Assembly (NCBI RefSeq): GCF_019968905.1
Contig: NZ_CP079946.1
Location: 124,001 to 188,000 of the forward strand
DNA: 64,000 nt
Direction: 5' to 3'
Source: Corallococcus sp. EGB
GTDB taxonomy: Bacteria; Myxococcota; Myxococcia; Myxococcales; Myxococcaceae
A program made the position numbers and the translations under genes. This document shows, piece by piece, positions 1 through 64,000 of the stretch (position 1 is the stretch's first letter; each line of letters begins with the position of its first letter). The notes beneath the pieces were generated by a model that was not told the origin of the DNA, did not search any database, and was given only the letters and a program-made list of their open reading frames with translations.

Positions 1-1428
1 CACCTGGGGCTCGTCTTCGAGTCGAGCATCGAGCGGCGCCGCCTGCTGCACCTGGCGCCCCACCTGGTGCGGCCGCTGGCCTTCGTCTGGCCCGTGTACG
101 AGGGCGCGCGGGTGCCTCGCTGGAAGCTCAACGCGGGGCTGATGCTGTACGACGCCCTGTCGCTGTTCCGGAACGTGAAGGCGTATCAGCGCCTGTCGCT
201 CAAGCAGGTCATGGAGGCCGAGCCCGGCATCAAGTCCGAGGGGCTCAAGGGCGGCGCGCGCTACTACGACGCGGCCACCGACGACGCGCGCCTCACGCTG
301 GCCAACGCGCTGGGCGCGAGCGAGGCCGGCGCGGTGGTGCTCAACCACGCCTCCGTGAAGCGGCTGGTGCTGGAGGAGGGCAAGGCGAAGGGCGCGGTGG
401 TGGTGGATCACCTCACGGGCCTGGAGCACACCGTGCGCGCTCGCGCCGTGGTCAACGCGACGGGGCCCTGGAGCGATGAGATCCGCCAGCTGGATTCGCA
501 GCAGTCGCGCACGGGCCCCGCGGTCCGTGGCAGCAAGGGCGTGCACATCTCCGTGCCCCGGTCGCGGCTGAACATCGGGGACGCGCTCACGCTCCTGTCC
601 CCCGTGGATGGCCGCGTGATGTTCATCCTGCCCGCGGATGCGTTCACCCTCATCGGCACGACGGAGACGGCCACCCGCGCCCATCCGGCCGAGGTGCGCG
701 CGAGCGAGGCCGATGTGGCCTACCTGCTCTCTTCCGCCAACGCCTTCTTCCCCGACGCGCACCTCACGCGCGAGGACATGGTCAGCGCCTGGGCCGGCAT
801 CCGTCCGCTAGCCGCGAGCGGCTATCACGGCAACAGCGACGCGGGCAGCGCCAGCCGCGAGCACGCCATCGACGTGAGCCCATCCGGCGTGCTGGCCATC
901 AGCGGCGGCAAGCTCACCACCTTCCGGGTCATGGCCCGCGACGTGGTCAACGCCGTGGAGCGCCACCTGGCCCTTCCGCACAAGAAGCCCGTCACCCACG
1001 AGCAGCCCCTGCCGGGCGGCGACCTCCTCAAGCTGGACGCGGAGCTCGCGGCGGCGAAGCAGGAGACCGGGGACGCGGCCACGGGCGAGCACCTGGTGCG
1101 CGCGTACGGCAGCCGCTGGCGCGCGGTGTGGGCGCTCACGCGCGAGACGCCGGCGCTGGCCGAGCCGCTGGTGGACGGCATGCCCTACCGCCGCGCCGAG
1201 GCCGCGTGGGGCGTGACCCATGAGATGGTGCAGACGCTCGCCGACCTGCTCATCCGCCGCCTCAAGGTCGCGTTCGAGACGCGGGACCAGGGCCGCGCCG
1301 CCGCCGTCCGCGCCGCGGAGGTGATGGCGCCGCTCCTGGGCTGGGACGCGGCGGAGACCGAGCGCCAGCTGGCTGCCTACGCCGCGGATGCCCAGCGCAT
1401 CTTCGGCGTGGACCCCTCCGACGCCTGA
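1..1428 (+). CDS. glpD: Glycerol-3-phosphate dehydrogenase, 5' truncated by window edge
   Basis: FAD-dependent oxidation of sn-glycerol 3-phosphate to dihydroxyacetone phosphate, normally at the inner membrane face and feeding electrons to quinone. The frame is open from base 1, and its first codons (HLGLVFESSIERRRLLHLAP) match the part of GlpD that follows the N-terminal FAD motif, so that motif lies outside the window. A GTG at 67 is internal, not the start. Visible family landmarks are LAFVWPVY, the LSLKQVMEAEPGI segment, VVNATGPWSDEI, the glycine-rich ISGGKLTTFRVMA and a helical C-terminal domain. 475 codons are visible, of roughly 500-560 expected. No other glp gene follows, so pathway context is missing. 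High confidence in family. Confidence 0.93.
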   Translation, partial: HLGLVFESSIERRRLLHLAPHLVRPLAFVWPVYEGARVPRWKLNAGLMLYDALSLFRNVKAYQRLSLKQVMEAEPGIKSEGLKGGARYYDAATDDARLTLANALGASEAGAVVLNHASVKRLVLEEGKAKGAVVVDHLTGLEHTVRARAVVNATGPWSDEIRQLDSQQSRTGPAVRGSKGVHISVPRSRLNIGDALTLLSPVDGRVMFILPADAFTLIGTTETATRAHPAEVRASEADVAYLLSSANAFFPDAHLTREDMVSAWAGIRPLAASGYHGNSDAGSASREHAIDVSPSGVLAISGGKLTTFRVMARDVVNAVERHLALPHKKPVTHEQPLPGGDLLKLDAELAAAKQETGDAATGEHLVRAYGSRWRAVWALTRETPALAEPLVDGMPYRRAEAAWGVTHEMVQTLADLLIRRLKVAFETRDQGRAAAVRAAEVMAPLLGWDAAETERQLAAYAADAQRIFGVDPSDA

Positions 1429-1684
1429 CCCCTTGCTGGGAGAAGACGGACCTGGTGCGTCATGAACGCGTCCGGGTGCCGGACAACGAACGGGCGCGCC
1501 CCTTGAGCGTCGGGCGCCTTACGTTGGCTCGGCACCGGATGTCCGTTGGGCGCACGACAGCCGCCCGAGCAGTCGTCCTGCGTCCATGCTTAAATCGCAA
1601 TGGGAACGGGAAGCAGGGTCGCCCCGTTCTTCCCGGCCCTCATTCGGGGGCGAATCACGGCGCGGTTTCCACAGTGGCCGGACG

Positions 1685-1690
1685 AAGGAG
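1685..1690 (+). promoter_or_regulatory. Ribosome binding site deciding the subtilase start
   Basis: AAGGAG nine bases before ATG 1700. It argues against the longer in-frame ORF beginning at 1586, whose extra residues look non-coding. Confidence 0.75.
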
Positions 1691-1699
1691 ATGCACCCC

Positions 1700-3520
1700 A
1701 TGAAGCGTTGGCTTTGGCTTGGGCTCGGGTTGTCCGGACTGGTGGCGAGCGGCTGTGGAAGCGATCCCGACCCTGTCGTCGTCCCGCAGGCGTGTCCGGG
1801 AACCTCGGAGATGTCGCTGCCTTCGACCTCGACGGCGGCCTCCGCGCTGCGCTCGGACACCGGGGACACGGCGGACGGGGTGATCATCACCTACAAGCCG
1901 CAGGTGAGCGCGAAGTCGCTGGCGGCCTCGGAGGACATCGCGACGGCGGTGGAGCGCCAGGGCGGCAGGGTGCGGCGCCGCATCCCGAACATGAACGTGG
2001 TGTCCGCCCACCTGTCGCCGGCGGCCATCGAGGCGCTGAAGCTGCGGCCGGACGTGGTCTCCGTGACGCCCAACCGCCGCGTGCACGCGATGGGGCTGCC
2101 CACGCCTCCGCCGCTCGCGTCGTGGCAGGGCATGTTCAGCACGCAGGGGTCGGTGGGCGAGTACACGGAGGGGCTGAAGCTGGTCCAGGCCCCGCAGGTG
2201 TGGGACGCGAACAACGACGGCATCATCGACCCCGGCGCGCCCACGGGCGAGGGCGTGAAGGTGTGCGTCATCGACAGCGGCTGGGACAGCAAGCACCCGG
2301 AGCTGAAGGCGGCGTTCCTCAAGGGGAAGGACTTCGTCGACAACGACGATGATCCGTCCGACCAGACCGTGTCCCAGGGCACCGTCACGGTGGGCGGCGG
2401 CCACGGCACCCACGTGTCCGCGACCATCCTGGCGCAGTTCGGTCCGGGCACCGGCGGACGCGTGGCGCCCGGGGAGGATCCGAACGGCGTGGTGGGCGTG
2501 GCGCCGGGCGCGTCGCTGCTCGTCGCGCGCGTGCTGGACACGAACGGCGGCGGCAGCACGGACGACGTCATCGCGGCGGTGGACTGGTGCCACTCGCAGG
2601 GGGCGCGGATCGCCTCGCTGTCGCTGGGCGCGCCGGACTCGTCCCCCGTCGAGCAGACCATGTTCGAGAAGGTCTGGGATGGCGGCAACGGCATGCTGTC
2701 CATCGCGGCCAGCGGCAACGACGGCAAGCGCGGCATCTCCTATCCGGCCGGGTACATGCCGTCGGTGATGGCGGTGGGCGCGGTGGACATGCAGGGCAAG
2801 ATCGCGGCCTTCTCCCAGTACGGCCAGGAGCTGTCCGTGGTGGGACCGGGCGTGGGCGTGCTGAGCGCCACGGTGCTGGGGTTGGCGTCGCTGTCCTCGG
2901 TGACCGTGCCGTCGCTGCCCCTCACCTCGTCGCCGCTCACGTACACCGCGCAGGGCTCGTACACGGGCAGGCTGGTCAACTGCGGCCTGGGCGCGGACCG
3001 CGCGGCGTGCGGCGCGGCCGCCACCTGCGAGGGCTTCGTCGCCTACGTGGACCGCGGCGACCTGTTCTTCGAGGAGAAGGCTCGCAACGTCATCCAGGCC
3101 GGCGCTCGCGCGGTCATCATCGGCAACAACGTGGAGGATGACGGCGACGGCACCTTCACGCTGGGCTCCGCGAACGACCACTGGGTGCCCACGGTGTCGG
3201 TGTCCATGGCGTCCGGTACGGCCCTCAAGAAGCTGATCGGTCAGGAGGTGACGGTGAACGTCACCGGCCTGGACTACCAGCGCGAGTCCGGCACCTCCAT
3301 GGCCACCCCGCACGTGTCGGGCGTCGCCGCGCTGGTGTTCAGCGCCCGTCCGGACCTGACGGCCGCGCACGTGCGCGCGGTGCTGGAGAAGACGGCGCTG
3401 GACGACACGGCGGTGCCGGGCAAGGACGAGAAGTACGGCTACGGCCTGGTGCAGGCGGTCAAGGCCGTGCAGCTGGCGCGCTCGCTGCCCCCGGGAGGCG
3501 GTCCGCTCCCGCTGCCGTGA
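1700..3520 (+). CDS. S8 subtilisin-like serine protease, lipoprotein, with PA-type insert
   Basis: Secreted, lipid-anchored peptidase of 606 aa. I chose ATG 1700 over upstream in-frame starts because AAGGAG (1685-1690) sits 9 bases before it and because the protein then begins with a lipoprotein signal (MKRWLWLGLGLSGLVASGC). Order: a propeptide-like inhibitor domain (about 45-130), then a subtilase domain with Asp192 in VIDSG, His235 in GGHGTHV and Ser533 in GTSMATP. Between His and Ser, about residues 425-515, lies a protease-associated-type insert carrying three cysteines. A paralog with the same plan lies at 55682-57433. A strong terminator follows at 3549. Substrates are unknown; nutrient scavenging or predation is inference. 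Confidence 0.93.
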   Translation: MKRWLWLGLGLSGLVASGCGSDPDPVVVPQACPGTSEMSLPSTSTAASALRSDTGDTADGVIITYKPQVSAKSLAASEDIATAVERQGGRVRRRIPNMNVVSAHLSPAAIEALKLRPDVVSVTPNRRVHAMGLPTPPPLASWQGMFSTQGSVGEYTEGLKLVQAPQVWDANNDGIIDPGAPTGEGVKVCVIDSGWDSKHPELKAAFLKGKDFVDNDDDPSDQTVSQGTVTVGGGHGTHVSATILAQFGPGTGGRVAPGEDPNGVVGVAPGASLLVARVLDTNGGGSTDDVIAAVDWCHSQGARIASLSLGAPDSSPVEQTMFEKVWDGGNGMLSIAASGNDGKRGISYPAGYMPSVMAVGAVDMQGKIAAFSQYGQELSVVGPGVGVLSATVLGLASLSSVTVPSLPLTSSPLTYTAQGSYTGRLVNCGLGADRAACGAAATCEGFVAYVDRGDLFFEEKARNVIQAGARAVIIGNNVEDDGDGTFTLGSANDHWVPTVSVSMASGTALKKLIGQEVTVNVTGLDYQRESGTSMATPHVSGVAALVFSARPDLTAAHVRAVLEKTALDDTAVPGKDEKYGYGLVQAVKAVQLARSLPPGGGPLPLP

Positions 3521-3548
3521 CGGCGCGTGTCGGTGCGCTCGTGGCGCT

Positions 3549-3593
3549 GACGCCCCCGCGTCCCATTTCGTGGGACCGGGGGCGTCCTCTTTT
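3549..3593 (+). terminator. Intrinsic terminator after the subtilase
   Basis: GACGCCCCCG/CGGGGGCGTC extended by TCCCA/TGGGA with one bulged C, a TTTCG loop, then CTCTTTT. This is about 15 base pairs with a T-rich tail, 28 bases after the stop at 3520 and before the next gene at 3715. Confidence 0.85.
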
Positions 3594-3714
3594 CCAAAAG
3601 CAGGCGCCGTGTCGTGGGGTGGTGGGCCGGGCGGGCGGGCAGGCGCCATGCTTCCGGGTCGGTGGTTCTCGCGGTGTGAGCACGCACCTTCCCTGATGGG
3701 GAGGCGCGCCGGGC

Positions 3715-4386
3715 ATGAAGCGAGACACGTGGCTGGGATTGGGCATCGCGGGCGTGGCCTGCCTGTTGATGTGCGCTGGGGCGCAGTCAGGCGGCATGGC
3801 GGATGACGCGACATCCGAGGAGACCGCGGCCTCGCAGGCTCCGGCGACGCCCACGGCTCCGGTGGCGGCGCCTCCACGGCAGCAACCGGCGACGGGCGGA
3901 TCCGGGACGAACCCTCAGACCCCCGCTGGCATGGCGCCCGCGCAGGGCGCTCCCTCGCAAGGAACCGCGACCCGGAATGCAACCCCTGGGGAGAGCCCTC
4001 CCGCGAATCCGAACCCCCCCAACCCGGAGGCGAACGCGGGCACTGGCGGCACGGGCAATACGGGCACGGGGCCTCCCACGGCGGCGACGCCTCCTCCCTC
4101 CGGCGCGCCGCCAGGCGTCGCGGTGGTGGACGCCATCTACCGGGGCTCGGTGCGCTCCGTGTCTCCCACGGAGGTCGTCATCGACAACGCGGGCTCGCGG
4201 CTGCCGCTGGAGATCAGCGCCCAGACGCGCATCCTCCGCGATGGGGAGAGAATCAGCGCGACGCAGCTCAAGGAGGGCGAGCGCGTGCGCGCCACCGTGA
4301 ACCTGGTGGGCCGCAGCCACACGCGGGAGATCGCCGTGCTGACCGGCGACGAGGCCCGCCGCGACGCCGAGACGCGGCGACGGTGA
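3715..4386 (+). CDS. Secreted protein with Pro/Thr/Gly-rich linker and DUF5666-like C-terminal domain
   Basis: 223 aa. ATG 3715 has GGGGAGG (3698-3704) ten bases upstream. An N-terminal signal-like segment (MKRDTWLGLGIAGVACLLMC) could be an ordinary signal peptide or a weak lipobox. Residues about 25-140 are low complexity, rich in Ala, Thr, Pro, Gly and Asn, like an extended periplasmic or surface tether. The last 80 residues (IYRGSVRSVSPTEVVI, then TRILRDGERISATQLKEG) resemble the small beta-barrel DUF5666 type seen in secreted proteins. No catalytic residues are recognisable. It stands alone after a terminator. Domain assignment is tentative; export is more secure. Confidence 0.65.
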   Translation: MKRDTWLGLGIAGVACLLMCAGAQSGGMADDATSEETAASQAPATPTAPVAAPPRQQPATGGSGTNPQTPAGMAPAQGAPSQGTATRNATPGESPPANPNPPNPEANAGTGGTGNTGTGPPTAATPPPSGAPPGVAVVDAIYRGSVRSVSPTEVVIDNAGSRLPLEISAQTRILRDGERISATQLKEGERVRATVNLVGRSHTREIAVLTGDEARRDAETRRR

Positions 4387-4434
4387 CGTCAGCCGTGTGG
4401 CACCGCCCGCGTCACCCGGGCGGAGGTTTCCACC

Positions 4435-4644
4435 ATGACGGTCTACGACCGGTACCGAACCCTGTTGCACAAACTGGCCCTCGTTCGCGCCCGCGCGCCG
4501 GGAGGGGATTCACCCGAGGCCGACGCGCTGCTCGACGCGATGGACGAGGCCTGGGACGCGCTGTCCGACGGTGAGCGCGCCGCCATGGAGCGCGAGCGCG
4601 CCCGGCTGGCCCTGGCTTCCGAGCCGCGTGCCGTGCCCGCGTGA
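4435..4644 (+). CDS. Small hypothetical protein, 69 aa
   Basis: A good ribosome site, GGAGG (4422-4426), lies eight bases before ATG 4435. The product is charged and mostly helical (RYRTLLHKLALVRAR, then a Glu/Arg-rich second helix) with no signal peptide or membrane segment. Codon use matches its neighbours, so it is probably real. I recognise no family. It ends three bases before a perfect hairpin shared with the convergent gene at 4655. Confidence 0.6.
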   Translation: MTVYDRYRTLLHKLALVRARAPGGDSPEADALLDAMDEAWDALSDGERAAMERERARLALASEPRAVPA

Positions 4645-4667
4645 CGCGCGGGTTTCACTCCCGCGCG
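4645..4667. terminator. Bidirectional hairpin between convergent genes
   Basis: CGCGCGGG, a 7-base loop TTTCACT, then CCCGCGCG: a perfect 8-bp stem starting directly after the stop at 4642-4644. The stop codon of the minus-strand gene (4655-4657) lies in the loop. There is no U-tract, so factor-independent termination is uncertain. Confidence 0.45.
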
Positions 4668-5266
4668 GAGCCCATGGGCGCGCCCGTGGGCCCCTGGGGA
4701 AGGCGCGGAGAGGGCCGGGACGGTGGCAGCCCCCGCCGCTGGCGCTGACGCCACACCGCCCGCGAGTAGTCCACCACCGACGCCAGCGACAGCAGCGCGA
4801 CGAGCGCCACGAGCGGCCGCACCAGCGGCGGGTAGAGCAGCACGCACAGCAACGCCGCGAGCTGCAGCGTGGTGACGACCTTGCCCAGCATTCGCGCCTT
4901 GAGCTCGACGGCGCGCATGTCCGGCCGGATCCTCGCGACGATGAAGCCGATGGCGGTGCCGATGTCGCGCAGGAGCAGCAGCGTCAGCTCCACCGGGTCG
5001 ATGAGCCCGTCCAGCAGACACACGATGAAGGCCGTCACCATGAAGGCGCGGTCCGCCACCGGGTCGATGAGCGCCCCCAGCCGCGTGACCAGCCCCCGGT
5101 GCCGGGCAATCCAGCCGTCCAGGAAGTCCGTCGCCGCCGCCGCCACCACCAGCAAGGCCCGCACACGCAGGTCCGACACCGCGATGAACGCCGCGGCGAG
5201 CGGCAGTCGCGACAGGGACAGCGTATTGAGCAGCACGAGGCTTGCCCGACGGTGCATGGCTTTCAA
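4655..5266 (-). CDS. CDP-alcohol phosphatidyltransferase family protein
   Basis: Integral membrane enzyme, 203 aa, that would transfer a phosphatidyl group from a CDP-linked donor to an alcohol acceptor in phospholipid synthesis. The full signature D-x2-D-G-x2-A-R-x8-G-x3-D-x3-D is visible starting at DFLDGWIAR, with the last two aspartates in ALIDPVAD. Several hydrophobic helices follow, then an Arg/Pro-rich cytoplasmic tail. The length matches PgsA-like members, but the acceptor (glycerol phosphate, inositol or other) cannot be read from sequence. It is not in an operon; it converges with the 69-aa gene. Confidence 0.88.
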   Translation of the reverse strand: MKAMHRRASLVLLNTLSLSRLPLAAAFIAVSDLRVRALLVVAAAATDFLDGWIARHRGLVTRLGALIDPVADRAFMVTAFIVCLLDGLIDPVELTLLLLRDIGTAIGFIVARIRPDMRAVELKARMLGKVVTTLQLAALLCVLLYPPLVRPLVALVALLSLASVVDYSRAVWRQRQRRGLPPSRPSPRLPQGPTGAPMGSARE

Positions 5267-5439
5267 AAGGTAGTGCTCGGTCCCCGGCGCGCACCTGCCC
5301 GCCGCGGCGAGCGTCCAGCGAAGAACTCCCCTGATACCCTCGCTGATCCACCCCTGGCCACGGACCCTGGATTCCGTGTGCGGTGTCCCAGGACCATGCC
5401 CGGGAATCCGCCCGGCCCGCTTCCCCTGGAGCCCGCCCC

Positions 5440-6342
5440 TTGAACGCGTTGGGACCCGTCCGCGCCCTGCTGGCCCTGGCCACCCTGTCCGCCATCGCGC
5501 TGCCCCTGGTGAGCTGCGAAGCGGCCGGCCGGGCGAAGGCCGCGCCCCGCGCCCCCTCGGCGGAGGAGCGGACGCGCTACCCGTGGCTTCCCGCGTCCGT
5601 CCGGGTGCGCTCGCTGGAGGAGACGTTCGCGCCGCCCGAGGGCTACACGCGCGTGCCCCTGGAGGCGGGGTCGTTCGGGGCCTGGCTGCGCGGACTGCCC
5701 CTGCGCCCCGAGGGCACCCCCGTGCGCGACTTCCAGGGCCAGACGGTGCTGGCGGCGTCCGACGCCCGGCTCGCGGCGGTCGCGGAGCTGGACGTGGGCA
5801 CCGCGGACCTCCAGCAGTGCGCGGACTCCATCCTGCGCCTGCACGCGGAGTGGCGCTGGGCGTCCGGCCACCCGGAGCGCATCGCCTACCGGTTCACCAG
5901 CGGCCACCTGGCGTCCTGGCCCCGGTACGCGGCCGGGGAGCGGGCGCGCGTGTCCGGTGCGAAGGTGACGTGGGTGCCGGGCAGCGCGGCGGCGGACAGC
6001 TCACGGGCGGCCTTCCGCAACTACCTGGAGCTGCTCTTCACCTACGCGGGCACCCTGTCGCTTCAAGCAGAGGGCGCCCGGCCCCCGCGGGAGCAGCCGC
6101 GCCCCGGGGACTTCTTCGTCCTGGGGGGCAGCCCCGGCCATACGGTGCTCGTGCTGGACGTGGCCACCAACGCGAAGGGAGAACGGGTGGCGCTGGTGGG
6201 CCAGGGCTTCACCCCCGCGCAGGACTTCCACGTCCTGGCGGGGAAGGACGGGCCCTGGTTCCCGCTGGAGGGGGAGCGCCTGGCGACGCCCTTCTGGGCG
6301 CCCTTCCCCATGACGTCCCTGCGCCGCCTGCCATCCCCCTGA
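5440..6342 (+). CDS. DUF4846 family lipoprotein
   Basis: About 300 aa. The frame is open from GTG 5383, but a TTG at 5440 preceded by TGGAG gives a clean signal sequence (LNALGPVRALLALATLSAIA, then LPLVSC, a lipobox), so I prefer 5440. Family landmarks are YPWLP near the start, FGAWLRGLPLRPEGTPV, DVGTADLQQCADSILRLHAEW, YRFTSGH, and GDFFVLGGSPGHTVLVLDVA near the C-terminus. The family's biochemistry is not established to my knowledge. The protein is likely periplasmic or outer-membrane attached. It is a single gene with no close partner. Confidence 0.8.
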   Translation: MNALGPVRALLALATLSAIALPLVSCEAAGRAKAAPRAPSAEERTRYPWLPASVRVRSLEETFAPPEGYTRVPLEAGSFGAWLRGLPLRPEGTPVRDFQGQTVLAASDARLAAVAELDVGTADLQQCADSILRLHAEWRWASGHPERIAYRFTSGHLASWPRYAAGERARVSGAKVTWVPGSAAADSSRAAFRNYLELLFTYAGTLSLQAEGARPPREQPRPGDFFVLGGSPGHTVLVLDVATNAKGERVALVGQGFTPAQDFHVLAGKDGPWFPLEGERLATPFWAPFPMTSLRRLPSP

Positions 6343-6594
6343 GGGGTGAAACGTGAAACACGGTCGAGCTGCGGCCGGGCGGGCGCCCTCCCGGTGTTCC
6401 CCCACACGGACGGGCAGGCGGAGAACAAGAGGGGCTCCAAGGGTTCTGCTGGAATCGACGGGAGGGAGGAGGCAGGTTGCGGCGCGGAGTGTTGTCCTGC
6501 AATCAACGGGGACGCATCGAAGCCGGGCCCGTCCTCCCCCCACGTGTCTGACAGCCTAAAGGGGAAGCGGCGTTTGCCTCCCCGAGCCTCGACC

Positions 6595-9500
6595 ATGTCC
6601 TCCGCCGCCGCGCCCCTGCCCACGTCCTCCCCCAGGGCCAGCATCCTCATCGTCGACGACACGCCGGCTCACCTGCTGGCGCTGGAGGGCATCCTCGCGC
6701 CGTTGGGGCAGCGGCTGGTGCGCGCCACCTCCGGGCGTGAGGCCCTGCGGCGCGTGCTGGACGCGGACTTCGCCGCCGTCCTGATGGACATGAACCTGGG
6801 CGACATGACGGGCGTGGAGGTGCTGAGCCTCCTGCGCGAGCGTGAGCGCAACCGGCGCACGCCCGTGCTGCTGATGACCGCGGGCGACGGGGATGAGAAG
6901 GAGTGGCTGGCGGCATACGCGCACGGCGCGGTGGACTACCTGCGCAAGCCGCTGCGGCCGGAGATCCTGCTGGCGAAGGTGTCGATGTTCGTGGAGCTGC
7001 ACCTGGCGCGCGAGGCCGTGCAGCGGCGTGAGGAGGCCCTGCGCGAGCGCGAGCGCCACGCCCTGGAGGCCGTCCACCGCGAGCGGCTGCACGCGTTCCT
7101 CATGCAGGCCCCGGTGGGCATCTCCATCACGCGCGGGCCGGACTTCGTCTTCGAGCTGGCGAACCCCTACTACGAGCTGCTGGTGGGCCGGCGGGTGACG
7201 CCGGGCCAGACGCTGGTGGACGCGTTCCCGGAGATGGCGTCGCAGCCGGAGGTGATGGAGGTGCTGCGCGGGGTGATGCGCACGAAGCAGCCCTTCGTGC
7301 GGCCGGAGTTCGAGGTGGAGCTGGAGCGCGACGGGCGGAGGGACTCCGTCTTCTTCAACGTCATCTACCACCCGATGGTGGAGATGGACGGCACCGCGTC
7401 CGGCATCATCACCCTGGCCACGGACGTGACGGAGTTCGTGCGCGCGCGCCGGCACACGGAGGCGCTCACGCAGGACCTGCAACGGCAGCAGGTCGCGCTG
7501 GCGGACAGCGAGCAGCGCCTGCGCCTGGCGCTGACGGCGACCCAGCTGGGCACCTTCGACATGGACGTGGTGACGGGCGCGCTCAAGTGGGACGCGCGCT
7601 GCAAGGCGCTCTTCGGCCTGCCGCCCGAAGCGGAGTCGTCCTACGAGCTGTTCCTCGCGGGCCTGCACCCGGAGGACCGGGACGCCGTGCAGCGCGCGGT
7701 GGCGCTCAGCTGGGACCCCAGCGGCAGGGGCGACTACGACGTGGCCTACCGCACCGTGGGCCTGAAGGACGGCGTGGAGCGCTGGGTGCGCGCCACGGGC
7801 CGCACGTACTTCCAGGACGGCGAGCCGGTGCGCTTCGTGGGCACCGTGCAGGACATCACCGCGCGCAAGCGCGCCGACGCGGAGCGGGCCCGGCTGATGG
7901 CGAGCGAGCTGCGCCGCACCGAGCAGCTGCGCGGCCTGTCGCGCGCGAGCCTGGCCCTCAACGCGGCCGGCAGCGTGCCGGCCATCCTGGACCTGGTGAC
8001 GCTCAAGGCGCGCAAGCTGATTGGCGCGAACCAGTCCTTCGTGCAGGTGGCGGACGGCCGTGACGCCCCGCCGCTCGCCGCGCTGTCGGCGGTGGACCAC
8101 GCGCCGACGGAGCCGGACGCCGCCCGGGTGCCGGTGGACGAGCGCGGCCTCTTCGCCCGGGTGTGCCAGGAGAACCGGCCGCTGCGCCTGACGCGCGAGG
8201 AGTTGCGCCGGCACCCGGCCTACGCGGAAGCGCCCCCCGCCCCTCCGCCCGCGCTGCCCTTGAAGGGCTTCCTCGCGGTGCCGCTGGTGGGCCACGACGG
8301 CCGCAACCTGGGCCTGGTGCAGGTGTCCGACAAGGTGGAGGGCGACTTCGACGCGGAGGACGAGACCATCGCCGTGCAGCTGGCGCAGATGGCCAGCGTG
8401 GCGCTGGAGAACGCGCGCCTGTACGAGACGGCGCAGGCCGAGCGGCGCAACCTGTTCGCGGTGCTCAAGCAGCTGCCCGCCGCCATCTCCGTGCTGCGCG
8501 GGCCGGAGTTCGTCTTCGAGATGGCCAACGACCTGCGCTTGAAGCTCACCGGTTCCCGGCCGCTGCTGGGGCTGCCCGTGCGCCAGGCGCTGCCGGAGCT
8601 GAGCGGACAGGGCCAGCTCGCCCAGCTGGAGGCGGTCTACCGCACCGGCGAGACCTACCGCGGCAACGAGGTGCCCATGCGCCTGGGCCGCGACGTGGGG
8701 CAGGAGGGGCCCGAGGGCTACTTCAACCTCACCTTCCAGCCGCTGCGCAACGCGGAGGGCAAGGTGGACGGCATCGTCTCCGTGTCCTGGGAGGTGACGG
8801 AGCAGGTGCTGGCGCGCCGGCGCATCGAGGCGCTGGCCGCGGAGCTGAAGGAGCGCGAGCAGCAGTTCCGCACGCTGGCGGACTCCATCCCCCAGCTGGC
8901 GTGGATGGCGGAGCCGGACGGGCGCCTCTTCTGGTTCAACCAGCGCTGGTACGACTACACCGGGGCCACGGTCGGGCAGGCGGGCCAGAAGGACTGGAAC
9001 GACCTCATCGACCCGGAGGACGCCGGGCGCGTGCTGGAGCACTTCAACGCGGCCCTTCGCGAGGGGACGCTGTGGGAGGACCAGTTCCGCCTGCGCCGCG
9101 CGGACGGCAGCTACCGCTGGTTCCTGTCGCGCGCCATGCCCGTGCGGGATGGCGAGGGGCGAATCGCCCGCTGGTTCGGCACCAACACGGACATCGACGA
9201 CGAGCGCCGGACGCTGGAGAGCCTCAAGCAGGCGGAGGAGGAAATCCGCCACCTCAACACCGGCCTGGAGAAGCGCGTGCGCGAGCGCACCGCCCAGTTG
9301 CAGGAGGCGAACAAGGAGCTGGAGTCCTTCAGCTACTCCGTGTCGCACGACCTGCGCGCGCCGCTGCGCCACATCACCGGCTTCGCGCAGCTGTTGGAGC
9401 GGCGGGCCGGGGCGAAGCTGGATGACGTGTCGCGCGGCTACCTGTCCACCATCGCGGGCGCGGCGAAGCAGGGCGGCACGCTGGTGGACGACCTGCTCGC

Positions 9501-10014
9501 GTTCAGCCGCATGGGCCGGGCGGAGCTGCGCCAGTCGCGGGTGGACCTGGGCCAGCTGGTGGAGGAGGCCCGCCGCGACCTGATGCCGGAGGCCACCGGG
9601 CGCAAGGTCGAGTGGCGGGTAGGAGACCTGCCCACGGTGGAGGGCGATGCCGCGCTCCTGCGTCAGGTCATCCACAACCTGTTGGCGAACGCGCTGAAGT
9701 ATACCCGTCCCAAGCCGGAGGCCCTCATCGAGGTGGGGGCCCGCGAGACGGAGAGCGAGGTCTCCGTCTGGGTCCGCGACAACGGCGTGGGCTTCGAGAT
9801 GCAGTACGTGGACAAGCTGTTCGGCGTCTTCCAGCGCCTGCACACGGCCGAGGAGTTCGAGGGCACCGGCATCGGGCTCGCGAACGTGCGGCGCATCGTG
9901 TCTCGCCATGGCGGACGGACCTGGGCGGAGGGCGCCGTGGGGCAGGGCGCGACCTTCACCTTCACCCTGCCCCGGGCTTCTCCGCCGGAAAAGAAAGTCG
10001 AGACGCACGCGTGA
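6595..10014 (+). CDS. Histidine kinase with N-terminal receiver, multiple PAS and a GAF domain
   Basis: Soluble signalling kinase, 1139 aa from ATG 6595; TTG 6574 with AAAGGGGAAG just upstream is an alternative. Order: receiver domain (acceptor Asp65 in LMDMNLGD, Lys in YLRKPL), PAS (about 165-290), PAS (about 300-430), GAF (about 440-610), PAS (about 620-745), PAS (about 760-880), HisKA with His918 in SVSHDLRAP, then HATPase with N and G boxes (NLLANALKY, GTGIGLANV). There are no membrane segments, so cues are probably intracellular. Its stop overlaps the next start in GTGA, so it is translationally coupled to a response regulator and a second hybrid kinase. Confidence 0.92.
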   Translation: MSSAAAPLPTSSPRASILIVDDTPAHLLALEGILAPLGQRLVRATSGREALRRVLDADFAAVLMDMNLGDMTGVEVLSLLRERERNRRTPVLLMTAGDGDEKEWLAAYAHGAVDYLRKPLRPEILLAKVSMFVELHLAREAVQRREEALRERERHALEAVHRERLHAFLMQAPVGISITRGPDFVFELANPYYELLVGRRVTPGQTLVDAFPEMASQPEVMEVLRGVMRTKQPFVRPEFEVELERDGRRDSVFFNVIYHPMVEMDGTASGIITLATDVTEFVRARRHTEALTQDLQRQQVALADSEQRLRLALTATQLGTFDMDVVTGALKWDARCKALFGLPPEAESSYELFLAGLHPEDRDAVQRAVALSWDPSGRGDYDVAYRTVGLKDGVERWVRATGRTYFQDGEPVRFVGTVQDITARKRADAERARLMASELRRTEQLRGLSRASLALNAAGSVPAILDLVTLKARKLIGANQSFVQVADGRDAPPLAALSAVDHAPTEPDAARVPVDERGLFARVCQENRPLRLTREELRRHPAYAEAPPAPPPALPLKGFLAVPLVGHDGRNLGLVQVSDKVEGDFDAEDETIAVQLAQMASVALENARLYETAQAERRNLFAVLKQLPAAISVLRGPEFVFEMANDLRLKLTGSRPLLGLPVRQALPELSGQGQLAQLEAVYRTGETYRGNEVPMRLGRDVGQEGPEGYFNLTFQPLRNAEGKVDGIVSVSWEVTEQVLARRRIEALAAELKEREQQFRTLADSIPQLAWMAEPDGRLFWFNQRWYDYTGATVGQAGQKDWNDLIDPEDAGRVLEHFNAALREGTLWEDQFRLRRADGSYRWFLSRAMPVRDGEGRIARWFGTNTDIDDERRTLESLKQAEEEIRHLNTGLEKRVRERTAQLQEANKELESFSYSVSHDLRAPLRHITGFAQLLERRAGAKLDDVSRGYLSTIAGAAKQGGTLVDDLLAFSRMGRAELRQSRVDLGQLVEEARRDLMPEATGRKVEWRVGDLPTVEGDAALLRQVIHNLLANALKYTRPKPEALIEVGARETESEVSVWVRDNGVGFEMQYVDKLFGVFQRLHTAEEFEGTGIGLANVRRIVSRHGGRTWAEGAVGQGATFTFTLPRASPPEKKVETHA

Positions 10015-10475
10015 TCGAGCTGAAGAGGATTCTCCTGGTGGAAGACAGCGCCAACGACGTGGCGCTCACGCTGGCGGCGTTGGAAGAGGTGCACCTGGCC
10101 AACGAAGTGGTGGTGGTGCGCGACGGGCAGCAGGCGCTGGACTACCTCTTCCGCAAGGGCGAGTTCGCCACCCGGCAGGACGGCCACCCGGCGGTGGTGC
10201 TGCTGGACTTGAAGCTGCCGAAGGTGGACGGGCTGGAGGTGCTGGAGAAGGTGAAGAACGCTCCGGAGCTGAAGGCGGTGCCGGTGGTGATGCTCACCTC
10301 GTCGCGCGAGGAGCGGGACCTGGCGCGCAGCTACGGCCTGGGGGTAAACGCCTACGTGGTGAAGCCGGTGGCCTTCCCGGACTTCGTGTCCGCGCTGCGC
10401 GAGCTGGGGCTGTTCTGGGCGGTGGTGAACCAGCCGCCGCCGGGCGCTCCTGCCGCGCCCGGGGTCCCCAAGTGA
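10011..10475 (+). CDS. Single-domain response regulator, Rcp1/CheY-like
   Basis: 154 aa from GTG 10011, whose G-T-G-A overlaps the kinase stop by four bases. It is a receiver only: acidic pocket VEDS, phosphoacceptor Asp66 in VVLLDLKLP, switch Thr in VMLTSSRE and Lys in AYVVKPV. The DYLFRKGEFA stretch after the acidic pocket is typical of Rcp1-type regulators paired with bacteriophytochrome-like kinases. With no output domain, it most likely shuttles phosphate between the flanking kinases. It ends in a second GTGA overlap with the downstream gene. Confidence 0.9.
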   Translation: MIELKRILLVEDSANDVALTLAALEEVHLANEVVVVRDGQQALDYLFRKGEFATRQDGHPAVVLLDLKLPKVDGLEVLEKVKNAPELKAVPVVMLTSSREERDLARSYGLGVNAYVVKPVAFPDFVSALRELGLFWAVVNQPPPGAPAAPGVPK

Positions 10476-12055
10476 GCGCACGCGGCGTGGCCGCACTGGA
10501 CCTGACGCCACTGCCCTCGGCGGAGCGGCCCCTGTCCATCCTCTTGCTGGAGGACAGCCCGCTGGACGCGCAGCTGGTGGCCGCGCAGCTCGAAGAGGGC
10601 GGGCTGCCCTCGACGCTGGAGTGCGTGCCCGGGCGTGCGGCCTTCGTCGCGGCGTTGGAGAAGGGGAGGTTCGACCTCATCCTGTCCGACTACAACGTGC
10701 CGGGCTTCGACGGGATGAGCGCGCTGGAGGCGGCGAAGGCCGTGTGTCCGGACACGCCGTTCCTCTTCGTGTCCGGCGCGCTGGGCGAGGAGCGCGCCAT
10801 CGAGCTGCTCAAGCGCGGCGCCACGGACTACGTGCTGAAGGACCGGCTGGAGCGGCTGGGGCCCAGCGTGCGGCGGGCGCTGCGCGAGGCGGAAGGGGTG
10901 CGGCTGCGCAAGCGCACGGAGGAGGCGCTGCGCCGCTCCGAGGAGCGCTACCAGCTGGTGGCGCACGCGAGCTTCGATGCCATCTGGGACCTGGACCTCC
11001 AGACGGACGCGATGCACTGGATTGGCGACGCGACGGAGGCGGTCTTCGGCTTCCCCCTGGAAGAGGTGGGCGCGGACGGAGGGTGGTGGCGCCGGCACAT
11101 CCACGGCGAGGACCGCGAGCGGGTGCTGGCGGGCCTGCAGCGGGCGTTCGATTCGGACGACGACCGGTGGCAGGACGAGTACCGCGTGCTGCGCAAGGAC
11201 GGCGAGTACGCGTACGTGGCGGCGCAGGGCTCCATCCTGCGCGGGGAGAGCGGGAGGGCGCGGCGCATCGTGGGCGCCATGCGCGACATCACGGAGCGCA
11301 GGCGCGCGGAGGAGGAGCGGCACCGGCTGGTGCACGAGGCGCAGGCGCGGGTGGAGTTCGAGCAGCAGCTCATTGGCATCGTGAGCCATGACCTGCGCAA
11401 CCCGCTGGGCGCCATCCTCACCGGCGCGTCGCTGATGTTGCGGCGTGACGACATCCAGCCGTGGCACGCGAAGGCGGCGGCGCGCATCCTGTCCGCGGCG
11501 GAGCGGGCCACGCGGATGATCCGCGACCTGTTGGACTTCACGCAGGCGCGCATGGGCGGCGGCATCCCGGTGCAGGCGGCGCCGTGTGACTTCCACGCGC
11601 TCACCTTGCAGGTGGTGGAGGAGGCGCGCACGGCGCACCCGGAGCGCACCATCCAGGTGGAGCAGCTGGGAGACGGGCAGGGGGCGTGGGACTCCGACCG
11701 GATGGCGCAGGTGCTGTCCAACATCCTGGGCAACGCGCTGAAGTACAGCCCGGAGGACACGCCGGTGCGCGTGGAGAGCCGGGGCGAGCCGGACCACGTC
11801 GTGGTGCACGTGCGCAACGGAGGGGACCCCATCTCGCCGGAGATGCTGCCGCGCATCTTCGAGCCGCTGCAGCGCGGGACGATGGCGGGGCGCTCCGAGC
11901 GCAGCATCGGGCTGGGGCTCTACATCGTGCGGCAGCTGGTGCTGGCGCACGGCGGGACGGTGGAGGCGCGGTCGTCCGCGGCGGAGGGGACGGTGTTCAC
12001 CGTGCGCCTGCCGCGGGTTCCTCCGAGGGAGCTGGCCGCTCCGGCGCCGGAGTAG
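10472..12055 (+). CDS. Receiver-PAS-histidine kinase
   Basis: 527 aa from GTG 10472, overlapping the regulator stop in GTGA. Order: receiver (acidic LLEDSPLD, Asp73 in LILSDYNVPG, Lys in YVLKDRLE), PAS/PAC (about 150-275, ending in DITERRRAEEE), HisKA with His306 in IVSHDLRNPLG, and HATPase (NILGNALKYSP, SIGLGLYIV). No transmembrane segments. The leading receiver suggests this kinase is an acceptor of phosphate from the first kinase via the small regulator; the direction of flow is inference. The operon ends here, and the next gene is convergent 6 bases away. Confidence 0.9.
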   Translation: MSARGVAALDLTPLPSAERPLSILLLEDSPLDAQLVAAQLEEGGLPSTLECVPGRAAFVAALEKGRFDLILSDYNVPGFDGMSALEAAKAVCPDTPFLFVSGALGEERAIELLKRGATDYVLKDRLERLGPSVRRALREAEGVRLRKRTEEALRRSEERYQLVAHASFDAIWDLDLQTDAMHWIGDATEAVFGFPLEEVGADGGWWRRHIHGEDRERVLAGLQRAFDSDDDRWQDEYRVLRKDGEYAYVAAQGSILRGESGRARRIVGAMRDITERRRAEEERHRLVHEAQARVEFEQQLIGIVSHDLRNPLGAILTGASLMLRRDDIQPWHAKAAARILSAAERATRMIRDLLDFTQARMGGGIPVQAAPCDFHALTLQVVEEARTAHPERTIQVEQLGDGQGAWDSDRMAQVLSNILGNALKYSPEDTPVRVESRGEPDHVVVHVRNGGDPISPEMLPRIFEPLQRGTMAGRSERSIGLGLYIVRQLVLAHGGTVEARSSAAEGTVFTVRLPRVPPRELAAPAPE

Positions 12056-12061
12056 GGCGCC

Positions 12062-12421
12062 TCAGGGCAGGTCGGCGCCGCCGAGGAACAGCACGTCGTT
12101 GCAGCGCTGGATGCGCGCCCAGGCGCGGAGGCCTCCGCGCCAGAGGCCGTATTTCTGGAGAGACTGGAGCCCGTACATCGAGCATGTGGGCGTGTAGATG
12201 CACTGCCGCTTCCAGCGGTGGGGCACCGCGTGGCGGTACAGCAGGATGAGTCCCACCCCCATGAGACACAGCGGGTTGAGCCACCAGGGCAGGCGCGCGG
12301 GTTGGGGCGCGGGCGCGGCCGGGAGTTCCCGGGCCTGCTCGGGGAAGCGGGCGAGGGCGGAGCAGGGGTTGCCCTCCCAGGGCGGCGGTTCGGCCCGCGC
12401 GGGCGGGAGGCCCGGGCTCAT
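12062..12421 (-). CDS. yidD: YidD-like membrane insertion efficiency factor, orphan
   Basis: 119 aa with the YidD signature: tyrosine/proline segment LLYRHAVPH, CIYTPTCSMYG (family form CRFxPTCSxYA), KYGLWRGG and a closing RIQRCND. YidD normally helps YidC-dependent insertion of inner-membrane proteins and is about 70-90 aa, encoded between rnpA and yidC. Here neither neighbour is present, and an extra 50 residues rich in Pro and Ala precede the domain. The start overlaps the upstream gene by four bases (ATGA), so it is coupled to a DUF4177-like protein. Likely a lineage-specific paralog. Confidence 0.8.
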   Translation of the reverse strand: MSPGLPPARAEPPPWEGNPCSALARFPEQARELPAAPAPQPARLPWWLNPLCLMGVGLILLYRHAVPHRWKRQCIYTPTCSMYGLQSLQKYGLWRGGLRAWARIQRCNDVLFLGGADLP

Positions 12422-12651
12422 CCCTGCTTCATCCGTTCGAAGACGCAGACCAGCCAGGAGCCCGTCGCGGTGCCACAGCCCTTGGTCGCGGTGACCGCGC
12501 GGTACTCGCTGGAGTGCAGCTTCCAGCCCTGCGCGGCGTAAGTGTTGAGGAACTTCGCGAAGTCGCCGCAGCGCTTGGGATTCCAGCCCGGATCCGCGGC
12601 GTTACAGCCGGAGGCGGGCGGGACAAAGGCATCCACATGATACTCGTACAT
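12418..12651 (-). CDS. DUF4177-like small protein
   Basis: 77 aa from ATG 12651, chosen because GAAGGAG lies six bases upstream; the longer frame from 12723 adds 24 residues without a ribosome site. The chain begins MYEYHVDAF and contains FLNTYAAQGWKLHSSEYRAV, the pattern of DUF4177 (Tyr-rich first strand, GW-x-L core), ending in an FER strand. It has five cysteines (CN, CG, GCG, VC), unusual for a DUF4177 and perhaps disulfide-forming if exported, although no signal peptide is seen. Four-base overlap with the orphan yidD. Confidence 0.6.
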   Translation of the reverse strand: MYEYHVDAFVPPASGCNAADPGWNPKRCGDFAKFLNTYAAQGWKLHSSEYRAVTATKGCGTATGSWLVCVFERMKQG

Positions 12652-12657
12652 CCAGGG

Positions 12658-12664
12658 CTCCTTC
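12658..12664 (-). promoter_or_regulatory. Ribosome binding site fixing the DUF4177-like start
   Basis: GAAGGAG on the minus strand, six bases before ATG 12651. Confidence 0.65.
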
Positions 12665-12939
12665 GGGGTGTCTGGGATTGGCGGCGGATGCTGACGCAGG
12701 CCGGCCATGTGGCAGGAATTCATGCTTCACGTGAGCGCGTGCGTTTGGCCATACCCCCTGCGTGGGATGGCTCGAGCCGTGGCGGGCCGACATGCTGGCG
12801 TGCGACGCCGCGGAGGGTCTTGGTTCGAGCGCCTGCCTGGGGGAGGGGCAGGGGGTGGGGTGGCGAAGCCGTGTGGCTCCGGCAGGGCGCCTCCGCCGGG
12901 TAGAATGCGGGGCTGGTCTCAACCGTGGAAGGTGGATGC

Positions 12940-13593
12940 ATGTCGAAGCCGCTGGAGATCGTGAACGCCGTGCTGAGCGCGGGCTTCGATGGCCTGGGGC
13001 CGCTGTGCAGCGCGACGGCGCTGGCGGACGAGTACCTGCGCGACACGCGCTACGCGAACCACGAGGCGCGCGTCGACTCGCTGATCCACTGGGAGACGGG
13101 GAAGCTGTTCACCACGGGCTTCTTGTCCGGGCTGGGCGGCCTGCTCACGTTGCCGGTGTCGCTGCCCGCGGGCCTGGGCGTGTCGTGGGCGGTGCAGGCG
13201 CGGCTGGTGGGCGCCATTGCTCGCATCCACGGGCACGACGTGGAGGAGGACCGCGTGCGGACCCTCACGATGCTGGCCATCGTGGGGGACATCGGCAAGG
13301 AGGTGGTGAAGCAGGCCGGCATCGAAGTGAGCCAGCAGCTGGGCATGCGCGCGCTGGAGGCCGTGCCGGCGCATGTGCTCAGCGGCATCAACCGCGCGGT
13401 GGGCTTCCGGCTGGTGAGCAAGGCGTCTCAGAAGGGCGTCGTGAACCTGTCCAAGGTGGTGCCGCTGGCCGGTGGGCTGGTGGGCGGCGCGGTGGATGCG
13501 CTCGCGTGCCGCGCGGTGGGGGCCACGGCCCGGCGCCTGTTCGCGCCAGGGCCGGGGCCGGTGGTGCTCGTGCCGGGCATGTCGCCTGGATGA
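12940..13593 (+). CDS. EcsC family protein
   Basis: 217 aa from ATG 12940; GGAAGGTGG just upstream favours it over the in-frame GTG at 12925. The core matches EcsC-type proteins: HWETGKLFTTGFLSGLGG, a glycine-rich hydrophobic hairpin LPVSLPAGLGVSW, then QARLVGAIARIHGHD and later glycine/valine-rich hydrophobic segments. It was named from the Bacillus ecs locus, where a homolog sits beside an ABC transporter; biochemical function is unknown. Here too an ABC operon starts 56 bases downstream on the same strand, so co-transcription is possible. Confidence 0.75.
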   Translation: MSKPLEIVNAVLSAGFDGLGPLCSATALADEYLRDTRYANHEARVDSLIHWETGKLFTTGFLSGLGGLLTLPVSLPAGLGVSWAVQARLVGAIARIHGHDVEEDRVRTLTMLAIVGDIGKEVVKQAGIEVSQQLGMRALEAVPAHVLSGINRAVGFRLVSKASQKGVVNLSKVVPLAGGLVGGAVDALACRAVGATARRLFAPGPGPVVLVPGMSPG

Positions 13594-13649
13594 CCGGGCG
13601 CGGGGCTTGTCGTTGACGGTGGGCCCGTGCGCTGGAGTCATCCGGGCGC

Positions 13650-14933
13650 ATGGGCCGCCTCCTCGTCCTCTTCGTCGCGCTGAGCCTCGGGGTGGGGGGC
13701 TGCCGGCGCTCGTCCGAGGAGACGGGGGCCGGGGGCCGCACGCGCATCGTCTTCAAGTTCCAACCGCTGTGGGGCGACCCGAAGCCGTTCCGGGAGCTGC
13801 TGGCGCAGTATGAGCGCGCCAACCCGGATGTGGAGCTGGTGACGGAGGCGCTGCCGAACGCGTCGGACCTGGCGCATCAGTTCTTCCTCACGTCATTGCA
13901 GGGCGGGGCCACGGACTTCGACGTGCTGGTGGCGGACGTCGTCTGGGTGCCGGAGTTCGCTCGCGCGGGCTGGGTGGCGGACCTGTCGGAGGACTTTCCT
14001 CCCGAGCGCCTGCGCGAGGAGTTCCTGCCCGGGCCGGTGGACGCCGTCGTGATGAACGGCCGCACGTACGCGGTGCCCTGGTACGTGGACGTGGGCATCC
14101 TCTACTACCGCACGGACCTGGTGCCTCGAGCGCCGCGCACCTACGACGAGCTGCGGCGCTTCACGCGCGACGCGATGGCGAAGGCGCCCGGCATCCAGGG
14201 CTACGTGTGGCAGGGGCGGCAGTACGAGGGGCTGACCTGCAACGTGTACGAGGCCATCTGGGGGCATGGCGGCCAGTCGCTGGGGCCGGGAGGCCGCGTG
14301 CTCCTGGAGACGGAGCCCGCGCGCGAGGCGCTGACGTACCTGCACGGGCTCATCGCGGAGGGGCTGTCGCCTCGGACGGTCACGGGCTTCGGCGAAGAGG
14401 AGGCGCGGCGCGTGTTCCAGGAGGGCCGGGCGGTGTTCATGCGCAACTGGCCCTATGCGTGGCGCGAGGCGCAGGCGGAGGGTTCTCCCATCCGGGGCAA
14501 GGTGGGCATCGCGCCGCTGCCGACGAAGGATGGACAGCCGGGGTGGGGGACGCTGGGCGGATGGCAGCTCGCCGTGAACGCGCACGTGTCGCCCGCGCGG
14601 CGCAAGGCGGCGGCGCGGCTCATCGCGCACCTGACGTCGCCGGAGGCGAACCGCGTGCTGGCCCTGCACTACGCGCGCAACCCGCCGAGGCTGGCGCTGT
14701 ACGACGACCCGGAGCTGCGCGCGGCGGAGCCGTTCATCGCGAGCCTGAAGGAGGCGCTGATGCGGGCGCGGCCCCGGCCGGTGACGCCGTACTACCTGCT
14801 CATCGCGGATGTGTTGCAGAGCGAGTTCTCCGCCGCCGTGGCGGGGCTGCGGACGCCGGAGGAGGCGCTCACCCGCGCGCAGAAGCAGGTGGATCATCTG
14901 ACCGGTGAGCAGCCGGACGAGGAGCCGGAGTGA
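13650..14933 (+). CDS. ABC importer substrate-binding lipoprotein, sugar family 1
   Basis: 427 aa. Signal MGRLLVLFVALSLGVGGC ends in a lipobox, so the protein is lipid-anchored in the periplasm. It shows the family-1 solute-binding fold: KFQPLWGDPKPFRELLAQY at the N-terminus, FDVLVADVVWVPEFARAGW, AVPWYVDVGILYYRTDL hinge segment, and GTLGGWQLAVNAH near the C-terminal lobe. It should deliver an oligosaccharide or polyol to the two permeases that follow. Its stop overlaps the first permease start in GTGA. Ligand identity cannot be read. Confidence 0.92.
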   Translation: MGRLLVLFVALSLGVGGCRRSSEETGAGGRTRIVFKFQPLWGDPKPFRELLAQYERANPDVELVTEALPNASDLAHQFFLTSLQGGATDFDVLVADVVWVPEFARAGWVADLSEDFPPERLREEFLPGPVDAVVMNGRTYAVPWYVDVGILYYRTDLVPRAPRTYDELRRFTRDAMAKAPGIQGYVWQGRQYEGLTCNVYEAIWGHGGQSLGPGGRVLLETEPAREALTYLHGLIAEGLSPRTVTGFGEEEARRVFQEGRAVFMRNWPYAWREAQAEGSPIRGKVGIAPLPTKDGQPGWGTLGGWQLAVNAHVSPARRKAAARLIAHLTSPEANRVLALHYARNPPRLALYDDPELRAAEPFIASLKEALMRARPRPVTPYYLLIADVLQSEFSAAVAGLRTPEEALTRAQKQVDHLTGEQPDEEPE

Positions 14934-15808
14934 GGGGCGCGGGTTCACAGGCGCGGGAGCGGCGGCAGGCGTACCTGCTGGTGGCGCCGGCCGTGTTGGT
15001 GCTGGTGGTGGTGGCGCTGTACCCGGTGCTGGCGGCGGTGTGGCTGAGCCTGCACCGCTTCATCCTGGTGTTCGGCGAGCGGCGCTTCACGGGCCTGGAG
15101 AACTACGTCTACCTGATGGGGGATGCGCGCTTCTGGTCCGCGTTGGGGAACACGGCGTACTTCACGGCGGTGGCGGTGGCGGTGGAGTTGTTGCTCGCGG
15201 TGCCGCTGGCGCTGCTGCTCAACCGCGCGTTCCCGGGGCGGGGGCTGTTGCGAGCGTCGGTGCTGGTGCCGTGGGCGATCCCCACGGTGGTGAGCGCTCG
15301 GCTGTGGGCGTGGATGTTCAACCCGGACTACGGGCTCATCAACCGGCTGCTGGGGGGAGCGGACATCAACTGGCTGGGGGCGCCGGGGTATGCGCTGCAC
15401 GCGGCCATCCTGGTGGACGTGTGGAAGACCACGCCGTTCGTGGCGCTGCTGGTGCTGGCGGGGCTGCAGGGCATTCCGGAGGACCTCTACAAGGCAGCGC
15501 GCGTGGACGGCGCATCCGAGTGGCGGCAGTTCCGGTCCATCACGCTGCCGCTGCTCAAGCCCGCGCTGCTGCTGGCGCTGCTGTTCCGGTCGTTGGATGC
15601 GTTCCGCGTGTTCGACGCCATCTACGTGCTGACGGAGGGCGGGCCGGCGAACACGACGGAGACGCTGAGCATCTATGCGTACAAGACGCTGATGCGGTCC
15701 GGGGACTTCGGGTACGGCAGCACGCTGGCGGTGGCGACGTTCCTGGGCGTGGTGCTGCTGGCGGTGGTGTGGCTGCGCTGGCTGGGGCGCGAGGAGGGGC
15801 GGCGATGA
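14930..15808 (+). CDS. ABC sugar permease, MalF/UgpA type
   Basis: 292 aa from GTG 14930, overlapping the binding-protein stop by four bases. Inner-membrane permease with about six helices; the cytoplasmic EAA coupling loop reads LYKAARVDGASEWRQFRSIT and precedes a Pro-Leu helix. A conserved VDVWKTTPFVALLVLAGLQ segment is typical of the carbohydrate class. Partner of the permease starting at 15805. An Arg/Gln-rich N-terminus faces the cytoplasm. Confidence 0.92.
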   Translation: MRGAGSQARERRQAYLLVAPAVLVLVVVALYPVLAAVWLSLHRFILVFGERRFTGLENYVYLMGDARFWSALGNTAYFTAVAVAVELLLAVPLALLLNRAFPGRGLLRASVLVPWAIPTVVSARLWAWMFNPDYGLINRLLGGADINWLGAPGYALHAAILVDVWKTTPFVALLVLAGLQGIPEDLYKAARVDGASEWRQFRSITLPLLKPALLLALLFRSLDAFRVFDAIYVLTEGGPANTTETLSIYAYKTLMRSGDFGYGSTLAVATFLGVVLLAVVWLRWLGREEGRR

Positions 15809-16614
15809 GGCGGCCGGGGCTGGGCACGGCGCTGGCCGTGGTGGCGTTCCTCACGTTCTTCCTGGGGCCGTTCCTGTGGCAGGCGCTGACGAGCCTGTGG
15901 CCGGACGGCGAGCTGACCCGGCCATGGCCGTCTCACCTGACGGGGGCGAGCTACCAGAGCGTGCTGTTCGGGCGGCCGTTCCTGTGGGCGGTGTTGAACT
16001 CGCTGGTGGTGGCGACGCTGACGACGGTGTTCTGCCTCACGGTGGGGGCGTCCGCGGCGTTCGCGCTGGCGAAGCTGGAGTTCCGTGGGAGGGGGTTGCT
16101 GCTGTCCGCGGCGCTGGGCGTGTCGATGTTCCCGCCCATCGCGACGGTGAGCCCGCTGTACCTCATCCTCAGCGCGGTGGGGCTGCGGGACAGCCTGGTG
16201 GGGCTGGCGTTGCCGTACACGACGTTCGCGCTGCCGCTGACGTTGTGGGTGCTGACGTCGTTCTTCCGCCAGCTGCCGGACGAGCTGTATCGCGCGGCGC
16301 GGGTGGACGGGTGCACGCCGATGGGCGCGTTCCGCCGGGTGCTGCTACCCCTGGCGGCGCCGGGGCTGGCGACGACGGCCATCCTGGTCTTCATCTTCGC
16401 GTGGAACGAGTTCCTCTACGCGCTGACGTTCCTGTCCACGCCGCAGAAGCGCACGGTCCCGGTGGCCATCAGCCTCTTCGCCAGCGAGTACAAGGAACCG
16501 TGGGGGGAGATCGCCGCCGCGTCGGTGGTGGCCACGCTGCCGCTGGTGGTGCTCACGGTGCTGTTCCAGCGGCGCATCGTGTCCGGGCTCACGGCGGGGG
16601 CGGTGAAGGAGTAG
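15805..16614 (+). CDS. ABC sugar permease, MalG/UgpE type
   Basis: 269 aa from ATG 15805 (ATGA overlap with the preceding stop). About six helices; EAA loop LYRAARVDGCTPMGAFRRVL followed by LPLAAPGLATTAILVFIFAWNEFLYAL, the usual MalG-type signature. It completes the binding protein/permease trio. No ATPase gene follows; the convergent frameshifted toxin begins three bases after the stop. The likely energy source is a shared ATPase such as the one at 49193. Confidence 0.92.
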   Translation: MRRPGLGTALAVVAFLTFFLGPFLWQALTSLWPDGELTRPWPSHLTGASYQSVLFGRPFLWAVLNSLVVATLTTVFCLTVGASAAFALAKLEFRGRGLLLSAALGVSMFPPIATVSPLYLILSAVGLRDSLVGLALPYTTFALPLTLWVLTSFFRQLPDELYRAARVDGCTPMGAFRRVLLPLAAPGLATTAILVFIFAWNEFLYALTFLSTPQKRTVPVAISLFASEYKEPWGEIAAASVVATLPLVVLTVLFQRRIVSGLTAGAVKE

Positions 16615-16616
16615 GG

Positions 16617-16933
16617 CTAGGGACGGCTTCGCGCGCGGGGCAGCCAGTAGTCTGGCCGGCGACGCAGGTGCGCGACGGCGAGCACCACCACGTCCTCGTC
16701 GCGGACGAGGTAGGGCAGGGCGAAGGGGTACTCCGGCAGCAGGAAGCGGCGGATGGGCGGGGGTGATGGAGCCGAGGCCAGAGGGACCAGCGGTCTGGAT
16801 GCTCGTGGATGGAGTCCATCGCCAGATACATGGTGTCGGAGAAGCGGTCACCGAGGCCTGTGCGCTGGTCTTCATACCAGTCGATGACTTCGAGCAGCTC
16901 CGGTTCGGCAGCGCGATGCAGTCGGATGCCCAT
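16617..16933 (-). pseudogene. ParE/RelE-type toxin with a frameshift
   Basis: The first part, from ATG 16933, reads MGIRLHRAAEPELLEVIDWY and continues through DRFSDTMYLAMDSI and HPDRWSLWP, the N-terminal two thirds of a ParE toxin. Around 16745-16775 the frame is lost. One frame over, the normal C-terminus appears: RRFLLPEYPFALPYLVRDED, then VVVLAVAHLRRRPDYW, ending at TAG 16617-16619. The change equals one missing base (or two extra), close to a G5 run at 16757-16761. Read in its own frame, the ORF instead runs on to 16589 with a Cys/Ser/Pro-rich tail. Either a genuine null toxin or a sequencing error; the antitoxin gene upstream is intact. Confidence 0.75.
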
Positions 16934-16949
16934 ACGGGGTGGAGTGCAT

Positions 16950-17192
16950 CTAGCGCTGACGTCGCCTCTGCTCGCGCCGCTCCTCTATTCTTTTTTTCAC
17001 CTCGTCCCAATCGACAAGCTCCGCCGTCCCATCAAGCACTTCCTGGGCACGGCGGCTGATTTCCTCGCCCCAGGCAGCCTCGATGTCCGGGGCATCCGCT
17101 TCTGACACCTCACGTACGAGCCGGGCACGGTCTTCCGGCGAAAGTTGCAAAGCCTGGGCAATCAGCTCGTCCACGGTCGCCATCGACATCAT
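16950..17192 (-). CDS. Addiction-module antitoxin component, TIGR02574-like
   Basis: 80 aa. ATG 17192 follows AAGGAGG by seven bases. The pattern ALQLSPEDRARLVREV, AWGEEISRRAQEVLDGTAEL and a final Arg/Glu-rich helix fits the small addiction-module component family that pairs with ParE/RelE toxins. It would bind and neutralise the toxin and probably repress its own promoter. The toxin start is 16 bases beyond the stop. The DNA is less GC-rich than its surroundings and contains an A7 run (16991-16997) within the Lys-Lys-Arg codons. Confidence 0.8.
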   Translation of the reverse strand: MMSMATVDELIAQALQLSPEDRARLVREVSEADAPDIEAAWGEEISRRAQEVLDGTAELVDWDEVKKRIEERREQRRRQR

Positions 17193-17258
17193 TCTAGCTC
17201 CTCCTTGGGTTCCGCGCTCATGCCGCGGAGGAGCCTTCCTACCTGGAGGGTCTGACAG

Positions 17259-17915
17259 CTACCGTCCTACTGCCCCGACCTCCGCCCAGAGGCGCTTGCC
17301 TTCGAGCGCCGTGTCCAGCGGCGCCCTGCGCTCCGAGATGCGCAGGAGCACCGCGGCCAGCTGGTCCAGGTGCATGGGCTTCAGGTGATGCAGCAGTGGC
17401 AGCTTGCCCAGCGTGTGCAGGATGCCGGGCGGTGCGTGGTACTCGCCCTCCAGCGCGGGTGGGCGCACCATCGTGTAGGGGATGCCGCTCTCGCGCACGA
17501 TGCGCTCCGCTTCCGCCTTGGCCTTGAGGTACGCGCCCACCGGGCTCCCCGCGCCCACCGACGTGAGCAGCACGAAGTGGTCCACGCCCACCTTCTTCGC
17601 CGCGTCCACCAGCTGGCGCGTGGTGCCGATGTCGCTCGTCTCGTAGGTGTCACCCGCAGCGAAGCGCTTGCGCATCGTGCCGATGAGCTGGAGCACCGTC
17701 GTGCTGCCCTTCATCGCCTCCGCCAGCGCGGGTGCGTCCGCCAGCTCCACCACCGCCTTCCTGGGCCAGGTGCTCGCGGGCTCCGTGTCCGCGCTCTTGG
17801 GCCGGACGTGCGGCGTCACCGATACACCCTGCGCCAGGGCCTGCCGCATCAACGTGCGCCCTGTCGCGCCCGTGGCGCCCGCGACGAAGAGATGACGAGG
17901 AGCTGCGCTGCTCAT
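17259..17915 (-). CDS. NAD(P)-binding NmrA/atypical SDR protein
   Basis: 218 aa. The Rossmann start HLFVAGATGATGRTLMRQAL has the glycine-rich nucleotide loop; DIGTTRQLVDAAKKVGV and FVLLTSVGAGS follow as in NmrA-like and atypical short-chain dehydrogenases. There is no clear Tyr-x3-Lys pair: VGAYLKAKAEAER supplies Tyr and Lys in the atypical order. C-terminal MHLDQLAAVLLRI closes the fold. It could be a regulator sensing NAD(P) or a reductase; substrate unknown. Single gene, with unrelated genes either side. Confidence 0.8.
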   Translation of the reverse strand: MSSAAPRHLFVAGATGATGRTLMRQALAQGVSVTPHVRPKSADTEPASTWPRKAVVELADAPALAEAMKGSTTVLQLIGTMRKRFAAGDTYETSDIGTTRQLVDAAKKVGVDHFVLLTSVGAGSPVGAYLKAKAEAERIVRESGIPYTMVRPPALEGEYHAPPGILHTLGKLPLLHHLKPMHLDQLAAVLLRISERRAPLDTALEGKRLWAEVGAVGR

Positions 17916-18026
17916 GGCGATGCCTCCCGGGCCTGCATTCGCGGCCCCTGAAGGCGCTTCTTGAGCACAGGGCCTCCGGCTTGCCCACTGTTTCCGGAGG
18001 TGGGGCGTGAAAGCGGACAGCCGGGC

Positions 18027-19247
18027 TTAGCGCTGCGCCTGTTCGGCCTGGACCTCGCGCGCCTTCGTGAGGTCGTCCAGGAAGATGGCCTCCAGCTGGC
18101 GTGCCGCCTCCACGTCCTCCAGGACCAGGGACCCTTCCTCCAGCAGGTTGAACGACAGCGCGTCGTAGTTGATGGACCCCACCAGCACGAGCCGGTCATC
18201 CACCAGCATCGTCTTCGCGTGCATCATCGACGGCTGGTACTCCCAGAGCCGCACGCCCGCCGCGCGCAGCGTGCCGTAGCTCTGGCGCTGGAGCACCGTG
18301 ATGGCCTTCTGGTCGTTCTTGTCTCCCGGCGCCAGCACCCGCACGTCCACGCCCGCGCGCGCCTTCTCCACCAGGAGCGCGGTCAGCGCGTCGTTGGGCG
18401 TGAAGTACGCCTGCGAAATCCACAGCCGCTTCTTCGCCGCCTTCACCATGAGCTGCGTCAGCCGCTCGGCGCGCGTCACCTCCGGGTTCGCCGTGCTGCT
18501 GACGAAGGCCGCCCAGCCTTCACCCGCGGCGTCCAGGCCGGGCTGGTCCACCGACAGCGTGGGGAAGTCCGACGCGGGCAGCAGGTCGCCCGTCGCCTCC
18601 TGCCAGTTCTCCGCGAAGGCCTGTTGCAGCTGCGCCACCACCGGGCCCTGGACCCGCGCGTTGGTGTCGCGCCATTCCTTCTCGTTGCGCGCGTCGCCCA
18701 GCCACTCGTCCTGGATGGCGAGCCCGCCGGTGATGGCCACCCGGCCGTCCACCACGACAATCTTCCGGTGGTTGCGCGCCAGGTTCTCGTCCGCCGGCAG
18801 CGGGCGGAACAGGTGCGCTTCACAGCCGGCCGCTTCCAGCTTCGGCTTCACCTCCGTTTCGAAGGGGCCGCTGCCCAGCGGATCCACCAGCACGCGGCAG
18901 CGCACGCCCTTCTGGGTGCGCTCGGCCAGCGCTTCAATCATCCGGTCGGACGCACGCCCCTTCCGCCAGATGAACATCACGATGTGGATGGAGGCGCGGG
19001 CCCGGCCGATTTCTTCCACCATCACGTCGAATACGGCGCCGTTGTTCGCCCACCGGATGCGGTTGCGCGGTTCCATCCGCACGCCCGTCGTCTGGTACAG
19101 CGCCGATGCGAAGCCCGCCCCACGCGAACCCACCTGCCCCGTGAGCTGGAATGGACGGGACGACTCCTTCGTGCTGCACGCGGACGGACATCCCGCGAGC
19201 AGCAACGCCCCCATGATTCCCCCCCACCATCGTCCGCCCTTGCCCAC
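18027..19247 (-). CDS. Phospholipase D-like / cardiolipin synthase-type lipoprotein
   Basis: About 406 aa from GTG 19247; the frame is open to 19463, but only this region gives a signal (GGRWWGGIMGALLLAGC, a lipobox). Two HKD motifs are present: HRKIVVVDGRVAITGG in the first half and HAKTMLVDDRLVLVGSINYD in the second, as in phosphatidyl transferases of the cardiolipin synthase B/PLD group. IHIVMFIWRKGRASDRMI precedes the first motif. AGGAGG lies 14 bases before GTG 19247, rather far. A lipid-anchored location suggests action on the periplasmic face or surface; whether it is a synthase, lipase or effector is unclear. Confidence 0.82.
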   Translation of the reverse strand: MGKGGRWWGGIMGALLLAGCPSACSTKESSRPFQLTGQVGSRGAGFASALYQTTGVRMEPRNRIRWANNGAVFDVMVEEIGRARASIHIVMFIWRKGRASDRMIEALAERTQKGVRCRVLVDPLGSGPFETEVKPKLEAAGCEAHLFRPLPADENLARNHRKIVVVDGRVAITGGLAIQDEWLGDARNEKEWRDTNARVQGPVVAQLQQAFAENWQEATGDLLPASDFPTLSVDQPGLDAAGEGWAAFVSSTANPEVTRAERLTQLMVKAAKKRLWISQAYFTPNDALTALLVEKARAGVDVRVLAPGDKNDQKAITVLQRQSYGTLRAAGVRLWEYQPSMMHAKTMLVDDRLVLVGSINYDALSFNLLEEGSLVLEDVEAARQLEAIFLDDLTKAREVQAEQAQR

Positions 19248-19461
19248 GCCCGTTGCCCGCGCCTCCTGACCTTCAGGGGTAGGCACCCCCGGGTGGCATG
19301 TCACCCTTGAGCGCAAGGCGAGTGTTCTCCGTCCACGGAGTGGGTGTGCGCACCTGGAGGCGAGGTAGGTGCCGCGGAGGCTTCCCTCCCATGTCGATCT
19401 CCCGCGACGTGGGCCGTCTTCTTCGACGAAACCCCTCGGAGTCCCCCGAAAGGTCCCTCGC

Positions 19462-19809
19462 ATGGCCCGCTACCTGATGCTGCTGCACGAGAACCCCGCC
19501 ACCTTCGCCGCCATGTCCCCCGCCGAGTTGCAGGCCATCCTGGAGGAGTACGTCCGGTGGAGCGACGCGCTCCGCCAGGAGGGCCGCCTGCTCCAGGGCG
19601 AGAAGCTGCGCGACGACGGCGGCCGGCGCCTGAAACAGCAGGGCGGGCAGGTGCTCGTGTCGGACGGGCCGTACGCGGAGGTGAAGGACGTGGTGGGCGG
19701 CCTCTTCATCCTGTCCGCGGATTCGTATGACGCCGCCGTGGCCCTGGCCCGGACGTGTCCGCACCTGCGCTACGGCGAAGTGGAGCTTCGCGCCATCGAA
19801 GAGGTCTGA
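19462..19809 (+). CDS. DGPF/YCII-related protein, partner of the sigma factor
   Basis: 115 aa from ATG 19462. It starts MARYLMLLHENPATFAAMSP and carries the diagnostic SDGPYAEVKDVVGGLFIL, the DGPF-type YCII-related motif (Phe replaced by Tyr). Such genes lie beside ECF42 sigma factors in many actinobacteria and proteobacteria; their role is unproved. The sigma gene begins four bases after the stop. Residues HLRYGEVELRAIEEV close the chain. No signal peptide. Confidence 0.88.
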   Translation: MARYLMLLHENPATFAAMSPAELQAILEEYVRWSDALRQEGRLLQGEKLRDDGGRRLKQQGGQVLVSDGPYAEVKDVVGGLFILSADSYDAAVALARTCPHLRYGEVELRAIEEV

Positions 19810-19813
19810 CGGC

Positions 19814-21109
19814 GTGTCCTCCGTGACGCAGGTGTTGGAGCTGGCCTTCCGCCAGTGGTCCGCGGGGCTCGTCGCGGCCCTGGCCCGGCGCGTGGGGCTG
19901 GGGCGGCTGGACCTGGCGGAGGACGCGGTGCAGTTCGCCATGTTGCAGGCGGCGCGGACGTGGGGCTTCCACGGCGTTCCGGAGCAGCCTCGCGCGTGGC
20001 TGCTGCGCGTGGCGCTGAATCGGATGACGGACCTCTTGCGGCAGCGTGCGCCGGAGGTGCCGGAGGGTTCGGAACCCGAGGAAGAGGCCGGGCCGGCGGA
20101 GGAGGATTCCACGCGCTTCGCGGCGGAGCTTCCGGACGATGCGCTGCGGTTGCTCTTCGCGTGCTGTCATCCGGCGCTCTCGCGCGAGATGCAGGTGACG
20201 CTCACGTTGAAGGTGGCGTGTGGCTTCTCCGTGCGCGAGGTCGCCGCCGCGCTGCTCGCGGATGAGCCCACCGTGGCGCAGCGGTTGGTGCGGGCAAAGC
20301 GGACGCTGCGCGCCTGCCGCGCCACGCTCGAGGTGCCTGCTCCGGAGGCGTTGCCGGAGCGGGTGGAGGCGGTGCATGCGGCGCTCTACCTGCTCTTCAA
20401 CGAAGGCTACGAAGCCTCCGAGGGCCATGACCTGTCCCGCGCGGAGCTGTGCGCGGAGGCGCTGCGCCTGGCGGAGGTGTTGCTGTCGCATCCGGGGACC
20501 GCGACGCCGGAGGGACATGCCTTGGCGGCGCTGTGCTGCTTGCGTGCCGCGCGGCTTCCGGGGCGCGTGGATGCTCGGGGTGCGTTCGTGCCGCAGGAGG
20601 CGCGGGAGGGGGCGGAGGCGGCACCGCACATGATGGCGCGAGGGCTGAGGCACCTGCGCGCTTCCATGGGGACGGCGCTGACGCCGCTGCACCTGGAGGC
20701 GGAGATCGCCCTCGTGCATGCGAAGACGCCCGTGCCGGGGCCGGAGGACAGCGCCCGGTTGCTGCGGCTGTACGACGCGCTCCTCTCGCTCAAGCCGTCG
20801 CCCATCGTCGCGCTGGGGCGGGTGGTGGCGCTGGGGCGGGTGCGCGGACCGGCCGAGGCATGGGAGGCGTTGGGGCCGTTGCGCTCGGAGGCGGTGCTGC
20901 GACGGTATCCGTACCGCTTCGCGGTGGAGGGCATGCTGCTGGAGCAGTTGGGGGAGCGGAGCAGGGCGGCGGATTGCTTCCGTCAGGCCGCGACGCTGGC
21001 CCGGACGCCTCCGCAGCGGGAGTACCTGCTCGGGCGGGCCCGGGCCTGTGAGGAGGGGGCGCGTGCTACCGTCACTCCCCTCGCGACACGGGAGCGGACA
21101 TGGCGTTGA
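19814..21109 (+). CDS. ECF42-type sigma factor with C-terminal TPR-like domain
   Basis: 431 aa from GTG 19814. Sigma region 2 is EDAVQFAMLQAARTWGFHGV followed by PRAWLLRVALNRMTDLLR. Region 4 includes LTLKVACGFSVREVAAALL and ERLVRAK-like AQRLVRAKRTLR. The long C-terminal half (LYLLFNEGYEASEGHDLSRA, then helical repeats to YLLGRARACEEG) is the alpha-helical extension that defines ECF42-like factors, which lack a classic anti-sigma. Adjacent DGPF gene supports the class. Likely regulates its own operon; signal unknown. Confidence 0.9.
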   Translation: MSSVTQVLELAFRQWSAGLVAALARRVGLGRLDLAEDAVQFAMLQAARTWGFHGVPEQPRAWLLRVALNRMTDLLRQRAPEVPEGSEPEEEAGPAEEDSTRFAAELPDDALRLLFACCHPALSREMQVTLTLKVACGFSVREVAAALLADEPTVAQRLVRAKRTLRACRATLEVPAPEALPERVEAVHAALYLLFNEGYEASEGHDLSRAELCAEALRLAEVLLSHPGTATPEGHALAALCCLRAARLPGRVDARGAFVPQEAREGAEAAPHMMARGLRHLRASMGTALTPLHLEAEIALVHAKTPVPGPEDSARLLRLYDALLSLKPSPIVALGRVVALGRVRGPAEAWEALGPLRSEAVLRRYPYRFAVEGMLLEQLGERSRAADCFRQAATLARTPPQREYLLGRARACEEGARATVTPLATRERTWR

Positions 21110-21268
21110 GCACGTCGGCGGAGTTCAAGTCGGACCTGGGCATGGAGCCCCGTCTGCTGTCGCCCATCGCGCCGTGAATGAACGAGCACCACGGCCTTCG
21201 ACGCCGGCAAGATGGACCGAGGTGTCCGCGACGCCTGCCAGGAGCGCGTGCCTCAAGGAGTCTTCCCG

Positions 21269-21670
21269 ATGAAGAAGGTCATCTTCGCCTGCGTGCACAA
21301 CGCCGGCCGCTCCCAGATGGCGGCCGCGTTCTTCAATGCCCTGGCCGACCCGGCGCGGGCGCACGCTGTCTCCGCGGGCACGCAGCCAGGAACCCGGATC
21401 CATCCCGAGGTCCAGGCCGTCATGGCCGAAGCGGGCATCGACCTGTCTGGAGCCAGACCGCGGCTCCTCACGGAGGAAGTCGCCCGGGACGCTCAATGGC
21501 TCATCACCCTGGGGTGTGGTGATGCGTGCCCCTTCGTGCCTGGAGTGAAGCGGGGCGACTGGCCCCTGGAGGACCCCAAGGGCAAGCCGGTGGAGCGTGT
21601 GCGCGAGATCCGTGAGGAGGTGCGGGCGCGTGTCGTGGCGCTGTTGAACCAGGAGGGATGGGCTCGCTGA
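21269..21670 (+). CDS. arsC: Arsenate reductase, LMW-phosphatase family
   Basis: 133 aa. AAGGAG (21255-21260) is eight bases before ATG 21269. P-loop CVHNAGRS (C-x5-R-S) near the N-terminus, then AVSAGTQPGTRIHPEV and a second cysteine pair in LGCGDACPF, the arrangement of thioredoxin-linked arsenate reductases, which reduce arsenate to arsenite with a cysteine relay. GDWPLEDPKGKPVERVREI near the C-terminus is also typical. No arsenite pump or ArsR lies nearby. A tyrosine-phosphatase activity cannot be excluded. Confidence 0.88.
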   Translation: MKKVIFACVHNAGRSQMAAAFFNALADPARAHAVSAGTQPGTRIHPEVQAVMAEAGIDLSGARPRLLTEEVARDAQWLITLGCGDACPFVPGVKRGDWPLEDPKGKPVERVREIREEVRARVVALLNQEGWAR

Positions 21671-21683
21671 CGCGGCGTCCGCG

Positions 21684-23114
21684 CTACTTGCGCTGATCCC
21701 CCGGCGGAGTCGCCACCACCTCGCGTCCCAGCTCCAGCATCGTGGCGCTCTCCGCCGGATCCGGGCGCTTGTCCCGCAGCGTGACGAACTCCTCCGCCGC
21801 CGTGGGGTGGATGCCCACCGTGGCGTCGAGCTGCTTCTTCGTCACGCCGCACTTCAGCGCCACCGCCAGGCCCTGGATGATCTCCGGCGCGTCCGCCCCC
21901 ACCATGTGGAAGCCCAGCACCCGCTCCGTGCCTCGCTCCACCACCACCTTCATCATCGACCGCTCGTCACGGCCCGTCAGCGTGTGCTTCATGGGCCGGA
22001 AGCTGGAGACGTAGACGTCCACCTTGCCGTACCGCTCGATGGCCTCGCGCTCCGTGAGCCCCACCGTGCCCACCGGCGGCTGGCTGAACACCGCGGACGG
22101 CACGTTCTCGTGGTCCATCGTCACCGGGTTGTTCCGATACAGCGTCTCCACCATCGCCCGTCCCTCCGCGATGGCCACCGGCGTGAGGTTGATCCGGTCC
22201 GTCACGTCCCCCACCGCGTAGATGCTCTCCACCGATGAACGTGACTGCGCGTCCACCACCACCGCGCCGCGCTCGTTCAGCTTCACGCCCGCCTCCTCCA
22301 ACCCCAGTCCCTGCGTGTTGGGCACTCGGCCGGTGGAGTACAGCACCGCGTCCACCTCCAGCGTGTCCCCCATGCGCGTCAGCAGGCTCAGCGTGCCGTC
22401 CGCGCGCTTCTCGATGTCCTGGACGAAGGTCTCCGGACGGATGTCCACGCCCTTCTTGCGCATCTCCTGCGTCAGCGCCGCGCGGATGTCGTTGTCGAAG
22501 CCCCGCAACACCGTGTCGCCGCGAATCAACATCGTCACCTTCACGCCCAGCGCCGCGAAGATGCCCGCGAACTCGACGCCGATGTAGCCGCCTCCCACCA
22601 CCGCCACCCGGCGCGGCAGCTCGGGCAGCTCCAGCGCCTGCTCCGACGTGAGCGCGTGCTCGATGCCCGTCACCTGCGGCAGGTGGGGACGGCCGCCCGT
22701 GGCCACCAGGATGCGCTCCGCCGTGTAGCGCTTCCCCTCGACCTCCACCGTGTGCGGGTCCACCACCCGGCCCCGGCCCTGCACCAGCGTCACGCCCGCG
22801 TCACGCAACAGCCGCCCGTAGATGCCCGTCAGCCGGTCCAGCTCCTTCGCCTTTGCCGCCTGGAGCTTCTTCCAGTCCAGCGCGGGACCGTTCACCGCCC
22901 AGCCGTAGCCCGCGGCGTCCTCCATGTCGTAGCGGTAGTGCGCCGCGTACACGAGCAGCTTCTTGGGCACGCACCCGCGCAGCACGCACGTGCCGCCCAC
23001 GCGCCCCTCCTCGCAGATGGCCACCTTCGCCCCGGAGGCCCCCGCGCGCCGGCTGGCCGCCACCCCGCCCGACCCCGCACCCAATGTGAACAAGTCGAAG
23101 TCGTAGCCCGCCAT
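21684..23114 (-). CDS. gor: Glutathione-disulfide reductase
   Basis: 476 aa from ATG 23114, with AAGGAG eight bases upstream; an in-frame start at 23135 lacks one. Flavin-dependent NADPH reduction of glutathione disulfide in the cytoplasm. FAD loop LGAGSGGVAASRRA, redox pair GGTCVLRGCVPKKL, NADPH loop VVGGGYIGVEFAGI, and the C-terminal active-site histidine in VGIHPTAAEEFVTLR. YSTGRVPNTQGLGLEEAGV is the usual FAD-site motif. Transcribed alone, convergent with arsC. Trypanothione or mycothione reductase would differ in length and context; Gor is most likely. Confidence 0.92.
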   Translation of the reverse strand: MAGYDFDLFTLGAGSGGVAASRRAGASGAKVAICEEGRVGGTCVLRGCVPKKLLVYAAHYRYDMEDAAGYGWAVNGPALDWKKLQAAKAKELDRLTGIYGRLLRDAGVTLVQGRGRVVDPHTVEVEGKRYTAERILVATGGRPHLPQVTGIEHALTSEQALELPELPRRVAVVGGGYIGVEFAGIFAALGVKVTMLIRGDTVLRGFDNDIRAALTQEMRKKGVDIRPETFVQDIEKRADGTLSLLTRMGDTLEVDAVLYSTGRVPNTQGLGLEEAGVKLNERGAVVVDAQSRSSVESIYAVGDVTDRINLTPVAIAEGRAMVETLYRNNPVTMDHENVPSAVFSQPPVGTVGLTEREAIERYGKVDVYVSSFRPMKHTLTGRDERSMMKVVVERGTERVLGFHMVGADAPEIIQGLAVALKCGVTKKQLDATVGIHPTAAEEFVTLRDKRPDPAESATMLELGREVVATPPGDQRK

Positions 23115-23301
23115 CCGGTGCTCTCCTTGCGTCAAAAGTGATGTTTCAGCGCTCCAGAGGGAAGAAACCCTGCCGGGCTCCGCCCGCCGGGCTGCTCCCC
23201 GGGGTCCGGAGCGCCGCCCGCTCCGCCTGCCCCTGTCGCATTCAATCCCCCTCTCGCACGGGAAGGGGAGATATCCTCACCGCCAGGGCGGCTCCCCCTC
23301 C

Positions 23302-26300
23302 ATGTCTCACCCATCTTCCTGCCAGACCTCCCCCCGGACGGATGCTCCGGACGCCGACACGTCTCCGGGCATGGAGCCGGAAGTGGTGGGCCGTCGCTAC
23401 CGCATCCTCGACCTGCTGGGGCGCGGCGGCGCCGGCACCGTGTGGCGCGCCCAGGACGGCCTGTCCGGCCCTGTGGCCCTCAAGCGGCTGCACAAGACGG
23501 TGGCGGACCTGGCGCGGCGGCCCGGCCGGGGCACCCCTTCCGCCTTCGCCACGCAGGGCATGGCGCTGTCGCTGGCTCATGAGTTCCAGACGCTGGTGTC
23601 GCTGCGCCACCCGCACGTCATCCGCGTGCTCGACTACGGCTTCGACGCCGAGGGCCGGCCCTACCTGGCCATGGACCTGTTGGAGGACGCGCGCACGCTG
23701 GTGGAGGCCGGCACGGACGCGCCCCTGGTGACGCAGGTGGGGCTGCTCATCCAGACGCTCCAGGCGCTCGCGTACCTGCACCGGCGCGGCATCATCCACC
23801 GCGACCTCAAGCCCGCGAACGTGCTGGTGGTGCGCGGCCAGGTGAAGGTGCTGGACTTCGGCCTCGCCGTGGGGCGCGACCAGCAGGGCCCCCGCGCGCA
23901 GCCCGCGGGCACCCCGGGCTACCTGGCCCCGGAGCTCTTCGAGGACCAGCCCCCGTCCGAGCGGACCGACCTGTTCGGCTTTGGCGCCATGGCGTGCCAG
24001 ATGTTCTTCGGCCGGCTGCCCCACGCGGGCCAGGTGTTCGCGACGCCGGGCTTCCCGCCCGCGCTCAAGGCCCTGCTGGAGCAGCTGGTGGCGCCGGAGG
24101 CCCACCGCCGGCCGCGCGACGCGGAGTCCGTCATCACCGCGCTGAGCGCCGCCGTGGGCCAGCCCCCACCCGCCGAGTCCGCCGCCACGCGCGAGAGCTT
24201 CCTCCAGTCCGCGCGCTTCGTGGGCCGCGCGGCGGAGCTGGAGCACCTGACGGAGGTGCTCGACACGGCGCTCGCGGGCCAGGGCGGCGCGTGGCTCATC
24301 GGCGGAGAGAGCGGCGTGGGCAAGTCGCGCCTCCTGGAAGAGGTGCGCTCGCTGGCGCTGGTGCGCGGCGCGGTGGTGCTGCGCGGCCAGGCGGTGGACA
24401 CCGGCGGCCTGCCCTACCAGGAGTGGCGCGCCGTGCTGCGCTGGTTGCCCATGCTCGCGGAGCTCTCCGACCGAGAGGCGAGCGTGCTCCGGCCGCTGGT
24501 GCCGGACCTGGACGCGCTCGTGGGCCGCGAGGTGCTCGCCGCGCCGGAGCTGGACGCGGACATGGCGCAGCTGCGCCTGCACCAGACGGTGGAGGACATC
24601 TTCGGCCGCCTGCCGCAGCCCACCGTGGTCATCCTGGAGGACCTGCACCAGGCGCACGCGGAGTCCCTCCAGCTCCTCGCGCAGCTCGCGGCGAGGGCGC
24701 CGGGGCTGCCGCTGCTCCTGCTCGCGAGCTTCCGCGACGACGAGGCCCCGCAGCTGCCGGAGCGCCTGTCCGGCACCCGCATGCGGAAGCTGCACCGGCT
24801 GAACGCGGAGGAGATCGCCCAGCTGGGCGAGTCCATGCTGGGCGCTGTCGGCCGCCGGCCGGACGTGGTGGAGCTGCTGCGCCGCGAGTCGGAGGGCAAC
24901 CCCTTCCTGCTGGTGGAGGTGGTGCGCGCGCTGGCGGAGGAGGCGGGCGGCCTGGACCGGCTGGGCGCCGTCGCGCTGCCCCAGCGCGTGTGGGCGGGCG
25001 GCATGCGCGCGCTCGTGCATCGCCGGCTGGAGAAGGTGCCCCGCGAGGCGCGGGAGCTGTTGGACGTGGCGGCGCTGCTCGGCCGGGAGCTGGACCTGGC
25101 GGTGCTGGAGCGGGCCGCGTCCGGCGTGGACGTGGAGGCGTGGCTCACCGACTGCGCGGCGGCGGCGGTGCTGGACGTGGCGGACGGGCGCTGGCGCTTC
25201 GCCCACGACAAGCTGCGCGAACGGCTGCTGGAGGACCTGTCCCCGTCCGTCCGCCCCACGCTCCACCGGCGCGCGGCCCAGGCGCTGGAGGCGGCCCACC
25301 CCATGGGCCACTCCGCGGCGCTGTCGTACCACTGGGGCCAGGCCGGGGACGCGGCGCGCGAGGCGCACCACGCGCGCATCGCCGGCGAGGAGGCGCTGTC
25401 GGTGGGCGCGTGCCGGGAGGCGCTGCCGCTGCTCACGCGGGCGCTGGCGGTGGCGCCCCAGGCCACGCCGCTGGAGCAGGGGCGCGTGGAGGCGCTGCTG
25501 GCGGAGGCCCGCTTCCAGCTGGGCGACCTGGAGGCCTTCCGCGTGCACGCGGAGTCCGCGCTCGCGCACTTCGGCTGGCGCGTGCCCTCGTCGAGCGTGG
25601 CGTGGGTGCTGGGCACGGTGGGGCAGGTGCTGTCGCGGCTCGCGCAGAGCGCCCGGCCGGACGCGTTCGTGGATGACTCCCGGCGGCGCCGGGAGTCGCG
25701 GCGGGTGGCGGGCCGGCTCCTGATGCGGCTCACCGACGCGTTCATCTACGCGCAGGAGGCGCTGCCGGTGCTCTGGAGCGGCCTGCGCATGCTCAACCTG
25801 TGCGAGCCCGCCGGGCCCACGCCGGAGCTGGCGCGCGGCTACACGGTGATGGCGGTGGTGGCGGGCACGGTGCCGGTGCACAGCGTGGCGGACGCGTGGG
25901 TGAAGCGCGCGCAGGAGGTGGCCGAGAGCGTGGGCCGCCCGTCGGACCTGGCCTACGTGCTCAACCGCAACGCCGTGTGCGCGGTGTACCAGGCGCGCTG
26001 GCAGGACGTGGAGGCGTGGCTTCAGCGGGCGACGGCCATCGTGGACTCGGTGGGCGACCTGCGGCTGGCGGAGGAGTGCCGCGCGCTGCTCACCGTGTCC
26101 GCCATGTACCGGGGCCAGTTCGCGCGGGGCCTGCCGCTGATGGACTGGCTGGAGGCGTCCGCGGTGCGGCGGGGCTCGGCGCAGACGCAGCACTGGGCCC
26201 AGCATTACCGCGCCCACATGCTGTTGCGGCTGGGCGAGCACGCGCGGGCCCGCGTGGCGCTGGAGCCGGCGCTCGCGTGGACGGAGGCGCACGGCGGGGC

Positions 26301-26850
26301 CACCGACCGCATCATCACGGACGGCACGCTGGCGCTGTTGTGCCTGCGCGAAGGCGACGCGGCGGGCGCGCGCGCGGCGGCGGAGAAGGCGCTGGTGCGG
26401 CTGGCGGCGGGCAAGCCGGTGGCGCACTTCGTCTACTTCGGCGCGACGGCGGTGGCGGAGGTGCTGTTCACGCTCCTCGCCCGCGAGACGCCCGGGCCCG
26501 GGTTGCAGGCGCTCACGCACAGCGCCCGGGCCGCGCGCCACGAGGTGGAGCGCTTCGCGAAGGTGTTCCCCTTCGGCGAGCCGTCCGCGTGGCTGTGGCG
26601 CGGCTGCGAGGCGTGGCTCGCGGGGAAGCACGGCAAGGCCTTCCGCGCGTGGCGGCGCTGCATCGAGGCGTCGGAGGAGCGCGGGACGCCCTACGAGGCG
26701 GCGCGCGCGCGGCTGGAGTGGGCGCGGCACCTGCCCGCGGACGACGCCGAGCGCGCGGAGCTGCTGCGCCGGGCGGCGGAGGACTTCACGCGGCTGGGGG
26801 CGCGCGAGGACCTGGCGCGCACCCTGGCCGAACAGGGGACGGCAGGGTGA
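23302..26850 (+). CDS. Ser/Thr kinase fused to AAA ATPase and TPR-like repeats
   Basis: 1182 aa. Kinase domain about 30-285: glycine loop LGRGGAGTVW, Lys61 in VALKRL, catalytic HRDLKPAN (Asp168), DFGLAVG, and APE-like LAPELFE. Then an ATPase (about 310-560): Walker A GGESGVGKS at about 334, acidic Walker B VVILEDLHQAH. The remaining 600 residues are helical repeats, as in PknK or LuxR-type ATPase regulators, but without a DNA-binding HTH at the end. Cytoplasmic signalling hub; the helical repeats may bind ligands or partners. Start uncertain: no ribosome site before ATG 23302. A methyltransferase gene follows seven bases after the stop. Confidence 0.92.
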   Translation: MSHPSSCQTSPRTDAPDADTSPGMEPEVVGRRYRILDLLGRGGAGTVWRAQDGLSGPVALKRLHKTVADLARRPGRGTPSAFATQGMALSLAHEFQTLVSLRHPHVIRVLDYGFDAEGRPYLAMDLLEDARTLVEAGTDAPLVTQVGLLIQTLQALAYLHRRGIIHRDLKPANVLVVRGQVKVLDFGLAVGRDQQGPRAQPAGTPGYLAPELFEDQPPSERTDLFGFGAMACQMFFGRLPHAGQVFATPGFPPALKALLEQLVAPEAHRRPRDAESVITALSAAVGQPPPAESAATRESFLQSARFVGRAAELEHLTEVLDTALAGQGGAWLIGGESGVGKSRLLEEVRSLALVRGAVVLRGQAVDTGGLPYQEWRAVLRWLPMLAELSDREASVLRPLVPDLDALVGREVLAAPELDADMAQLRLHQTVEDIFGRLPQPTVVILEDLHQAHAESLQLLAQLAARAPGLPLLLLASFRDDEAPQLPERLSGTRMRKLHRLNAEEIAQLGESMLGAVGRRPDVVELLRRESEGNPFLLVEVVRALAEEAGGLDRLGAVALPQRVWAGGMRALVHRRLEKVPREARELLDVAALLGRELDLAVLERAASGVDVEAWLTDCAAAAVLDVADGRWRFAHDKLRERLLEDLSPSVRPTLHRRAAQALEAAHPMGHSAALSYHWGQAGDAAREAHHARIAGEEALSVGACREALPLLTRALAVAPQATPLEQGRVEALLAEARFQLGDLEAFRVHAESALAHFGWRVPSSSVAWVLGTVGQVLSRLAQSARPDAFVDDSRRRRESRRVAGRLLMRLTDAFIYAQEALPVLWSGLRMLNLCEPAGPTPELARGYTVMAVVAGTVPVHSVADAWVKRAQEVAESVGRPSDLAYVLNRNAVCAVYQARWQDVEAWLQRATAIVDSVGDLRLAEECRALLTVSAMYRGQFARGLPLMDWLEASAVRRGSAQTQHWAQHYRAHMLLRLGEHARARVALEPALAWTEAHGGATDRIITDGTLALLCLREGDAAGARAAAEKALVRLAAGKPVAHFVYFGATAVAEVLFTLLARETPGPGLQALTHSARAARHEVERFAKVFPFGEPSAWLWRGCEAWLAGKHGKAFRAWRRCIEASEERGTPYEAARARLEWARHLPADDAERAELLRRAAEDFTRLGAREDLARTLAEQGTAG

Positions 26851-26857
26851 CGAAGCG

Positions 26858-27724
26858 ATGATGCGAGTGCAGGACGTGGCGCTCCTGGCCTGCCCGGATT
26901 GCCGGGGCCCGCTGGTGTGGCACGGGCAGAGCGAGGACGACCGGCTGGACGAGGGACGCCTGCTCTGTGCCCGCTGCGGCGAGACGTGGGAGGTGGCGGA
27001 CGGGCTCGCCCGCCTGTACCGCGAGGACCGCGTGCAGGGCACGGACCGCCTGATGCGCCACTTCTATGACGGGCTGCCCGCCCTGCACGACCCGCTGACG
27101 GCGGTGCTCACGCCGCTGTTCCAGTCCGTCTCCGAGTCGCGGATGCGCGACGGCTACATGCGCCGGCTGGAGCTGGGCTCGCTGAAGGCCCGCGACGACG
27201 GGCAGCCCGTGCGCGTGCTGGAGGTGGGCGTGGGCGCGGGCGCGAACCTGCCGCGCATCCAGGGCGCGCTGCCGCCCGGCCTGCCCGTGGAGGTGTGGGG
27301 CCTGGACCTGAGCACCGGCATGCTGGCGCAGTGCGAGAAGCGGCTGCGCAAGGGGCGGGGCATGCAGGACACGCGCCTGCTCGTCGCGGACGCGCACGCG
27401 CTCCCGTTCCAGGATGCCCTGTTCGACCGCGTCTTCCACGTCGGAGGCATCGGGAGCTACCGCCAGCCCGCGGTGGCGCTGCGGGAGATGGCGCGCGTGG
27501 CCCGGCCCGGCACGCCGCTGGTGGTGGTGGACGAGCAGCTGGACGCGGCCTTCCGCCCGTCGCTGTTCCAGCGCGCCGCCTTCCGCGCCCTCACGTTCTA
27601 CACGCGCGAGGCGAAGAGCCCCCGCGCGCTGCTGCCCGGGGGTGCCGTCGGTGTCATCGAGGAACAGGTGTCACCGTTCTACTACTGCCTCACGTTCCGC
27701 GTTCCGGCGGCCGTCACGGGTTGA
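26858..27724 (+). CDS. Class I SAM methyltransferase with N-terminal zinc ribbon
   Basis: 288 aa. The N-terminus carries a Trm112-like zinc ribbon: CPDC and CARC, 26 residues apart, around ACPDCRGPLVWHG. A Rossmann methyltransferase follows: motif I VLEVGVGAGANLPRI, acidic LDLSTGMLAQC, motif VADAHALPFQDALFDRVFHV, then REMARVARPGTPLVVVDE. Near-relatives modify quinones, lipids or small molecules; the substrate is not readable. Only seven bases separate it from the kinase-ATPase gene, so it is probably co-transcribed. Its end overlaps the convergent SDR by 11 bases. Confidence 0.85.
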   Translation: MMRVQDVALLACPDCRGPLVWHGQSEDDRLDEGRLLCARCGETWEVADGLARLYREDRVQGTDRLMRHFYDGLPALHDPLTAVLTPLFQSVSESRMRDGYMRRLELGSLKARDDGQPVRVLEVGVGAGANLPRIQGALPPGLPVEVWGLDLSTGMLAQCEKRLRKGRGMQDTRLLVADAHALPFQDALFDRVFHVGGIGSYRQPAVALREMARVARPGTPLVVVDEQLDAAFRPSLFQRAAFRALTFYTREAKSPRALLPGGAVGVIEEQVSPFYYCLTFRVPAAVTG

Positions 27725-28574
27725 GCACCAGGTCCAGCAGCCGCAGCGTCATGCCGCCCGTGAAGTCGATGGTGGCGCCGTTGAACCACGCGGCGTCATC
27801 CCCCACGAGCACGGTGACGAAGCGGGCCACGTCGTCCAGCGTGGCCATGCGCCCCGCGGGGGTCATGGCGGCGTGGCGCTCGTCCAGCCGGGCCAGCGCC
27901 TCCGGCGAATAGACGTGGCGCAGCGCGGGCGTCATCACCGTGCCGAACTTGAGCAGGTTGACGCGGTGGCCCTTCGGGCCGAGCTCCATGGCGAGGTGGC
28001 GCACGTACATCTCCAGCGCGGCCTTGGCGGCGCTGATGAGGCCGGTGTTGCCCAGGTGCGTTTCATCCAGCGGGTTCTGCAAGCCCAGGAGGCGCGCGTC
28101 CGGGGCCAGCAGGTCGCGCTTCACCAGGGCCTGCGTCCAGTACACGAACGAGTGCGCCATGCAGTCGAACGTGCGCTGGATGCGGCGCGGGTGCAGCCGG
28201 TCCGGGCCTTCCGACAGGAAGCGCCCCACGGACGCGCCGGCGATGGCGTGCACGAACAGCTTCACGCCGCGCGGGCCCGCGCGCTGGAGCAGCTCGTCCG
28301 CGCCGGCCTCGGCGGCCTCGGGCGTGGAGGCATCCGCCTGGCGCAGGTGCACGTCACGGCCCAGGTCCCGCACGCGGGTCTCCAGTTCGCGCGCGGTGTC
28401 CGGATAGCGGCCCCGGTGTACGCCGAAGACGTTCAGGCCCGGCTTGCGCGCGACGGCCTCCGCGATGGCCGCGCCCGTGCCGGAGGATGCGCCCAGGATG
28501 AGCGCCCACGCAGGGGCCGGCGGGTCCCCCTCGACCGCGGGAGGGGATCCGCCTGCTGGGGGGGGCTCGTGCAT
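27714..28574 (-). CDS. SDR family oxidoreductase, FabI-like, without canonical Tyr
   Basis: 286 aa from ATG 28574. Nucleotide loop LILGASSGTGAAIAEAV, then FVHAIAGASVGRFLSEGPDR and GLISAAKAALEMYVRHLA, which aligns with the catalytic segment of enoyl-ACP reductases. The Lys is there, but neither Tyr-x3-Lys nor Tyr-x6-Lys is present: the corresponding residues are Ile and Thr. FGTVMTPALRHVYSPEA and DAAWFNGATIDFTGGMTLR fit the FabI fold. The N-terminal 25 residues are Pro-rich. Either uses a different general acid or has a non-classical role. Convergent overlap with the methyltransferase. Confidence 0.78.
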   Translation of the reverse strand: MHEPPPAGGSPPAVEGDPPAPAWALILGASSGTGAAIAEAVARKPGLNVFGVHRGRYPDTARELETRVRDLGRDVHLRQADASTPEAAEAGADELLQRAGPRGVKLFVHAIAGASVGRFLSEGPDRLHPRRIQRTFDCMAHSFVYWTQALVKRDLLAPDARLLGLQNPLDETHLGNTGLISAAKAALEMYVRHLAMELGPKGHRVNLLKFGTVMTPALRHVYSPEALARLDERHAAMTPAGRMATLDDVARFVTVLVGDDAAWFNGATIDFTGGMTLRLLDLVLNP

Positions 28575-28641
28575 GGTGCTTCCATCATAGGAAGCAGGGC
28601 GCCGCGGGGCTGGGGAGAACACCCATGCGGGGAGTGAAGCC

Positions 28642-29379
28642 TCACCGGCCGCGCAGGGCCTGGATGGCCGCGGACACGAGCGCGGCGTTGTCCTCCGCGC
28701 GCTGGCCATCCGGGAGCACGAGCGTGTCCTCCAGCCCAATGCGCGAGTCGAAGCCGTGGCACCCTGCCCACGCGAGCACGGCCCACGCGCCGCCCTCGGA
28801 GCCGTGCACGAGCAGGGGCGATGTGAGCCCCGTGGCGCGCAGCAGCTCCACCCGCGTCCTCGCCTCCTGACACGCGGCCTCCGGCTGGGGGGACTGCGTC
28901 TCCACGAGGATGCGCAGGCACTCCGAGGCACGGGGCCACGCGGCCAGCCGGAGCACGTCCTCCGGGAACCACACGCCGGCCTCCACGCCGATGCCCGCGT
29001 CGAGCAGCGCGTCCGCGATGGACTCCCAGCCCGGCTCGGACAGGTTGACGGAGGCGAAGTCGGGCCGGGTCCTGGCGGACAGGCTCTTCCAGCTGGAGAT
29101 CCGCGCGTGGCGGGCCTCCACGTCCGGGAGGATCCACGCGCCGGTGCTGACGCCCACGGGCACGCCCGGACAGGCGTGGCGGATGTCGGACACCGCGACG
29201 GCGATGTCCACCGCGTCCAGGGACTCGCCGCCGTGCGCTGCTCGCGGATGCACGTGGAACGCGCCCGCGCCCGCGGCGTGACACGCGGCCGCGTCGCGCG
29301 CGAGCGCTTCGGGGGTGACGGGCAGCCGGGGATGATCCGCGGCCGCGCGGGCTCCGTTGAGGCAGACCTTGAGCAGCAT
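28642..29379 (-). CDS. DUF849 / BKACE family (3-keto-5-aminohexanoate cleavage-like) enzyme
   Basis: 245 aa from ATG 29379. TIM-barrel of the beta-keto acid cleavage family, which condenses a beta-keto acid with acetyl-CoA using Zn. Signatures: MLLKVCLNGAR at the start, AAACHAAGAGAFHVHPRA with the metal-binding His-x-His, VGVSTGAWILPD, and SVNLSEPGWESIADALLDAG, closing with RIGLEDTLVLPDG. It is shorter than the usual 270-310 aa, but all barrel motifs are present. Keto acid substrate unknown. Same strand as the SDR 67 bases downstream; possibly one transcript. Confidence 0.82.
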   Translation of the reverse strand: MLLKVCLNGARAAADHPRLPVTPEALARDAAACHAAGAGAFHVHPRAAHGGESLDAVDIAVAVSDIRHACPGVPVGVSTGAWILPDVEARHARISSWKSLSARTRPDFASVNLSEPGWESIADALLDAGIGVEAGVWFPEDVLRLAAWPRASECLRILVETQSPQPEAACQEARTRVELLRATGLTSPLLVHGSEGGAWAVLAWAGCHGFDSRIGLEDTLVLPDGQRAEDNAALVSAAIQALRGR

Positions 29380-29523
29380 GCGCGGGATGAAGCCACGAGT
29401 GGCGCCGTCCACGGGCTTCTTGAAGTTGCTCCGTCCGCTGGTGGAAATCCCGCTGCACGAAGGGAGGGGTGGGTTGTTCCCGGGTCCGTGACCGTTTACC
29501 GGTGAAGGACGCAGCCCCGCGCC

Positions 29524-30087
29524 ATGGAGGAGGTGCTTCCCGTCATGCGTCGCCTGGAACAGGTCGTGTTCGGCCACACGGTGGAAGGACTGCTGGGGGC
29601 CCTGGAGGGGCATCTGGATGCCCCGCTCCGGGCCCGCTTGAAGCGCGTGGGGCTGGACCTGGAGCAGGAGCTGGAGCCCGCCTATCCCCGGGAGCAATGG
29701 CACCAGATGGTGTCCCTGGCCGCGGAGGCGCTCTTCCCCAACCTGTCGCCGCACCAGTCGCACTGGCTGCTGGGACAGCGGTTCCTCACGGCCTACTTCT
29801 CCACCCGCATGGGGCGCGCGCTGCAGGCCGTGCTGAAGATCCTGGGCCCCGCCCGCGCGCTGGAGCGCACCGCGCGCAACCTGGCCTCCGGCAGCAACTT
29901 CCTGAGCGTGGACGTGGAGCGCCTGGCCGGCACCGACTACCGGCTGATGGTGAGCCATGGCAGCGACCGCCCGGAGTTCATCGGAGCCCTGTGCCACTTC
30001 GGGACGCTGACCACCGGCGTGAAGGGGCTCACCACCGTGGTGGAGGCCCACGCGTCGCCCTCCGCGACGTACCGGATGCGCTGGTGA
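29524..30087 (+). CDS. DUF2378 (TIGR02265) family protein, copy 1
   Basis: 187 aa of a family expanded in myxobacteria and of unknown function. Core: EQVVFGHTVEGLLGALEGHL, the AYFSTRMGRALQAVLKILGP block, and GALCHFGTLTTGVKGLTTVV near the end. No signal peptide or membrane helix. By hand alignment, 128 of 187 residues match the next gene without gaps, so the two are a tandem duplication. No ribosome site stands out before ATG 29524. TIGR02265 proteins have been suggested to be lineage markers; do not infer a reaction. Confidence 0.88.
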   Translation: MEEVLPVMRRLEQVVFGHTVEGLLGALEGHLDAPLRARLKRVGLDLEQELEPAYPREQWHQMVSLAAEALFPNLSPHQSHWLLGQRFLTAYFSTRMGRALQAVLKILGPARALERTARNLASGSNFLSVDVERLAGTDYRLMVSHGSDRPEFIGALCHFGTLTTGVKGLTTVVEAHASPSATYRMRW

Positions 30088-30294
30088 CAGGCCGGGCCGT
30101 GAAACATGTTTTAGACAGCACCCGGTGAAGTCACGAAACAGGAGAGAGCCGGGCTCCCCGGGGCAGGGTGAAAGGCTTTCGGGAATTGCCTCGTGAGATG
30201 GCAGGAAAAATACATCTGGGTTGCGCGGATCAGTTGTTTCACGACGCCAGTCCGTCTACCCATGGCGGGTGCATCCACGGCTTGCCCCCGAGCC

Positions 30295-30858
30295 ATGGCG
30301 AAGGAGCCTCACGTCGTGAGTCCGCAGGACGAAGTCGTGTTCGGTCACACGGTGGAGGGCCTGCTGGTGGCCCTGGAGGGGCATCTGGACGCCCCGCTCC
30401 GAGCGAAGTTGAAGGACGCGGGCCTGGACGTGGACCGGAAGCGGACGCCCGCGTATCCCAAGATGCAGTGGTACCAGTGGCTGCGGATCTCCGCGGAGGC
30501 GCTCTTCCCGGGCGTCCCCATCGGGCAGGCGCATTGGCAGTTGGGAGAGCGCTTCATCGACGCCTACTTCTCCACGAGCATGGGGCGCGCGTTGCAGGCC
30601 GTGCTGAAGATCCTGGGCCCCGCGCGCACGCTGGAGCGCACCACGCGCAACATGGCCTCCGGCAGCAACTACGTGCAGGTGGACGTGGAGCGGCTGGGCC
30701 CCACGGACTACCGGCTGAAGGTGAATGACGCCGGCCTCCACCCGGAGTTCTTCGGCGCCCTCTGTCACTTCGGGACGCTGACCACCGGCGTGCAGGGGCT
30801 CACCACCGTGGTGGAGGCCCACGCGCCGCCCTCCGCGACGTACCGGATCCGCTGGTAG
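30295..30858 (+). CDS. DUF2378 (TIGR02265) family protein, copy 2
   Basis: 187 aa from ATG 30295, giving exactly the same length as copy 1; the frame is open from 30193, but that extension lacks similarity. Same core blocks (EVVFGHTVEGLLVALEGHL, FSTSMGRALQAVLKILGP, CHFGTLTTGVQGLTTVV), with most differences in residues 41-66 and 73-89. The 207-base gap before it is AT-richer than average and contains AAACATGTTT (30102-30111). That gap may hold its own promoter, but no clear -35/-10 pair could be assigned. Confidence 0.88.
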   Translation: MAKEPHVVSPQDEVVFGHTVEGLLVALEGHLDAPLRAKLKDAGLDVDRKRTPAYPKMQWYQWLRISAEALFPGVPIGQAHWQLGERFIDAYFSTSMGRALQAVLKILGPARTLERTTRNMASGSNYVQVDVERLGPTDYRLKVNDAGLHPEFFGALCHFGTLTTGVQGLTTVVEAHAPPSATYRIRW

Positions 30859-30883
30859 CGCGGGAGGGCGCGGTGGCCCAACC

Positions 30884-33151
30884 TCAGCCGTGGGAGATGA
30901 CGAACTCCTTCTCTCCCACGCGCACCTGGAGCAGGCGCTGCATGCCCGACCCCAGCTTCCACCGGAGGGCGAGCTGATCCATCCACGCGACGAACGCGGT
31001 GACGCGGAAGTCGTCGCAGAGCAGGTCATCCAGGGCCGTGAACACCTGCTGCACGGAGGAGGTCGAGTCGTTCTCCGCGATGACGGCCTCCGACTGGATG
31101 GCCTTGTTCAGCGCGATGAGCTTGTCGAGCAGGTCCCTCCAGAACACGTAGACCTTCCCGTACGGCCGGCCTCCGATGTCACCCCCGTAGCGCGAGGACT
31201 GCACGAGCACATCCGAGAACGTGCCCGTGGCGCCGCTCTGCTCCCAGTGTGACGCGACGAAGCCATCCGCTCCCGCCTGGGTCTTCAGGTGCCAGGCCAC
31301 GTTCGCCTTCGCCTTGTCGAGCGTCCAGTCCCTCGCCCCGTCCTTGAGGTACGCGTCCCAGAGCGGCGCGTAGAGCTCTTCCCGGCGCTGGACGCTGGCG
31401 CGCACGGGCTGGTTGGCCCGGGGCAGGGCGCGCGCCAGGGCCCTCGCGAAGGCGTTGCGTTCGAAGACGGGCTCGGAGCCCAGCTTCGTCAGCAGCCGCC
31501 GGAAGCTGGGGTTGTCCACGCGCAGGTCCAGCCGCGTGGCGGTCTTCGTGCCGGCGGGCGCCTCGCGGAAGAGGCGGTCCACCAGCGCCAGCGCGTCCTC
31601 CGGACGGACCGCGCCCCAGACGGTCGCCCCGTCCACGGCGCGTTGGATGAGGTCCTTCGACAGGCCGTCCTCCACCTGGCTCTGGGCGAAGAGGGCGTAC
31701 TCGAACTCGTCCGCGCTGGGCGTGAGGCTGAAGCGCGGCATCTGGGCGCTGAAGTCGAGCCCCCAGCGGGCCGTCTTCCCGTACAGCACGCCGGAACTCG
31801 AGTAGCTGCGCGCGCCCAGGAACGCGTAGCGGCGAGGGCCCTGGCGGTGGTCGCGGGACGCGTGCTGGACCACGGACTTGAGCTTCCGCCGGTCCTCCTG
31901 CGAGGCGAAGTTGACGTCTCGCCAGCCCAGGCCCAGGCCCCAGACGCGCTGGGACTCCACGGACTTCATGTGGAAGTAGCGCCGCAGCCAGGTGTCGTTC
32001 ACCCGGTGCTGGATGGAGGCCAGGTCGCCGGAGACGAACGCGCCGTGCGCGCCCGCCAGCTCCGCCGCGGGCACCTCCAGCTCCAGCAGGGTCGCGTCCT
32101 CGGTGCTGCGCGCGTACTCGTATTCGAAGCCGGCCTTGAGCGCGCTGCCCACCACGCTCTCCACGAAGTCCTTCAGCTCCTCATACGCGGCCGTCACCGA
32201 CTCGAGCGTGGGCTCCACCGGCTTGAGGAACCCCAGCTGCTTCAGCAGCGCGGCGGCGACGTGGAGGAGCGCGGGCTGGAGCGAGCCCTGCTCCAGGCCT
32301 TCGACGACCTTCAGGGCGTCCTGCACCTTGGAGTCCACGGCGCTCAGGATGGACGCGAGCAGCGGCGACGAGTACCCCAGCGAGACGCCGGCGGACACCT
32401 GGGCCGTCGCGGCGTCGGAGGTGGCCTTGCGGACCGACACGCGGAACGCGCCGCCCGCCGTCGGCCGCGAGAAGACCATGCGGAACTCGTCCTGGAGCGA
32501 CACGGTGCCGCCGATGGACGCGCCCACGTCCGCCTTCAGCTCGAACACCAGCTGTCCCGCCAGCCGCTTCGCGAGCGCCGCCACCAGGGTCGTGCTGATG
32601 GCGGACCAGGACGCCTTCACCCCGGTCCTCAGCGCGACGCGCGTCTGGAACGACAGGGCGTCACCGGGCTGGAGCGCCTGCACATCTCCCAGCAGGAAGG
32701 GCAGGCGCAGCGACTTCACGTCCGACCCCAGCGCGGCCTCCAGCGTCTGGGTCGCGGCGTGCCGCCGGTAGTCCGCCACCTGCACCTGGAGCACCCCGCC
32801 GCCGCTCAGCTCCACGAAGGGGAAGGTCCCCGTGCCGTTGGCCTCCGCGCTCAGCTCCGCGGCGTACTTCAGCCAGCACGCGGCTCCGTCCGGGGAGAAG
32901 AGGGGCTCGGGCATCGAACCGTCGGCATCCTTCGGCGCCACGCCGATGATGCCGTAGGCGTCCGTGTCGCCCTGGTCGTTGAAGAGCTCGACGGGGACCT
33001 TGAACGCGCCCGTGAGGGACACCTGGCCCCCCTGGATGGGGATGGCCTTGTTGCCGTCCAGCTCGGCGCTGCCCAGCGCCTGCTCGTGCGCGGCGTTGCC
33101 CAGCGCGAGTTTGAGAGTGTTCACCGCGGGAATGTGGATGCTCCAGCTCAT
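30884..33151 (-). CDS. Unassigned 755-residue protein
   Basis: I do not recognise this family. From ATG 33151 (frame open to 33259) the chain starts MSWSIHIPAVNTLKLALGN with no signal peptide. The first 250 residues look beta-rich (GQVSLTGAFKVPVELFND, VELSGGGVLQVQVADYRR, GTVSLQDEFRMVFSRP). Residues about 290-370 are helical (LASILSAVDSKVQDALKVVE). The C-terminal half is mixed, with Trp/Tyr-rich segments (VWGLGLGWRDVNF, SRYGGDIGGRPYGKVYVFW). Only three cysteines are visible. Length and fold layout suggest a multi-domain soluble or surface protein. It follows the lipid cassette on the same strand after 126 bases. Confidence 0.75.
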   Translation of the reverse strand: MSWSIHIPAVNTLKLALGNAAHEQALGSAELDGNKAIPIQGGQVSLTGAFKVPVELFNDQGDTDAYGIIGVAPKDADGSMPEPLFSPDGAACWLKYAAELSAEANGTGTFPFVELSGGGVLQVQVADYRRHAATQTLEAALGSDVKSLRLPFLLGDVQALQPGDALSFQTRVALRTGVKASWSAISTTLVAALAKRLAGQLVFELKADVGASIGGTVSLQDEFRMVFSRPTAGGAFRVSVRKATSDAATAQVSAGVSLGYSSPLLASILSAVDSKVQDALKVVEGLEQGSLQPALLHVAAALLKQLGFLKPVEPTLESVTAAYEELKDFVESVVGSALKAGFEYEYARSTEDATLLELEVPAAELAGAHGAFVSGDLASIQHRVNDTWLRRYFHMKSVESQRVWGLGLGWRDVNFASQEDRRKLKSVVQHASRDHRQGPRRYAFLGARSYSSSGVLYGKTARWGLDFSAQMPRFSLTPSADEFEYALFAQSQVEDGLSKDLIQRAVDGATVWGAVRPEDALALVDRLFREAPAGTKTATRLDLRVDNPSFRRLLTKLGSEPVFERNAFARALARALPRANQPVRASVQRREELYAPLWDAYLKDGARDWTLDKAKANVAWHLKTQAGADGFVASHWEQSGATGTFSDVLVQSSRYGGDIGGRPYGKVYVFWRDLLDKLIALNKAIQSEAVIAENDSTSSVQQVFTALDDLLCDDFRVTAFVAWMDQLALRWKLGSGMQRLLQVRVGEKEFVISHG

Positions 33152-33277
33152 GAGGCCCCCCAGCCATGGAATGAGGCCGTGGAGCATCGCCGCGAGGCCC
33201 GCCTGCCCGCTTCCGGCGCCAGGGAGGTGCGACTGTCTTCGCGGTGAAAGCGTCAGCACCCCGGGTCGCCGGGATGT

Positions 33278-34051
33278 TCACTCGCCCGTATCCGGTCGGA
33301 CTGGAGGGCACCCGGGCCGCGCCGCGTCCAGCAGGGCCTGCACCGCGCCCGTCACCTCGCGGTGCACCGTGAGCAGTGACTGCCGGTCCTCCGCGTCGAA
33401 CCCCGGGGCCAGATGGGTCGTCAACGGTTCTCCGACCCACTGGGTCATCTTCACGGGGAAGGGCAGGGACAGCGGCCACAGGCCCGTGGCGCCCACGCCC
33501 AGCCACAGCGGCAGCCGGCCCGGCATCCCCACGCGCTTGCCCCACGCGTAGCCGTCATTCAGGCCCACGTAGGCGTCGTCCATGCCGTGGCCCGCGATGG
33601 GCACGATGGGCAGCCCGTAGCGCACGGCCAGGCGCAGGTAGCCCAGCCGCTCGCCCCAGTCCACGCGGTAGCGGTGCCGGAAGTCGCGGCAGCCCTCGCG
33701 CGTGCCCCCCGGCTGCACCAGCACGTGCTCGCCCTTCTTCACCGCCTCCGCCAACAGCGGGCCGTCACCCGTGACGAAGCCCAGCCCGTCCGCCACCTGC
33801 CGCATGCCGGGGATGCGGTCGAACGCGCCGTGCGCGATGCCGTGCGGCAGGTAGCCCAGGTGGTCGTGCAGCGTCACCGTCAGCATGCACAGGTCCAGCG
33901 CCAGGGGCCGCCCGTGGTAGCCCACCAGCAGCTTCGCGCCGGGGCGCAGCAGCGGCTCCAGGTTCACCACCTCGTAGCGGTGGTAGCCCTGGAGCAGCCG
34001 GAACGTCGTCAGCCACGCGGCCCGCGCCGCCGCCGCCGTCGCGGACCTCAC
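33278..34051 (-). CDS. Lysophospholipid acyltransferase-like protein
   Basis: 257 aa from GTG 34051, overlapping the KAS III stop in GTGA. Core segments: LLVGYHGRPLALDLCMLTVT, VTGDGPLLAEAVKKGEHVLV, QPGGTREGCRDF and LRLAVRYGLPIVPIAGHGMDD, resembling acyltransferases of the PlsC/DAGAT group. The usual HX4D is not seen; the histidine in YHG is followed by aspartate seven residues on, more like DAGAT-type HxG segments. It would acylate a glycerolipid or other alcohol from acyl-ACP/CoA. Last of a three-gene cassette with KAS III and a patatin. Confidence 0.82.
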   Translation of the reverse strand: MRSATAAAARAAWLTTFRLLQGYHRYEVVNLEPLLRPGAKLLVGYHGRPLALDLCMLTVTLHDHLGYLPHGIAHGAFDRIPGMRQVADGLGFVTGDGPLLAEAVKKGEHVLVQPGGTREGCRDFRHRYRVDWGERLGYLRLAVRYGLPIVPIAGHGMDDAYVGLNDGYAWGKRVGMPGRLPLWLGVGATGLWPLSLPFPVKMTQWVGEPLTTHLAPGFDAEDRQSLLTVHREVTGAVQALLDAARPGCPPVRPDTGE

Positions 34052-35016
34052 CCGCCCACCCGGTACAGCACCGCGCCGTGCGCCACGCCCGCGCCCACGC
34101 CCACCATCAACACGCGGTCCCCAGGCTTCACCGGCCGCGTGCGCCACAGCCTGTCCAGCCCCGTGCCCAGCGACGCGGAGCCCACGCTGCCCACCGTGTC
34201 CACCACCGTCACGCTCTTCTCCGCAGGCACCCCCAGCGCCTGGAGGATGGCCGCCAGCATGCTCCCGTTCGGCTGATGCGTGAGCACCCACTCCATGTCC
34301 GCCACCGTCAGCCCCGCGCCCTGGAGCACCGTCGACGCCGCGCGCGTCAGCGCCCCCAACGCCACGCGCGTCATGTCCCGCGCGGGCGTGAGGAAGCGCA
34401 TGTGTTCGCGCCCGCCCGTCTGGTGCGGGTTCTCCAGGACGACGTCCGGGGGCAGCGTGCCGTCGTTGCCGAGCGCCACTCCCAGCACGCCCTCGCCGGG
34501 CCGCGCCTCGCCCAGCACCGCCGCCGCCGCCGCGTCGCCCAGCACCAGGTAGGGCCGCGGGTCCTCGGGCCGCGTGGTGCGCGACAGCAGCTCCACGGAC
34601 ACCACGCCCACCGGCCCCAGCCCCGTCGCCACCGAGCGCGCCGCCAGGTCGAACGCGCTCAAGAACCCCATGCACGCGTTGCCCACGTCCATCGCGTCGC
34701 ACGACCCCGACAACCCCAGCGCCGCCGCCACCCGGCTGCCGTTGGCCGGCGTGGTGACGTCCCCGCCCATGGACGACACGAAGAGGATGCGCCGGAGCGC
34801 CGTCGCCGGAAGCCCCGCCGCCTCCAGTGCGCCCCGCAGGGCCCGGGCCCCCAGGTCCGCCGCGCGCGTGCCCTCCGGCGCGAAGTGCCGCGTGCGGATG
34901 CCCGTCTTGCGCTCCACCTCCGCCGCGTCGCGGCCCACGCGCGCGCACACCTCCGCGGTCGTCACCGGCGGCCCGGGCAGCACGCTCGCGGTGCCCAGGA
35001 TGCGGACTGGAATCAC
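34048..35016 (-). CDS. 3-oxoacyl-ACP synthase III-like (KAS III) protein
   Basis: 322 aa from GTG 35016, whose GTGA overlaps the patatin stop. Cys115 in VGNACMGFLSAFDLA is the acyl nucleophile; His247 lies in LTHQPNGSM. The third residue, normally Asn in GNTS, is Ser277 (VGSVGSASLG). N-terminal ILGTASVLPGPPVTTAEV and VLGDAAAAAVLGE fit the fold. FabH starts fatty acids by decarboxylative condensation; members without Asn may instead transfer or hydrolyse acyl groups. Coupling to an acyltransferase and a lipase suggests a special lipid or ester, not housekeeping. Confidence 0.88.
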   Translation of the reverse strand: MIPVRILGTASVLPGPPVTTAEVCARVGRDAAEVERKTGIRTRHFAPEGTRAADLGARALRGALEAAGLPATALRRILFVSSMGGDVTTPANGSRVAAALGLSGSCDAMDVGNACMGFLSAFDLAARSVATGLGPVGVVSVELLSRTTRPEDPRPYLVLGDAAAAAVLGEARPGEGVLGVALGNDGTLPPDVVLENPHQTGGREHMRFLTPARDMTRVALGALTRAASTVLQGAGLTVADMEWVLTHQPNGSMLAAILQALGVPAEKSVTVVDTVGSVGSASLGTGLDRLWRTRPVKPGDRVLMVGVGAGVAHGAVLYRVGG

Positions 35017-36854
35017 GCGGCCCGCCTTCCACCGGCCGCGTGCCCGCGCGTGCGCAGCGACTCCCAGGCCTGCTTGAGCTCCAGCAGCTTCTGCTCCAGG
35101 CCCATGTCGCGCGCGGCCTCGTCCAGCACCTCGTCCACGTGCGTGAAGCGCATGGCGCCGAGCAGCGGCTGGTCGCGCGCGCCCACGTCGTATCTCAGGT
35201 CCCCGCGCGCGGACTCCAGGTCGCCGTTGCGGTGCAGCAGCAGCACGCCGCTCGCCAGCAGGTCCTTCGCCCGCGCCACCGGGTTGAGCGCGGAGAGGAA
35301 CAGCCCCACCGCTCCCGGCAGCAGCGGCCGCGCGGCGTGGTGGTGGCCCGAGGGGAAGATGTTGCTGGAGAAGACCAGGTCCGCGCCCGCGTCCAGCAGC
35401 ACGTCCACCGGCACCATGCTGGTGAAGGCCCCGTCCACGTAGCGCGCGGGAGGTTGCAGCGTGGGCGCCCAGACGCCCGGCGCGGATCCGCTCGCGCGCA
35501 CCGCCAGCGCCAGCGGCCCCTTCTCCAGCACCACGCAGCGGCCCGTGGTCAGGTCCGTCGTCACCGGCAGGAAGCCCATGGGCAGCTCCTCCAGCGCCAG
35601 GTCCCCCAGGTCGCCGCGCACCAGCCACTCCATGGCCTGCGTCGTCACCACGGAGGACAGCGCCGCGGCGGACAGGTGCCCGCCCCGGGCCCGGTGCTGG
35701 AGCCGGCGCAGGCCGTCCAGGCCCTCGCGTCCGTCGCGCGCCGTGCCGCAGTAGTACGCGCCCACCAGCGAGCCCATGCTGGCGCTGCTGAGCAGGTCCA
35801 CCGGCACGTCCAGCGCGGCCAGCCTGCGCAACAGGTGCACGTGGTAGAAGCCCCACACGCCGCCGCCGCTGAGCGCCAGCCCCACGCGCCGGCCGGTGAT
35901 GGCGCGCGCCCACCGCGACAGCGCGTCCCGCGTCCCCGCGTCCAGGCCCAGCGCCTCCAGCGGCCGCGCGTCCCCGGGCCGCACCACCAGGCGTTCCCAG
36001 TCCAGCCGCAGCCTGCACCCGGGCGGCGGCGCCTGCTCGTCCCACCCGTCCTCTTCCGGCAGCGGGCGCCCCTGCAGCGTCGGGCTGCCCTGCGGACGCC
36101 ACGGCGACAGCAGCACCGTGGGCAGCACCGGCGCACCCGGCGCCCCCGCGTGAACCGCCTCCGCGCCGGGAGGCACGAGCCACACCTCGCGGGGCCTCAG
36201 CCCTTCCGGCACCGGCACGCCCTCCACCAGCACGCAGTCGAAGTCCTCCCCCTCCAGCAGGAGCGGCGCATGCGGGCCGGACGTGCGGCGGAACACGCCG
36301 TCCGCGCCGCGCACCGCGCTGTCCATGCGCTTCGTCCCCGCGCGCACGAGCAGCACGCGATCCCCGAAGTCGTGGACCATCACCTTGGCCACCAGCTCCA
36401 CCAGCACGGACAGCACCGCGGGCGGCAGGTCCAGCCCCTGCGCCTGGAACGTCACCACGTCCGCTCCCGGCGCCGCACCGCCAGGGCGCGGCACCGCCAC
36501 CACCGCCTCCAGGTCCGCACGAGAAAGGAAGAGCGCGTGCGACGCGGACTCCGCCGTCACCGTGACGGGCCACGTGCCGCGCGCGAGCGCCTCCACGCCC
36601 AGCGACATTCCCGAGCGCAGGTGCAGCAGCAGCGTCCCTCCCGCAGTCACCCGCCACTCGCCCGAGCGCAGGAGGTAGACGCCGTCCACCGGCTCGCCCT
36701 CGCGGCAGATGCCCTCGCCCGGCAGGGGCTCCACCTGCCGGGCCCTTTCCAGCAGGCGGAGCAGCACGGACGCACGCGTGTGGCGCAGCGCGGGGGCTTG
36801 CTTCAACGTGTACAGCCACCGACGCCGCTCATCGACAGTCAGGGGAGAAGCCAT
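35013..36854 (-). CDS. Patatin-like phospholipase with N-terminal cNMP-binding-like domain
   Basis: 613 aa from ATG 36854. Residues about 20-125 form a cyclic-nucleotide-binding-like fold (LLERARQVEPLPGEGICREG, EPVDGVYLLRSGEWRV). A linker follows, then a patatin domain: oxyanion loop LALSGGGVWGFYHV, nucleophile Ser359 in SASMGS, Asp in RYVDGAF. The loop has Trp where Arg/Lys is usual, and the GXSXG box begins with Ser. Architecture recalls neuropathy target esterase-type lysophospholipases. No membrane helix. First gene of the cassette with KAS III and the acyltransferase. Confidence 0.88.
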   Translation of the reverse strand: MASPLTVDERRRWLYTLKQAPALRHTRASVLLRLLERARQVEPLPGEGICREGEPVDGVYLLRSGEWRVTAGGTLLLHLRSGMSLGVEALARGTWPVTVTAESASHALFLSRADLEAVVAVPRPGGAAPGADVVTFQAQGLDLPPAVLSVLVELVAKVMVHDFGDRVLLVRAGTKRMDSAVRGADGVFRRTSGPHAPLLLEGEDFDCVLVEGVPVPEGLRPREVWLVPPGAEAVHAGAPGAPVLPTVLLSPWRPQGSPTLQGRPLPEEDGWDEQAPPPGCRLRLDWERLVVRPGDARPLEALGLDAGTRDALSRWARAITGRRVGLALSGGGVWGFYHVHLLRRLAALDVPVDLLSSASMGSLVGAYYCGTARDGREGLDGLRRLQHRARGGHLSAAALSSVVTTQAMEWLVRGDLGDLALEELPMGFLPVTTDLTTGRCVVLEKGPLALAVRASGSAPGVWAPTLQPPARYVDGAFTSMVPVDVLLDAGADLVFSSNIFPSGHHHAARPLLPGAVGLFLSALNPVARAKDLLASGVLLLHRNGDLESARGDLRYDVGARDQPLLGAMRFTHVDEVLDEAARDMGLEQKLLELKQAWESLRTRGHAAGGRRAA

Positions 36855-36942
36855 GCGTCGCTTGAGGATAACCAGGACGCTCCGGCGCCGGATAGCGCAC
36901 CGGAGCGCCTGCCCGCTGTGCGGGTCCTTCGCGACGCGCTGC

Positions 36943-39900
36943 CTACGCCGGCTGGGGTCGCGGCGGCTCCCCCTCCGGAGGGATGGACGGCGGCGGCGGG
37001 TTGTTCGGACCATTCGGTGAATTGCCGTGCTTGCGGTGTTTCAGGATCCTCGTGCGCCCTCCCTCCACCAGCGCGTAGAGCACGGGGATGAAGATGAGGT
37101 TCACGAAGGTGGAGAAGAGCATGCCGCCGAAGACGGCCGTGCCCAGCGACTTGCGCGCGGAGGCGCCCGCGCCGCTGGCCAGCATCAGCGGCACCACGCC
37201 GAAGAGGAACGCGAAGGACGTCATCAGGATGGGGCGCAGGCGCGTCTCCGCGGCGTTGATGGCGGACTCCACCACGCCCTGGCCCTGCGCGCGCAGCTGC
37301 TCGCCGAACTCCACGATGAGGATGGCGTTCTTCGACGCGAGGCCCACCAGCATCACCAGACCCACCTGACAGAACACGTCGTTCACCAGGCCGCGCAGGT
37401 TCTGGAGCAGGAGCGCGCCCATCATCGCGACGGGCACCGCGAGCATGACGACGAAGGGCAGGGCGAAGCTCTCGTACTGCGCGGACAGCACCAGGAACAC
37501 GAACACGATGCCCAGCGCGAAGATGACGAGCACGGTGTTGCCCGCGCTCTTCTGCTCCAGGGACAGGCCCGTCCACTCGTAGGTGAAGCCCGGCGGCAGG
37601 GCCTGCTTCGCCACCTGCTCCATGGTGTCGAGCGCCTGTCCGGTGGAGACGCCGGGCGCGCCCTGGCCGTTGATGTTCGCGGAGCGGTAGAGGTTGTAGT
37701 GCGTGATGTTGGGCGCCGTGGTGATGGGCGTCACCTTCACCAGCGCCTCCAGCGGCACCATGGCCCCGGTGGCCGAGCGCACGTAGAGGCTGCCGATGTC
37801 CTTCGGGTTGTCACGGAAGGGCGTCGCGGCCTGCACGAACACGCGGTAGACGCGGTTGGAGAAGGTGAAGTCGTTCACGTACTGACTGCCCAGGTACACC
37901 TGGAGCGTGGAGAACACCGAGGACAGCGGCACGCCCAGGGCCTTGGCCTTCTCCCGGTCCACGTCGATGTTCAGCTGCGGCGAGCCCGCGGTGAACGCGG
38001 AGAACACGCCGCGCAGCTGCTTCTCCTGGCCCGCCTTGCCCACCAGGGCCTGGGTGGCCTGCGCAATCTCATCCAGCGTGCGGTCGCCCTGCTGGTCCTC
38101 CAGCACGAACTCGAAGCCGCCCACGCTGCCCACGCCGCGGATGGCGGGCGGTTGCAGGGGCTGCACGCGCGCGCCGCCCACGGCGCTCAGGGGGCCGCGC
38201 AGGCGCTCGATCAGGCCCGCGACGCTGGACTCCTTTGACTTGCGCTCCTCCCAGGGCTTCAGGTTGATGAAGAGCGAGCCGTAGTTGGCGCCCGTGCCCA
38301 GCAGCGAGAAGCCGCCCACGGTGAAGATCTCCGTCACCTCCTGCTGCTGCTTGACGATGTCCTCCACCTGGATGAGGACGTTGCGCGTGTACTCCAGCGA
38401 CGTGCCCTCCGGGCCCTGCACCGCGATGATGACGTAGCCCTGGTCTTCATCCGGGATGAAGCCCGTGGGCGTGGACCGGTAGAGCAGGCCCGTGCCCACG
38501 AGGAACGCGGCGAAGATGGCCACGACGATCCACCGCGCCTTGCCCAGCATCAGGCCCAGCAGCTTCCCGTAGCCGCGCCGGAGCGAGTCCAGGCCCTGGT
38601 CGAACTTGCGCGCCAGCACGAACTTCTGGCCCTCGTTGGGGCGCAGGATGCGCGCGCACAGCGCGGGGGACAGGGTGAGCGCGACGAGCGCGGAGAGGCT
38701 GATGGAGAACGCGATGGTGAGCGCGAACTGGCGGTAGATGGCGCCCGTGGTGCCGGGGAAGAAGGACACCGGGATGAACACCGCGGACAGCACCAGCGCG
38801 GTGGCCACCACCACGCCGGCCACCTGCTGCATGCCCCGGTGCGTGGCCTCCTTCGCGTCCACCTTCTCGTGCTCGATGACGCGCTCCACGTTCTCGATGA
38901 CCACGATGGCGTCATCCACCACCAGGCCCGTGGCCAGCGTCAGGCCGAAGAGCGTCAGCGTGTTGAGGGAGAAGCCGAACGCCCGGACGAACATGAACGT
39001 GCCCACGAGTGACACCGGCAGCGTCGTCACCGCCACCAGCACGCTGCGCCAGCCGTGCAGGAAGATGAAGATGACCAGGATGACCAGGAGGATGGCCTCG
39101 CCCAGCGCGTGGAGCACCTCGTCGATGGAGGCGCTCACCGCGGCCGTGGTGTCGAAGGCCACCTTGTAGGAGAGGCCCGGCGGGAAGTTGGCGGACAGCC
39201 GCTTGAGCTCCGCCTCCACGCCCTCGCGCACCGCCAGCGCGTTGGAGCCGGGCAGCTGCGTGATGCCCAGGCCCACCGCGTCCTGGCCGTTGAAGCGCAG
39301 CAGCTGCTGGTAGCTCTCCGCGCCCAGCTGCACGCTGCCCACGTCGCGCACGCGCACCAGGGCGCCGTCCGCGCCGCGCTGGATGACGATGGCGCCGAAC
39401 TCTTCCGGGGACGTCAGCTGGCCCTTCACCTGGAGGGACAGCTGGTACGCCTGGTCCTTGGCGGACGGCGCCTGTCCCACCTTGCCCGCGCCCACCTGGA
39501 CGTTCTGCTCCTGCAGCGCGCTCACCACGTCCTGCGCGGTGAGGTTGCGGCGGGCCAGCTCCGTGGGGTCCAGCCACAGGCGCATGGCGAAGCGGCGCTC
39601 GCCGAAGATGCGCACGTCGCCCACGCCCTTCACGCGCAAGAGCGCGTCGCGGATGTAGACGTCCGCGTAGTTGCTGAGGAACTCCGTGTCGTAGCGCTTC
39701 TCCGCGTCATAGACGCCGAAGGAGACGAGCAGCTGCGTCTGCGCCTTGCGCACCGTGACGCCCAGCGCGTTCACCGCGGCGGGCAGCTGCGGCGTCGCGG
39801 TGGCCACCCGGTTCTGCACGTCCACCGCGGCCAGGTCCACGTTGCGTGACGGGTCGAACGTCGCGGTGATGGTGCACTGGCCGTCGTTGGTGCTGGTGGA

Positions 39901-40140
39901 GGACATGTAGCGCATGCCCTCCATGCCGTTGAGCTGGCGCTCCAGCACGGTGGTGACGGCGCTCTCCACCGTCTCCGCGGACGCGCCGGTGTACGTGGCG
40001 GTGATCTGCACCTGCGGCAGCGCCAGCTCCGGGTACTGCTCGATGGCGAGGCTGGGAATGGAGATGGCGCCCACCAGCGTGATGAGGATGGACAGCACGC
40101 TGGAGAAGACGGGGCGCTTGATGAAGAAGTCGGTGAACAT
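36943..40140 (-). CDS. RND efflux permease, HAE1/AcrB type
   Basis: 1065 aa, full length. Proton-driven inner-membrane trimer exporting hydrophobic compounds. Starts MFTDFFIKRPVFSSVLSILI, with twelve helices in two halves; the proton relay Asp-Asp pair is in GLVVDDAIVVIENVERVIEH, and the periplasmic porter loops include ATYTGASAETVESAVTTVLE. The C-terminus (RILKHRKHG then Pro-rich) is cytoplasmic. Nine bases separate it from the MFP gene upstream, so tolC-mfp-rnd form one operon. No local regulator is visible. Substrates unknown. Confidence 0.95.
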   Translation of the reverse strand: MFTDFFIKRPVFSSVLSILITLVGAISIPSLAIEQYPELALPQVQITATYTGASAETVESAVTTVLERQLNGMEGMRYMSSTSTNDGQCTITATFDPSRNVDLAAVDVQNRVATATPQLPAAVNALGVTVRKAQTQLLVSFGVYDAEKRYDTEFLSNYADVYIRDALLRVKGVGDVRIFGERRFAMRLWLDPTELARRNLTAQDVVSALQEQNVQVGAGKVGQAPSAKDQAYQLSLQVKGQLTSPEEFGAIVIQRGADGALVRVRDVGSVQLGAESYQQLLRFNGQDAVGLGITQLPGSNALAVREGVEAELKRLSANFPPGLSYKVAFDTTAAVSASIDEVLHALGEAILLVILVIFIFLHGWRSVLVAVTTLPVSLVGTFMFVRAFGFSLNTLTLFGLTLATGLVVDDAIVVIENVERVIEHEKVDAKEATHRGMQQVAGVVVATALVLSAVFIPVSFFPGTTGAIYRQFALTIAFSISLSALVALTLSPALCARILRPNEGQKFVLARKFDQGLDSLRRGYGKLLGLMLGKARWIVVAIFAAFLVGTGLLYRSTPTGFIPDEDQGYVIIAVQGPEGTSLEYTRNVLIQVEDIVKQQQEVTEIFTVGGFSLLGTGANYGSLFINLKPWEERKSKESSVAGLIERLRGPLSAVGGARVQPLQPPAIRGVGSVGGFEFVLEDQQGDRTLDEIAQATQALVGKAGQEKQLRGVFSAFTAGSPQLNIDVDREKAKALGVPLSSVFSTLQVYLGSQYVNDFTFSNRVYRVFVQAATPFRDNPKDIGSLYVRSATGAMVPLEALVKVTPITTAPNITHYNLYRSANINGQGAPGVSTGQALDTMEQVAKQALPPGFTYEWTGLSLEQKSAGNTVLVIFALGIVFVFLVLSAQYESFALPFVVMLAVPVAMMGALLLQNLRGLVNDVFCQVGLVMLVGLASKNAILIVEFGEQLRAQGQGVVESAINAAETRLRPILMTSFAFLFGVVPLMLASGAGASARKSLGTAVFGGMLFSTFVNLIFIPVLYALVEGGRTRILKHRKHGNSPNGPNNPPPPSIPPEGEPPRPQPA

Positions 40141-40149
40141 GGCCGTCCC

Positions 40150-41358
40150 CTACCGCCCCGCGTCCGCGCCGCCGCCCGTGCCCTGGGCGGGGGGCAGGGG
40201 CATGCCTTCCATCTGGCCCTGCGCCTGCGGCGCGGGCCTCGGCTGGATGGGCATGCCGTCCCGCAGCTGCTGCACCCCGCTGATGATGACCTGGGTGCCC
40301 GCGTCCAATCCCTTCAGCACCTCGTAGTCGTTGCCCTCCACCAGCCCCAGCGTCACCGGCTGGCGCTTCACCACGGTGCCCGCGTCGCCTTCCCCCACCA
40401 CCATGGCGAAGGACTGGCTGCCCTGCCGCGTCACCGCGGTGGTGGGCATCTTCAAGGCGTCGCGCCTGTCGTAGACGAGCTGCGCGCGCACCAGCTGGCC
40501 CGCGCGCAGGCCCACGGTGTTGTCGAAGGCGGCCTTCACCTCCACCAGCTGCGTGTTCGGGTCGGGCGTGGGGGCGACGAAGAAAGCGGGCGCGCGGACG
40601 AGGGGCGCGCCGTCTTCGTTGAGGACCTCCAGCGGCGTCTGTCCAATCTTCACCCGCGCGGCCTGGTCCACCGGGACCTGCACGGACAGCTCCAGCGCGC
40701 GGCTCTGGTCCAAGATGGTGAGCGCGGACTGGGGCGTCACGTAGTCACCCAGCTTCACCGGGATGTTGCCCACCACGCCGTCGAAGGGGGCGCTCACGTT
40801 GAAGTAGCCCAGCTGCACCTGCTGGTTCTGGATCTGCGCCTCCACCGCCCGGGCCTGGGCGTCGGCCTGCTCGGCCTGGGCCACGGCCTGGTCGTAGTCC
40901 TGGCGGCTGACGAGCCCTTCCCGCAGGAGCTGCGCGCTGCGCTCGCGCGTCCTGCGCGCGAACTCGCGGCTGGCGACGGCGGAGGCCTTCTGGGCCTGCG
41001 TGGCGCGCAAGGCGGCCTGCTCCTGGCGCGGATCCACGACGAGCAGCACCTGGCCGGCCTTCACCGTGTCGCCGGGGCGGACGGTGATCTTCTGGATGTA
41101 GCCGGCGACCTGCGGGAAGACGGTGATGCTGCGCCGGGAGATGAGGGTGCCCACGTACTCGCCGGTGTCGCGCACCAGGCCGGGCTTCACCGTCATCACC
41201 TGCACGGGCATGGGCTTGCCGCCGCCCTGGCCCTGCTGTCCTGCCCGGGGGCCTCCTCCGGGTGAGGCCTGACCGGGCTCCTTGCCGCCGCTGCACCCGC
41301 CCGCCGTCAGCGCGAGGACGAGCCCCCATGCGCCCCAACCGCCCCTCACCAATCGCAT
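40150..41358 (-). CDS. RND membrane fusion protein (periplasmic adaptor) lipoprotein
   Basis: 402 aa from ATG 41358, with GGAGG four bases upstream. Signal and lipobox LVLALTAGGC anchor it in the inner membrane. Barrel-sandwich halves VFPQVAGYIQKITVRPGDTV and VSAPFDGVVGNIPVKLGDYV flank a coiled-coil hairpin (about 110-190, rich in Ala, Glu, Gln). RAGQLVRAQLV is the beta-barrel segment. It links the RND pump to TolC. The start overlaps the tolC end by 13 bases. Gly/Pro-rich ends are probably disordered. Confidence 0.93.
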   Translation of the reverse strand: MRLVRGGWGAWGLVLALTAGGCSGGKEPGQASPGGGPRAGQQGQGGGKPMPVQVMTVKPGLVRDTGEYVGTLISRRSITVFPQVAGYIQKITVRPGDTVKAGQVLLVVDPRQEQAALRATQAQKASAVASREFARRTRERSAQLLREGLVSRQDYDQAVAQAEQADAQARAVEAQIQNQQVQLGYFNVSAPFDGVVGNIPVKLGDYVTPQSALTILDQSRALELSVQVPVDQAARVKIGQTPLEVLNEDGAPLVRAPAFFVAPTPDPNTQLVEVKAAFDNTVGLRAGQLVRAQLVYDRRDALKMPTTAVTRQGSQSFAMVVGEGDAGTVVKRQPVTLGLVEGNDYEVLKGLDAGTQVIISGVQQLRDGMPIQPRPAPQAQGQMEGMPLPPAQGTGGGADAGR

Positions 41359-42995
41359 GCCGCCTCCGACAGGAATGCATCCACCACGGCCTGGCGGTAC
41401 TGGAAGTCGCGGATGACGAGCTCCAGTTCGGCCTGCCGCAGGGCCCCGGCCGCGTCCACCAGCTCCAGGCTCGTTCCCGTGCCCACCTCGAAGCTGCGGC
41501 GGGTGAGCCGGTCGTTCTCTTCCGCGAGCCCGCGCTGGCGTTCCGCCAGTTCGCGCGTCTCCTGGGTCACCTGCACGGCGCGCTTCGCCTGGGTGACTTC
41601 GATGACGATGTTGCGCTCGCGGGCGGTGCTGTCCGCGCGGGCCTGCTCCAGTTGGCCCCGGGCCTGGCGCATGCGGCCCTCGCGCGCGCCGCCGTCCCAG
41701 AAGGGCAGCACCAGGCTGGCGCCGACGTTCCAGATGGGCACCTCCGCGAAGCCCGGGTTGACGGTGAGCGCGGTGGTGCTGCTGGTGAGGTCCAGGGTGG
41801 GCAAGTACTGGCGACGCACCTCGCCGATGGCGCGCTCGGCCACCACCAGGCGCGACCGCGCGGCGGCGATGTCCGGGCGGTTCTCCAGCTCCTCCAGCGT
41901 GCGGCAGGTGGCCTTCGCGCCCTGGAGCAGCGTGGTCAGTTCGAGGCCCGGCTTGAGGCCCACGGCGGACGGGGTGCCCAGGGCCAGGCCCAGGGACTCG
42001 CGCGCCCTGCGCAGGTCCTCGTCGCCGGTGACGACGTTGCGGCGGGCCACCTCGGCGTCCTGCTCCACGCGGACGACGTCCAGGCGGGTGCCGGCGCCCA
42101 ACTCGAAGCGGCGCTGTGCCAGGGCCAGCCGCTCCAGCGCGGTGCGCAGGTTGACGCGGTTGACCTCCGCCAGGCGCTCGGTGGAGGACACGGAGACCAG
42201 CGCCTGCGCGAGCCCGCGGGTGAGCTGCCGGCGCGTCTCCGCGAGCGACAGGGCGGCGGTGCGCCGGGACTGCTTGGCGCTGCCCAGGGCGTAGAGGCTG
42301 GCCAGGTCCACCACGGGCACGTTGGCGGTGAGGATGCCCACGCCCAGCAGCTCCGTGGGGGTGAAGCCCCCGGTGCCCGGCACCGCGCCGCCCGTGCCCC
42401 CGCCGAAGGCGACGAGGCCCGGGTTGAGGACGTTGTACTGGACGGTCAGGTTGCCGGTGACGTTGGGCAGCAGGTTGGAGAGCGCGATGCGCCACGTGCC
42501 CGCGGCGACCTCGACCTGGCCCAGGGCCGCCTGGAGGTCGGGGGAGCGCTGGCGCAGCAGCGTGAGCGCTTCGTTCCAGGACTGGAGGACCTGGGGCGCG
42601 GGAGGCGGGGGCGCGAGCAGCGGATCCGACACGTTCGCATGGAACGGTGGCGGCACTTCTGGAACGTCGTCCGGGTTCTGGGCCGCGGGCGTGCGGGGCC
42701 GGCCGGGTGGCTGCGCGGGAGGCCGAGCGTTCGGCGCGGGCGGGGTGGGAGCCGGGGCAGCCGGAGGCTGCTCGGGGAGGTTCAGGGCGGGGGCATTGGG
42801 CGCGGGCGCGCTCGGAGCCTGGACGTTCGGGGGCGCGACGGGAGGCGTGGGCGGTGGAGGCGCGGGTGGAGCCCGTTGCGGTGGCGCGGTGTACTGCGCG
42901 ACGAGCGGCGGGGTGGGTTCGGAGCCGGGCGCGGCTGTCCCCTCGCCGGGGACTCCGGCGGGGACGAGCAGGGCTGCGAACACGAGCGCATGCAT
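41346..42995 (-). CDS. TolC-family outer membrane factor with long Pro-rich N-terminus
   Basis: 549 aa from ATG 42995, with GGGGAG seven bases upstream; the frame is open to 43037. Signal MHALVFAALLVPAGVPG, then about 115 residues dominated by Pro and Ala (repeats of PPAPPPPTPP type), unusual for TolC, where the barrel-helix domain normally follows at once. From SWNEALTLLRQRSPDLQAAL on, the two repeated helical hairpins of the outer membrane factor family are clear (GTRLDVVRVEQDAEVARRN and GTSLELVDAAGALRQAELEL). The Pro-rich stretch could span peptidoglycan or be processed. Confidence 0.9.
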   Translation of the reverse strand: MHALVFAALLVPAGVPGEGTAAPGSEPTPPLVAQYTAPPQRAPPAPPPPTPPVAPPNVQAPSAPAPNAPALNLPEQPPAAPAPTPPAPNARPPAQPPGRPRTPAAQNPDDVPEVPPPFHANVSDPLLAPPPPAPQVLQSWNEALTLLRQRSPDLQAALGQVEVAAGTWRIALSNLLPNVTGNLTVQYNVLNPGLVAFGGGTGGAVPGTGGFTPTELLGVGILTANVPVVDLASLYALGSAKQSRRTAALSLAETRRQLTRGLAQALVSVSSTERLAEVNRVNLRTALERLALAQRRFELGAGTRLDVVRVEQDAEVARRNVVTGDEDLRRARESLGLALGTPSAVGLKPGLELTTLLQGAKATCRTLEELENRPDIAAARSRLVVAERAIGEVRRQYLPTLDLTSSTTALTVNPGFAEVPIWNVGASLVLPFWDGGAREGRMRQARGQLEQARADSTARERNIVIEVTQAKRAVQVTQETRELAERQRGLAEENDRLTRRSFEVGTGTSLELVDAAGALRQAELELVIRDFQYRQAVVDAFLSEAACDW

Positions 42996-43294
42996 AGGAG
43001 TGCTCCCCAGGTAGGGGCGAAGCCAGCCCCCCGCCACGGTTCGCGCCCCTCGGCGCTCCAGTGGACAACACAGCCGGGCGAGGAAGTGCTCAGCAGTCGA
43101 TGGACAGGACTCCCGCGAGGAGCAGGAGCCCGGAGAGGGTCCTTACGGGCGCCGGGACCGGGGGTGTGGAGGGCTTCGCGGGGGCATGGCGCGTCCTGAC
43201 GCAGGCGGTGGCAAGGGAAGGTCCAACGTGCGTCGCGAGCGCCGCGCGGGCGTCTGTCTCGAAGGGCGGCCGGGTGTTCAGCGCGCCACGGCGG

Positions 43295-43834
43295 TCAGGG
43301 GGCCTGAAGGAACGGCAAGGGCACGGACCCATCGGGCGGATCGAAGGACTGGCCGACCTCCGACGTGGGAACCCAAACACCCGGGCCCGCATCCGTGGGC
43401 ATCCGAGAGCCATCCGGCTCGCCATCCCGAAGGCGGCGGAGAATCCGGCCATCGCTCCCGACCGCGTACTGCGCGCCTGAATCCAGCGCGGGAACGGTCA
43501 GGCCACAGGCTCGGGGATCCTCATCGATCCGGATGAAGAGGATCCCCTGCCGCTGGATGACCCTGTACTGGTGTGACTCGCGCCGGTTGACGCACGGCGT
43601 GTTGGCATCTTGAGGCCCCAGGAAGTCGTCGGCGGCGGCTTCGAGCGCGCGCAGGACACTGCCGCTCAATTCAACCGTGCCGCCATCTGCCCCCGCTTCT
43701 GTCGCGGGCTGTTCGAAGAACTGGGGGAACTCGATGGATGCGTCATTCGTCCAGGCCTCACGCGTGGGCGTAGACGATCGCAGGCAGCCAGACAGGAGCA
43801 ACGCCGCCGGAAGCATGAAGCGCTTGGTCGCCAT
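43295..43834 (-). CDS. Small hypothetical lipoprotein
   Basis: 179 aa. MATKRFMLPAALLLSGC is a clear lipoprotein signal. The mature part is acidic and contains two cysteines (NTPC, RAC) and a pattern QYRVIQRQGILFIRIDED suggesting a beta strand pair, followed by GAQYAVGSDGRILRRLRDGE. I recognise no family. The gene sits 32 bases after the JAMM-like lipoprotein gene and is probably the last member of the octaheme operon. GC content looks lower than the flanking genes. Confidence 0.65.
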   Translation of the reverse strand: MATKRFMLPAALLLSGCLRSSTPTREAWTNDASIEFPQFFEQPATEAGADGGTVELSGSVLRALEAAADDFLGPQDANTPCVNRRESHQYRVIQRQGILFIRIDEDPRACGLTVPALDSGAQYAVGSDGRILRRLRDGEPDGSRMPTDAGPGVWVPTSEVGQSFDPPDGSVPLPFLQAP

Positions 43835-43866
43835 GGGGCCTCTTCGTGAATGCGCCAGGGTTGTCT

Positions 43867-44598
43867 CTAATGGCGGTCAATCTGGTAGCGCTGCGCGTCG
43901 ATCCAGGTGACGCGACCGACGGATTGGCGGCGCCATTGCTTCCGCTCCTGGGTCCACTTCGATAGGTCGCCGGTGGTGGGCGTGTACTGGAAGAAACCGT
44001 CGCAGGTGGGGTTCTCAGGGTCGCTCGATGCCGAGAAGAAGGCCACGAGCGACAGCCGCAACATTCCTGCTTTCGTCTTCACCTCCCAGCCATGTTCCTG
44101 TCCCATGGCGACGATGTAGCGGATGTCCTGCTCCGTGAGCTCGCCTTCGTAAGGATGCGTGTGGAGCAGGTACACGTAACCCAGGCTCTCTGGAGGGTAA
44201 CGGGCGTCGTCCACCGTGGGAGGCAGGCGACAACTCCGTTTGCCATGTGCGTCCTGGATCGTGGTCACCGACATCATGCTCATCTCGAACCGCTCGTCGG
44301 GGGTGTAATAGATCCAGGCGCAGTACTCCTGCGACAGGTCCCACCTGAGCCGGAAGTTCATGTCTGACTGCCGCCCTGCCGTGGCATGTGGCTGCTTCAG
44401 CATCATCGAGCAGGCGGAAATGAGTGCGTCCGAGTATGTGTCGAAGGGGCCGAAGCCGGGCATCGGACCCGGGATGCGCTCGGGAATGTCACGCGCATTG
44501 ATTCGCACGACCCCAGGTGTCGTCGCGGGCTGAGCGCAGGCGAGCGCCATCAGCAGCGACGACGCACCCAGAGTCCTCGCGAGGATTCCCATCCTCAC
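43867..44598 (-). CDS. JAMM/DUF4329-like predicted lipoprotein
   Basis: 243 aa from GTG 44598 (GTGA overlap with the cytochrome stop), or ATG 44592. An N-terminal hydrophobic stretch with a weak lipobox (LMALAC) suggests export. The central motif LLHTHPYEGELTEQDIRYI resembles the His-x-His...Asp metal site of JAMM or DUF4329 domains, one residue shorter than the RadC spacing. Acidic residues upstream (TPDERFEM) could supply the glutamate. If active, it would be a zinc-dependent peptidase or amidase on the cell surface or periplasm. Function inferred from motif only. Confidence 0.6.
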   Translation of the reverse strand: MRMGILARTLGASSLLMALACAQPATTPGVVRINARDIPERIPGPMPGFGPFDTYSDALISACSMMLKQPHATAGRQSDMNFRLRWDLSQEYCAWIYYTPDERFEMSMMSVTTIQDAHGKRSCRLPPTVDDARYPPESLGYVYLLHTHPYEGELTEQDIRYIVAMGQEHGWEVKTKAGMLRLSLVAFFSASSDPENPTCDGFFQYTPTTGDLSKWTQERKQWRRQSVGRVTWIDAQRYQIDRH

Positions 44599-46649
44599 CG
44601 CGCCGGAATCATGCCCAGCCGCTGCTTCGCGAAGCGGTTCTGCGGATCGAACCGGAGCGCCTCTTCCAACCGCTCGCGGCCCTTCGCCGCGTCACCCTGG
44701 ACCATGTAGAGGTCCGCCAGCCGCACCAGCACGTCCGCGTTGTAGGGCTGCAGGTCCAGCGCCTGTTCGAACTCGCGCGTCGCCGTGGCCACGTCCCTGC
44801 GGCGCATGGCCAGCTGCCCCAGCATCACGTGCGGCTGCACCAGCCCGCGCGTCTCCGGCTCCGTCGCCAGCGCCTGCAGGGCCGGCATCGCCCGCGGATC
44901 CCCGAACGCCGCCAGCGTCAGCGTCGCGCCCTGCCGCACCCACAGCGAGGCGTCATGCATCAGCGGCACCAGGTCCTCCGTCGCCTCGCGCGCGTTCGCC
45001 GAGCCCAGCCCGTCGATGATGTCCGAACGCAGCGTGGGGTCCGTCGTGCCCTTCAACGCCGCCCGCAGCGCCGGCACCGCGTCGTGCTTGAACCGGCGCG
45101 CCAGCAGCTGCGCCGCGACGCCCCGCAGCGTGCCCGCCTCCGCCGTGTCCGCCAGCACCGCCTCCAGCGCCCCCCGGCTCTGCGCCGCCGTCTTCTCGTC
45201 GAACGCGTCCGCCAGCCGCAGCCGCCGCTCCTGCCGCGCCTCCGCCTTCGGCCACCACTTCACCAGCGCCGCCTGCATCGCGTCCGGCGTCTGCTTCGCG
45301 TGGCAGGTGTTGCACGCGTTGGGGATGTCATGGCGCGCCGTGTTCTGGGGCGCCGGCACGTCCAGCGCGTGGTCCGCGAAGTGGTCCAGCACGCCCGACA
45401 CCACCGGCGGCATGTGACACGACAGGCAGTCCTGCGCCGCCGCCGCCTTGTGGTGCGTGTGCTGCTCGCCCTGCGCCACCACCTCCTGATGACAACCCTG
45501 GCACGTCGTCGCGTTCACCGACGTGCGCGCCACCACCGGCTTCTGCTTCTTCACCTCGTTGGGCGCGCTCGCGTCGTGCGGCGCCGTGTGGCACGTCAGG
45601 CACGTGGCCCCGCCCTTCAGGTGGCACTTGGACTGGAGGAGCGCCTGGTACTCGAAGCTGGAGGTGCTGGGCCGCCCGTCCGAGAAGAAGTCCCCGGAGC
45701 GGTCGTTGCCCACCAGCACCACCATGGGCTGATAGCTCGCGTCGTAGCGCTGGCCGGGCTGGAAGTGGTGCTTCGCGTCCAGCATGGGGAACAGCGTGCG
45801 GCGCGGCCCGTGGCACTGCGCGCACACCGCGAAGGACTCGTCCTTCGACAGCTTCGCCGGCTGGATGATGTCCGCCGGCAGCTGCGACTCCGCGTGCCGT
45901 CCGCCGGGTCCGTGGCAGGACTCGCACGCGACGCCCGCGTCCGCGAACGTCGTCTCCCACTGGTGGCTCGCCCGGTCATAGCGCGCGTCCAGTCCCGTCA
46001 CGTGGCAGTCCATGCACGCGTGCTGCGCGCTGCGGCGGAAGTTCGCCCAGAAGAACGGGTGGTCCGGCGTCAGCGCCCCCTGCTTCTTCTCCGAGTAGTC
46101 CACCCACTCGCCCTTGCCCGTCACGTGGAAGTACACCGGCAGCACCTGCCAGCGGCCGTCCGGCAACAGCGTGATGGGGTCCTGCATCCGCTTGCCGCCC
46201 ACCAGCCACTGCACCGGCCACTCCCCCAGGTTCCCGTCCGCGCCCTTGGTGCGCATCAGGTACGTGTTTCCGTCGCGGCGCATCCACGCCTCGCTGGACT
46301 CGCCCTGGAAGTGCGTGCCCGCCGTGAACGTGCCGGCCACGTACGGCTTCGTCGCGGGCGACAGCGCGCGCGCGTGCCAGTCATGCTTCCAGCCGGTGTG
46401 CTGCTCCTCGTGGCAGTCCGCGCACACCTGCGAGCCCACGAAGTGATTCGGCTTCGCGGCCGGCGCCTCCACCGTCTTCACCGGCGCGGGCGCGGCGACG
46501 CTGCCCGCGTCCAGCGGCGTCGCCGGAGCAGGCGCGGGCGCCTGGGCCACCGCGGGCGCGGAGGGGCCCGAGGGGCGCAGGAAGAAGAACAGGCCCGCCG
46601 CGAGGACCACCACCGCGAGGGCGACAAGGACAGGGCGAGAGGAGCGCAT
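44595..46649 (-). CDS. Octaheme c-type cytochrome with HEAT- and TPR-like C-terminus
   Basis: 684 aa from ATG 46649; GGGAGG is ten bases upstream. One N-terminal helix (VLVALAVVVLAAGLFFFL) anchors or exports it. Eight CXXCH sites follow in order: CADCH, CMDCH, CESCH, CAQCH, CLTCH, CQGCH, CLSCH, CNTCH. Then HEAT-like repeats (DPTLRSDIIDGLGSANAREA, LVPLMHDASLWVRQGATLT) and a TPR-like end (ALDLQPYNADVLVRLADLYM). Probably a periplasmic electron carrier of the cytochrome c554/NrfB-like multiheme group; the redox partner and donor are unknown. The next gene overlaps it by four bases. Confidence 0.9.
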   Translation of the reverse strand: MRSSRPVLVALAVVVLAAGLFFFLRPSGPSAPAVAQAPAPAPATPLDAGSVAAPAPVKTVEAPAAKPNHFVGSQVCADCHEEQHTGWKHDWHARALSPATKPYVAGTFTAGTHFQGESSEAWMRRDGNTYLMRTKGADGNLGEWPVQWLVGGKRMQDPITLLPDGRWQVLPVYFHVTGKGEWVDYSEKKQGALTPDHPFFWANFRRSAQHACMDCHVTGLDARYDRASHQWETTFADAGVACESCHGPGGRHAESQLPADIIQPAKLSKDESFAVCAQCHGPRRTLFPMLDAKHHFQPGQRYDASYQPMVVLVGNDRSGDFFSDGRPSTSSFEYQALLQSKCHLKGGATCLTCHTAPHDASAPNEVKKQKPVVARTSVNATTCQGCHQEVVAQGEQHTHHKAAAAQDCLSCHMPPVVSGVLDHFADHALDVPAPQNTARHDIPNACNTCHAKQTPDAMQAALVKWWPKAEARQERRLRLADAFDEKTAAQSRGALEAVLADTAEAGTLRGVAAQLLARRFKHDAVPALRAALKGTTDPTLRSDIIDGLGSANAREATEDLVPLMHDASLWVRQGATLTLAAFGDPRAMPALQALATEPETRGLVQPHVMLGQLAMRRRDVATATREFEQALDLQPYNADVLVRLADLYMVQGDAAKGRERLEEALRFDPQNRFAKQRLGMIPAR

Positions 46650-46807
46650 CCGGAAGGTGCCTCCCATGCTCCTCCCAAGCGCCGGGCGGCACAAGCGGCG
46701 CTCCGAGCAAGCCCGTCTCCTCCAGTGGACAACGACCTCCCAGGGAGGGCTGCGGTCCAGCCGAGCCCTGGATTAGGGTCCACCCCCAGCGAAGGGAGTC
46801 CGCGCCC

Positions 46808-47635
46808 ATGCCCATGCGGTCCGTGAATGGAACCCGGCTGTATTACGAGGACACCGGCGGCTCTGGAGACGTGGTGCTCTTCAGTCACGGGCTCCTCTGG
46901 AGCACCCGGCTGTTCGACCCGCAGGTGGAGGCCCTGCGCGGCCGCTTCCGCTGCATCGCGTACGACCACCGGGGGCAGGGCCAGAGCGACGTGCCCCCGG
47001 AGAAGGTCATCGACATGGAGACGGTGTACGCGGACGCCGTGGCGCTCATCGAGTCGCTGGGCGTCGCCCCCGTCCACTTCGTGGGCCTGTCCATGGGCGG
47101 CTTCGTGGGCCAGCGAATCGCGGCGCGCCGGCCGGAGCTGCTGCGCTCGCTGGTGCTCCTGGAGACGTCCACCGACCCCGAGCCCCCCGCCAACGTCCCG
47201 CGCTACACGGCGCTCAACCTCATCGCGCGCTACGTGGGCCTGGGCCCCGTCGTCACGCCGGTGATGCGCATCATGTTCGGCACGTCATTCCTCACCGACC
47301 CGGGCCGGGCGGAGGAGCGGGCGCTGTGGCGCGCGCGGCTCAAGGGCAACCGCCGCGACATCTACCGCGCCGTCAACGGCGTCCTCCAGCGCAAGGGCAT
47401 CCCGGAGGAGCTGCCGCGCATCCGCACGCCCACGCTCGTCATCGTGGGCGAGGAGGACCGCGCCACGGTGCCTCAGAAGGCGGAGCGCATTCACTCGCTC
47501 ATCCCCGGCTCGAAGCTGGTGCGTCTGTCGCGCGGAGGGCACTCGTCCACCGTGGAGGAGCCGGCGCTCGTGAACGCGGAGCTCGCTCCCTTTCTGACCC
47601 GGCACGCATCCAACCAGGCCGCGCACGCGGGCTGA
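46808..47635 (+). CDS. Alpha/beta hydrolase
   Basis: 275 aa. Nucleophile elbow GLSMGGFV, oxyanion segment FSHGLLWSTRLFD, acid in VGEEDRATV and His in SRGGHSSTVEEP, making a full Ser-Asp-His triad. AYDHRGQGQSDVP is the common strand-loop. Family members include haloperoxidase-like and lactonase enzymes; the substrate is unknown. No signal peptide. The DUF427 gene begins 39 bases after it on the same strand. Confidence 0.88.
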   Translation: MPMRSVNGTRLYYEDTGGSGDVVLFSHGLLWSTRLFDPQVEALRGRFRCIAYDHRGQGQSDVPPEKVIDMETVYADAVALIESLGVAPVHFVGLSMGGFVGQRIAARRPELLRSLVLLETSTDPEPPANVPRYTALNLIARYVGLGPVVTPVMRIMFGTSFLTDPGRAEERALWRARLKGNRRDIYRAVNGVLQRKGIPEELPRIRTPTLVIVGEEDRATVPQKAERIHSLIPGSKLVRLSRGGHSSTVEEPALVNAELAPFLTRHASNQAAHAG

Positions 47636-47674
47636 GTCAGCGTTAGCGAAGAAGTCTCCAGGAGGGTTTTCCGC

Positions 47675-47959
47675 ATGCCCGTGGCGAAATGGAATGGCGT
47701 GGTGCTCGCGAAGAGCGACACCTACGAGACGGTGGAGGGCAACATCTACTTCCCTCCGGACAGCCTGGTGCGTGAGCACTTCAAGCCCAGCGCCACGCAC
47801 ACCCACTGCCCCTGGAAGGGCGAGGCCCGCTACTACTCGGTGGTGGTGGACGGGAAGACGAACCCGGACGCGGCCTGGTACTACCCGGAGCCCAAGCCGG
47901 CCGCGTCCAACATCCAGGGCTACGTGGCCTTCTGGAAGGGCGTGACGGTGGAGCGCTGA
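47675..47959 (+). CDS. DUF427 domain protein
   Basis: 94 aa. AGGAGG lies about ten bases before ATG 47675. Typical DUF427 pattern: VVLAKSDTYETVEGNIYFPP, HTHCPWKGEARYYSVVVDGK, and AAWYYPEPKPAASNIQGYVA. The family is small, cytoplasmic and without an assigned reaction, though the conserved HCPWKG and aromatic residues suggest a ligand pocket. It is convergent with the MpaB-like gene two bases away across a perfect palindrome. Confidence 0.85.
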   Translation: MPVAKWNGVVLAKSDTYETVEGNIYFPPDSLVREHFKPSATHTHCPWKGEARYYSVVVDGKTNPDAAWYYPEPKPAASNIQGYVAFWKGVTVER

Positions 47960-47961
47960 GC

Positions 47962-49005
47962 TCAGCGGCCGATGAGGTACTTGCCCCAGCGTTTGCCGTT
48001 GCGCAGCTGCGTGACGATGAAGGCGGGCACCCACTGGAGCAGGTTCGCCTCTGGCTGCACGGCGTAGCCCTGCCGCAGTCCTGAGTTGATGCGGCGGGGG
48101 TCCAACGTCGTGGGGTTGGGCGCGCTGGGGCCCCCCTGGCACTCGTGCTCTTCGAAGAAGAGCTCCCACAGCGTGGCGGCCTCCGCGTGGTTGTCCGCGA
48201 TGAGGCGCGTGTCCACGCCCAGCAGCGAGCCCACCAACTTCCAGAAGGAGTACCAGCGCGCCTCGTCGAATTCGTAGCGCTTGTCCCGCCAGGCCTGCGC
48301 GACGATGTACGAGAACGTCAGCAGCGTGAACGCGACCGCGCTCTGGTTGTAGCAGCGCCGGTCCGTGTAGCGGGAGCGGTAGGTGCTCAGCGCCGCGTTG
48401 TGCATCTGCGCCAGGAGCAGGGTCGTGGCCAGGGTGCGCGTGCTGTAGAGGCTGCCCCAGCCCATGCTCATGTTGCCGTAGAGGATGCGCAGCATGATCT
48501 GCGCCGTCTCGATGACCCGGCGGGACACGATGGCCTTGAGCTTGCTGTGCGCCCGCTGCTCGAAGAGCGCGGACACGTCGTAGTGGTAGTACGTGGCCTG
48601 GAAGGACACGCCCGCCAGCTCGTTCACGGAGGCGAACTGGAAGAAGACGTAGAAGGCCTCATCGCGCGCGGCCTCGAAGTCGCGCAGGAACTGCGCGGAG
48701 GACTGCGCGCCCGTCACCGCCGCGGTCGCGACGGAGTGACCCGTGCCGTAGAGGATGCCCGCGAGCCGATGGTCGCTGTAGGTGCTCCACCAGTCCTTCG
48801 CGATGGCGGCGAAGGCCTTCAGCGCCGGCCGCCAGGCGGTGCCGTTCACCCCCGGGGTCTCGCGGACATGCTTCTTCCAGTGCAGCCGCAGGTCCTCCAT
48901 GAACTGGGGATCCGCCGCGCTCATGATGCCGTACAGGCTGTTCGCGGCGTTGAGCGGGTCGCCCAGGATGGCGTCCAGGTTCTGACCACGGAAGACGAAG
49001 GGCAT
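47962..49005 (-). CDS. MpaB/DUF2236-like oxygenase family protein
   Basis: 347 aa from ATG 49005; TGGAG is five bases upstream. The segment CYNQSAVAFTLLTFSYIVAQ followed by WYSFWKLVGSLLGVD resembles the DUF2236 or MpaB oxygenase family, which includes heme-dependent polyisoprene-cleaving enzymes. The N-terminal third (MPFVFRGQNLDAILGDPLNA) differs from the family, and I could not confirm heme-ligand histidines. Oxygenase activity is a hypothesis. A sigma-70-like promoter lies about 20 bases upstream. Confidence 0.55.
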   Translation of the reverse strand: MPFVFRGQNLDAILGDPLNAANSLYGIMSAADPQFMEDLRLHWKKHVRETPGVNGTAWRPALKAFAAIAKDWWSTYSDHRLAGILYGTGHSVATAAVTGAQSSAQFLRDFEAARDEAFYVFFQFASVNELAGVSFQATYYHYDVSALFEQRAHSKLKAIVSRRVIETAQIMLRILYGNMSMGWGSLYSTRTLATTLLLAQMHNAALSTYRSRYTDRRCYNQSAVAFTLLTFSYIVAQAWRDKRYEFDEARWYSFWKLVGSLLGVDTRLIADNHAEAATLWELFFEEHECQGGPSAPNPTTLDPRRINSGLRQGYAVQPEANLLQWVPAFIVTQLRNGKRWGKYLIGR

Positions 49006-49032
49006 GGCTGCTCCAGCGGGGCGTTCCGGCGC

Positions 49033-49061
49033 AGTCTAGGGAACTGTTGAACCTGTAACAA
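49033..49061 (-). promoter_or_regulatory. Sigma-70-like promoter for the MpaB-like gene
   Basis: On the minus strand TTGTTA (49061-49056), 17-base spacer, TAGACT (49038-49033). Each hexamer matches consensus at four of six, and the spacing is ideal. The inferred start is about 20 bases before the ATG, with a ribosome site between. Confidence 0.45.
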
Positions 49062-49192
49062 ACCGCCTGGTCTGGAAATCCTGTCACGTAGGAGAGGTGA
49101 CGGGGCAGGGCGCGAGGGGGCTTTCCGGCGGGACGGGAGCGGCGATGCTGCGGCTTTTCGCGGGGCGTGGCCCTGCGTGGAGGAGCGGAGCC

Positions 49193-50215
49193 TTGGCGAC
49201 GGTGTCCCTGCAGGACGTGCGCAAGGTGTACCGGGGCGGCGTGGCGGCGGTGAAGGGCGTGACGCTGGACATCGCGGACGGCGAGTTCGTGTCGCTGGTG
49301 GGCCCGTCCGGGTGCGGCAAGTCCACGACGCTGAACCTCATCGCCGGGCTGGAGGAGCTGTCCGGCGGGGAGCTGCGCATCGACGGGCAGGTGGTGAACG
49401 ACCTGTCTCCGCGCGAGCGCGACATCGCGATGGTGTTCCAGAGCTACGCGCTCTATCCGCACCTGGACGTGGCGGGGAACCTGGCGTTCCCGCTGAAGGT
49501 GGCGGGCGTGGGCGCGAAGGACGTCGACGCGCGCGTGCGCGAGGTGTCCGCCGTGCTGGGGCTGGAGGCGCTCCTGTCGCGCCGGCCGAAGGAGCTGTCG
49601 GGTGGACAGCGGCAGCGCGTGGCGCTGGGACGCGCGCTGGTGCGCCGGCCCAAGGTGTTCCTCTTCGACGAGCCCCTGTCCAACCTGGACGCGGCGCTGC
49701 GCACGCAGATGCGCGGTGAAATCAAGAAGCTGCACGAACAGCTCAAGGCCACGTTCATCTACGTCACGCACGACCAGGCGGAGGCGATGACGCTGTCAGA
49801 CCGCGTGGTGGTGATGAGCCAGGGCGAGGTGCAGCAGGTGGCCCCCCCGCGCGAGCTGTACGACGCGCCCGCGAACCTCTTCGTCGCGGGCTTCTTCGGC
49901 TCGCCGCGCATCAACCTGGTGAAGCCCCAGACGCTGGGCCTGTCCGGCGGTGACACGGTGCTGGGCCTGCGTCCGGAGCACCTCCAGGTGGGGCAGGGCG
50001 CGCTGCCGGACGACGCGCGCGAGGGGCGCGTGTACCTGGTGGAGCCCATGGGCGCGGAGGTCTGGGTGACGGTGGAGATGAACGGCGAGCGCCTGGTGGC
50101 GCGGGCGCCCGGGGACTTCCACGCCTCCAGCGGAGACACGGTGTGGCTGCGCCACGACGCGCGGTACCTGCGCCGGTTCGACGCGAGGACGGGCCTCGCG
50201 GTGGATCAGGCGTAG
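49193..50215 (+). CDS. ABC transporter ATPase, MalK/UgpC (sugar) type, orphan
   Basis: 340 aa from TTG 49193 (GGAGG nine bases upstream); ATG 49145 is an alternative. Walker A GPSGCGKST, Q-loop MVFQSYALYPHL, signature LSGGQRQRVALGRAL, Walker B VFLFDEPLSNLD, H-loop VTHDQ, and a C-terminal TOBE/MalK-like domain. This type energises carbohydrate importers and can serve several permease pairs. No permease or binding protein is adjacent, so it may drive the 13650-16614 importer, which lacks one. The stop overlaps the convergent small gene by 10 bases. Confidence 0.9.
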   Translation: MATVSLQDVRKVYRGGVAAVKGVTLDIADGEFVSLVGPSGCGKSTTLNLIAGLEELSGGELRIDGQVVNDLSPRERDIAMVFQSYALYPHLDVAGNLAFPLKVAGVGAKDVDARVREVSAVLGLEALLSRRPKELSGGQRQRVALGRALVRRPKVFLFDEPLSNLDAALRTQMRGEIKKLHEQLKATFIYVTHDQAEAMTLSDRVVVMSQGEVQQVAPPRELYDAPANLFVAGFFGSPRINLVKPQTLGLSGGDTVLGLRPEHLQVGQGALPDDAREGRVYLVEPMGAEVWVTVEMNGERLVARAPGDFHASSGDTVWLRHDARYLRRFDARTGLAVDQA

Positions 50216-50403
50216 AACTGTTCGCTCTCCACGATGGGCTCCAGCCGGTGCTGGAGGGCCGCCAGCCGGTCGTAGCGCTGGCGCAGCGCCTCCCTGAACT
50301 CGCCTTGCGAGGCTTGGGAAATCTCCTCCAGCAGCGTGTGCAGCGAGGAGTCCACGGCGTCCTTCAGCACGCGCGACTCATCGTTCGACAGTTCCAGCAG
50401 CAT
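50206..50403 (-). CDS. Small hypothetical helical protein
   Basis: 65 aa from ATG 50403; AGGAGG is five bases upstream, and the in-frame codons to 50421 are not needed. Mostly helical and charged: MLLELSNDESRVLKDAVDS followed by LLEEISQASQGEFREALRQR. It may form a coiled coil. Similar small DUF-like proteins are frequent in myxobacteria; I cannot place this one. Convergent with the ABC ATPase, overlapping by 10 bases. Confidence 0.6.
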   Translation of the reverse strand: MLLELSNDESRVLKDAVDSSLHTLLEEISQASQGEFREALRQRYDRLAALQHRLEPIVESEQFYA

Positions 50404-50555
50404 GGTGGCCTCCTGCGGCAACGTTAGGCACCCCGCGCCGAGGCTGCGCGCGGGGCAGGCATCCAGCCGGGGAAGAAGGCGGCCCGGGGGCCCACCGGGC
50501 TGCCTGCCCGCGCGCGCACGACGGCGGGAGCGACCCCACTCTGGGTGAGGACCCC

Positions 50556-50891
50556 ATGAGCGCGAGGAGCGACGCGATGATTCACGCGGGAGACGTGCGC
50601 GAGGGCATGTCGGTGCGCACCGCCGACGGACAACAGCTGGGCCGGGTGGCGGGCGTGGGCGCCACGCACTTCGAGCTGGAGCGTGGGCTGGTCCCCATCC
50701 CCCGGCGCGACTACCTGGTCGAGTTCAGCGACGTGGAGGCCGTGAGCGGCGATGAGGTCCTGCTCAAGCCGGCGGACCACGCGCAGCTCACGCTGGAGGA
50801 GGACGACGACGGCGGCGCCCTGCCGCCGCGCCACAGCGGGGGCATGGACGCGGAGCCCGCGAACGACCCCGCGGGTCCCATGAGGCACTGA
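50556..50891 (+). CDS. DUF2171/PRC-barrel-like protein
   Basis: 111 aa from ATG 50556. The sequence AMIHAGDVREGMSVRTADGQ, then LGRVAGVGATHFELERG, matches the DUF2171 or PRC-barrel pattern: the initial I-x-x-G-M-x-V strand, DG turn and LG-x-V strand. The second part has a V-PIP-R strand (GLVPIPRRDYLVEF). An acidic Asp/Glu run and Pro/Gly-rich tail follow and are probably disordered. No signal peptide. Function not assigned in this family. Confidence 0.7.
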   Translation: MSARSDAMIHAGDVREGMSVRTADGQQLGRVAGVGATHFELERGLVPIPRRDYLVEFSDVEAVSGDEVLLKPADHAQLTLEEDDDGGALPPRHSGGMDAEPANDPAGPMRH

Positions 50892-51037
50892 CGCGGCCGG
50901 GCCCCGTGCTGCCTCCGGGAGTTCGGGATTTCCAACCTGGAGGGAGGGGCAAACATTGGAATTACAAGGCCTTGCGGGGCCCGGATGTCAGACCGCCGCG
51001 TTAGACGAACCCCTCGGCCAGGCGTTCCGGTGGGGTC

Positions 51038-52168
51038 ATGCGACGGTTTTCGACATCTTGCGTCACGATGCTGTGGTTGGGAGTGGTGTTCGCGTGTGGG
51101 CCCGCGCCCCGGGCGGATGCGGGGGGCGTGGAGGCGCTGGAGCCGGGCGTGTTGTCCACGCCTCGGCGGCTGTTGCCCTACGTCGCGTTGGAGGACGGGC
51201 GGGTGCTGGCGGCGGGAGGGCATGACGGCAGCCGCACGCTGGGCAGTTGTGAGGTCTTCGACCCGGAGACGGGCCGGTGGCGGACCACGGGGGCGCTGCG
51301 CACGGCGCGGCGCAACCACGCGGTGGTGCGGCTGCCGGACGGGCGGGTGTTGGCGGTGGGCGGCTCCAACGGCGTGGCGGTGGGCGCGCTGGCGAGCGCG
51401 GAGCTGTACGCGCCGGACACGGGCGTGTGGACGCCGGTGGCGCCCATGAGCGAGGCGCGCAACGACCCGGCGGCGGTGCTGTTGCCGGACGGGCGCGTGC
51501 TGGTGGCGGGGGGCACGGACGTGGACCTGCGGCCGGTGCGCTCGGCGGAGCTGTTCGATCCGGCGACGGGGACGTGGAGCGTGGCGGAGGCACCAGGCTC
51601 CGCGCGAGGTGGCGCGGGGACGGCGGTGGTGCTGCGCACGGGCAAGGTGCTCTTCGCGAGCGGCCTGCAGTCGGAGCTGTACGACCCGGCGACGGGCCAC
51701 TGGGAGAAGGCGGGAGCGATGGGCGGCGCGGCGGGAGCGCACCGGAGGGGGCACACCGTGACGCTGCTGCCGGACGGGCGCGTGCTGGTGGTGGGCGGCA
51801 CGACGACGCAGGCGTCGACGACGGCGGAGGTATACGTGCCGGAGCGCAACGCCTGGGAACAGGTGGAAGCGCCAGCGGCGCCGCGAGAGCACCACGCGGC
51901 GCTGGTGACGCCGGAGGGAATGGTGCTGGTGGTGGGCGGCGAGCACTCGTCGCGAGGCACGCTGGACTCCGCGGAGCGCTTCGACCCGGCGAAGGGCCTC
52001 TGGACGCAGGCGCCCACGCTGCATGAGCCGCGAGGCGAAGCCGGAGCGCTGTGGCTGCGCCGGGGCACGGTGCTGGTGGTGGGCGGAGTGAACGAGCTGG
52101 GCACCCTGGCCACGAGCGAGGAGTACGTCCCCGCGCCGGCCGTGGCCCAGGCCACGCCTCTGGAGTAG
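51038..52168 (+). CDS. Kelch-repeat secreted protein, predicted lipoprotein
   Basis: 376 aa. Signal MRRFSTSCVTMLWLGVVFAC ends in a lipobox-like FAC. Seven repeats of the form L-x-D-G-R-V-L-x-x-G-G are visible, such as LEDGRVLAAGG, LPDGRVLAVGG, LPDGRVLVAGG and TPEGMVLVVGG, each preceded by a strand with W and T, giving a beta-propeller. Such propellers usually bind proteins or sugars, or act as enzyme modules. Partner and location (periplasm or surface) are unknown. A terminator follows at 52205. Confidence 0.85.
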   Translation: MRRFSTSCVTMLWLGVVFACGPAPRADAGGVEALEPGVLSTPRRLLPYVALEDGRVLAAGGHDGSRTLGSCEVFDPETGRWRTTGALRTARRNHAVVRLPDGRVLAVGGSNGVAVGALASAELYAPDTGVWTPVAPMSEARNDPAAVLLPDGRVLVAGGTDVDLRPVRSAELFDPATGTWSVAEAPGSARGGAGTAVVLRTGKVLFASGLQSELYDPATGHWEKAGAMGGAAGAHRRGHTVTLLPDGRVLVVGGTTTQASTTAEVYVPERNAWEQVEAPAAPREHHAALVTPEGMVLVVGGEHSSRGTLDSAERFDPAKGLWTQAPTLHEPRGEAGALWLRRGTVLVVGGVNELGTLATSEEYVPAPAVAQATPLE

Positions 52169-52204
52169 CTCGGGCTTGGACAGACGCTCCACGGATTCGA
52201 AGTG

Positions 52205-52230
52205 AAGCCAGGACAGCGTGTCTGGCTTTT
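52205..52230 (+). terminator. Intrinsic terminator after the kelch gene
   Basis: AAGCCAG paired with CTGGCTT and ACA paired with TGT around a GCG loop with one bulged G, followed immediately by T residues. It lies 36 bases after the stop at 52168. Confidence 0.6.
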
Positions 52231-52311
52231 CCATGAATGACTGGCAACGGCGGTTCCGGGCGGCCATTTGCGCCGCGCGACGTGCCGGGGCGCGTGCCAG
52301 ACTGCGCGCCC

Positions 52312-53748
52312 ATGCGCTCCTGGAAACACCTGCTCGTCGTCCCGCTCGTCTGTTCCTCCGCCTGCGCCACCGCGCCCGCCGCGCCCTCCAAACCCGAGGC
52401 CCCGGCCGCCGCCGCGCCGGCCGCTCCCGCAGTGGCCCCCGCGGCTCCCGCCGCGCCGGTGCGCCCCTTCGGCACGCTGCGCGAACAGGCCGCCCGCCAG
52501 CAGGCGTGGCTCCAGGAACGGCTGGAGACCGGAGTGCCCCAGCTCATGCGCAAGTACGGCGTGCGCATGTGGGTCGTCCCCATGCGCGAGTACAACGAGG
52601 ACCCCGTCTTCAAGGCGCTCGTCGCCCCCACCACCTTCTCCGCCCGCCGCCGCACCATCTACGTCTTCTTCGACCGCGGCGGCGACAAGGGCGTGGAGCG
52701 CCTGGCCCTGGGCGGCAGCACCCAGGGCGGGCTCTATGAGGCCCGCCGCTCTCCCCTGGTCGTGGACCGCGGCGGCTCCCAGCGCGCCGCGGAGCTCCTG
52801 GGCCCTGAACAGTGGCAGCTCCTCAAGCAGGTCGTGGAGGAGCGCAAGCCGGACTCCATCGCCATCGACGTGTCCCCCGCCATCGCCTTCGCGGACGGCC
52901 TCACCCATGGCGAATACGAAGGCATGGCCCAGGCCCTGGGCCCCACCTGGGTGAAGCGCTTCAAGCCCGCCGGCGGCCTGCCCCTGGACGTGCTCGGCTG
53001 GCGCAGCGCCGACGAGGTCCGCTTCTACGCCGACCTCCAGAAGTACGCCTGGAACCTCATCCAGACCGCCTTCTCCAACGCCGTCATCACCCCCGGCACC
53101 ACCACCACCCAGGACGTGGAGTGGTGGATGCGCCAGCGCCTGGCCGACGACGGCCTGGACACCTGGTTCCAGCCGGACGTGGACGTGCAGCGCCAGGGCG
53201 CCACCGACGAACAGCTGGGCGACAACCCCGTCATCCAGCGCGGCGACGTGCTCCACTGCGACTTCGGCGTCACCGCCCTGCGCCTCAACACCGACACCCA
53301 GCACATGGGCTACGTGCTGCGCGACGGAGAGACGGACGCGCCCGAAGGCCTCAAGGCCGCGCTCAAGGCGTCCAACCGCCTCCAGGACATCGTCACCGGT
53401 GAAATCAAGCCGGGCCGCACCGGCAACGAGGTGCTGCGCGCTTCGCTCGCGCGCATGAAGTCCGAGGGCATCAACGGCACCGTGTACTCGCACCCCATTG
53501 GCCTGCACGGCCACGGCGCCGGTCCCATGATTGGCATGTGGGACCGCCAGGAGGGCGTGCCCGGCAACGGCGAGCACAAGGTGATGCCCAACTCCTGGTT
53601 CTCCATCGAGCTGCAGGCCACCAGCCCCGTGCCGGAGTGGAAGGACCAGCCCGTGCGCTCCGCCCAGGAGGAGGACGTCGTCGTGGACGCGGAGGGCACC
53701 GTGCACTGGGCCCTCCAGCGTCAGGAGTCCTTCCACCTGGTGCGCTGA
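52312..53748 (+). CDS. M24 family metallopeptidase (Xaa-Pro aminopeptidase-like), exported
   Basis: 478 aa from ATG 52312; the frame is open from 52237. Signal MRSWKHLLVVPLVCSSAC may be a weak lipobox. Ala/Pro linker, then an N-terminal creatinase-like domain, then the M24 pita-bread fold: metal ligands Asp in HCDFGV, Asp in LNTDTQ, His in HGHGAGP, Glu in FSIELQ and Glu in SAQEEDV. Probable dinuclear metal hydrolase acting on Xaa-Pro or related bonds in the periplasm. The long Ala/Pro region just after the signal is characteristic of secreted proteins here. Substrate unknown. Confidence 0.88.
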   Translation: MRSWKHLLVVPLVCSSACATAPAAPSKPEAPAAAAPAAPAVAPAAPAAPVRPFGTLREQAARQQAWLQERLETGVPQLMRKYGVRMWVVPMREYNEDPVFKALVAPTTFSARRRTIYVFFDRGGDKGVERLALGGSTQGGLYEARRSPLVVDRGGSQRAAELLGPEQWQLLKQVVEERKPDSIAIDVSPAIAFADGLTHGEYEGMAQALGPTWVKRFKPAGGLPLDVLGWRSADEVRFYADLQKYAWNLIQTAFSNAVITPGTTTTQDVEWWMRQRLADDGLDTWFQPDVDVQRQGATDEQLGDNPVIQRGDVLHCDFGVTALRLNTDTQHMGYVLRDGETDAPEGLKAALKASNRLQDIVTGEIKPGRTGNEVLRASLARMKSEGINGTVYSHPIGLHGHGAGPMIGMWDRQEGVPGNGEHKVMPNSWFSIELQATSPVPEWKDQPVRSAQEEDVVVDAEGTVHWALQRQESFHLVR

Positions 53749-53751
53749 GGC

Positions 53752-54915
53752 CTACTTCGGCGCGCCCGTCATGGACTTGAGCAGCGTCACCAGCGCCTGC
53801 TTCTCCTCGCTGCTCAGGTCCAGCTTGACGATGGTCTCCGTGCGCACGCCGGCGAAGGAGCCCTCCGCGTCGCCGCCCTTGTCGTAGAAGTCGACCACGT
53901 CCTCCAGCGTCTTCTCCGCGCCGGTGTGCATGTACGGCGCGGTCAGCGCCACGTTGCGCAGGGAGGGCGTGCGGAACGCGCCCACCACCTCCGTGGGCTT
54001 GTTCTGCGCCTGCGCCTTCAGCGTGGACAGCCGCGCCGCGTCTGTGCCGCCGGGCGCGTCGCTGTAGGGGCCCGCGGCGTTGAACGGCCAGGACACCAGC
54101 GCGTCCACCGCGTCCGCCTGCCCGCGCCGCCCCGCGCCGGAGTCCTTCACGCCCAGGTTGTGGAACTTGTCGTCCGACAGCGAGCGGCCCTTGTGGCACA
54201 CCACGCACTGGCCCTTGCGCACGAACGTCTTCAGCCCCAGGTACGCCGGGTCCTTCTCCTGCGTGCCCGCCTCCACCGCCTGCAGGAAGCGCCGCACGTC
54301 CGCGTCGAAGGGCGCGTCGGTCCGGTTGAGCGTGCGCTGATACGCCGCCAGCACCTTGCCCACGTTCGCCATCAGCCGGTCCGCGTCCGACTCGTCCGCG
54401 GGCGCCTTGCCGAACAGCTGCGTGTACGCCGCCGTGTACGTGGGCTCCGCCACCAGCCGTGCGCGCACCACCGTCGCGTCCGAGTCCATCTCCAGCGGGT
54501 TCGTCAGCGGCAGCAGCGCCTGCGACCAGAGCCGGTCCGCCCGGCCGTCCCACATGAACCAGCGGCTGTAGCCGATGTTCAGCAGGCTGGGCGGGTTGCG
54601 CTCGGTCTGGTGGCCTCCGCAGCCCTCCGCCGACGCCGTCTCCACCGTGTAGGAGTCGCCCGTGTGGCAGCTCTTGCAGGACACCGTCCCGCAGCGCGAC
54701 AGCTTCGGGTCCTCGAACAGCCGCTGGCCCAGCGCCGCCGCGTCCGCGTTGTCCGCCCACTTGTTGGTGGGGTCCGCCTCCGGCTTCGCACTCTGCGTGT
54801 GCAGGGAGCTCAGCTGATCCAACTCATCGTCGGTGGGGAAGGGCACTTCGGATTCGCAACCCGCCCCCAGCAGGGCCAGGGCGAGCACGGCGGTACGTGG
54901 ACGGAGACCAGTCAT
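53752..54915 (-). CDS. Di-heme cytochrome c peroxidase family protein
   Basis: 387 aa from ATG 54915; the frame runs further to 55014. Signal MTGLRPRTAVLALALLGAGC is lipoprotein-like. Two CXXCH sites: CKSCH in GTVSCKSCHTGD and CVVCH in GQCVVCHKGR, with RFMWDGRADRL-like SRWFMWDGRADRLW. RTPSLRNVALTAPYMHTGAE near the C-terminus supplies the MauG/peroxidase-type distal ligand region. Periplasmic peroxide or cofactor oxidation role. The gene ends three bases past the M24 stop on the opposite strand. Confidence 0.88.
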   Translation of the reverse strand: MTGLRPRTAVLALALLGAGCESEVPFPTDDELDQLSSLHTQSAKPEADPTNKWADNADAAALGQRLFEDPKLSRCGTVSCKSCHTGDSYTVETASAEGCGGHQTERNPPSLLNIGYSRWFMWDGRADRLWSQALLPLTNPLEMDSDATVVRARLVAEPTYTAAYTQLFGKAPADESDADRLMANVGKVLAAYQRTLNRTDAPFDADVRRFLQAVEAGTQEKDPAYLGLKTFVRKGQCVVCHKGRSLSDDKFHNLGVKDSGAGRRGQADAVDALVSWPFNAAGPYSDAPGGTDAARLSTLKAQAQNKPTEVVGAFRTPSLRNVALTAPYMHTGAEKTLEDVVDFYDKGGDAEGSFAGVRTETIVKLDLSSEEKQALVTLLKSMTGAPK

Positions 54916-55068
54916 GGGCCGGGGCAGCTTCGCGCCCTTGTGTTCAGCAATCAATGGTCCCTGTCCCCCCACCAGGCGTGCGGCCATCCAAGCACGGAGG
55001 CCGGGGAGACCCACTGGAGGGAGCCCCGGCCTGCACGGCGTGAATCCTTCAACGGACCTTCAGGGGTG

Positions 55069-55473
55069 CTACTCGCAGGTGAGCTTGAAGCTGACCACCG
55101 GCGCGGCGTACTTCGCGATCGTCATCTTCGTGGGGCCCGGCGTGACCGTGGGCGCAGCGCCGTTGGCGCACTTGAAGCCCGCGCCCACCGTCAGCTCCAC
55201 GTTCAGCTCCTTGCCGTCCGGCAGCCCGCTCACGTTGAAGCTGCAGCGGTTGTTGCGGCTCTGCTTCACCTCGCCCCAGCCCAGCGCCACCCCGTCGCTC
55301 TCCGTGACCTTCACCCCCACCGACGAGCACGGGTCACCCGAAAGGCCGGTCGCCGGGTACGCGATGCTGCCCGTGACCGTGGCGTTGCCCGCGCGACCCG
55401 CGGCCGCCGCGCCACCCGAAGAGGCGCAACCCGTGGCGGCAACGACGAAGGCGGCAACAGCAATTCGCAACAT
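55069..55473 (-). CDS. Small lipoprotein, hypothetical
   Basis: 134 aa from ATG 55473; GAGG is six bases upstream, and the open frame upstream to 55788 is not coding. Signal MLRIAVAAFVVAATGC, then a Gly/Ala linker and a beta-rich body (TVTGSIAYPATGLSGDPCSS, SFNVSGLPDGKELNVELTVG) with four cysteines that could form disulfides. No family recognised. Its 208-base upstream region holds an unusual palindrome and hairpin. Confidence 0.65.
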   Translation of the reverse strand: MLRIAVAAFVVAATGCASSGGAAAAGRAGNATVTGSIAYPATGLSGDPCSSVGVKVTESDGVALGWGEVKQSRNNRCSFNVSGLPDGKELNVELTVGAGFKCANGAAPTVTPGPTKMTIAKYAAPVVSFKLTCE

Positions 55474-55515
55474 GGATATCCTCAATTCAAGAATGTGATG
55501 GTTTCCGCGCCGGCC

Positions 55516-55534
55516 GGCTGCCTTCCCGGCAGCC
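55516..55534 (-). promoter_or_regulatory. Stem-loop in the lipoprotein leader
   Basis: GGCTGCC, five-base loop, GGCAGCC: a perfect 7-bp hairpin about 43 bases before ATG 55473. Could be a leader structure; no T-tract. Confidence 0.35.
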
Positions 55535-55579
55535 ATTGGCGCGCGCCACGTACAATTCCGGCGCGCTTTCATTCCACGC

Positions 55580-55593
55580 AGGAATGCATTCCT
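55580..55593. promoter_or_regulatory. 14-bp palindrome, possible operator
   Basis: AGGAATGCATTCCT is a perfect inverted repeat, and a further CATTCC half lies at 55569-55574. It sits 107 bases upstream of the lipoprotein start in the comparatively AT-richer gap between two minus-strand genes. Confidence 0.35.
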
Positions 55594-55681
55594 GATTGCG
55601 TCACACGGAGCGTTTTTTCGTTCCCCAACAGCCACGCTCCGCGTCCGTGCCGTGCCTCCCGTTTCGTGAGAAACGCGCGTG

Positions 55682-57433
55682 TCACTGCAGCCGCAACAAT
55701 GCGTCGCGTGCGTGCACCAGGCCGTGACCGAAAGCGGTGTCCCGGCCCGGGGGGCCCAGGTCTCGCGCGGAAGACTCCAGCGCGTCACGCACCTGTTGCG
55801 GCGTGAGGTCCGGCCGGGCGCTCCAGAGCAGCGCGGCCACGCCGCTCACGTAGGGCGCGGCCATGGAGGTGCCGGAGACGTGGGTGTAGTCCGTGGGCAC
55901 CAGGGAGAGCCGCGCGTCGTTGCCCAGCCGCTCGCGCAGCATGGTGCTGGCGGCCTGGTTGACGCTGACGGCGGGGGCCCAGTGGCCGTTGCGCGGCAGG
56001 GAGAGGATGTCCACCGCGCCGCCGGCGGGGGCGTCGTCGGAGCCGAAGATGACGGCGGTCGCGCCCTGCATCATCACGTTGGCCATGGCCTCGGACACGG
56101 GCACCACGCCCGGCCGCACGTAGGCGACGAAGCCGTCACAGGTCGCGCCCTGGCACGAGGCCAGGGTGTCCCCCAGGCCGCAGTCCACCAGCCGCCCCGC
56201 GGTCTCGCCCGTGGGCGAGTACAGGAGCGAGCGCGACATGGGAGACGTGTCCTCCAGGGACATCTCCGCGGAGGCGCCCAGCCCCCGCGGGAAGGTGGAC
56301 AGCACGTCCACGCCGGGCGCCACCAGCGAGAGCTCCGCGCCCCCATTGGAGAAGCTCGCGCGCTTCTCGCTCGCGTCCACCGCGCCCACCGCGAGCACGG
56401 ACGGGTCGGACGCGGGGTACAACACCGGGCCGCCCTGGTTGCCCGCGGCCGCCACCACCAGCAGGCCGTGGTCCTGCAACACGCGGAACGCCTCCACCGT
56501 GCTGCGGGTGGGCGAGCCGCCGCCCAGCGACAGCGACACCACGCGCGCGCCCTGCGCCTCGCACCACTCCATGGCGGAGAGGACCACGCTCATCTGCGTC
56601 TGCCCGGCCAGGTCCAGCACGCGGGCGATGAGCAGCGACGCGTTGGGGGCCACGCCCACCATGCCGCCCACCGTGCCCCGCGGCCCGGTGACGCCGCCGT
56701 GGCCCATGCGCGCCGCGATGATGCCCGCCACGTGCGTGCCGTGGCCCTGGCCCCACTGGCCCTGGGGGCCGCGGTCGTTGGCGTCCTCGTCGTCGTCCAC
56801 GAAGTCATGGCCGCCCACCACCGCGCCCTGGAACTCCGGGTGGTCCATGTCCAGCCCGCTGTCGACGACGCACACCTTCACGCCCTCGCCCGTGGGCGCG
56901 CCCACGTCCAGCACTCCGTCTCCGTTCGCGTCCCACACGTCCGGGGCCTGCACCAGGCGCAGGCCGTCCGTGTACTCGTCCGGCGGGGGGGTGGTGGCCA
57001 GCACCTGGCGCGGCAGCGGCGCGAAGAGCCCGGGCGTCAGGCCCTGGGCGCTCCAGAGCTGGTCCTGCTCGATGCTCTCCACCAGGTCGCTGCGCTCCAG
57101 GGCGCGGCGCTCCTCGGGGGTCACGCGCGCGGCCACCGCGGGGATGTTGCGGTAGATGGCGCCCACCTTCGCCCCGGTGCTCGCGGCGAGTCCGGCGCCG
57201 GACGCCGAGACGCTCGACGCGTGCGTGCGGTCCCCCTGGCGGAAGCGGATGATGACCGGCTCGCGCCCGTCGCCATGCCCCCGCGAGGGCTCGTTCCCAT
57301 CCAGTTCCTGGCGGGCCGTCATCCCTCCGGCGACGACCCCCGGGCACACGTGTCCCTGCGCGCTGGTGCGCGAGGACGACTCTGGCGCACACGCAGCCAG
57401 CGCCAGCAACCCGACGATTCCCCAGTGCCTCAT
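55682..57433 (-). CDS. S8 subtilisin-like serine protease lipoprotein, paralog of the one at 1700
   Basis: 583 aa from ATG 57433, with GGAAGGAG eight bases upstream. Signal MRHWGIVGLLALAAC gives a lipid anchor. A propeptide-like region leads into the subtilase: Asp191 in VVDSG, His231 in GQGHGTHVA, Ser523 in GTSMAAP. Between them is the same PA-type insert with cysteines (LVDCGLGDTLASCQGATCDG). The segment after the propeptide (LRLVQAPDVWDANGDGVLD) matches the 1700 protease almost word for word. Likely an exported degradative enzyme. It is divergent from the kinase gene. Confidence 0.93.
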   Translation of the reverse strand: MRHWGIVGLLALAACAPESSSRTSAQGHVCPGVVAGGMTARQELDGNEPSRGHGDGREPVIIRFRQGDRTHASSVSASGAGLAASTGAKVGAIYRNIPAVAARVTPEERRALERSDLVESIEQDQLWSAQGLTPGLFAPLPRQVLATTPPPDEYTDGLRLVQAPDVWDANGDGVLDVGAPTGEGVKVCVVDSGLDMDHPEFQGAVVGGHDFVDDDEDANDRGPQGQWGQGHGTHVAGIIAARMGHGGVTGPRGTVGGMVGVAPNASLLIARVLDLAGQTQMSVVLSAMEWCEAQGARVVSLSLGGGSPTRSTVEAFRVLQDHGLLVVAAAGNQGGPVLYPASDPSVLAVGAVDASEKRASFSNGGAELSLVAPGVDVLSTFPRGLGASAEMSLEDTSPMSRSLLYSPTGETAGRLVDCGLGDTLASCQGATCDGFVAYVRPGVVPVSEAMANVMMQGATAVIFGSDDAPAGGAVDILSLPRNGHWAPAVSVNQAASTMLRERLGNDARLSLVPTDYTHVSGTSMAAPYVSGVAALLWSARPDLTPQQVRDALESSARDLGPPGRDTAFGHGLVHARDALLRLQ

Positions 57434-57784
57434 GACGCGGACTCCTTCCAAGCAGGAAGCCCCTCCCGGGGGCGGCACCCCGCATGGCGGAGGACCGGGA
57501 GGAGCCCGCCCCCCTCACACTGGAAGGAAGCGGCGTGCTGCCTTGAGGGAACGCATCCCCACGCGAGCGCGCATCGGCTCCGAGCCTCCAGGGCGCCCCT
57601 GACGTGCGCGGGTGCACACCCGAGCTGTTGTCAGGTGGAACACGGGCTCGGGAATTCCGTTGGGCTCGGGACTTTCTCTTTTTTGCTCCCGGCGGTGTCT
57701 GGGAGGCAGGGAAGGGAGGGCGGCGCGGGGTGCGCGGCTTGATTCCATGGGGGAGTCCATGTTGCGCTCCGCGGCGTCCAAGCC
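57434..57784. other. Divergent intergenic region, 351 bases
   Basis: Lies between the protease (minus) and the kinase (plus) and must hold both promoters. A T-rich stretch at 57673-57688 sits inside a small CGGGA/TCCCG inverted repeat but does not look like a terminator. No convincing -35/-10 pair or gene seen. Confidence 0.5.
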
Positions 57785-60121
57785 ATGAGCACCGCACCCA
57801 CAGAGTCCCCTCGTTTCTTCGGGCGCTACGAGCTCGTCCACCTCCTGGGCCAGGGCGGCATGGGAGAGGTGTACCTGGCGAAGCTGTCCGGGGCGGCGGG
57901 CTTCGAGAAGCCCTGCATCGTGAAGACCATCCTCCCGGGGCTGGTGAAGGACCGGCAGTTCCTGGATCGGTTCCATCACGAGGCCAAGGTGCTGGTGCAC
58001 CTGGTGCACTCCTCCATCGCCCAGGTGTACGACATGGGCGAGGCGGACGGCACGTACTACATGGCGCTGGAGTACGTGGCGGGCGTGGACCTGGGCTACC
58101 TGCTGGAGCAGGCCCGGGTGCAGGGGCGGGCGGTGCCCACGCCGGTGGCGCTCTACATCGGGCAGCGCATGGCGGAGGGGCTGGGGTACGCGCACCGCAA
58201 GACGGGCACGGACGGTGAGCCTTTGGGCATCGTCCACCGCGACGTGTCCCCGCACAACGTGATGGTGTCGTACGAGGGCGAGGTGAAGGTCATCGACTTC
58301 GGCCTCGCCAAGTCCACCGCGCGCAGCAAGTACACGCTGCCGTCCACGGTCATGGGGAAGCTGGGCTACATGTCCCCGGAGCAGGTGCGCGCGGAGCCCC
58401 TGGATCACCGCAGCGACATCTACTCCTGCGCGGTGGTGGTGTGGGAGATGCTCGCGGGCCGTGGGCTCGTTCCCCACGGCACCGTGGGTGAGATGATGGC
58501 GGCCATGTCGAACCCGGTGGTGCCGCCGCTGACGGACTTCCGTCCGGACGTGGAGCCCTCGCTGGAGGCCGTGCTGCGCCGCGCGCTGGCGCCGGCGCCG
58601 GCGGACCGGTACTCGCGGGCGGACGACTTCGCGCGGGCGCTCAACGCGGAGCTCCTGCGCTCCGGGACGCCCATGGGGGCGGAGGAGGTGGGCGAGTTCG
58701 TGCGCACGCTCTGCCCGGAGGCCTTCGCCGAGCAGCGCAAGCTGACGTCCGGCGTGCACGGAGAGCGGCGCACGCCGTCGCCGGCGCCCCGGGGCGGCTC
58801 GGGCACGGGGCTGTATGGCGGCTCCGGGAGCAATGCGCCCGCGGAGGAGGCGGCCTTCGAGGCCACGGCGCTGCGGACCGTGGAGCCGCCCGCCGCCGGG
58901 AGCCGGCCCCAGACGGCGCGCATCGACGTGGACGGGCAGGCCGTCGGGCCGGGGGGCACGTTCGTGTCCCATCCCACGTCGGGGTCCGGTGGGGTGTCCC
59001 CGCCGGTGACGGGCTCGGGCGGTGTGGCCCGGGCCACGTCGGGCTCGGGCGGGGTGGCGCGGAGCACCGACAGGGTGGACGCGGCCGCGCTGGGCGCGAC
59101 GGCGGTGCACCTGGCGGCCGCGACATCCCAGGACGCGGTGGGCAGGTCCGTGCCGGACCGACCCGAGCGCCGCAGTCCGGTGGCGCGGATCGCCGTGGCG
59201 GCGCTGCTGCTGGTGGGCGCCTCCGTCGGCATCACCGCCTACGTGCTGCGCCCGGGGATGTCCACGCAGCCTGTCGCGCCCCGGCCGCCTCCGCCGGCCG
59301 AGCCGGTGGTGGCCGCCGAGCCCCCGAAGGTGGGGCCTCCGCCCGCGGTGACGCCGCCCGTGGAGCCTCCGCCCGCGGTGGAGGCGAGCGCGGGCGAGCC
59401 GGAGGTGAAGGGGGAGCCGGTGGTGAAGCCTCCGCCCGAGTTGAAGCCCGCCGCCGGGACGAAGCGGCCCACGCCGCGTCCCGTCGAGCTGGTGCCCGGG
59501 CACCTGCCCGTGGCGAAGATTGGCGAGACGGGCGGCGGCCAGCGCGTGGTGAACGCGGCGGTGCCCTCCGGCATCCACGCGGGGACGGTGTTCAAGGTGG
59601 TGGGGCCTCCGCAGAAGGGGACCCGCAAGCGTCCGGTGCTGGGGACGGCGACCGTGGAGTACATCCACCCGAGCCGCGAGCGCATGACGCTGCGGCTGGA
59701 CGCGGAGGCGGACGCGGCGCAGGAGCCGCGCTTCGTGCTGATGACCGCGCGTCCCTCGGGGCCGACGCTGCCCACGCCCGTGGGCGAGTCCTCGCCGGTC
59801 GCGGAGCCCGCGCCCGAGCCGAAGGCCGTGGAGCGCTCGCGCCTGCTGGGAACGGCGGAGGTCGACGGCCTCCTGGGGAGCAGCTTCAAGAGCACGCTCT
59901 ATGTGATCAGCTCCGACACCCGGACCTGGCACAACTGCGTCATCGTCCTGAACGGGCGCAAGGAGGCGCGGATGGCGAGGCTGGAGCCCTACCAGACGCA
60001 CACGGTCCGGGTGGAGGACCGCTACTTCAAGGTGAACTACAAGGCGCCCGCCGTGCCGGAGAAGGCCGTGTGGGTGAGCTGCGACGAGGGCGAGGACACC
60101 TTCGCCCTGCGCAAGCGCTGA
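57785..60121 (+). CDS. Transmembrane Ser/Thr protein kinase
   Basis: 778 aa. Kinase domain about 12-300: LLGQGGMGEVYLAKL glycine loop, Lys in CIVKTI, catalytic HRDVSPHN, DFGLAKS and PEQV at the activation end. Residues about 320-460 are a Gly/Ser/Pro-rich linker, then one helix (ARIAVAALLLVGASVGITAY, about 460-480). A Pro-rich stretch and an external domain follow (RVVNAAVPSGIHAGTVFKVV, TLYVISSDTRTWHNCVIVLN). Typical myxobacterial membrane sensor kinase; ligand and substrates unknown. Starts opposite the protease, ends before the convergent RDD gene. Confidence 0.92.
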   Translation: MSTAPTESPRFFGRYELVHLLGQGGMGEVYLAKLSGAAGFEKPCIVKTILPGLVKDRQFLDRFHHEAKVLVHLVHSSIAQVYDMGEADGTYYMALEYVAGVDLGYLLEQARVQGRAVPTPVALYIGQRMAEGLGYAHRKTGTDGEPLGIVHRDVSPHNVMVSYEGEVKVIDFGLAKSTARSKYTLPSTVMGKLGYMSPEQVRAEPLDHRSDIYSCAVVVWEMLAGRGLVPHGTVGEMMAAMSNPVVPPLTDFRPDVEPSLEAVLRRALAPAPADRYSRADDFARALNAELLRSGTPMGAEEVGEFVRTLCPEAFAEQRKLTSGVHGERRTPSPAPRGGSGTGLYGGSGSNAPAEEAAFEATALRTVEPPAAGSRPQTARIDVDGQAVGPGGTFVSHPTSGSGGVSPPVTGSGGVARATSGSGGVARSTDRVDAAALGATAVHLAAATSQDAVGRSVPDRPERRSPVARIAVAALLLVGASVGITAYVLRPGMSTQPVAPRPPPPAEPVVAAEPPKVGPPPAVTPPVEPPPAVEASAGEPEVKGEPVVKPPPELKPAAGTKRPTPRPVELVPGHLPVAKIGETGGGQRVVNAAVPSGIHAGTVFKVVGPPQKGTRKRPVLGTATVEYIHPSRERMTLRLDAEADAAQEPRFVLMTARPSGPTLPTPVGESSPVAEPAPEPKAVERSRLLGTAEVDGLLGSSFKSTLYVISSDTRTWHNCVIVLNGRKEARMARLEPYQTHTVRVEDRYFKVNYKAPAVPEKAVWVSCDEGEDTFALRKR

Positions 60122-60154
60122 AAGGCGCGAGTCACCCCGGCGCGCGTCGGGGCC

Positions 60155-60832
60155 TCAGGGCCTCATCCGCGTGGCGCCCACGGGGCACTCGTTGCGCAGG
60201 AACTCCGCGACCTCCGAGTCGCCGCCGTTCGCGTTGCGCACCGCGCGGGACAGGGACGTGCGGCACTGCCAGGTGACCTCGCGCGTGCCGTGGCAGCAGT
60301 GCCACCCGGTCAGCGTGCGGTCCAGGTACTGGAGCATCTCCTGGCGCGTGGGCGTGACGATGCTCCACACCGCGCCCGCCAGCAGCAGCAGCCCCACGAG
60401 CGGCAGCGGCAGGCTCCGCACCCAGCCGCGCAGGCCGCCCGGAAGCCGGGCCGCGTGCACGCCCAGCTGCGCATCCAGCGGGCGGCGTTGCAGCACCACC
60501 TGCAGCACCAGCTCCACCGGCGCGGTGAGCGCGCGCAAGAGCCCCGTTCCCAGGCCCGGCGCCCTTCCTTCCGCGCGCTCCAGCTTCAGTCCCAGGACGT
60601 GACGGCCCGGGGAGAGGCCCGTCAGCCCGCCCACGCAACACAGCACCACCCAGGCGGCCCCCATGGCGAACCCCAGCAGCGCGGGCGTGGACACCCACTC
60701 CGCCGCGCGCACCGCGCCCCAACCCACGAGCGCCGCGCCCGTGAGGTCCAATGCATCCGCCACCCAGAGCCGGTTCTGGAACCGGGCCTCGGTGGGCGGA
60801 GTGTCCATGGAGAACAACGTCCCGTCGCTCAT
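60155..60832 (-). CDS. RDD-like membrane protein
   Basis: 225 aa from ATG 60832. The N-terminal RFQNRLWVADALDLTGAALV has the Arg and Asp of the RDD motif; at least three membrane segments follow (LLGFAMGAAWVVLCCVGGLT, SLPLPLVGLLLLAGAVWSIV). Residues after the last helix are soluble, with three cysteines (WHCCHG, WQC, and NEC near the end). RDD proteins are small membrane proteins, some acting as ion antiporters, but most are unknown. Transcribed toward the kinase gene. Confidence 0.72.
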   Translation of the reverse strand: MSDGTLFSMDTPPTEARFQNRLWVADALDLTGAALVGWGAVRAAEWVSTPALLGFAMGAAWVVLCCVGGLTGLSPGRHVLGLKLERAEGRAPGLGTGLLRALTAPVELVLQVVLQRRPLDAQLGVHAARLPGGLRGWVRSLPLPLVGLLLLAGAVWSIVTPTRQEMLQYLDRTLTGWHCCHGTREVTWQCRTSLSRAVRNANGGDSEVAEFLRNECPVGATRMRP

Positions 60833-60934
60833 CAGCCTCTCTCGTGTACGAGCGGCGCGCGAGCATAGGCGGCCCGCCGTCTCCAGGCGCGATCCAAAAA
60901 CGCCTGTGCCCGGCATGCCAGGACGGGAAACCGG

Positions 60935-61906
60935 CTACAGGTCCAGCACCAGCCGCTTGGACCGGGCGCGCGAAACGCAGACCAGCATCCGCGCATTCCC
61001 GGCGGGCTCCTGTTGGAAGAACGTGTCACGGTGGTCGGGCGTGCCCTCGCACACGCGGGTCACGCAGGTGCCACAGGAGCCGGCTTCGCAGTCGCTCTCC
61101 ACCTTCACGCCGTGCGTCCGCAGCACGTTGAGCACGCTCTTGCCCGCCGGGACGCGCAGCACCTGGCCGGTGCTCTTGAGCGTCACCTCGAAGTCCTCCT
61201 CCGGGGTGGCGTGGGTGGCGGAGGTGCCCTCCGCGGTGAAGGCCTCGAAGTGCACCTTCTCCCAGGGCCACTTGTGCAGCGTGGCGGCCTCGCGCACGGC
61301 CTTCATCAGGCCCGCCGGGCCGCAGCAGTACAGCCGCGTGCCCGGGCCGCGGGTGGCGAGCAGCGCCCGCACATCCAACCCCTTCGACAGGTCGCCCCCG
61401 TCGTGGTGGAAGTGCACGCGGCCCGCGAAGGACGGCGTGGACAACAGTTCCTTGAAGGCGGTGCGCTCCGCGTCGCGCGCGCAGTAGTGCAGCACCCACT
61501 CCGCGCCGGTGCGCTCCAGCAGGCGCGCCATGGCCAGCAGCGGCGTGATGCCGATGCCGCCCGCGATGAGCACGTAGCTGCGCCCGTACAGGAGGGGGAA
61601 GTCGTTGACGGGCTCGCTCACGGTGAGCACGTCGCCCTCGTGGACGTTCTCGTGCATCGCCTTGGAGCCGCCGCGGCCGTTGGCGTCGCGCTGCACGGCG
61701 ATGACGTAGCGGTGCGTCTCGCTGGGGTCATTGCAGAGCGAGTACTGGCGCATGCCGTTCAGCCCCGGCACCTGGACGTCCAGGTGGGCGCCGGCCTCGA
61801 ATTCGGGCAGGGCGCCGCCATCCTGGGAGACCAGCTCGTAGGACTGGATGCCTTCCGCCTCACGGGTGATGCGCGCCACCCGCAGCCGCAGCGTGTTCGT
61901 CGTCAC
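60935..61906 (-). CDS. FMN/NAD reductase with C-terminal 2Fe-2S ferredoxin, VanB/phthalate reductase type
   Basis: 323 aa from GTG 61906; the frame is open to 62665. Flavin-binding RQYSLCND, NAD-binding GGIGITPLLAMARLLERT, CGPAGLMKAVREA, and a C-terminal plant-type ferredoxin CEAGSCGTC plus a further Cys about 30 residues on. This is the phthalate dioxygenase reductase layout, moving electrons from NAD(P)H to a Rieske oxygenase, but no oxygenase component is present in this window. Divergent from the hemerythrin gene. It may serve a distant oxygenase or another acceptor. Confidence 0.9.
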   Translation of the reverse strand: MTTNTLRLRVARITREAEGIQSYELVSQDGGALPEFEAGAHLDVQVPGLNGMRQYSLCNDPSETHRYVIAVQRDANGRGGSKAMHENVHEGDVLTVSEPVNDFPLLYGRSYVLIAGGIGITPLLAMARLLERTGAEWVLHYCARDAERTAFKELLSTPSFAGRVHFHHDGGDLSKGLDVRALLATRGPGTRLYCCGPAGLMKAVREAATLHKWPWEKVHFEAFTAEGTSATHATPEEDFEVTLKSTGQVLRVPAGKSVLNVLRTHGVKVESDCEAGSCGTCVTRVCEGTPDHRDTFFQQEPAGNARMLVCVSRARSKRLVLDL

Positions 61907-62215
61907 GGTATTGCCCCCTGTTCCCTTGCCCGCCGCCCGCGCGAGATCGATCTGGCCGCGCACGGTGTACACGCCCGGGCCATCCGGGGAGTGGGGGCCG
62001 GGGTGGTTTTTGTGACGGGTGGCGGACACTTGGGGCGTGTTGCCCGGCTGCCCTGCGTCCAGACGCGAGGGCCGGGGCGGCGGGGGTGGGCACGGCCGGG
62101 ACCCATCCCCACCCTTCACCCCGTGCCGCGCCGCGCCAGGGCCCCGGGAGGGGCCCGGGCGGCAGGGGGGATGGGGGGAGGCGCGGCCCCCGCTTCGAAG
62201 GAAGGGAGACGGCCG
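61907..62215. other. Divergent intergenic region, 309 bases
   Basis: Between the reductase (minus) and the hemerythrin gene (plus); should hold both promoters. Contains a run of five T at 62008-62012. No clear operator, gene or promoter found. Confidence 0.45.
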
Positions 62216-62860
62216 ATGGATGCCATCACGTTGCTGAAGGCGGACCACAAGACGGTGGAGCAGCTGTTCCGCAAGTTCGAGAAGGCGGGCGACCACGCGC
62301 TGGCGCACAAGCGCAAGCTGGTGGACGAGATGGTGCGGGAGCTGTCCATCCACGCCGCCATCGAGGAGCAGGTCTTCTACCCCGCCGTGCGCGCGCGTTC
62401 GGCGGACCTGTCCGAGGACGTGCTGCGTTCGCTGGAGGAGCACCACGTGGTGAAGTGGGTGCTGTCGGAGCTGGACACGCTGCCGCCAGAGTCCGAGCGC
62501 TTCGTCGCGAAGGTGCACGTGCTGATGGAGAACGTGCGCGCGCACGTCCTGGAGGAGGAGCAGTACCTCTTCCCGGAGGTGAAGAAGGTCTTCAAGCCGC
62601 AGGAGCTGCGGCAGGTGGGCGGGGCGCTGGAGCTGGCGAAGAAGGCCGCGCCCACGCACCCGCACCCGGCCGCGCCGGACACCCCGCCGGGCAACCTGCT
62701 GACGGGCGCGGTGGCGGCGGTGATGGACATGGGCCGGGACGCGCTGCGCGTCGCGCGCCGCAAGGCCGTCACGCAGGTGCGGAAGTCCGCGCCGCGTCCG
62801 CTGCGCAAGCCGCTGGAGTCAATGATGTCGCGGGATTCGGTGGGCGAATCGCTCCACTGA
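62216..62860 (+). CDS. Hemerythrin-like domain protein
   Basis: 214 aa from ATG 62216, with GAAGGGAG before it. Four-helix HHE-type metal site: His in LLKADHKTVEQLF, His/Glu in ELSIHAAIEEQVFYP, His in EEHHVVKWVL, and His/Glu in VRAHVLEEEQYLFPEV. A diiron O2 or NO sensor/carrier in the cytoplasm. An Arg/Lys-rich tail (RDALRVARRKAVTQVRKSAP) of 80 residues follows, longer than most single-domain hemerythrins, and could bind nucleic acid or membrane lipid. SIMPL gene 122 bases on. Confidence 0.88.
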   Translation: MDAITLLKADHKTVEQLFRKFEKAGDHALAHKRKLVDEMVRELSIHAAIEEQVFYPAVRARSADLSEDVLRSLEEHHVVKWVLSELDTLPPESERFVAKVHVLMENVRAHVLEEEQYLFPEVKKVFKPQELRQVGGALELAKKAAPTHPHPAAPDTPPGNLLTGAVAAVMDMGRDALRVARRKAVTQVRKSAPRPLRKPLESMMSRDSVGESLH

Positions 62861-62982
62861 CCGGGCGTCCGGCGCCGGACGTCCTGGGCCGGTGAATGTT
62901 CGCCGGGGCTGGGGCGTCCAGAGGGGCATGAGAGGCTTCGCGCCTGAAGCGCGAGGTCCTTGGGCCCTGGGAAGGAGGCGCC

Positions 62983-63735
62983 ATGTCCGCTGTTCGCAGG
63001 ATGTTGACGACGCTGGTGATGCTCGCGGGTTTCACGGCCGCGGCGCAGTCGCAGATTCCGCCGCCGGGTTCACCGCAGCCCCGGCCGCCGGTGGATCCGC
63101 AGGTGCGCACGCTGCGCGTGGAGGGCACGGGCGAGGTGAAGGCGCAGCCCGACGAGGCCTTCATCGACGTGGCGGTGGAGACGTCCGCCCCGAACGCGAA
63201 GGCCGCGGGTGAAGAGAACGCGAAGCGGATGGAGAAGGTGCTCGCGGCGCTGACGGGCGCGGGCATCGCGAAGCGGGACCTGCAGACGCGCAACTACAAC
63301 GTCTATCCCGAGTACACGCCGGCGCCGCCGCAGGGCGGTGAGCCGAAGCTCAAGGGCTACCGGGTGAGCAACCTGGTGAGCGTGCACGTGACGGACCTGT
63401 CCAAGGTGGGGAGCCTGCTGGACAAGGCGCTGGCGGCGGGAGCGAACCGGGTGGACTCCGTGCGCTTCGGGCTGAGCCGCGAGGACGCGGTGCAGGGCGA
63501 GGCGCTGCGGCAGGCGGTGGCCCGGGCGCGCAAGTCCGCGGAGGTGCTGGCCGCGTCGCTCAACGTGAAGCTGGGCGCGGTGCTGGACGCGAGCACGGTG
63601 ACGGAAGCGCCGCGCCTGTATCCGGCCACCTTCGCCATGGACATGGCCGAGTCGCGCGCCGCGCCCATGACGCCCATCCAGCCGGAGGAGCAGACGGTGC
63701 AGGCGAAGGTCACGCTCATCTTCGCGATCCAGTAG
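62983..63735 (+). CDS. SIMPL-domain (DUF541) periplasmic protein
   Basis: 250 aa; GGAAGGAGG is about six bases before ATG 62983. Signal MSAVRRMLTTLVMLAGFTAA is followed by a Pro-rich region and the SIMPL core: RVEGTGEVKAQPDEAFIDVA, LQTRNYNVYPEYTPAPPQ and YRVSNLVSVHVTDLSKVGS, closing with VQAKVTLIFAI. Related proteins (YggE-like) are linked to oxidative stress defence in E. coli; the mechanism is not known. A perfect hairpin follows at 63804. Confidence 0.85.
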   Translation: MSAVRRMLTTLVMLAGFTAAAQSQIPPPGSPQPRPPVDPQVRTLRVEGTGEVKAQPDEAFIDVAVETSAPNAKAAGEENAKRMEKVLAALTGAGIAKRDLQTRNYNVYPEYTPAPPQGGEPKLKGYRVSNLVSVHVTDLSKVGSLLDKALAAGANRVDSVRFGLSREDAVQGEALRQAVARARKSAEVLAASLNVKLGAVLDASTVTEAPRLYPATFAMDMAESRAAPMTPIQPEEQTVQAKVTLIFAIQ

Positions 63736-63803
63736 TACGGAGGGCCCTCGCGGCTCCTTGGCATGTGCTCGGCGGCATGCGCCATCCGTTCTGGCTGAGG
63801 TGT

Positions 63804-63830
63804 CGGACCCGGCGGTTGTGACCGGGTCCG
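63804..63830 (+). terminator. Possible terminator hairpin after the SIMPL gene
   Basis: CGGACCCGG, nine-base loop, CCGGGTCCG: a perfect 9-bp stem, 68 bases after the stop. There is no T-tract. Confidence 0.4.
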
Positions 63831-63867
63831 GCACGCCAGACCGGAGTGCACCCAGGAGGCGCGAGCG

Positions 63868-63963
63868 ATGGGCCGCCGCTGGTGGGCGGTGCTTGGGTCA
63901 CGGCTTCTTCCCATTGCCGGCGGGGTGGCCCTCACGGTGCTGCATGCCACCCTGCGTGTGTAG
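63868..63963 (+). CDS. Candidate 31-residue single-span membrane protein
   Basis: ATG 63868 follows AGGAGG (63854-63859) with eight-base spacing. The peptide starts MGRRWWAVLGSRLLPIAGGV and ends LTVLHATLRV before TAG; Arg-rich at the N-side, then one hydrophobic stretch, so cytoplasmic-in topology by the positive-inside rule. No homologue can be judged at this length; too short for ordinary gene callers. The strong ribosome site is the main support. The rest of 63964-64000 holds nothing clear. Confidence 0.45.
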   Translation: MGRRWWAVLGSRLLPIAGGVALTVLHATLRV

Positions 63964-64000
63964 CGAGGCCACCGCCAGCCGTCGGAGGACGGGGCGGATC

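Follow-up and report, generated by a model that had tools for sequence, protein, structure and literature searches.

The window analysed here is a stretch of 64,000 nucleotides from Corallococcus sp. EGB (contig NZ_CP079946.1, positions 124,001 to 188,000). It carries two adjacent genes of equal length on the plus strand, named A and B, which encode proteins of the DUF2378 family. The order of the genes is a beta-keto acid cleavage enzyme (minus strand), A, B, a 791-codon gene (minus), a weak acyltransferase match that falls just below its cut-off (minus) and a KAS III gene (minus). The positions that DUF2378 copies occupy at this locus in the genus are referred to as slots A to D. The features, in coordinates of the window, are as follows:

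29524 to 30087, plus strand: copy A, DUF2378/TIGR02265 protein of 187 amino acids (ATG to TGA); slot A is also present in 8 of 15 congeners
29644 to 29721, plus strand: divergent segment of copy A, residues 41–66, a loop and most of helix 56–70 (helix limits taken from the AlphaFold2 model of B); 10 of 26 residues identical to B
29740 to 29790, plus strand: divergent segment of copy A, residues 73–89, a loop and helix 76–91; 7 of 17 residues identical to B
30295 to 30858, plus strand: copy B, DUF2378/TIGR02265 protein of 187 amino acids (ATG to TAG); modelled H-NOX fold over residues 15–187
30415 to 30492, plus strand: divergent segment of copy B, residues 41–66; 10 of 26 residues identical to A; faster on the B branch
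30511 to 30561, plus strand: divergent segment of copy B, residues 73–89; 7 of 17 residues identical to A; faster on the B branch
30884 to 33259, minus strand: 791-codon open reading frame between slots B and C; start probably near 33151
33152 to 33277, plus strand: position of slot C, another DUF2378 copy; occupied in 13 of 15 congeners, empty here

Both proteins are full-length members of DUF2378/TIGR02265 and show no difference from the family, as the profiles match over the whole domain and above the curated cut-offs (PF09536: 173.6 bits, E 4.6e-51 for A and 191.8 bits, E 1.1e-56 for B, cut-off 22.2; TIGR02265: 112.7 and 126.7 bits, cut-off 25). The original prediction of tandem paralogs of equal length and about 68% identity proved exact, with 128 of 187 residues matching without gaps; BLASTP aligned 127 identical residues over 181, and the genes are identical at 454 of 561 nucleotides. 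Two direct repeats with a spacing of 771 nt, one of 224 nt (77%) and one of 300 nt (86%), span most of both genes. The distribution of the differences was likewise as first described. Divergence is found in residues 41–66 (10/26 identical), 73–89 (7/17) and the first dozen residues (2/12), and the core blocks are nearly invariant (25/28 identical in residues 13–40, 6/6 in 67–72, 41/50 in 90–139 and 28/31 in 157–187). A further divergent block, absent from that description, covers residues 140–156 (9/17 identical). This clustering is not random: the densest 49-residue window within residues 13–187 holds 26 of the 49 differences in that range, a density reached in 1 of 5000 permutations, and the maximum of a 26-residue window was reached in 26 of 5000, whereas the maximum of a 17-residue window is by itself unremarkable (1078 of 5000). 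The open reading frame of the beta-keto acid cleavage gene extends antisense through copy A (28642–30051, minus strand, 469 codons). A rough gene caller based on GC3 chose this antisense frame and missed A, so that automatic annotation may drop this copy. A simple scan for sigma-70 promoters found none.

The assembly contains 18 DUF2378 matches over the cut-off, among which A and B are the closest pair; of the remaining paralogs, L012 comes nearest to A (36% identity) and L004 to B (40%). The 18 copies split into a six-copy group (L008, L009, L010, L011, L014 and L016; support 100/100) and a group of twelve that includes A and B. Across the phylum, a DUF2378 match occurs in 117 of 195 genomes and in 98 of the 149 of high quality, and 14 control genomes have none. 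At least 80 of the 96 Myxococcaceae genomes listed carry at least 10 matches, and among the 27 matching genomes outside this family 26 have at least 1–4 and one has at least 15, all per-genome counts being lower bounds. A DUF2378 protein on a record titled Comamonas sp. KCTC 72670 (L091, BNCN01000007.1) is identical at 177 of 182 residues to the proteins of two Myxococcus records (L072, L073); this record is probably a mislabelled myxobacterium or a contamination. Tandem copies are also seen at a second DUF2378 locus, where the gene that is single here (L005) has tandem orthologs in G006, G008, G011 and G012 (L152–L155), which are 75–76% and 83–90% identical to L005.

The locus was compared in 16 genomes of the genus, comprising the window genome and 15 congeners. 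Slots A and C are occupied in six genomes (G004, G006, G008, G010, G011, G012), A, B and C in two (G001, G003), A and B without C in the window genome, D and C in three (G002, G005, G015) and C only in two (G007, G009). Two genomes (G013, G014) have none of the four copies and still carry the 791-codon gene and its acyltransferase neighbour. Slot A is thus kept in nine of the 16 genomes, the window genome included. The B copies of G001 and G003 lie at the same position as that of the window, their orthology being assigned by position with weak tree support. A and B are two standing copies of a local array in Corallococcus, the ordinary product of copy turnover.

Phylogenetic trees favour a separation of A and B at some depth within the genus. 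In the protein tree, all nine A copies form one clade that excludes B (99/97), and the same clade appears in the DNA tree of the N-terminal half (100/99). The B copy of the window falls just outside the A clade (85/76), the B copies of G001 and G003 pair with each other (99/93) and adjoin the A clade and the B copy of the window, and all A and B copies together are fully supported (100/100), followed by D and then by C. Support for a common clade of the three B copies is weak in the tree of the N-terminal half (71/37), and the full tree does not show it. Since the nine A copies group together to the exclusion of B, the A/B split would predate several species. A topology with the A and B of the window as sisters was not rejected by the AU test (p 0.124 at full length, 0.095 in the N-terminal and 0.469 in the C-terminal half), so this age is favoured by the trees, not proved. 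The expectation that the two copies are sisters in the family tree was thus borne out in one respect, as they are the nearest copies within the genome, and not in another, as the A clade of the genus excludes B. The order of the clades likewise favours a history in which the C-type copy came first, local duplication followed and C was lost here. Gene conversion between A and B was considered for the nearly identical C-terminal blocks and set aside, the signal in the sequences being suggestive only. Over residues 90–125 and 157–187 they differ at 2 of 42 fourfold sites, compared with 8 of 37 between B and the B copy of G003 (p 0.04) and 6 of 39 between A and the A copy of G004 (p 0.15). In the C-terminal half, the highest identity of B is with A (88%), and the tree of this half rejected no tested topology (AU p 0.44–0.53).

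The rates of codon substitution were analysed with a purpose-written model (own code, not PAML) on a fixed nucleotide tree. Omega was 0.208 in residues 41–66 and 73–89 and 0.108 elsewhere (likelihood ratio test, p 3e-11), and it exceeded 1 in none of the segments or branches tested. On the B branch, the two segments had an omega of 0.72 over a background of 0.19 (p 2.9e-4). This test is partly circular, the segments having been selected for their difference between A and B; the background contrast was estimated mainly from other branches. When the rest of the gene was also freed on this branch, the values were 0.95 in the segments and 0.18 elsewhere (p 8e-4). The A branch showed no significant acceleration in the same segments (omega 0.32, p 0.26). 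The core blocks are strongly constrained, with omega between 0.07 and 0.12 in residues 13–40, 67–72, 90–125, 140–156 and 157–187 and of 0.16 in residues 126–139. With the hydrophobicity of a column taken as no more than a proxy for burial, A and B differ in 12 of the 48 columns that are mainly hydrophobic and in 37 of 127 others (p 0.71), and within the two segments in 8 of 14 and 18 of 29.

These rates bear on the proposal that the duplicates specialise at one surface, for which the patch would be made of residues 41–66 and 73–89. It draws on the clustering of the differences and on the faster B branch (omega 0.72, or 0.95, over 0.19, p 2.9e-4). Hydrophobic columns, however, differ as often as the others, omega stays below 1 throughout, the B test is partly circular and A is not significantly accelerated. 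The two segments are less constrained (omega about 0.2 against 0.1), and the proposal, as made in the original prediction, is not supported; we regard such a specialised patch as decidedly unlikely. A better candidate is relaxed constraint, in which B, and to a lesser extent A, would be partly redundant and drift in their least constrained segments, the birth and death of copies being the main process. The turnover of slots A to D among the 16 genomes, with C missing in the window, and an omega that is raised yet below 1 speak for it. It has to accommodate the strong constraint on the core blocks, the intactness of both copies and the retention of slot A in nine of the 16 genomes, and we hold it as a tentative possibility that falls short of probable.

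The clearest indication of what these proteins may be came from structure prediction. An AlphaFold2 model of B, built from 31 alignment rows of which A is one, had a mean pLDDT of 92.5 and a pTM of 0.87, residues 1–9 being poor. A Foldseek search of this model against the PDB gave a best E of 1.7e-6, with TM values of 0.66–0.69 in the top six. The 44 chains at E≤1e-3 consist of 43 H-NOX or sGC heme domains and one designed protein at rank 43; the assignment was made by title except for 3nvr, 3nvu and 3m0b, which we take to be H-NOX or sGC heme domains. VIA-align agreed, as the first 37 of the 50 matches listed are H-NOX or sGC chains (Z 12.0–14.5, 161–169 residues, 2.9–3.6 Å). The best of them (Z 14.5, 168 residues, 3.1 Å) extends the fold over residues 15–187 of B, and by this measure the predicted model has an H-NOX fold. 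They are followed by an N-terminal fragment of VirS (Z 10.3) and by TRAPPC3/Bet3 chains (Z about 10 over about 130 residues), and no V4R chain is among the 50 matches listed. A sequence search of solved structures with an 18-row DUF2378 profile returned nothing credible (best E 1.7). The description of the family as one with no known function agrees with the available sections of PMC9257966; a fold can now be assigned to it by prediction.

Kinship with HNOB (PF07700; the heme nitric oxide/oxygen sensors, including sGC beta) was also found at the level of sequence profiles. HNOB proteins were gathered from the same phylum, 22 rows being used, and HHalign of 75 DUF2378 rows against them gave 92.6% in local and 94.7% in global alignment (scores 48.2 and 46.2). 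With either HNOB or DUF2378 reversed, the values fell to 0.1–0.2% (scores 6–13), and DUF2378 against its own reverse gave 1.3%. When the two groups of paralogs were aligned to HNOB separately, the six-copy group reached 95.6%. The group of the window gave 30.6% over 68 columns with all rows and 44.1% over 149 columns with the rows of its own genome, reversed controls lying at 0.1–0.8%; the two groups aligned with each other at 98.1%. The direct sequence case linking the group of the window to HNOB is therefore weak, and its kinship would rest on the link through the six-copy group and on the predicted fold. The aligned core contains a YP motif, the helix after it and a conserved glycine (G84 here) that stands opposite the FG of HNOB. 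Neither A nor B has a match to Pfam HNOB or Pfam V4R at E≤1. A search for HNOB genes found none in the 16 genomes of the genus, and V4R matches occur in all 16.

The features by which H-NOX domains hold heme and zinc are those in which DUF2378 differs. The proximal histidine, described as absolutely conserved in H-NOX by a published survey (PMC7108781), is present in 20 of 22 HNOB rows, whereas in no column inside the domain does histidine reach 30% of the 18 paralogs. It is most frequent in column 153 (28%), which has histidine in five members of the six-copy group, isoleucine in A and phenylalanine in B. The proximal position falls ambiguously on column 120 or 121 of DUF2378. Column 120 is tyrosine in all six members of the six-copy group, leucine in A and methionine in B; column 121 is arginine in 12 of 18 paralogs and alanine in both A and B. 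Basic residues are kept on the same helix, at column 111 (arginine or lysine in 18 of 18) and column 115 (arginine in 12 of 12 of the group of the window). The YxSxR motif, found in 22 of 22 HNOB rows, is absent at its H-NOX place from all 75 DUF2378 rows; the pattern occurs elsewhere in eight of them (YFSTR, residues 91–95), among which A has it by chance at residues 91–95 only, and B has none. A C-x6-8-C pattern in the C-terminal part is found in 18 of 22 HNOB rows and in none of the 75 DUF2378 rows. Because the proximal histidine, YxSxR and the zinc cysteines are missing, A and B fall outside the heme H-NOX proteins on the features tested. In the six-copy group, the tyrosine at column 120 and the histidine at column 153 make an unusual binding of metal or heme conceivable.

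Taken together, the predicted fold and the sequence profiles make it most likely that DUF2378 has the H-NOX fold, lacks the canonical heme ligands and has expanded in myxobacteria. This assignment, as an H-NOX-fold family related to HNOB that would lack the canonical heme ligands, is the finding of the analysis; no literature linking DUF2378 to H-NOX and none on TIGR02265 was found, and the link may be recorded elsewhere, for instance in the Pfam clans. The explanation that we consider reasonably probable is that of an array grown by duplication, whose products are single-domain, HNOB-related H-NOX-fold proteins without heme ligands that bind a hydrophobic ligand and act on a partner in trans. 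The fold (as a prediction), the kinship to HNOB at the level of the family and the missing proximal histidine, YxSxR and zinc cysteines are its computed parts. Under this explanation, local duplication would have enlarged the array in Corallococcus, leaving A and B as two of its copies, and the proteins would not bind heme in the way of H-NOX. By analogy with V4R domains, which are thought to bind hydrophobic molecules and to signal in cis or in trans (PMC2253512, in its available sections), the H-NOX-like body may hold another small ligand, probably hydrophobic, and the state of the ligand may be passed to a partner in trans. In the loop and hairpin 41–89, the divergence of the two copies would reflect weaker constraint and possibly the tuning of ligand or partner choice. 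We infer a sensing or an adaptor role; a shared fold alone is not proof of function. A precedent for an H-NOX body that signals without heme is the redox-sensing H-NOX of Vibrio cholerae, which differs in that it senses through the cysteines of its zinc site and belongs to a family that keeps the heme histidine, according to the available text of PMC7108781; DUF2378 has neither.

Other readings of the same evidence differ in what the fold is used for. DUF2378 could be a relative by fold only, a scaffold or oligomerising adaptor like the TRAPP/Bet3 subunits that binds no small molecule. The TRAPPC3/Bet3 chains, whose fold may be related, reach Z about 10 along some 130 residues, but the H-NOX matches are longer (161–169 residues) and higher (Z 12.0–14.5), and the family profile aligns with HNOB, the one family covered by the profile comparison; on balance this is somewhat unlikely. 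The H-NOX fold, again as predicted, could instead point to heme held by unusual ligands, if not by A and B themselves then by the wider family, through a tyrosine or arginine near the proximal position or through His 153. The tyrosine (6/6) and histidine (5/6) of the six-copy group and the arginine of 12 of the 18 paralogs at column 121 are compatible with this idea, which we nevertheless judge improbable, given that A and B hold leucine and methionine at column 120, alanine at 121 and isoleucine and phenylalanine at 153, and that the porphyrin-binding YxSxR is missing at its place across the whole set. A last alternative looks to the neighbourhood and sees in the array an immunity-like or regulatory companion of the hypervariable 791-codon gene beside it, which the array flanks in 14 of the 16 genomes (own included) and whose allelic classes roughly track the states of the array. 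As G013 and G014 carry the 791-codon gene at the same locus without copies A to D, the gene and the array do not form an obligate pair, and 16 of the 18 DUF2378 copies in this genome are found at other places; a companion role is highly improbable.

The 791-codon gene has no Pfam match at E≤1 and no relative among solved structures was found; nor was it found outside the genus in a search of 39 relatives. The AlphaFold2 model of its product, made from five rows, is unusable (pLDDT 37.7). The gene and its homologs (L049–L062, L150, L151) form four diverged classes in the 16 genomes, three of them with 83–97%, 88–91% and 90–93% identity within the class and one a singleton in G001, with 45–64% between classes. 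G001 and the window genome are 88–91% identical in the flanking DNA and about 67% in this gene where it aligns, and by these sequence comparisons the locus is polymorphic. A second paralog in this genome (G000:C1:991352-993331) is 32% identical (31–34% in 15 congeners) and lies away from the DUF2378 array.

The predicted fold of DUF2378 gives a frame to the study of a family that is represented 18 times in this genome and to which the available sections of PMC9257966 assign no function: the question becomes what these proteins bind, be it heme, some hydrophobic ligand or nothing at all. Were the sensing reading true, the genus, in which HNOB was found in none of the 16 genomes and which has 18 DUF2378 copies here, would have replaced the heme-based gas sensing of HNOB by numerous variants of the same body, devoid of the heme ligands. 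A published lead, the sole functional result that was found, fits this reading, as an annotated DUF2378 gene is up-regulated by the alkylquinolone HHQ in Myxococcus xanthus and in Cystobacter ferrugineus (PMC9257966, in its available sections). An extension of the sensing reading, which is speculative and which we consider unlikely, is that DUF2378 provides social predatory bacteria with many receptors of H-NOX fold that work without heme and respond each to a hydrophobic signal of its own, whether lipids of the cell itself or prey molecules such as alkylquinolones. The A/B array would then be a place at which duplication, with divergence of hairpin 41–89, gives rise to new specificities.

Rough gene calls were made in the 8-kb stretches around the other 16 copies. 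Among the 8 of 105 called neighbours that were scanned, no constant signalling partner emerged. Two-component genes as neighbours were rejected as evidence: regulators or kinases lie near at least four of the 16 copies (L009, L010, L011, L018), the scan covered eight hand-picked neighbours of 105, and these genomes are rich in response regulators and kinases. By the same rough calls, L010 has a gene for a single-domain response regulator 3 bases upstream on the same strand (L142:3744-4901), and L008 has a KAS III gene 9 bases upstream, also on the same strand (L140:3876-5654). The array of the window is near a KAS III gene as well, and the two occurrences are a hint of lipid chemistry, nothing more.
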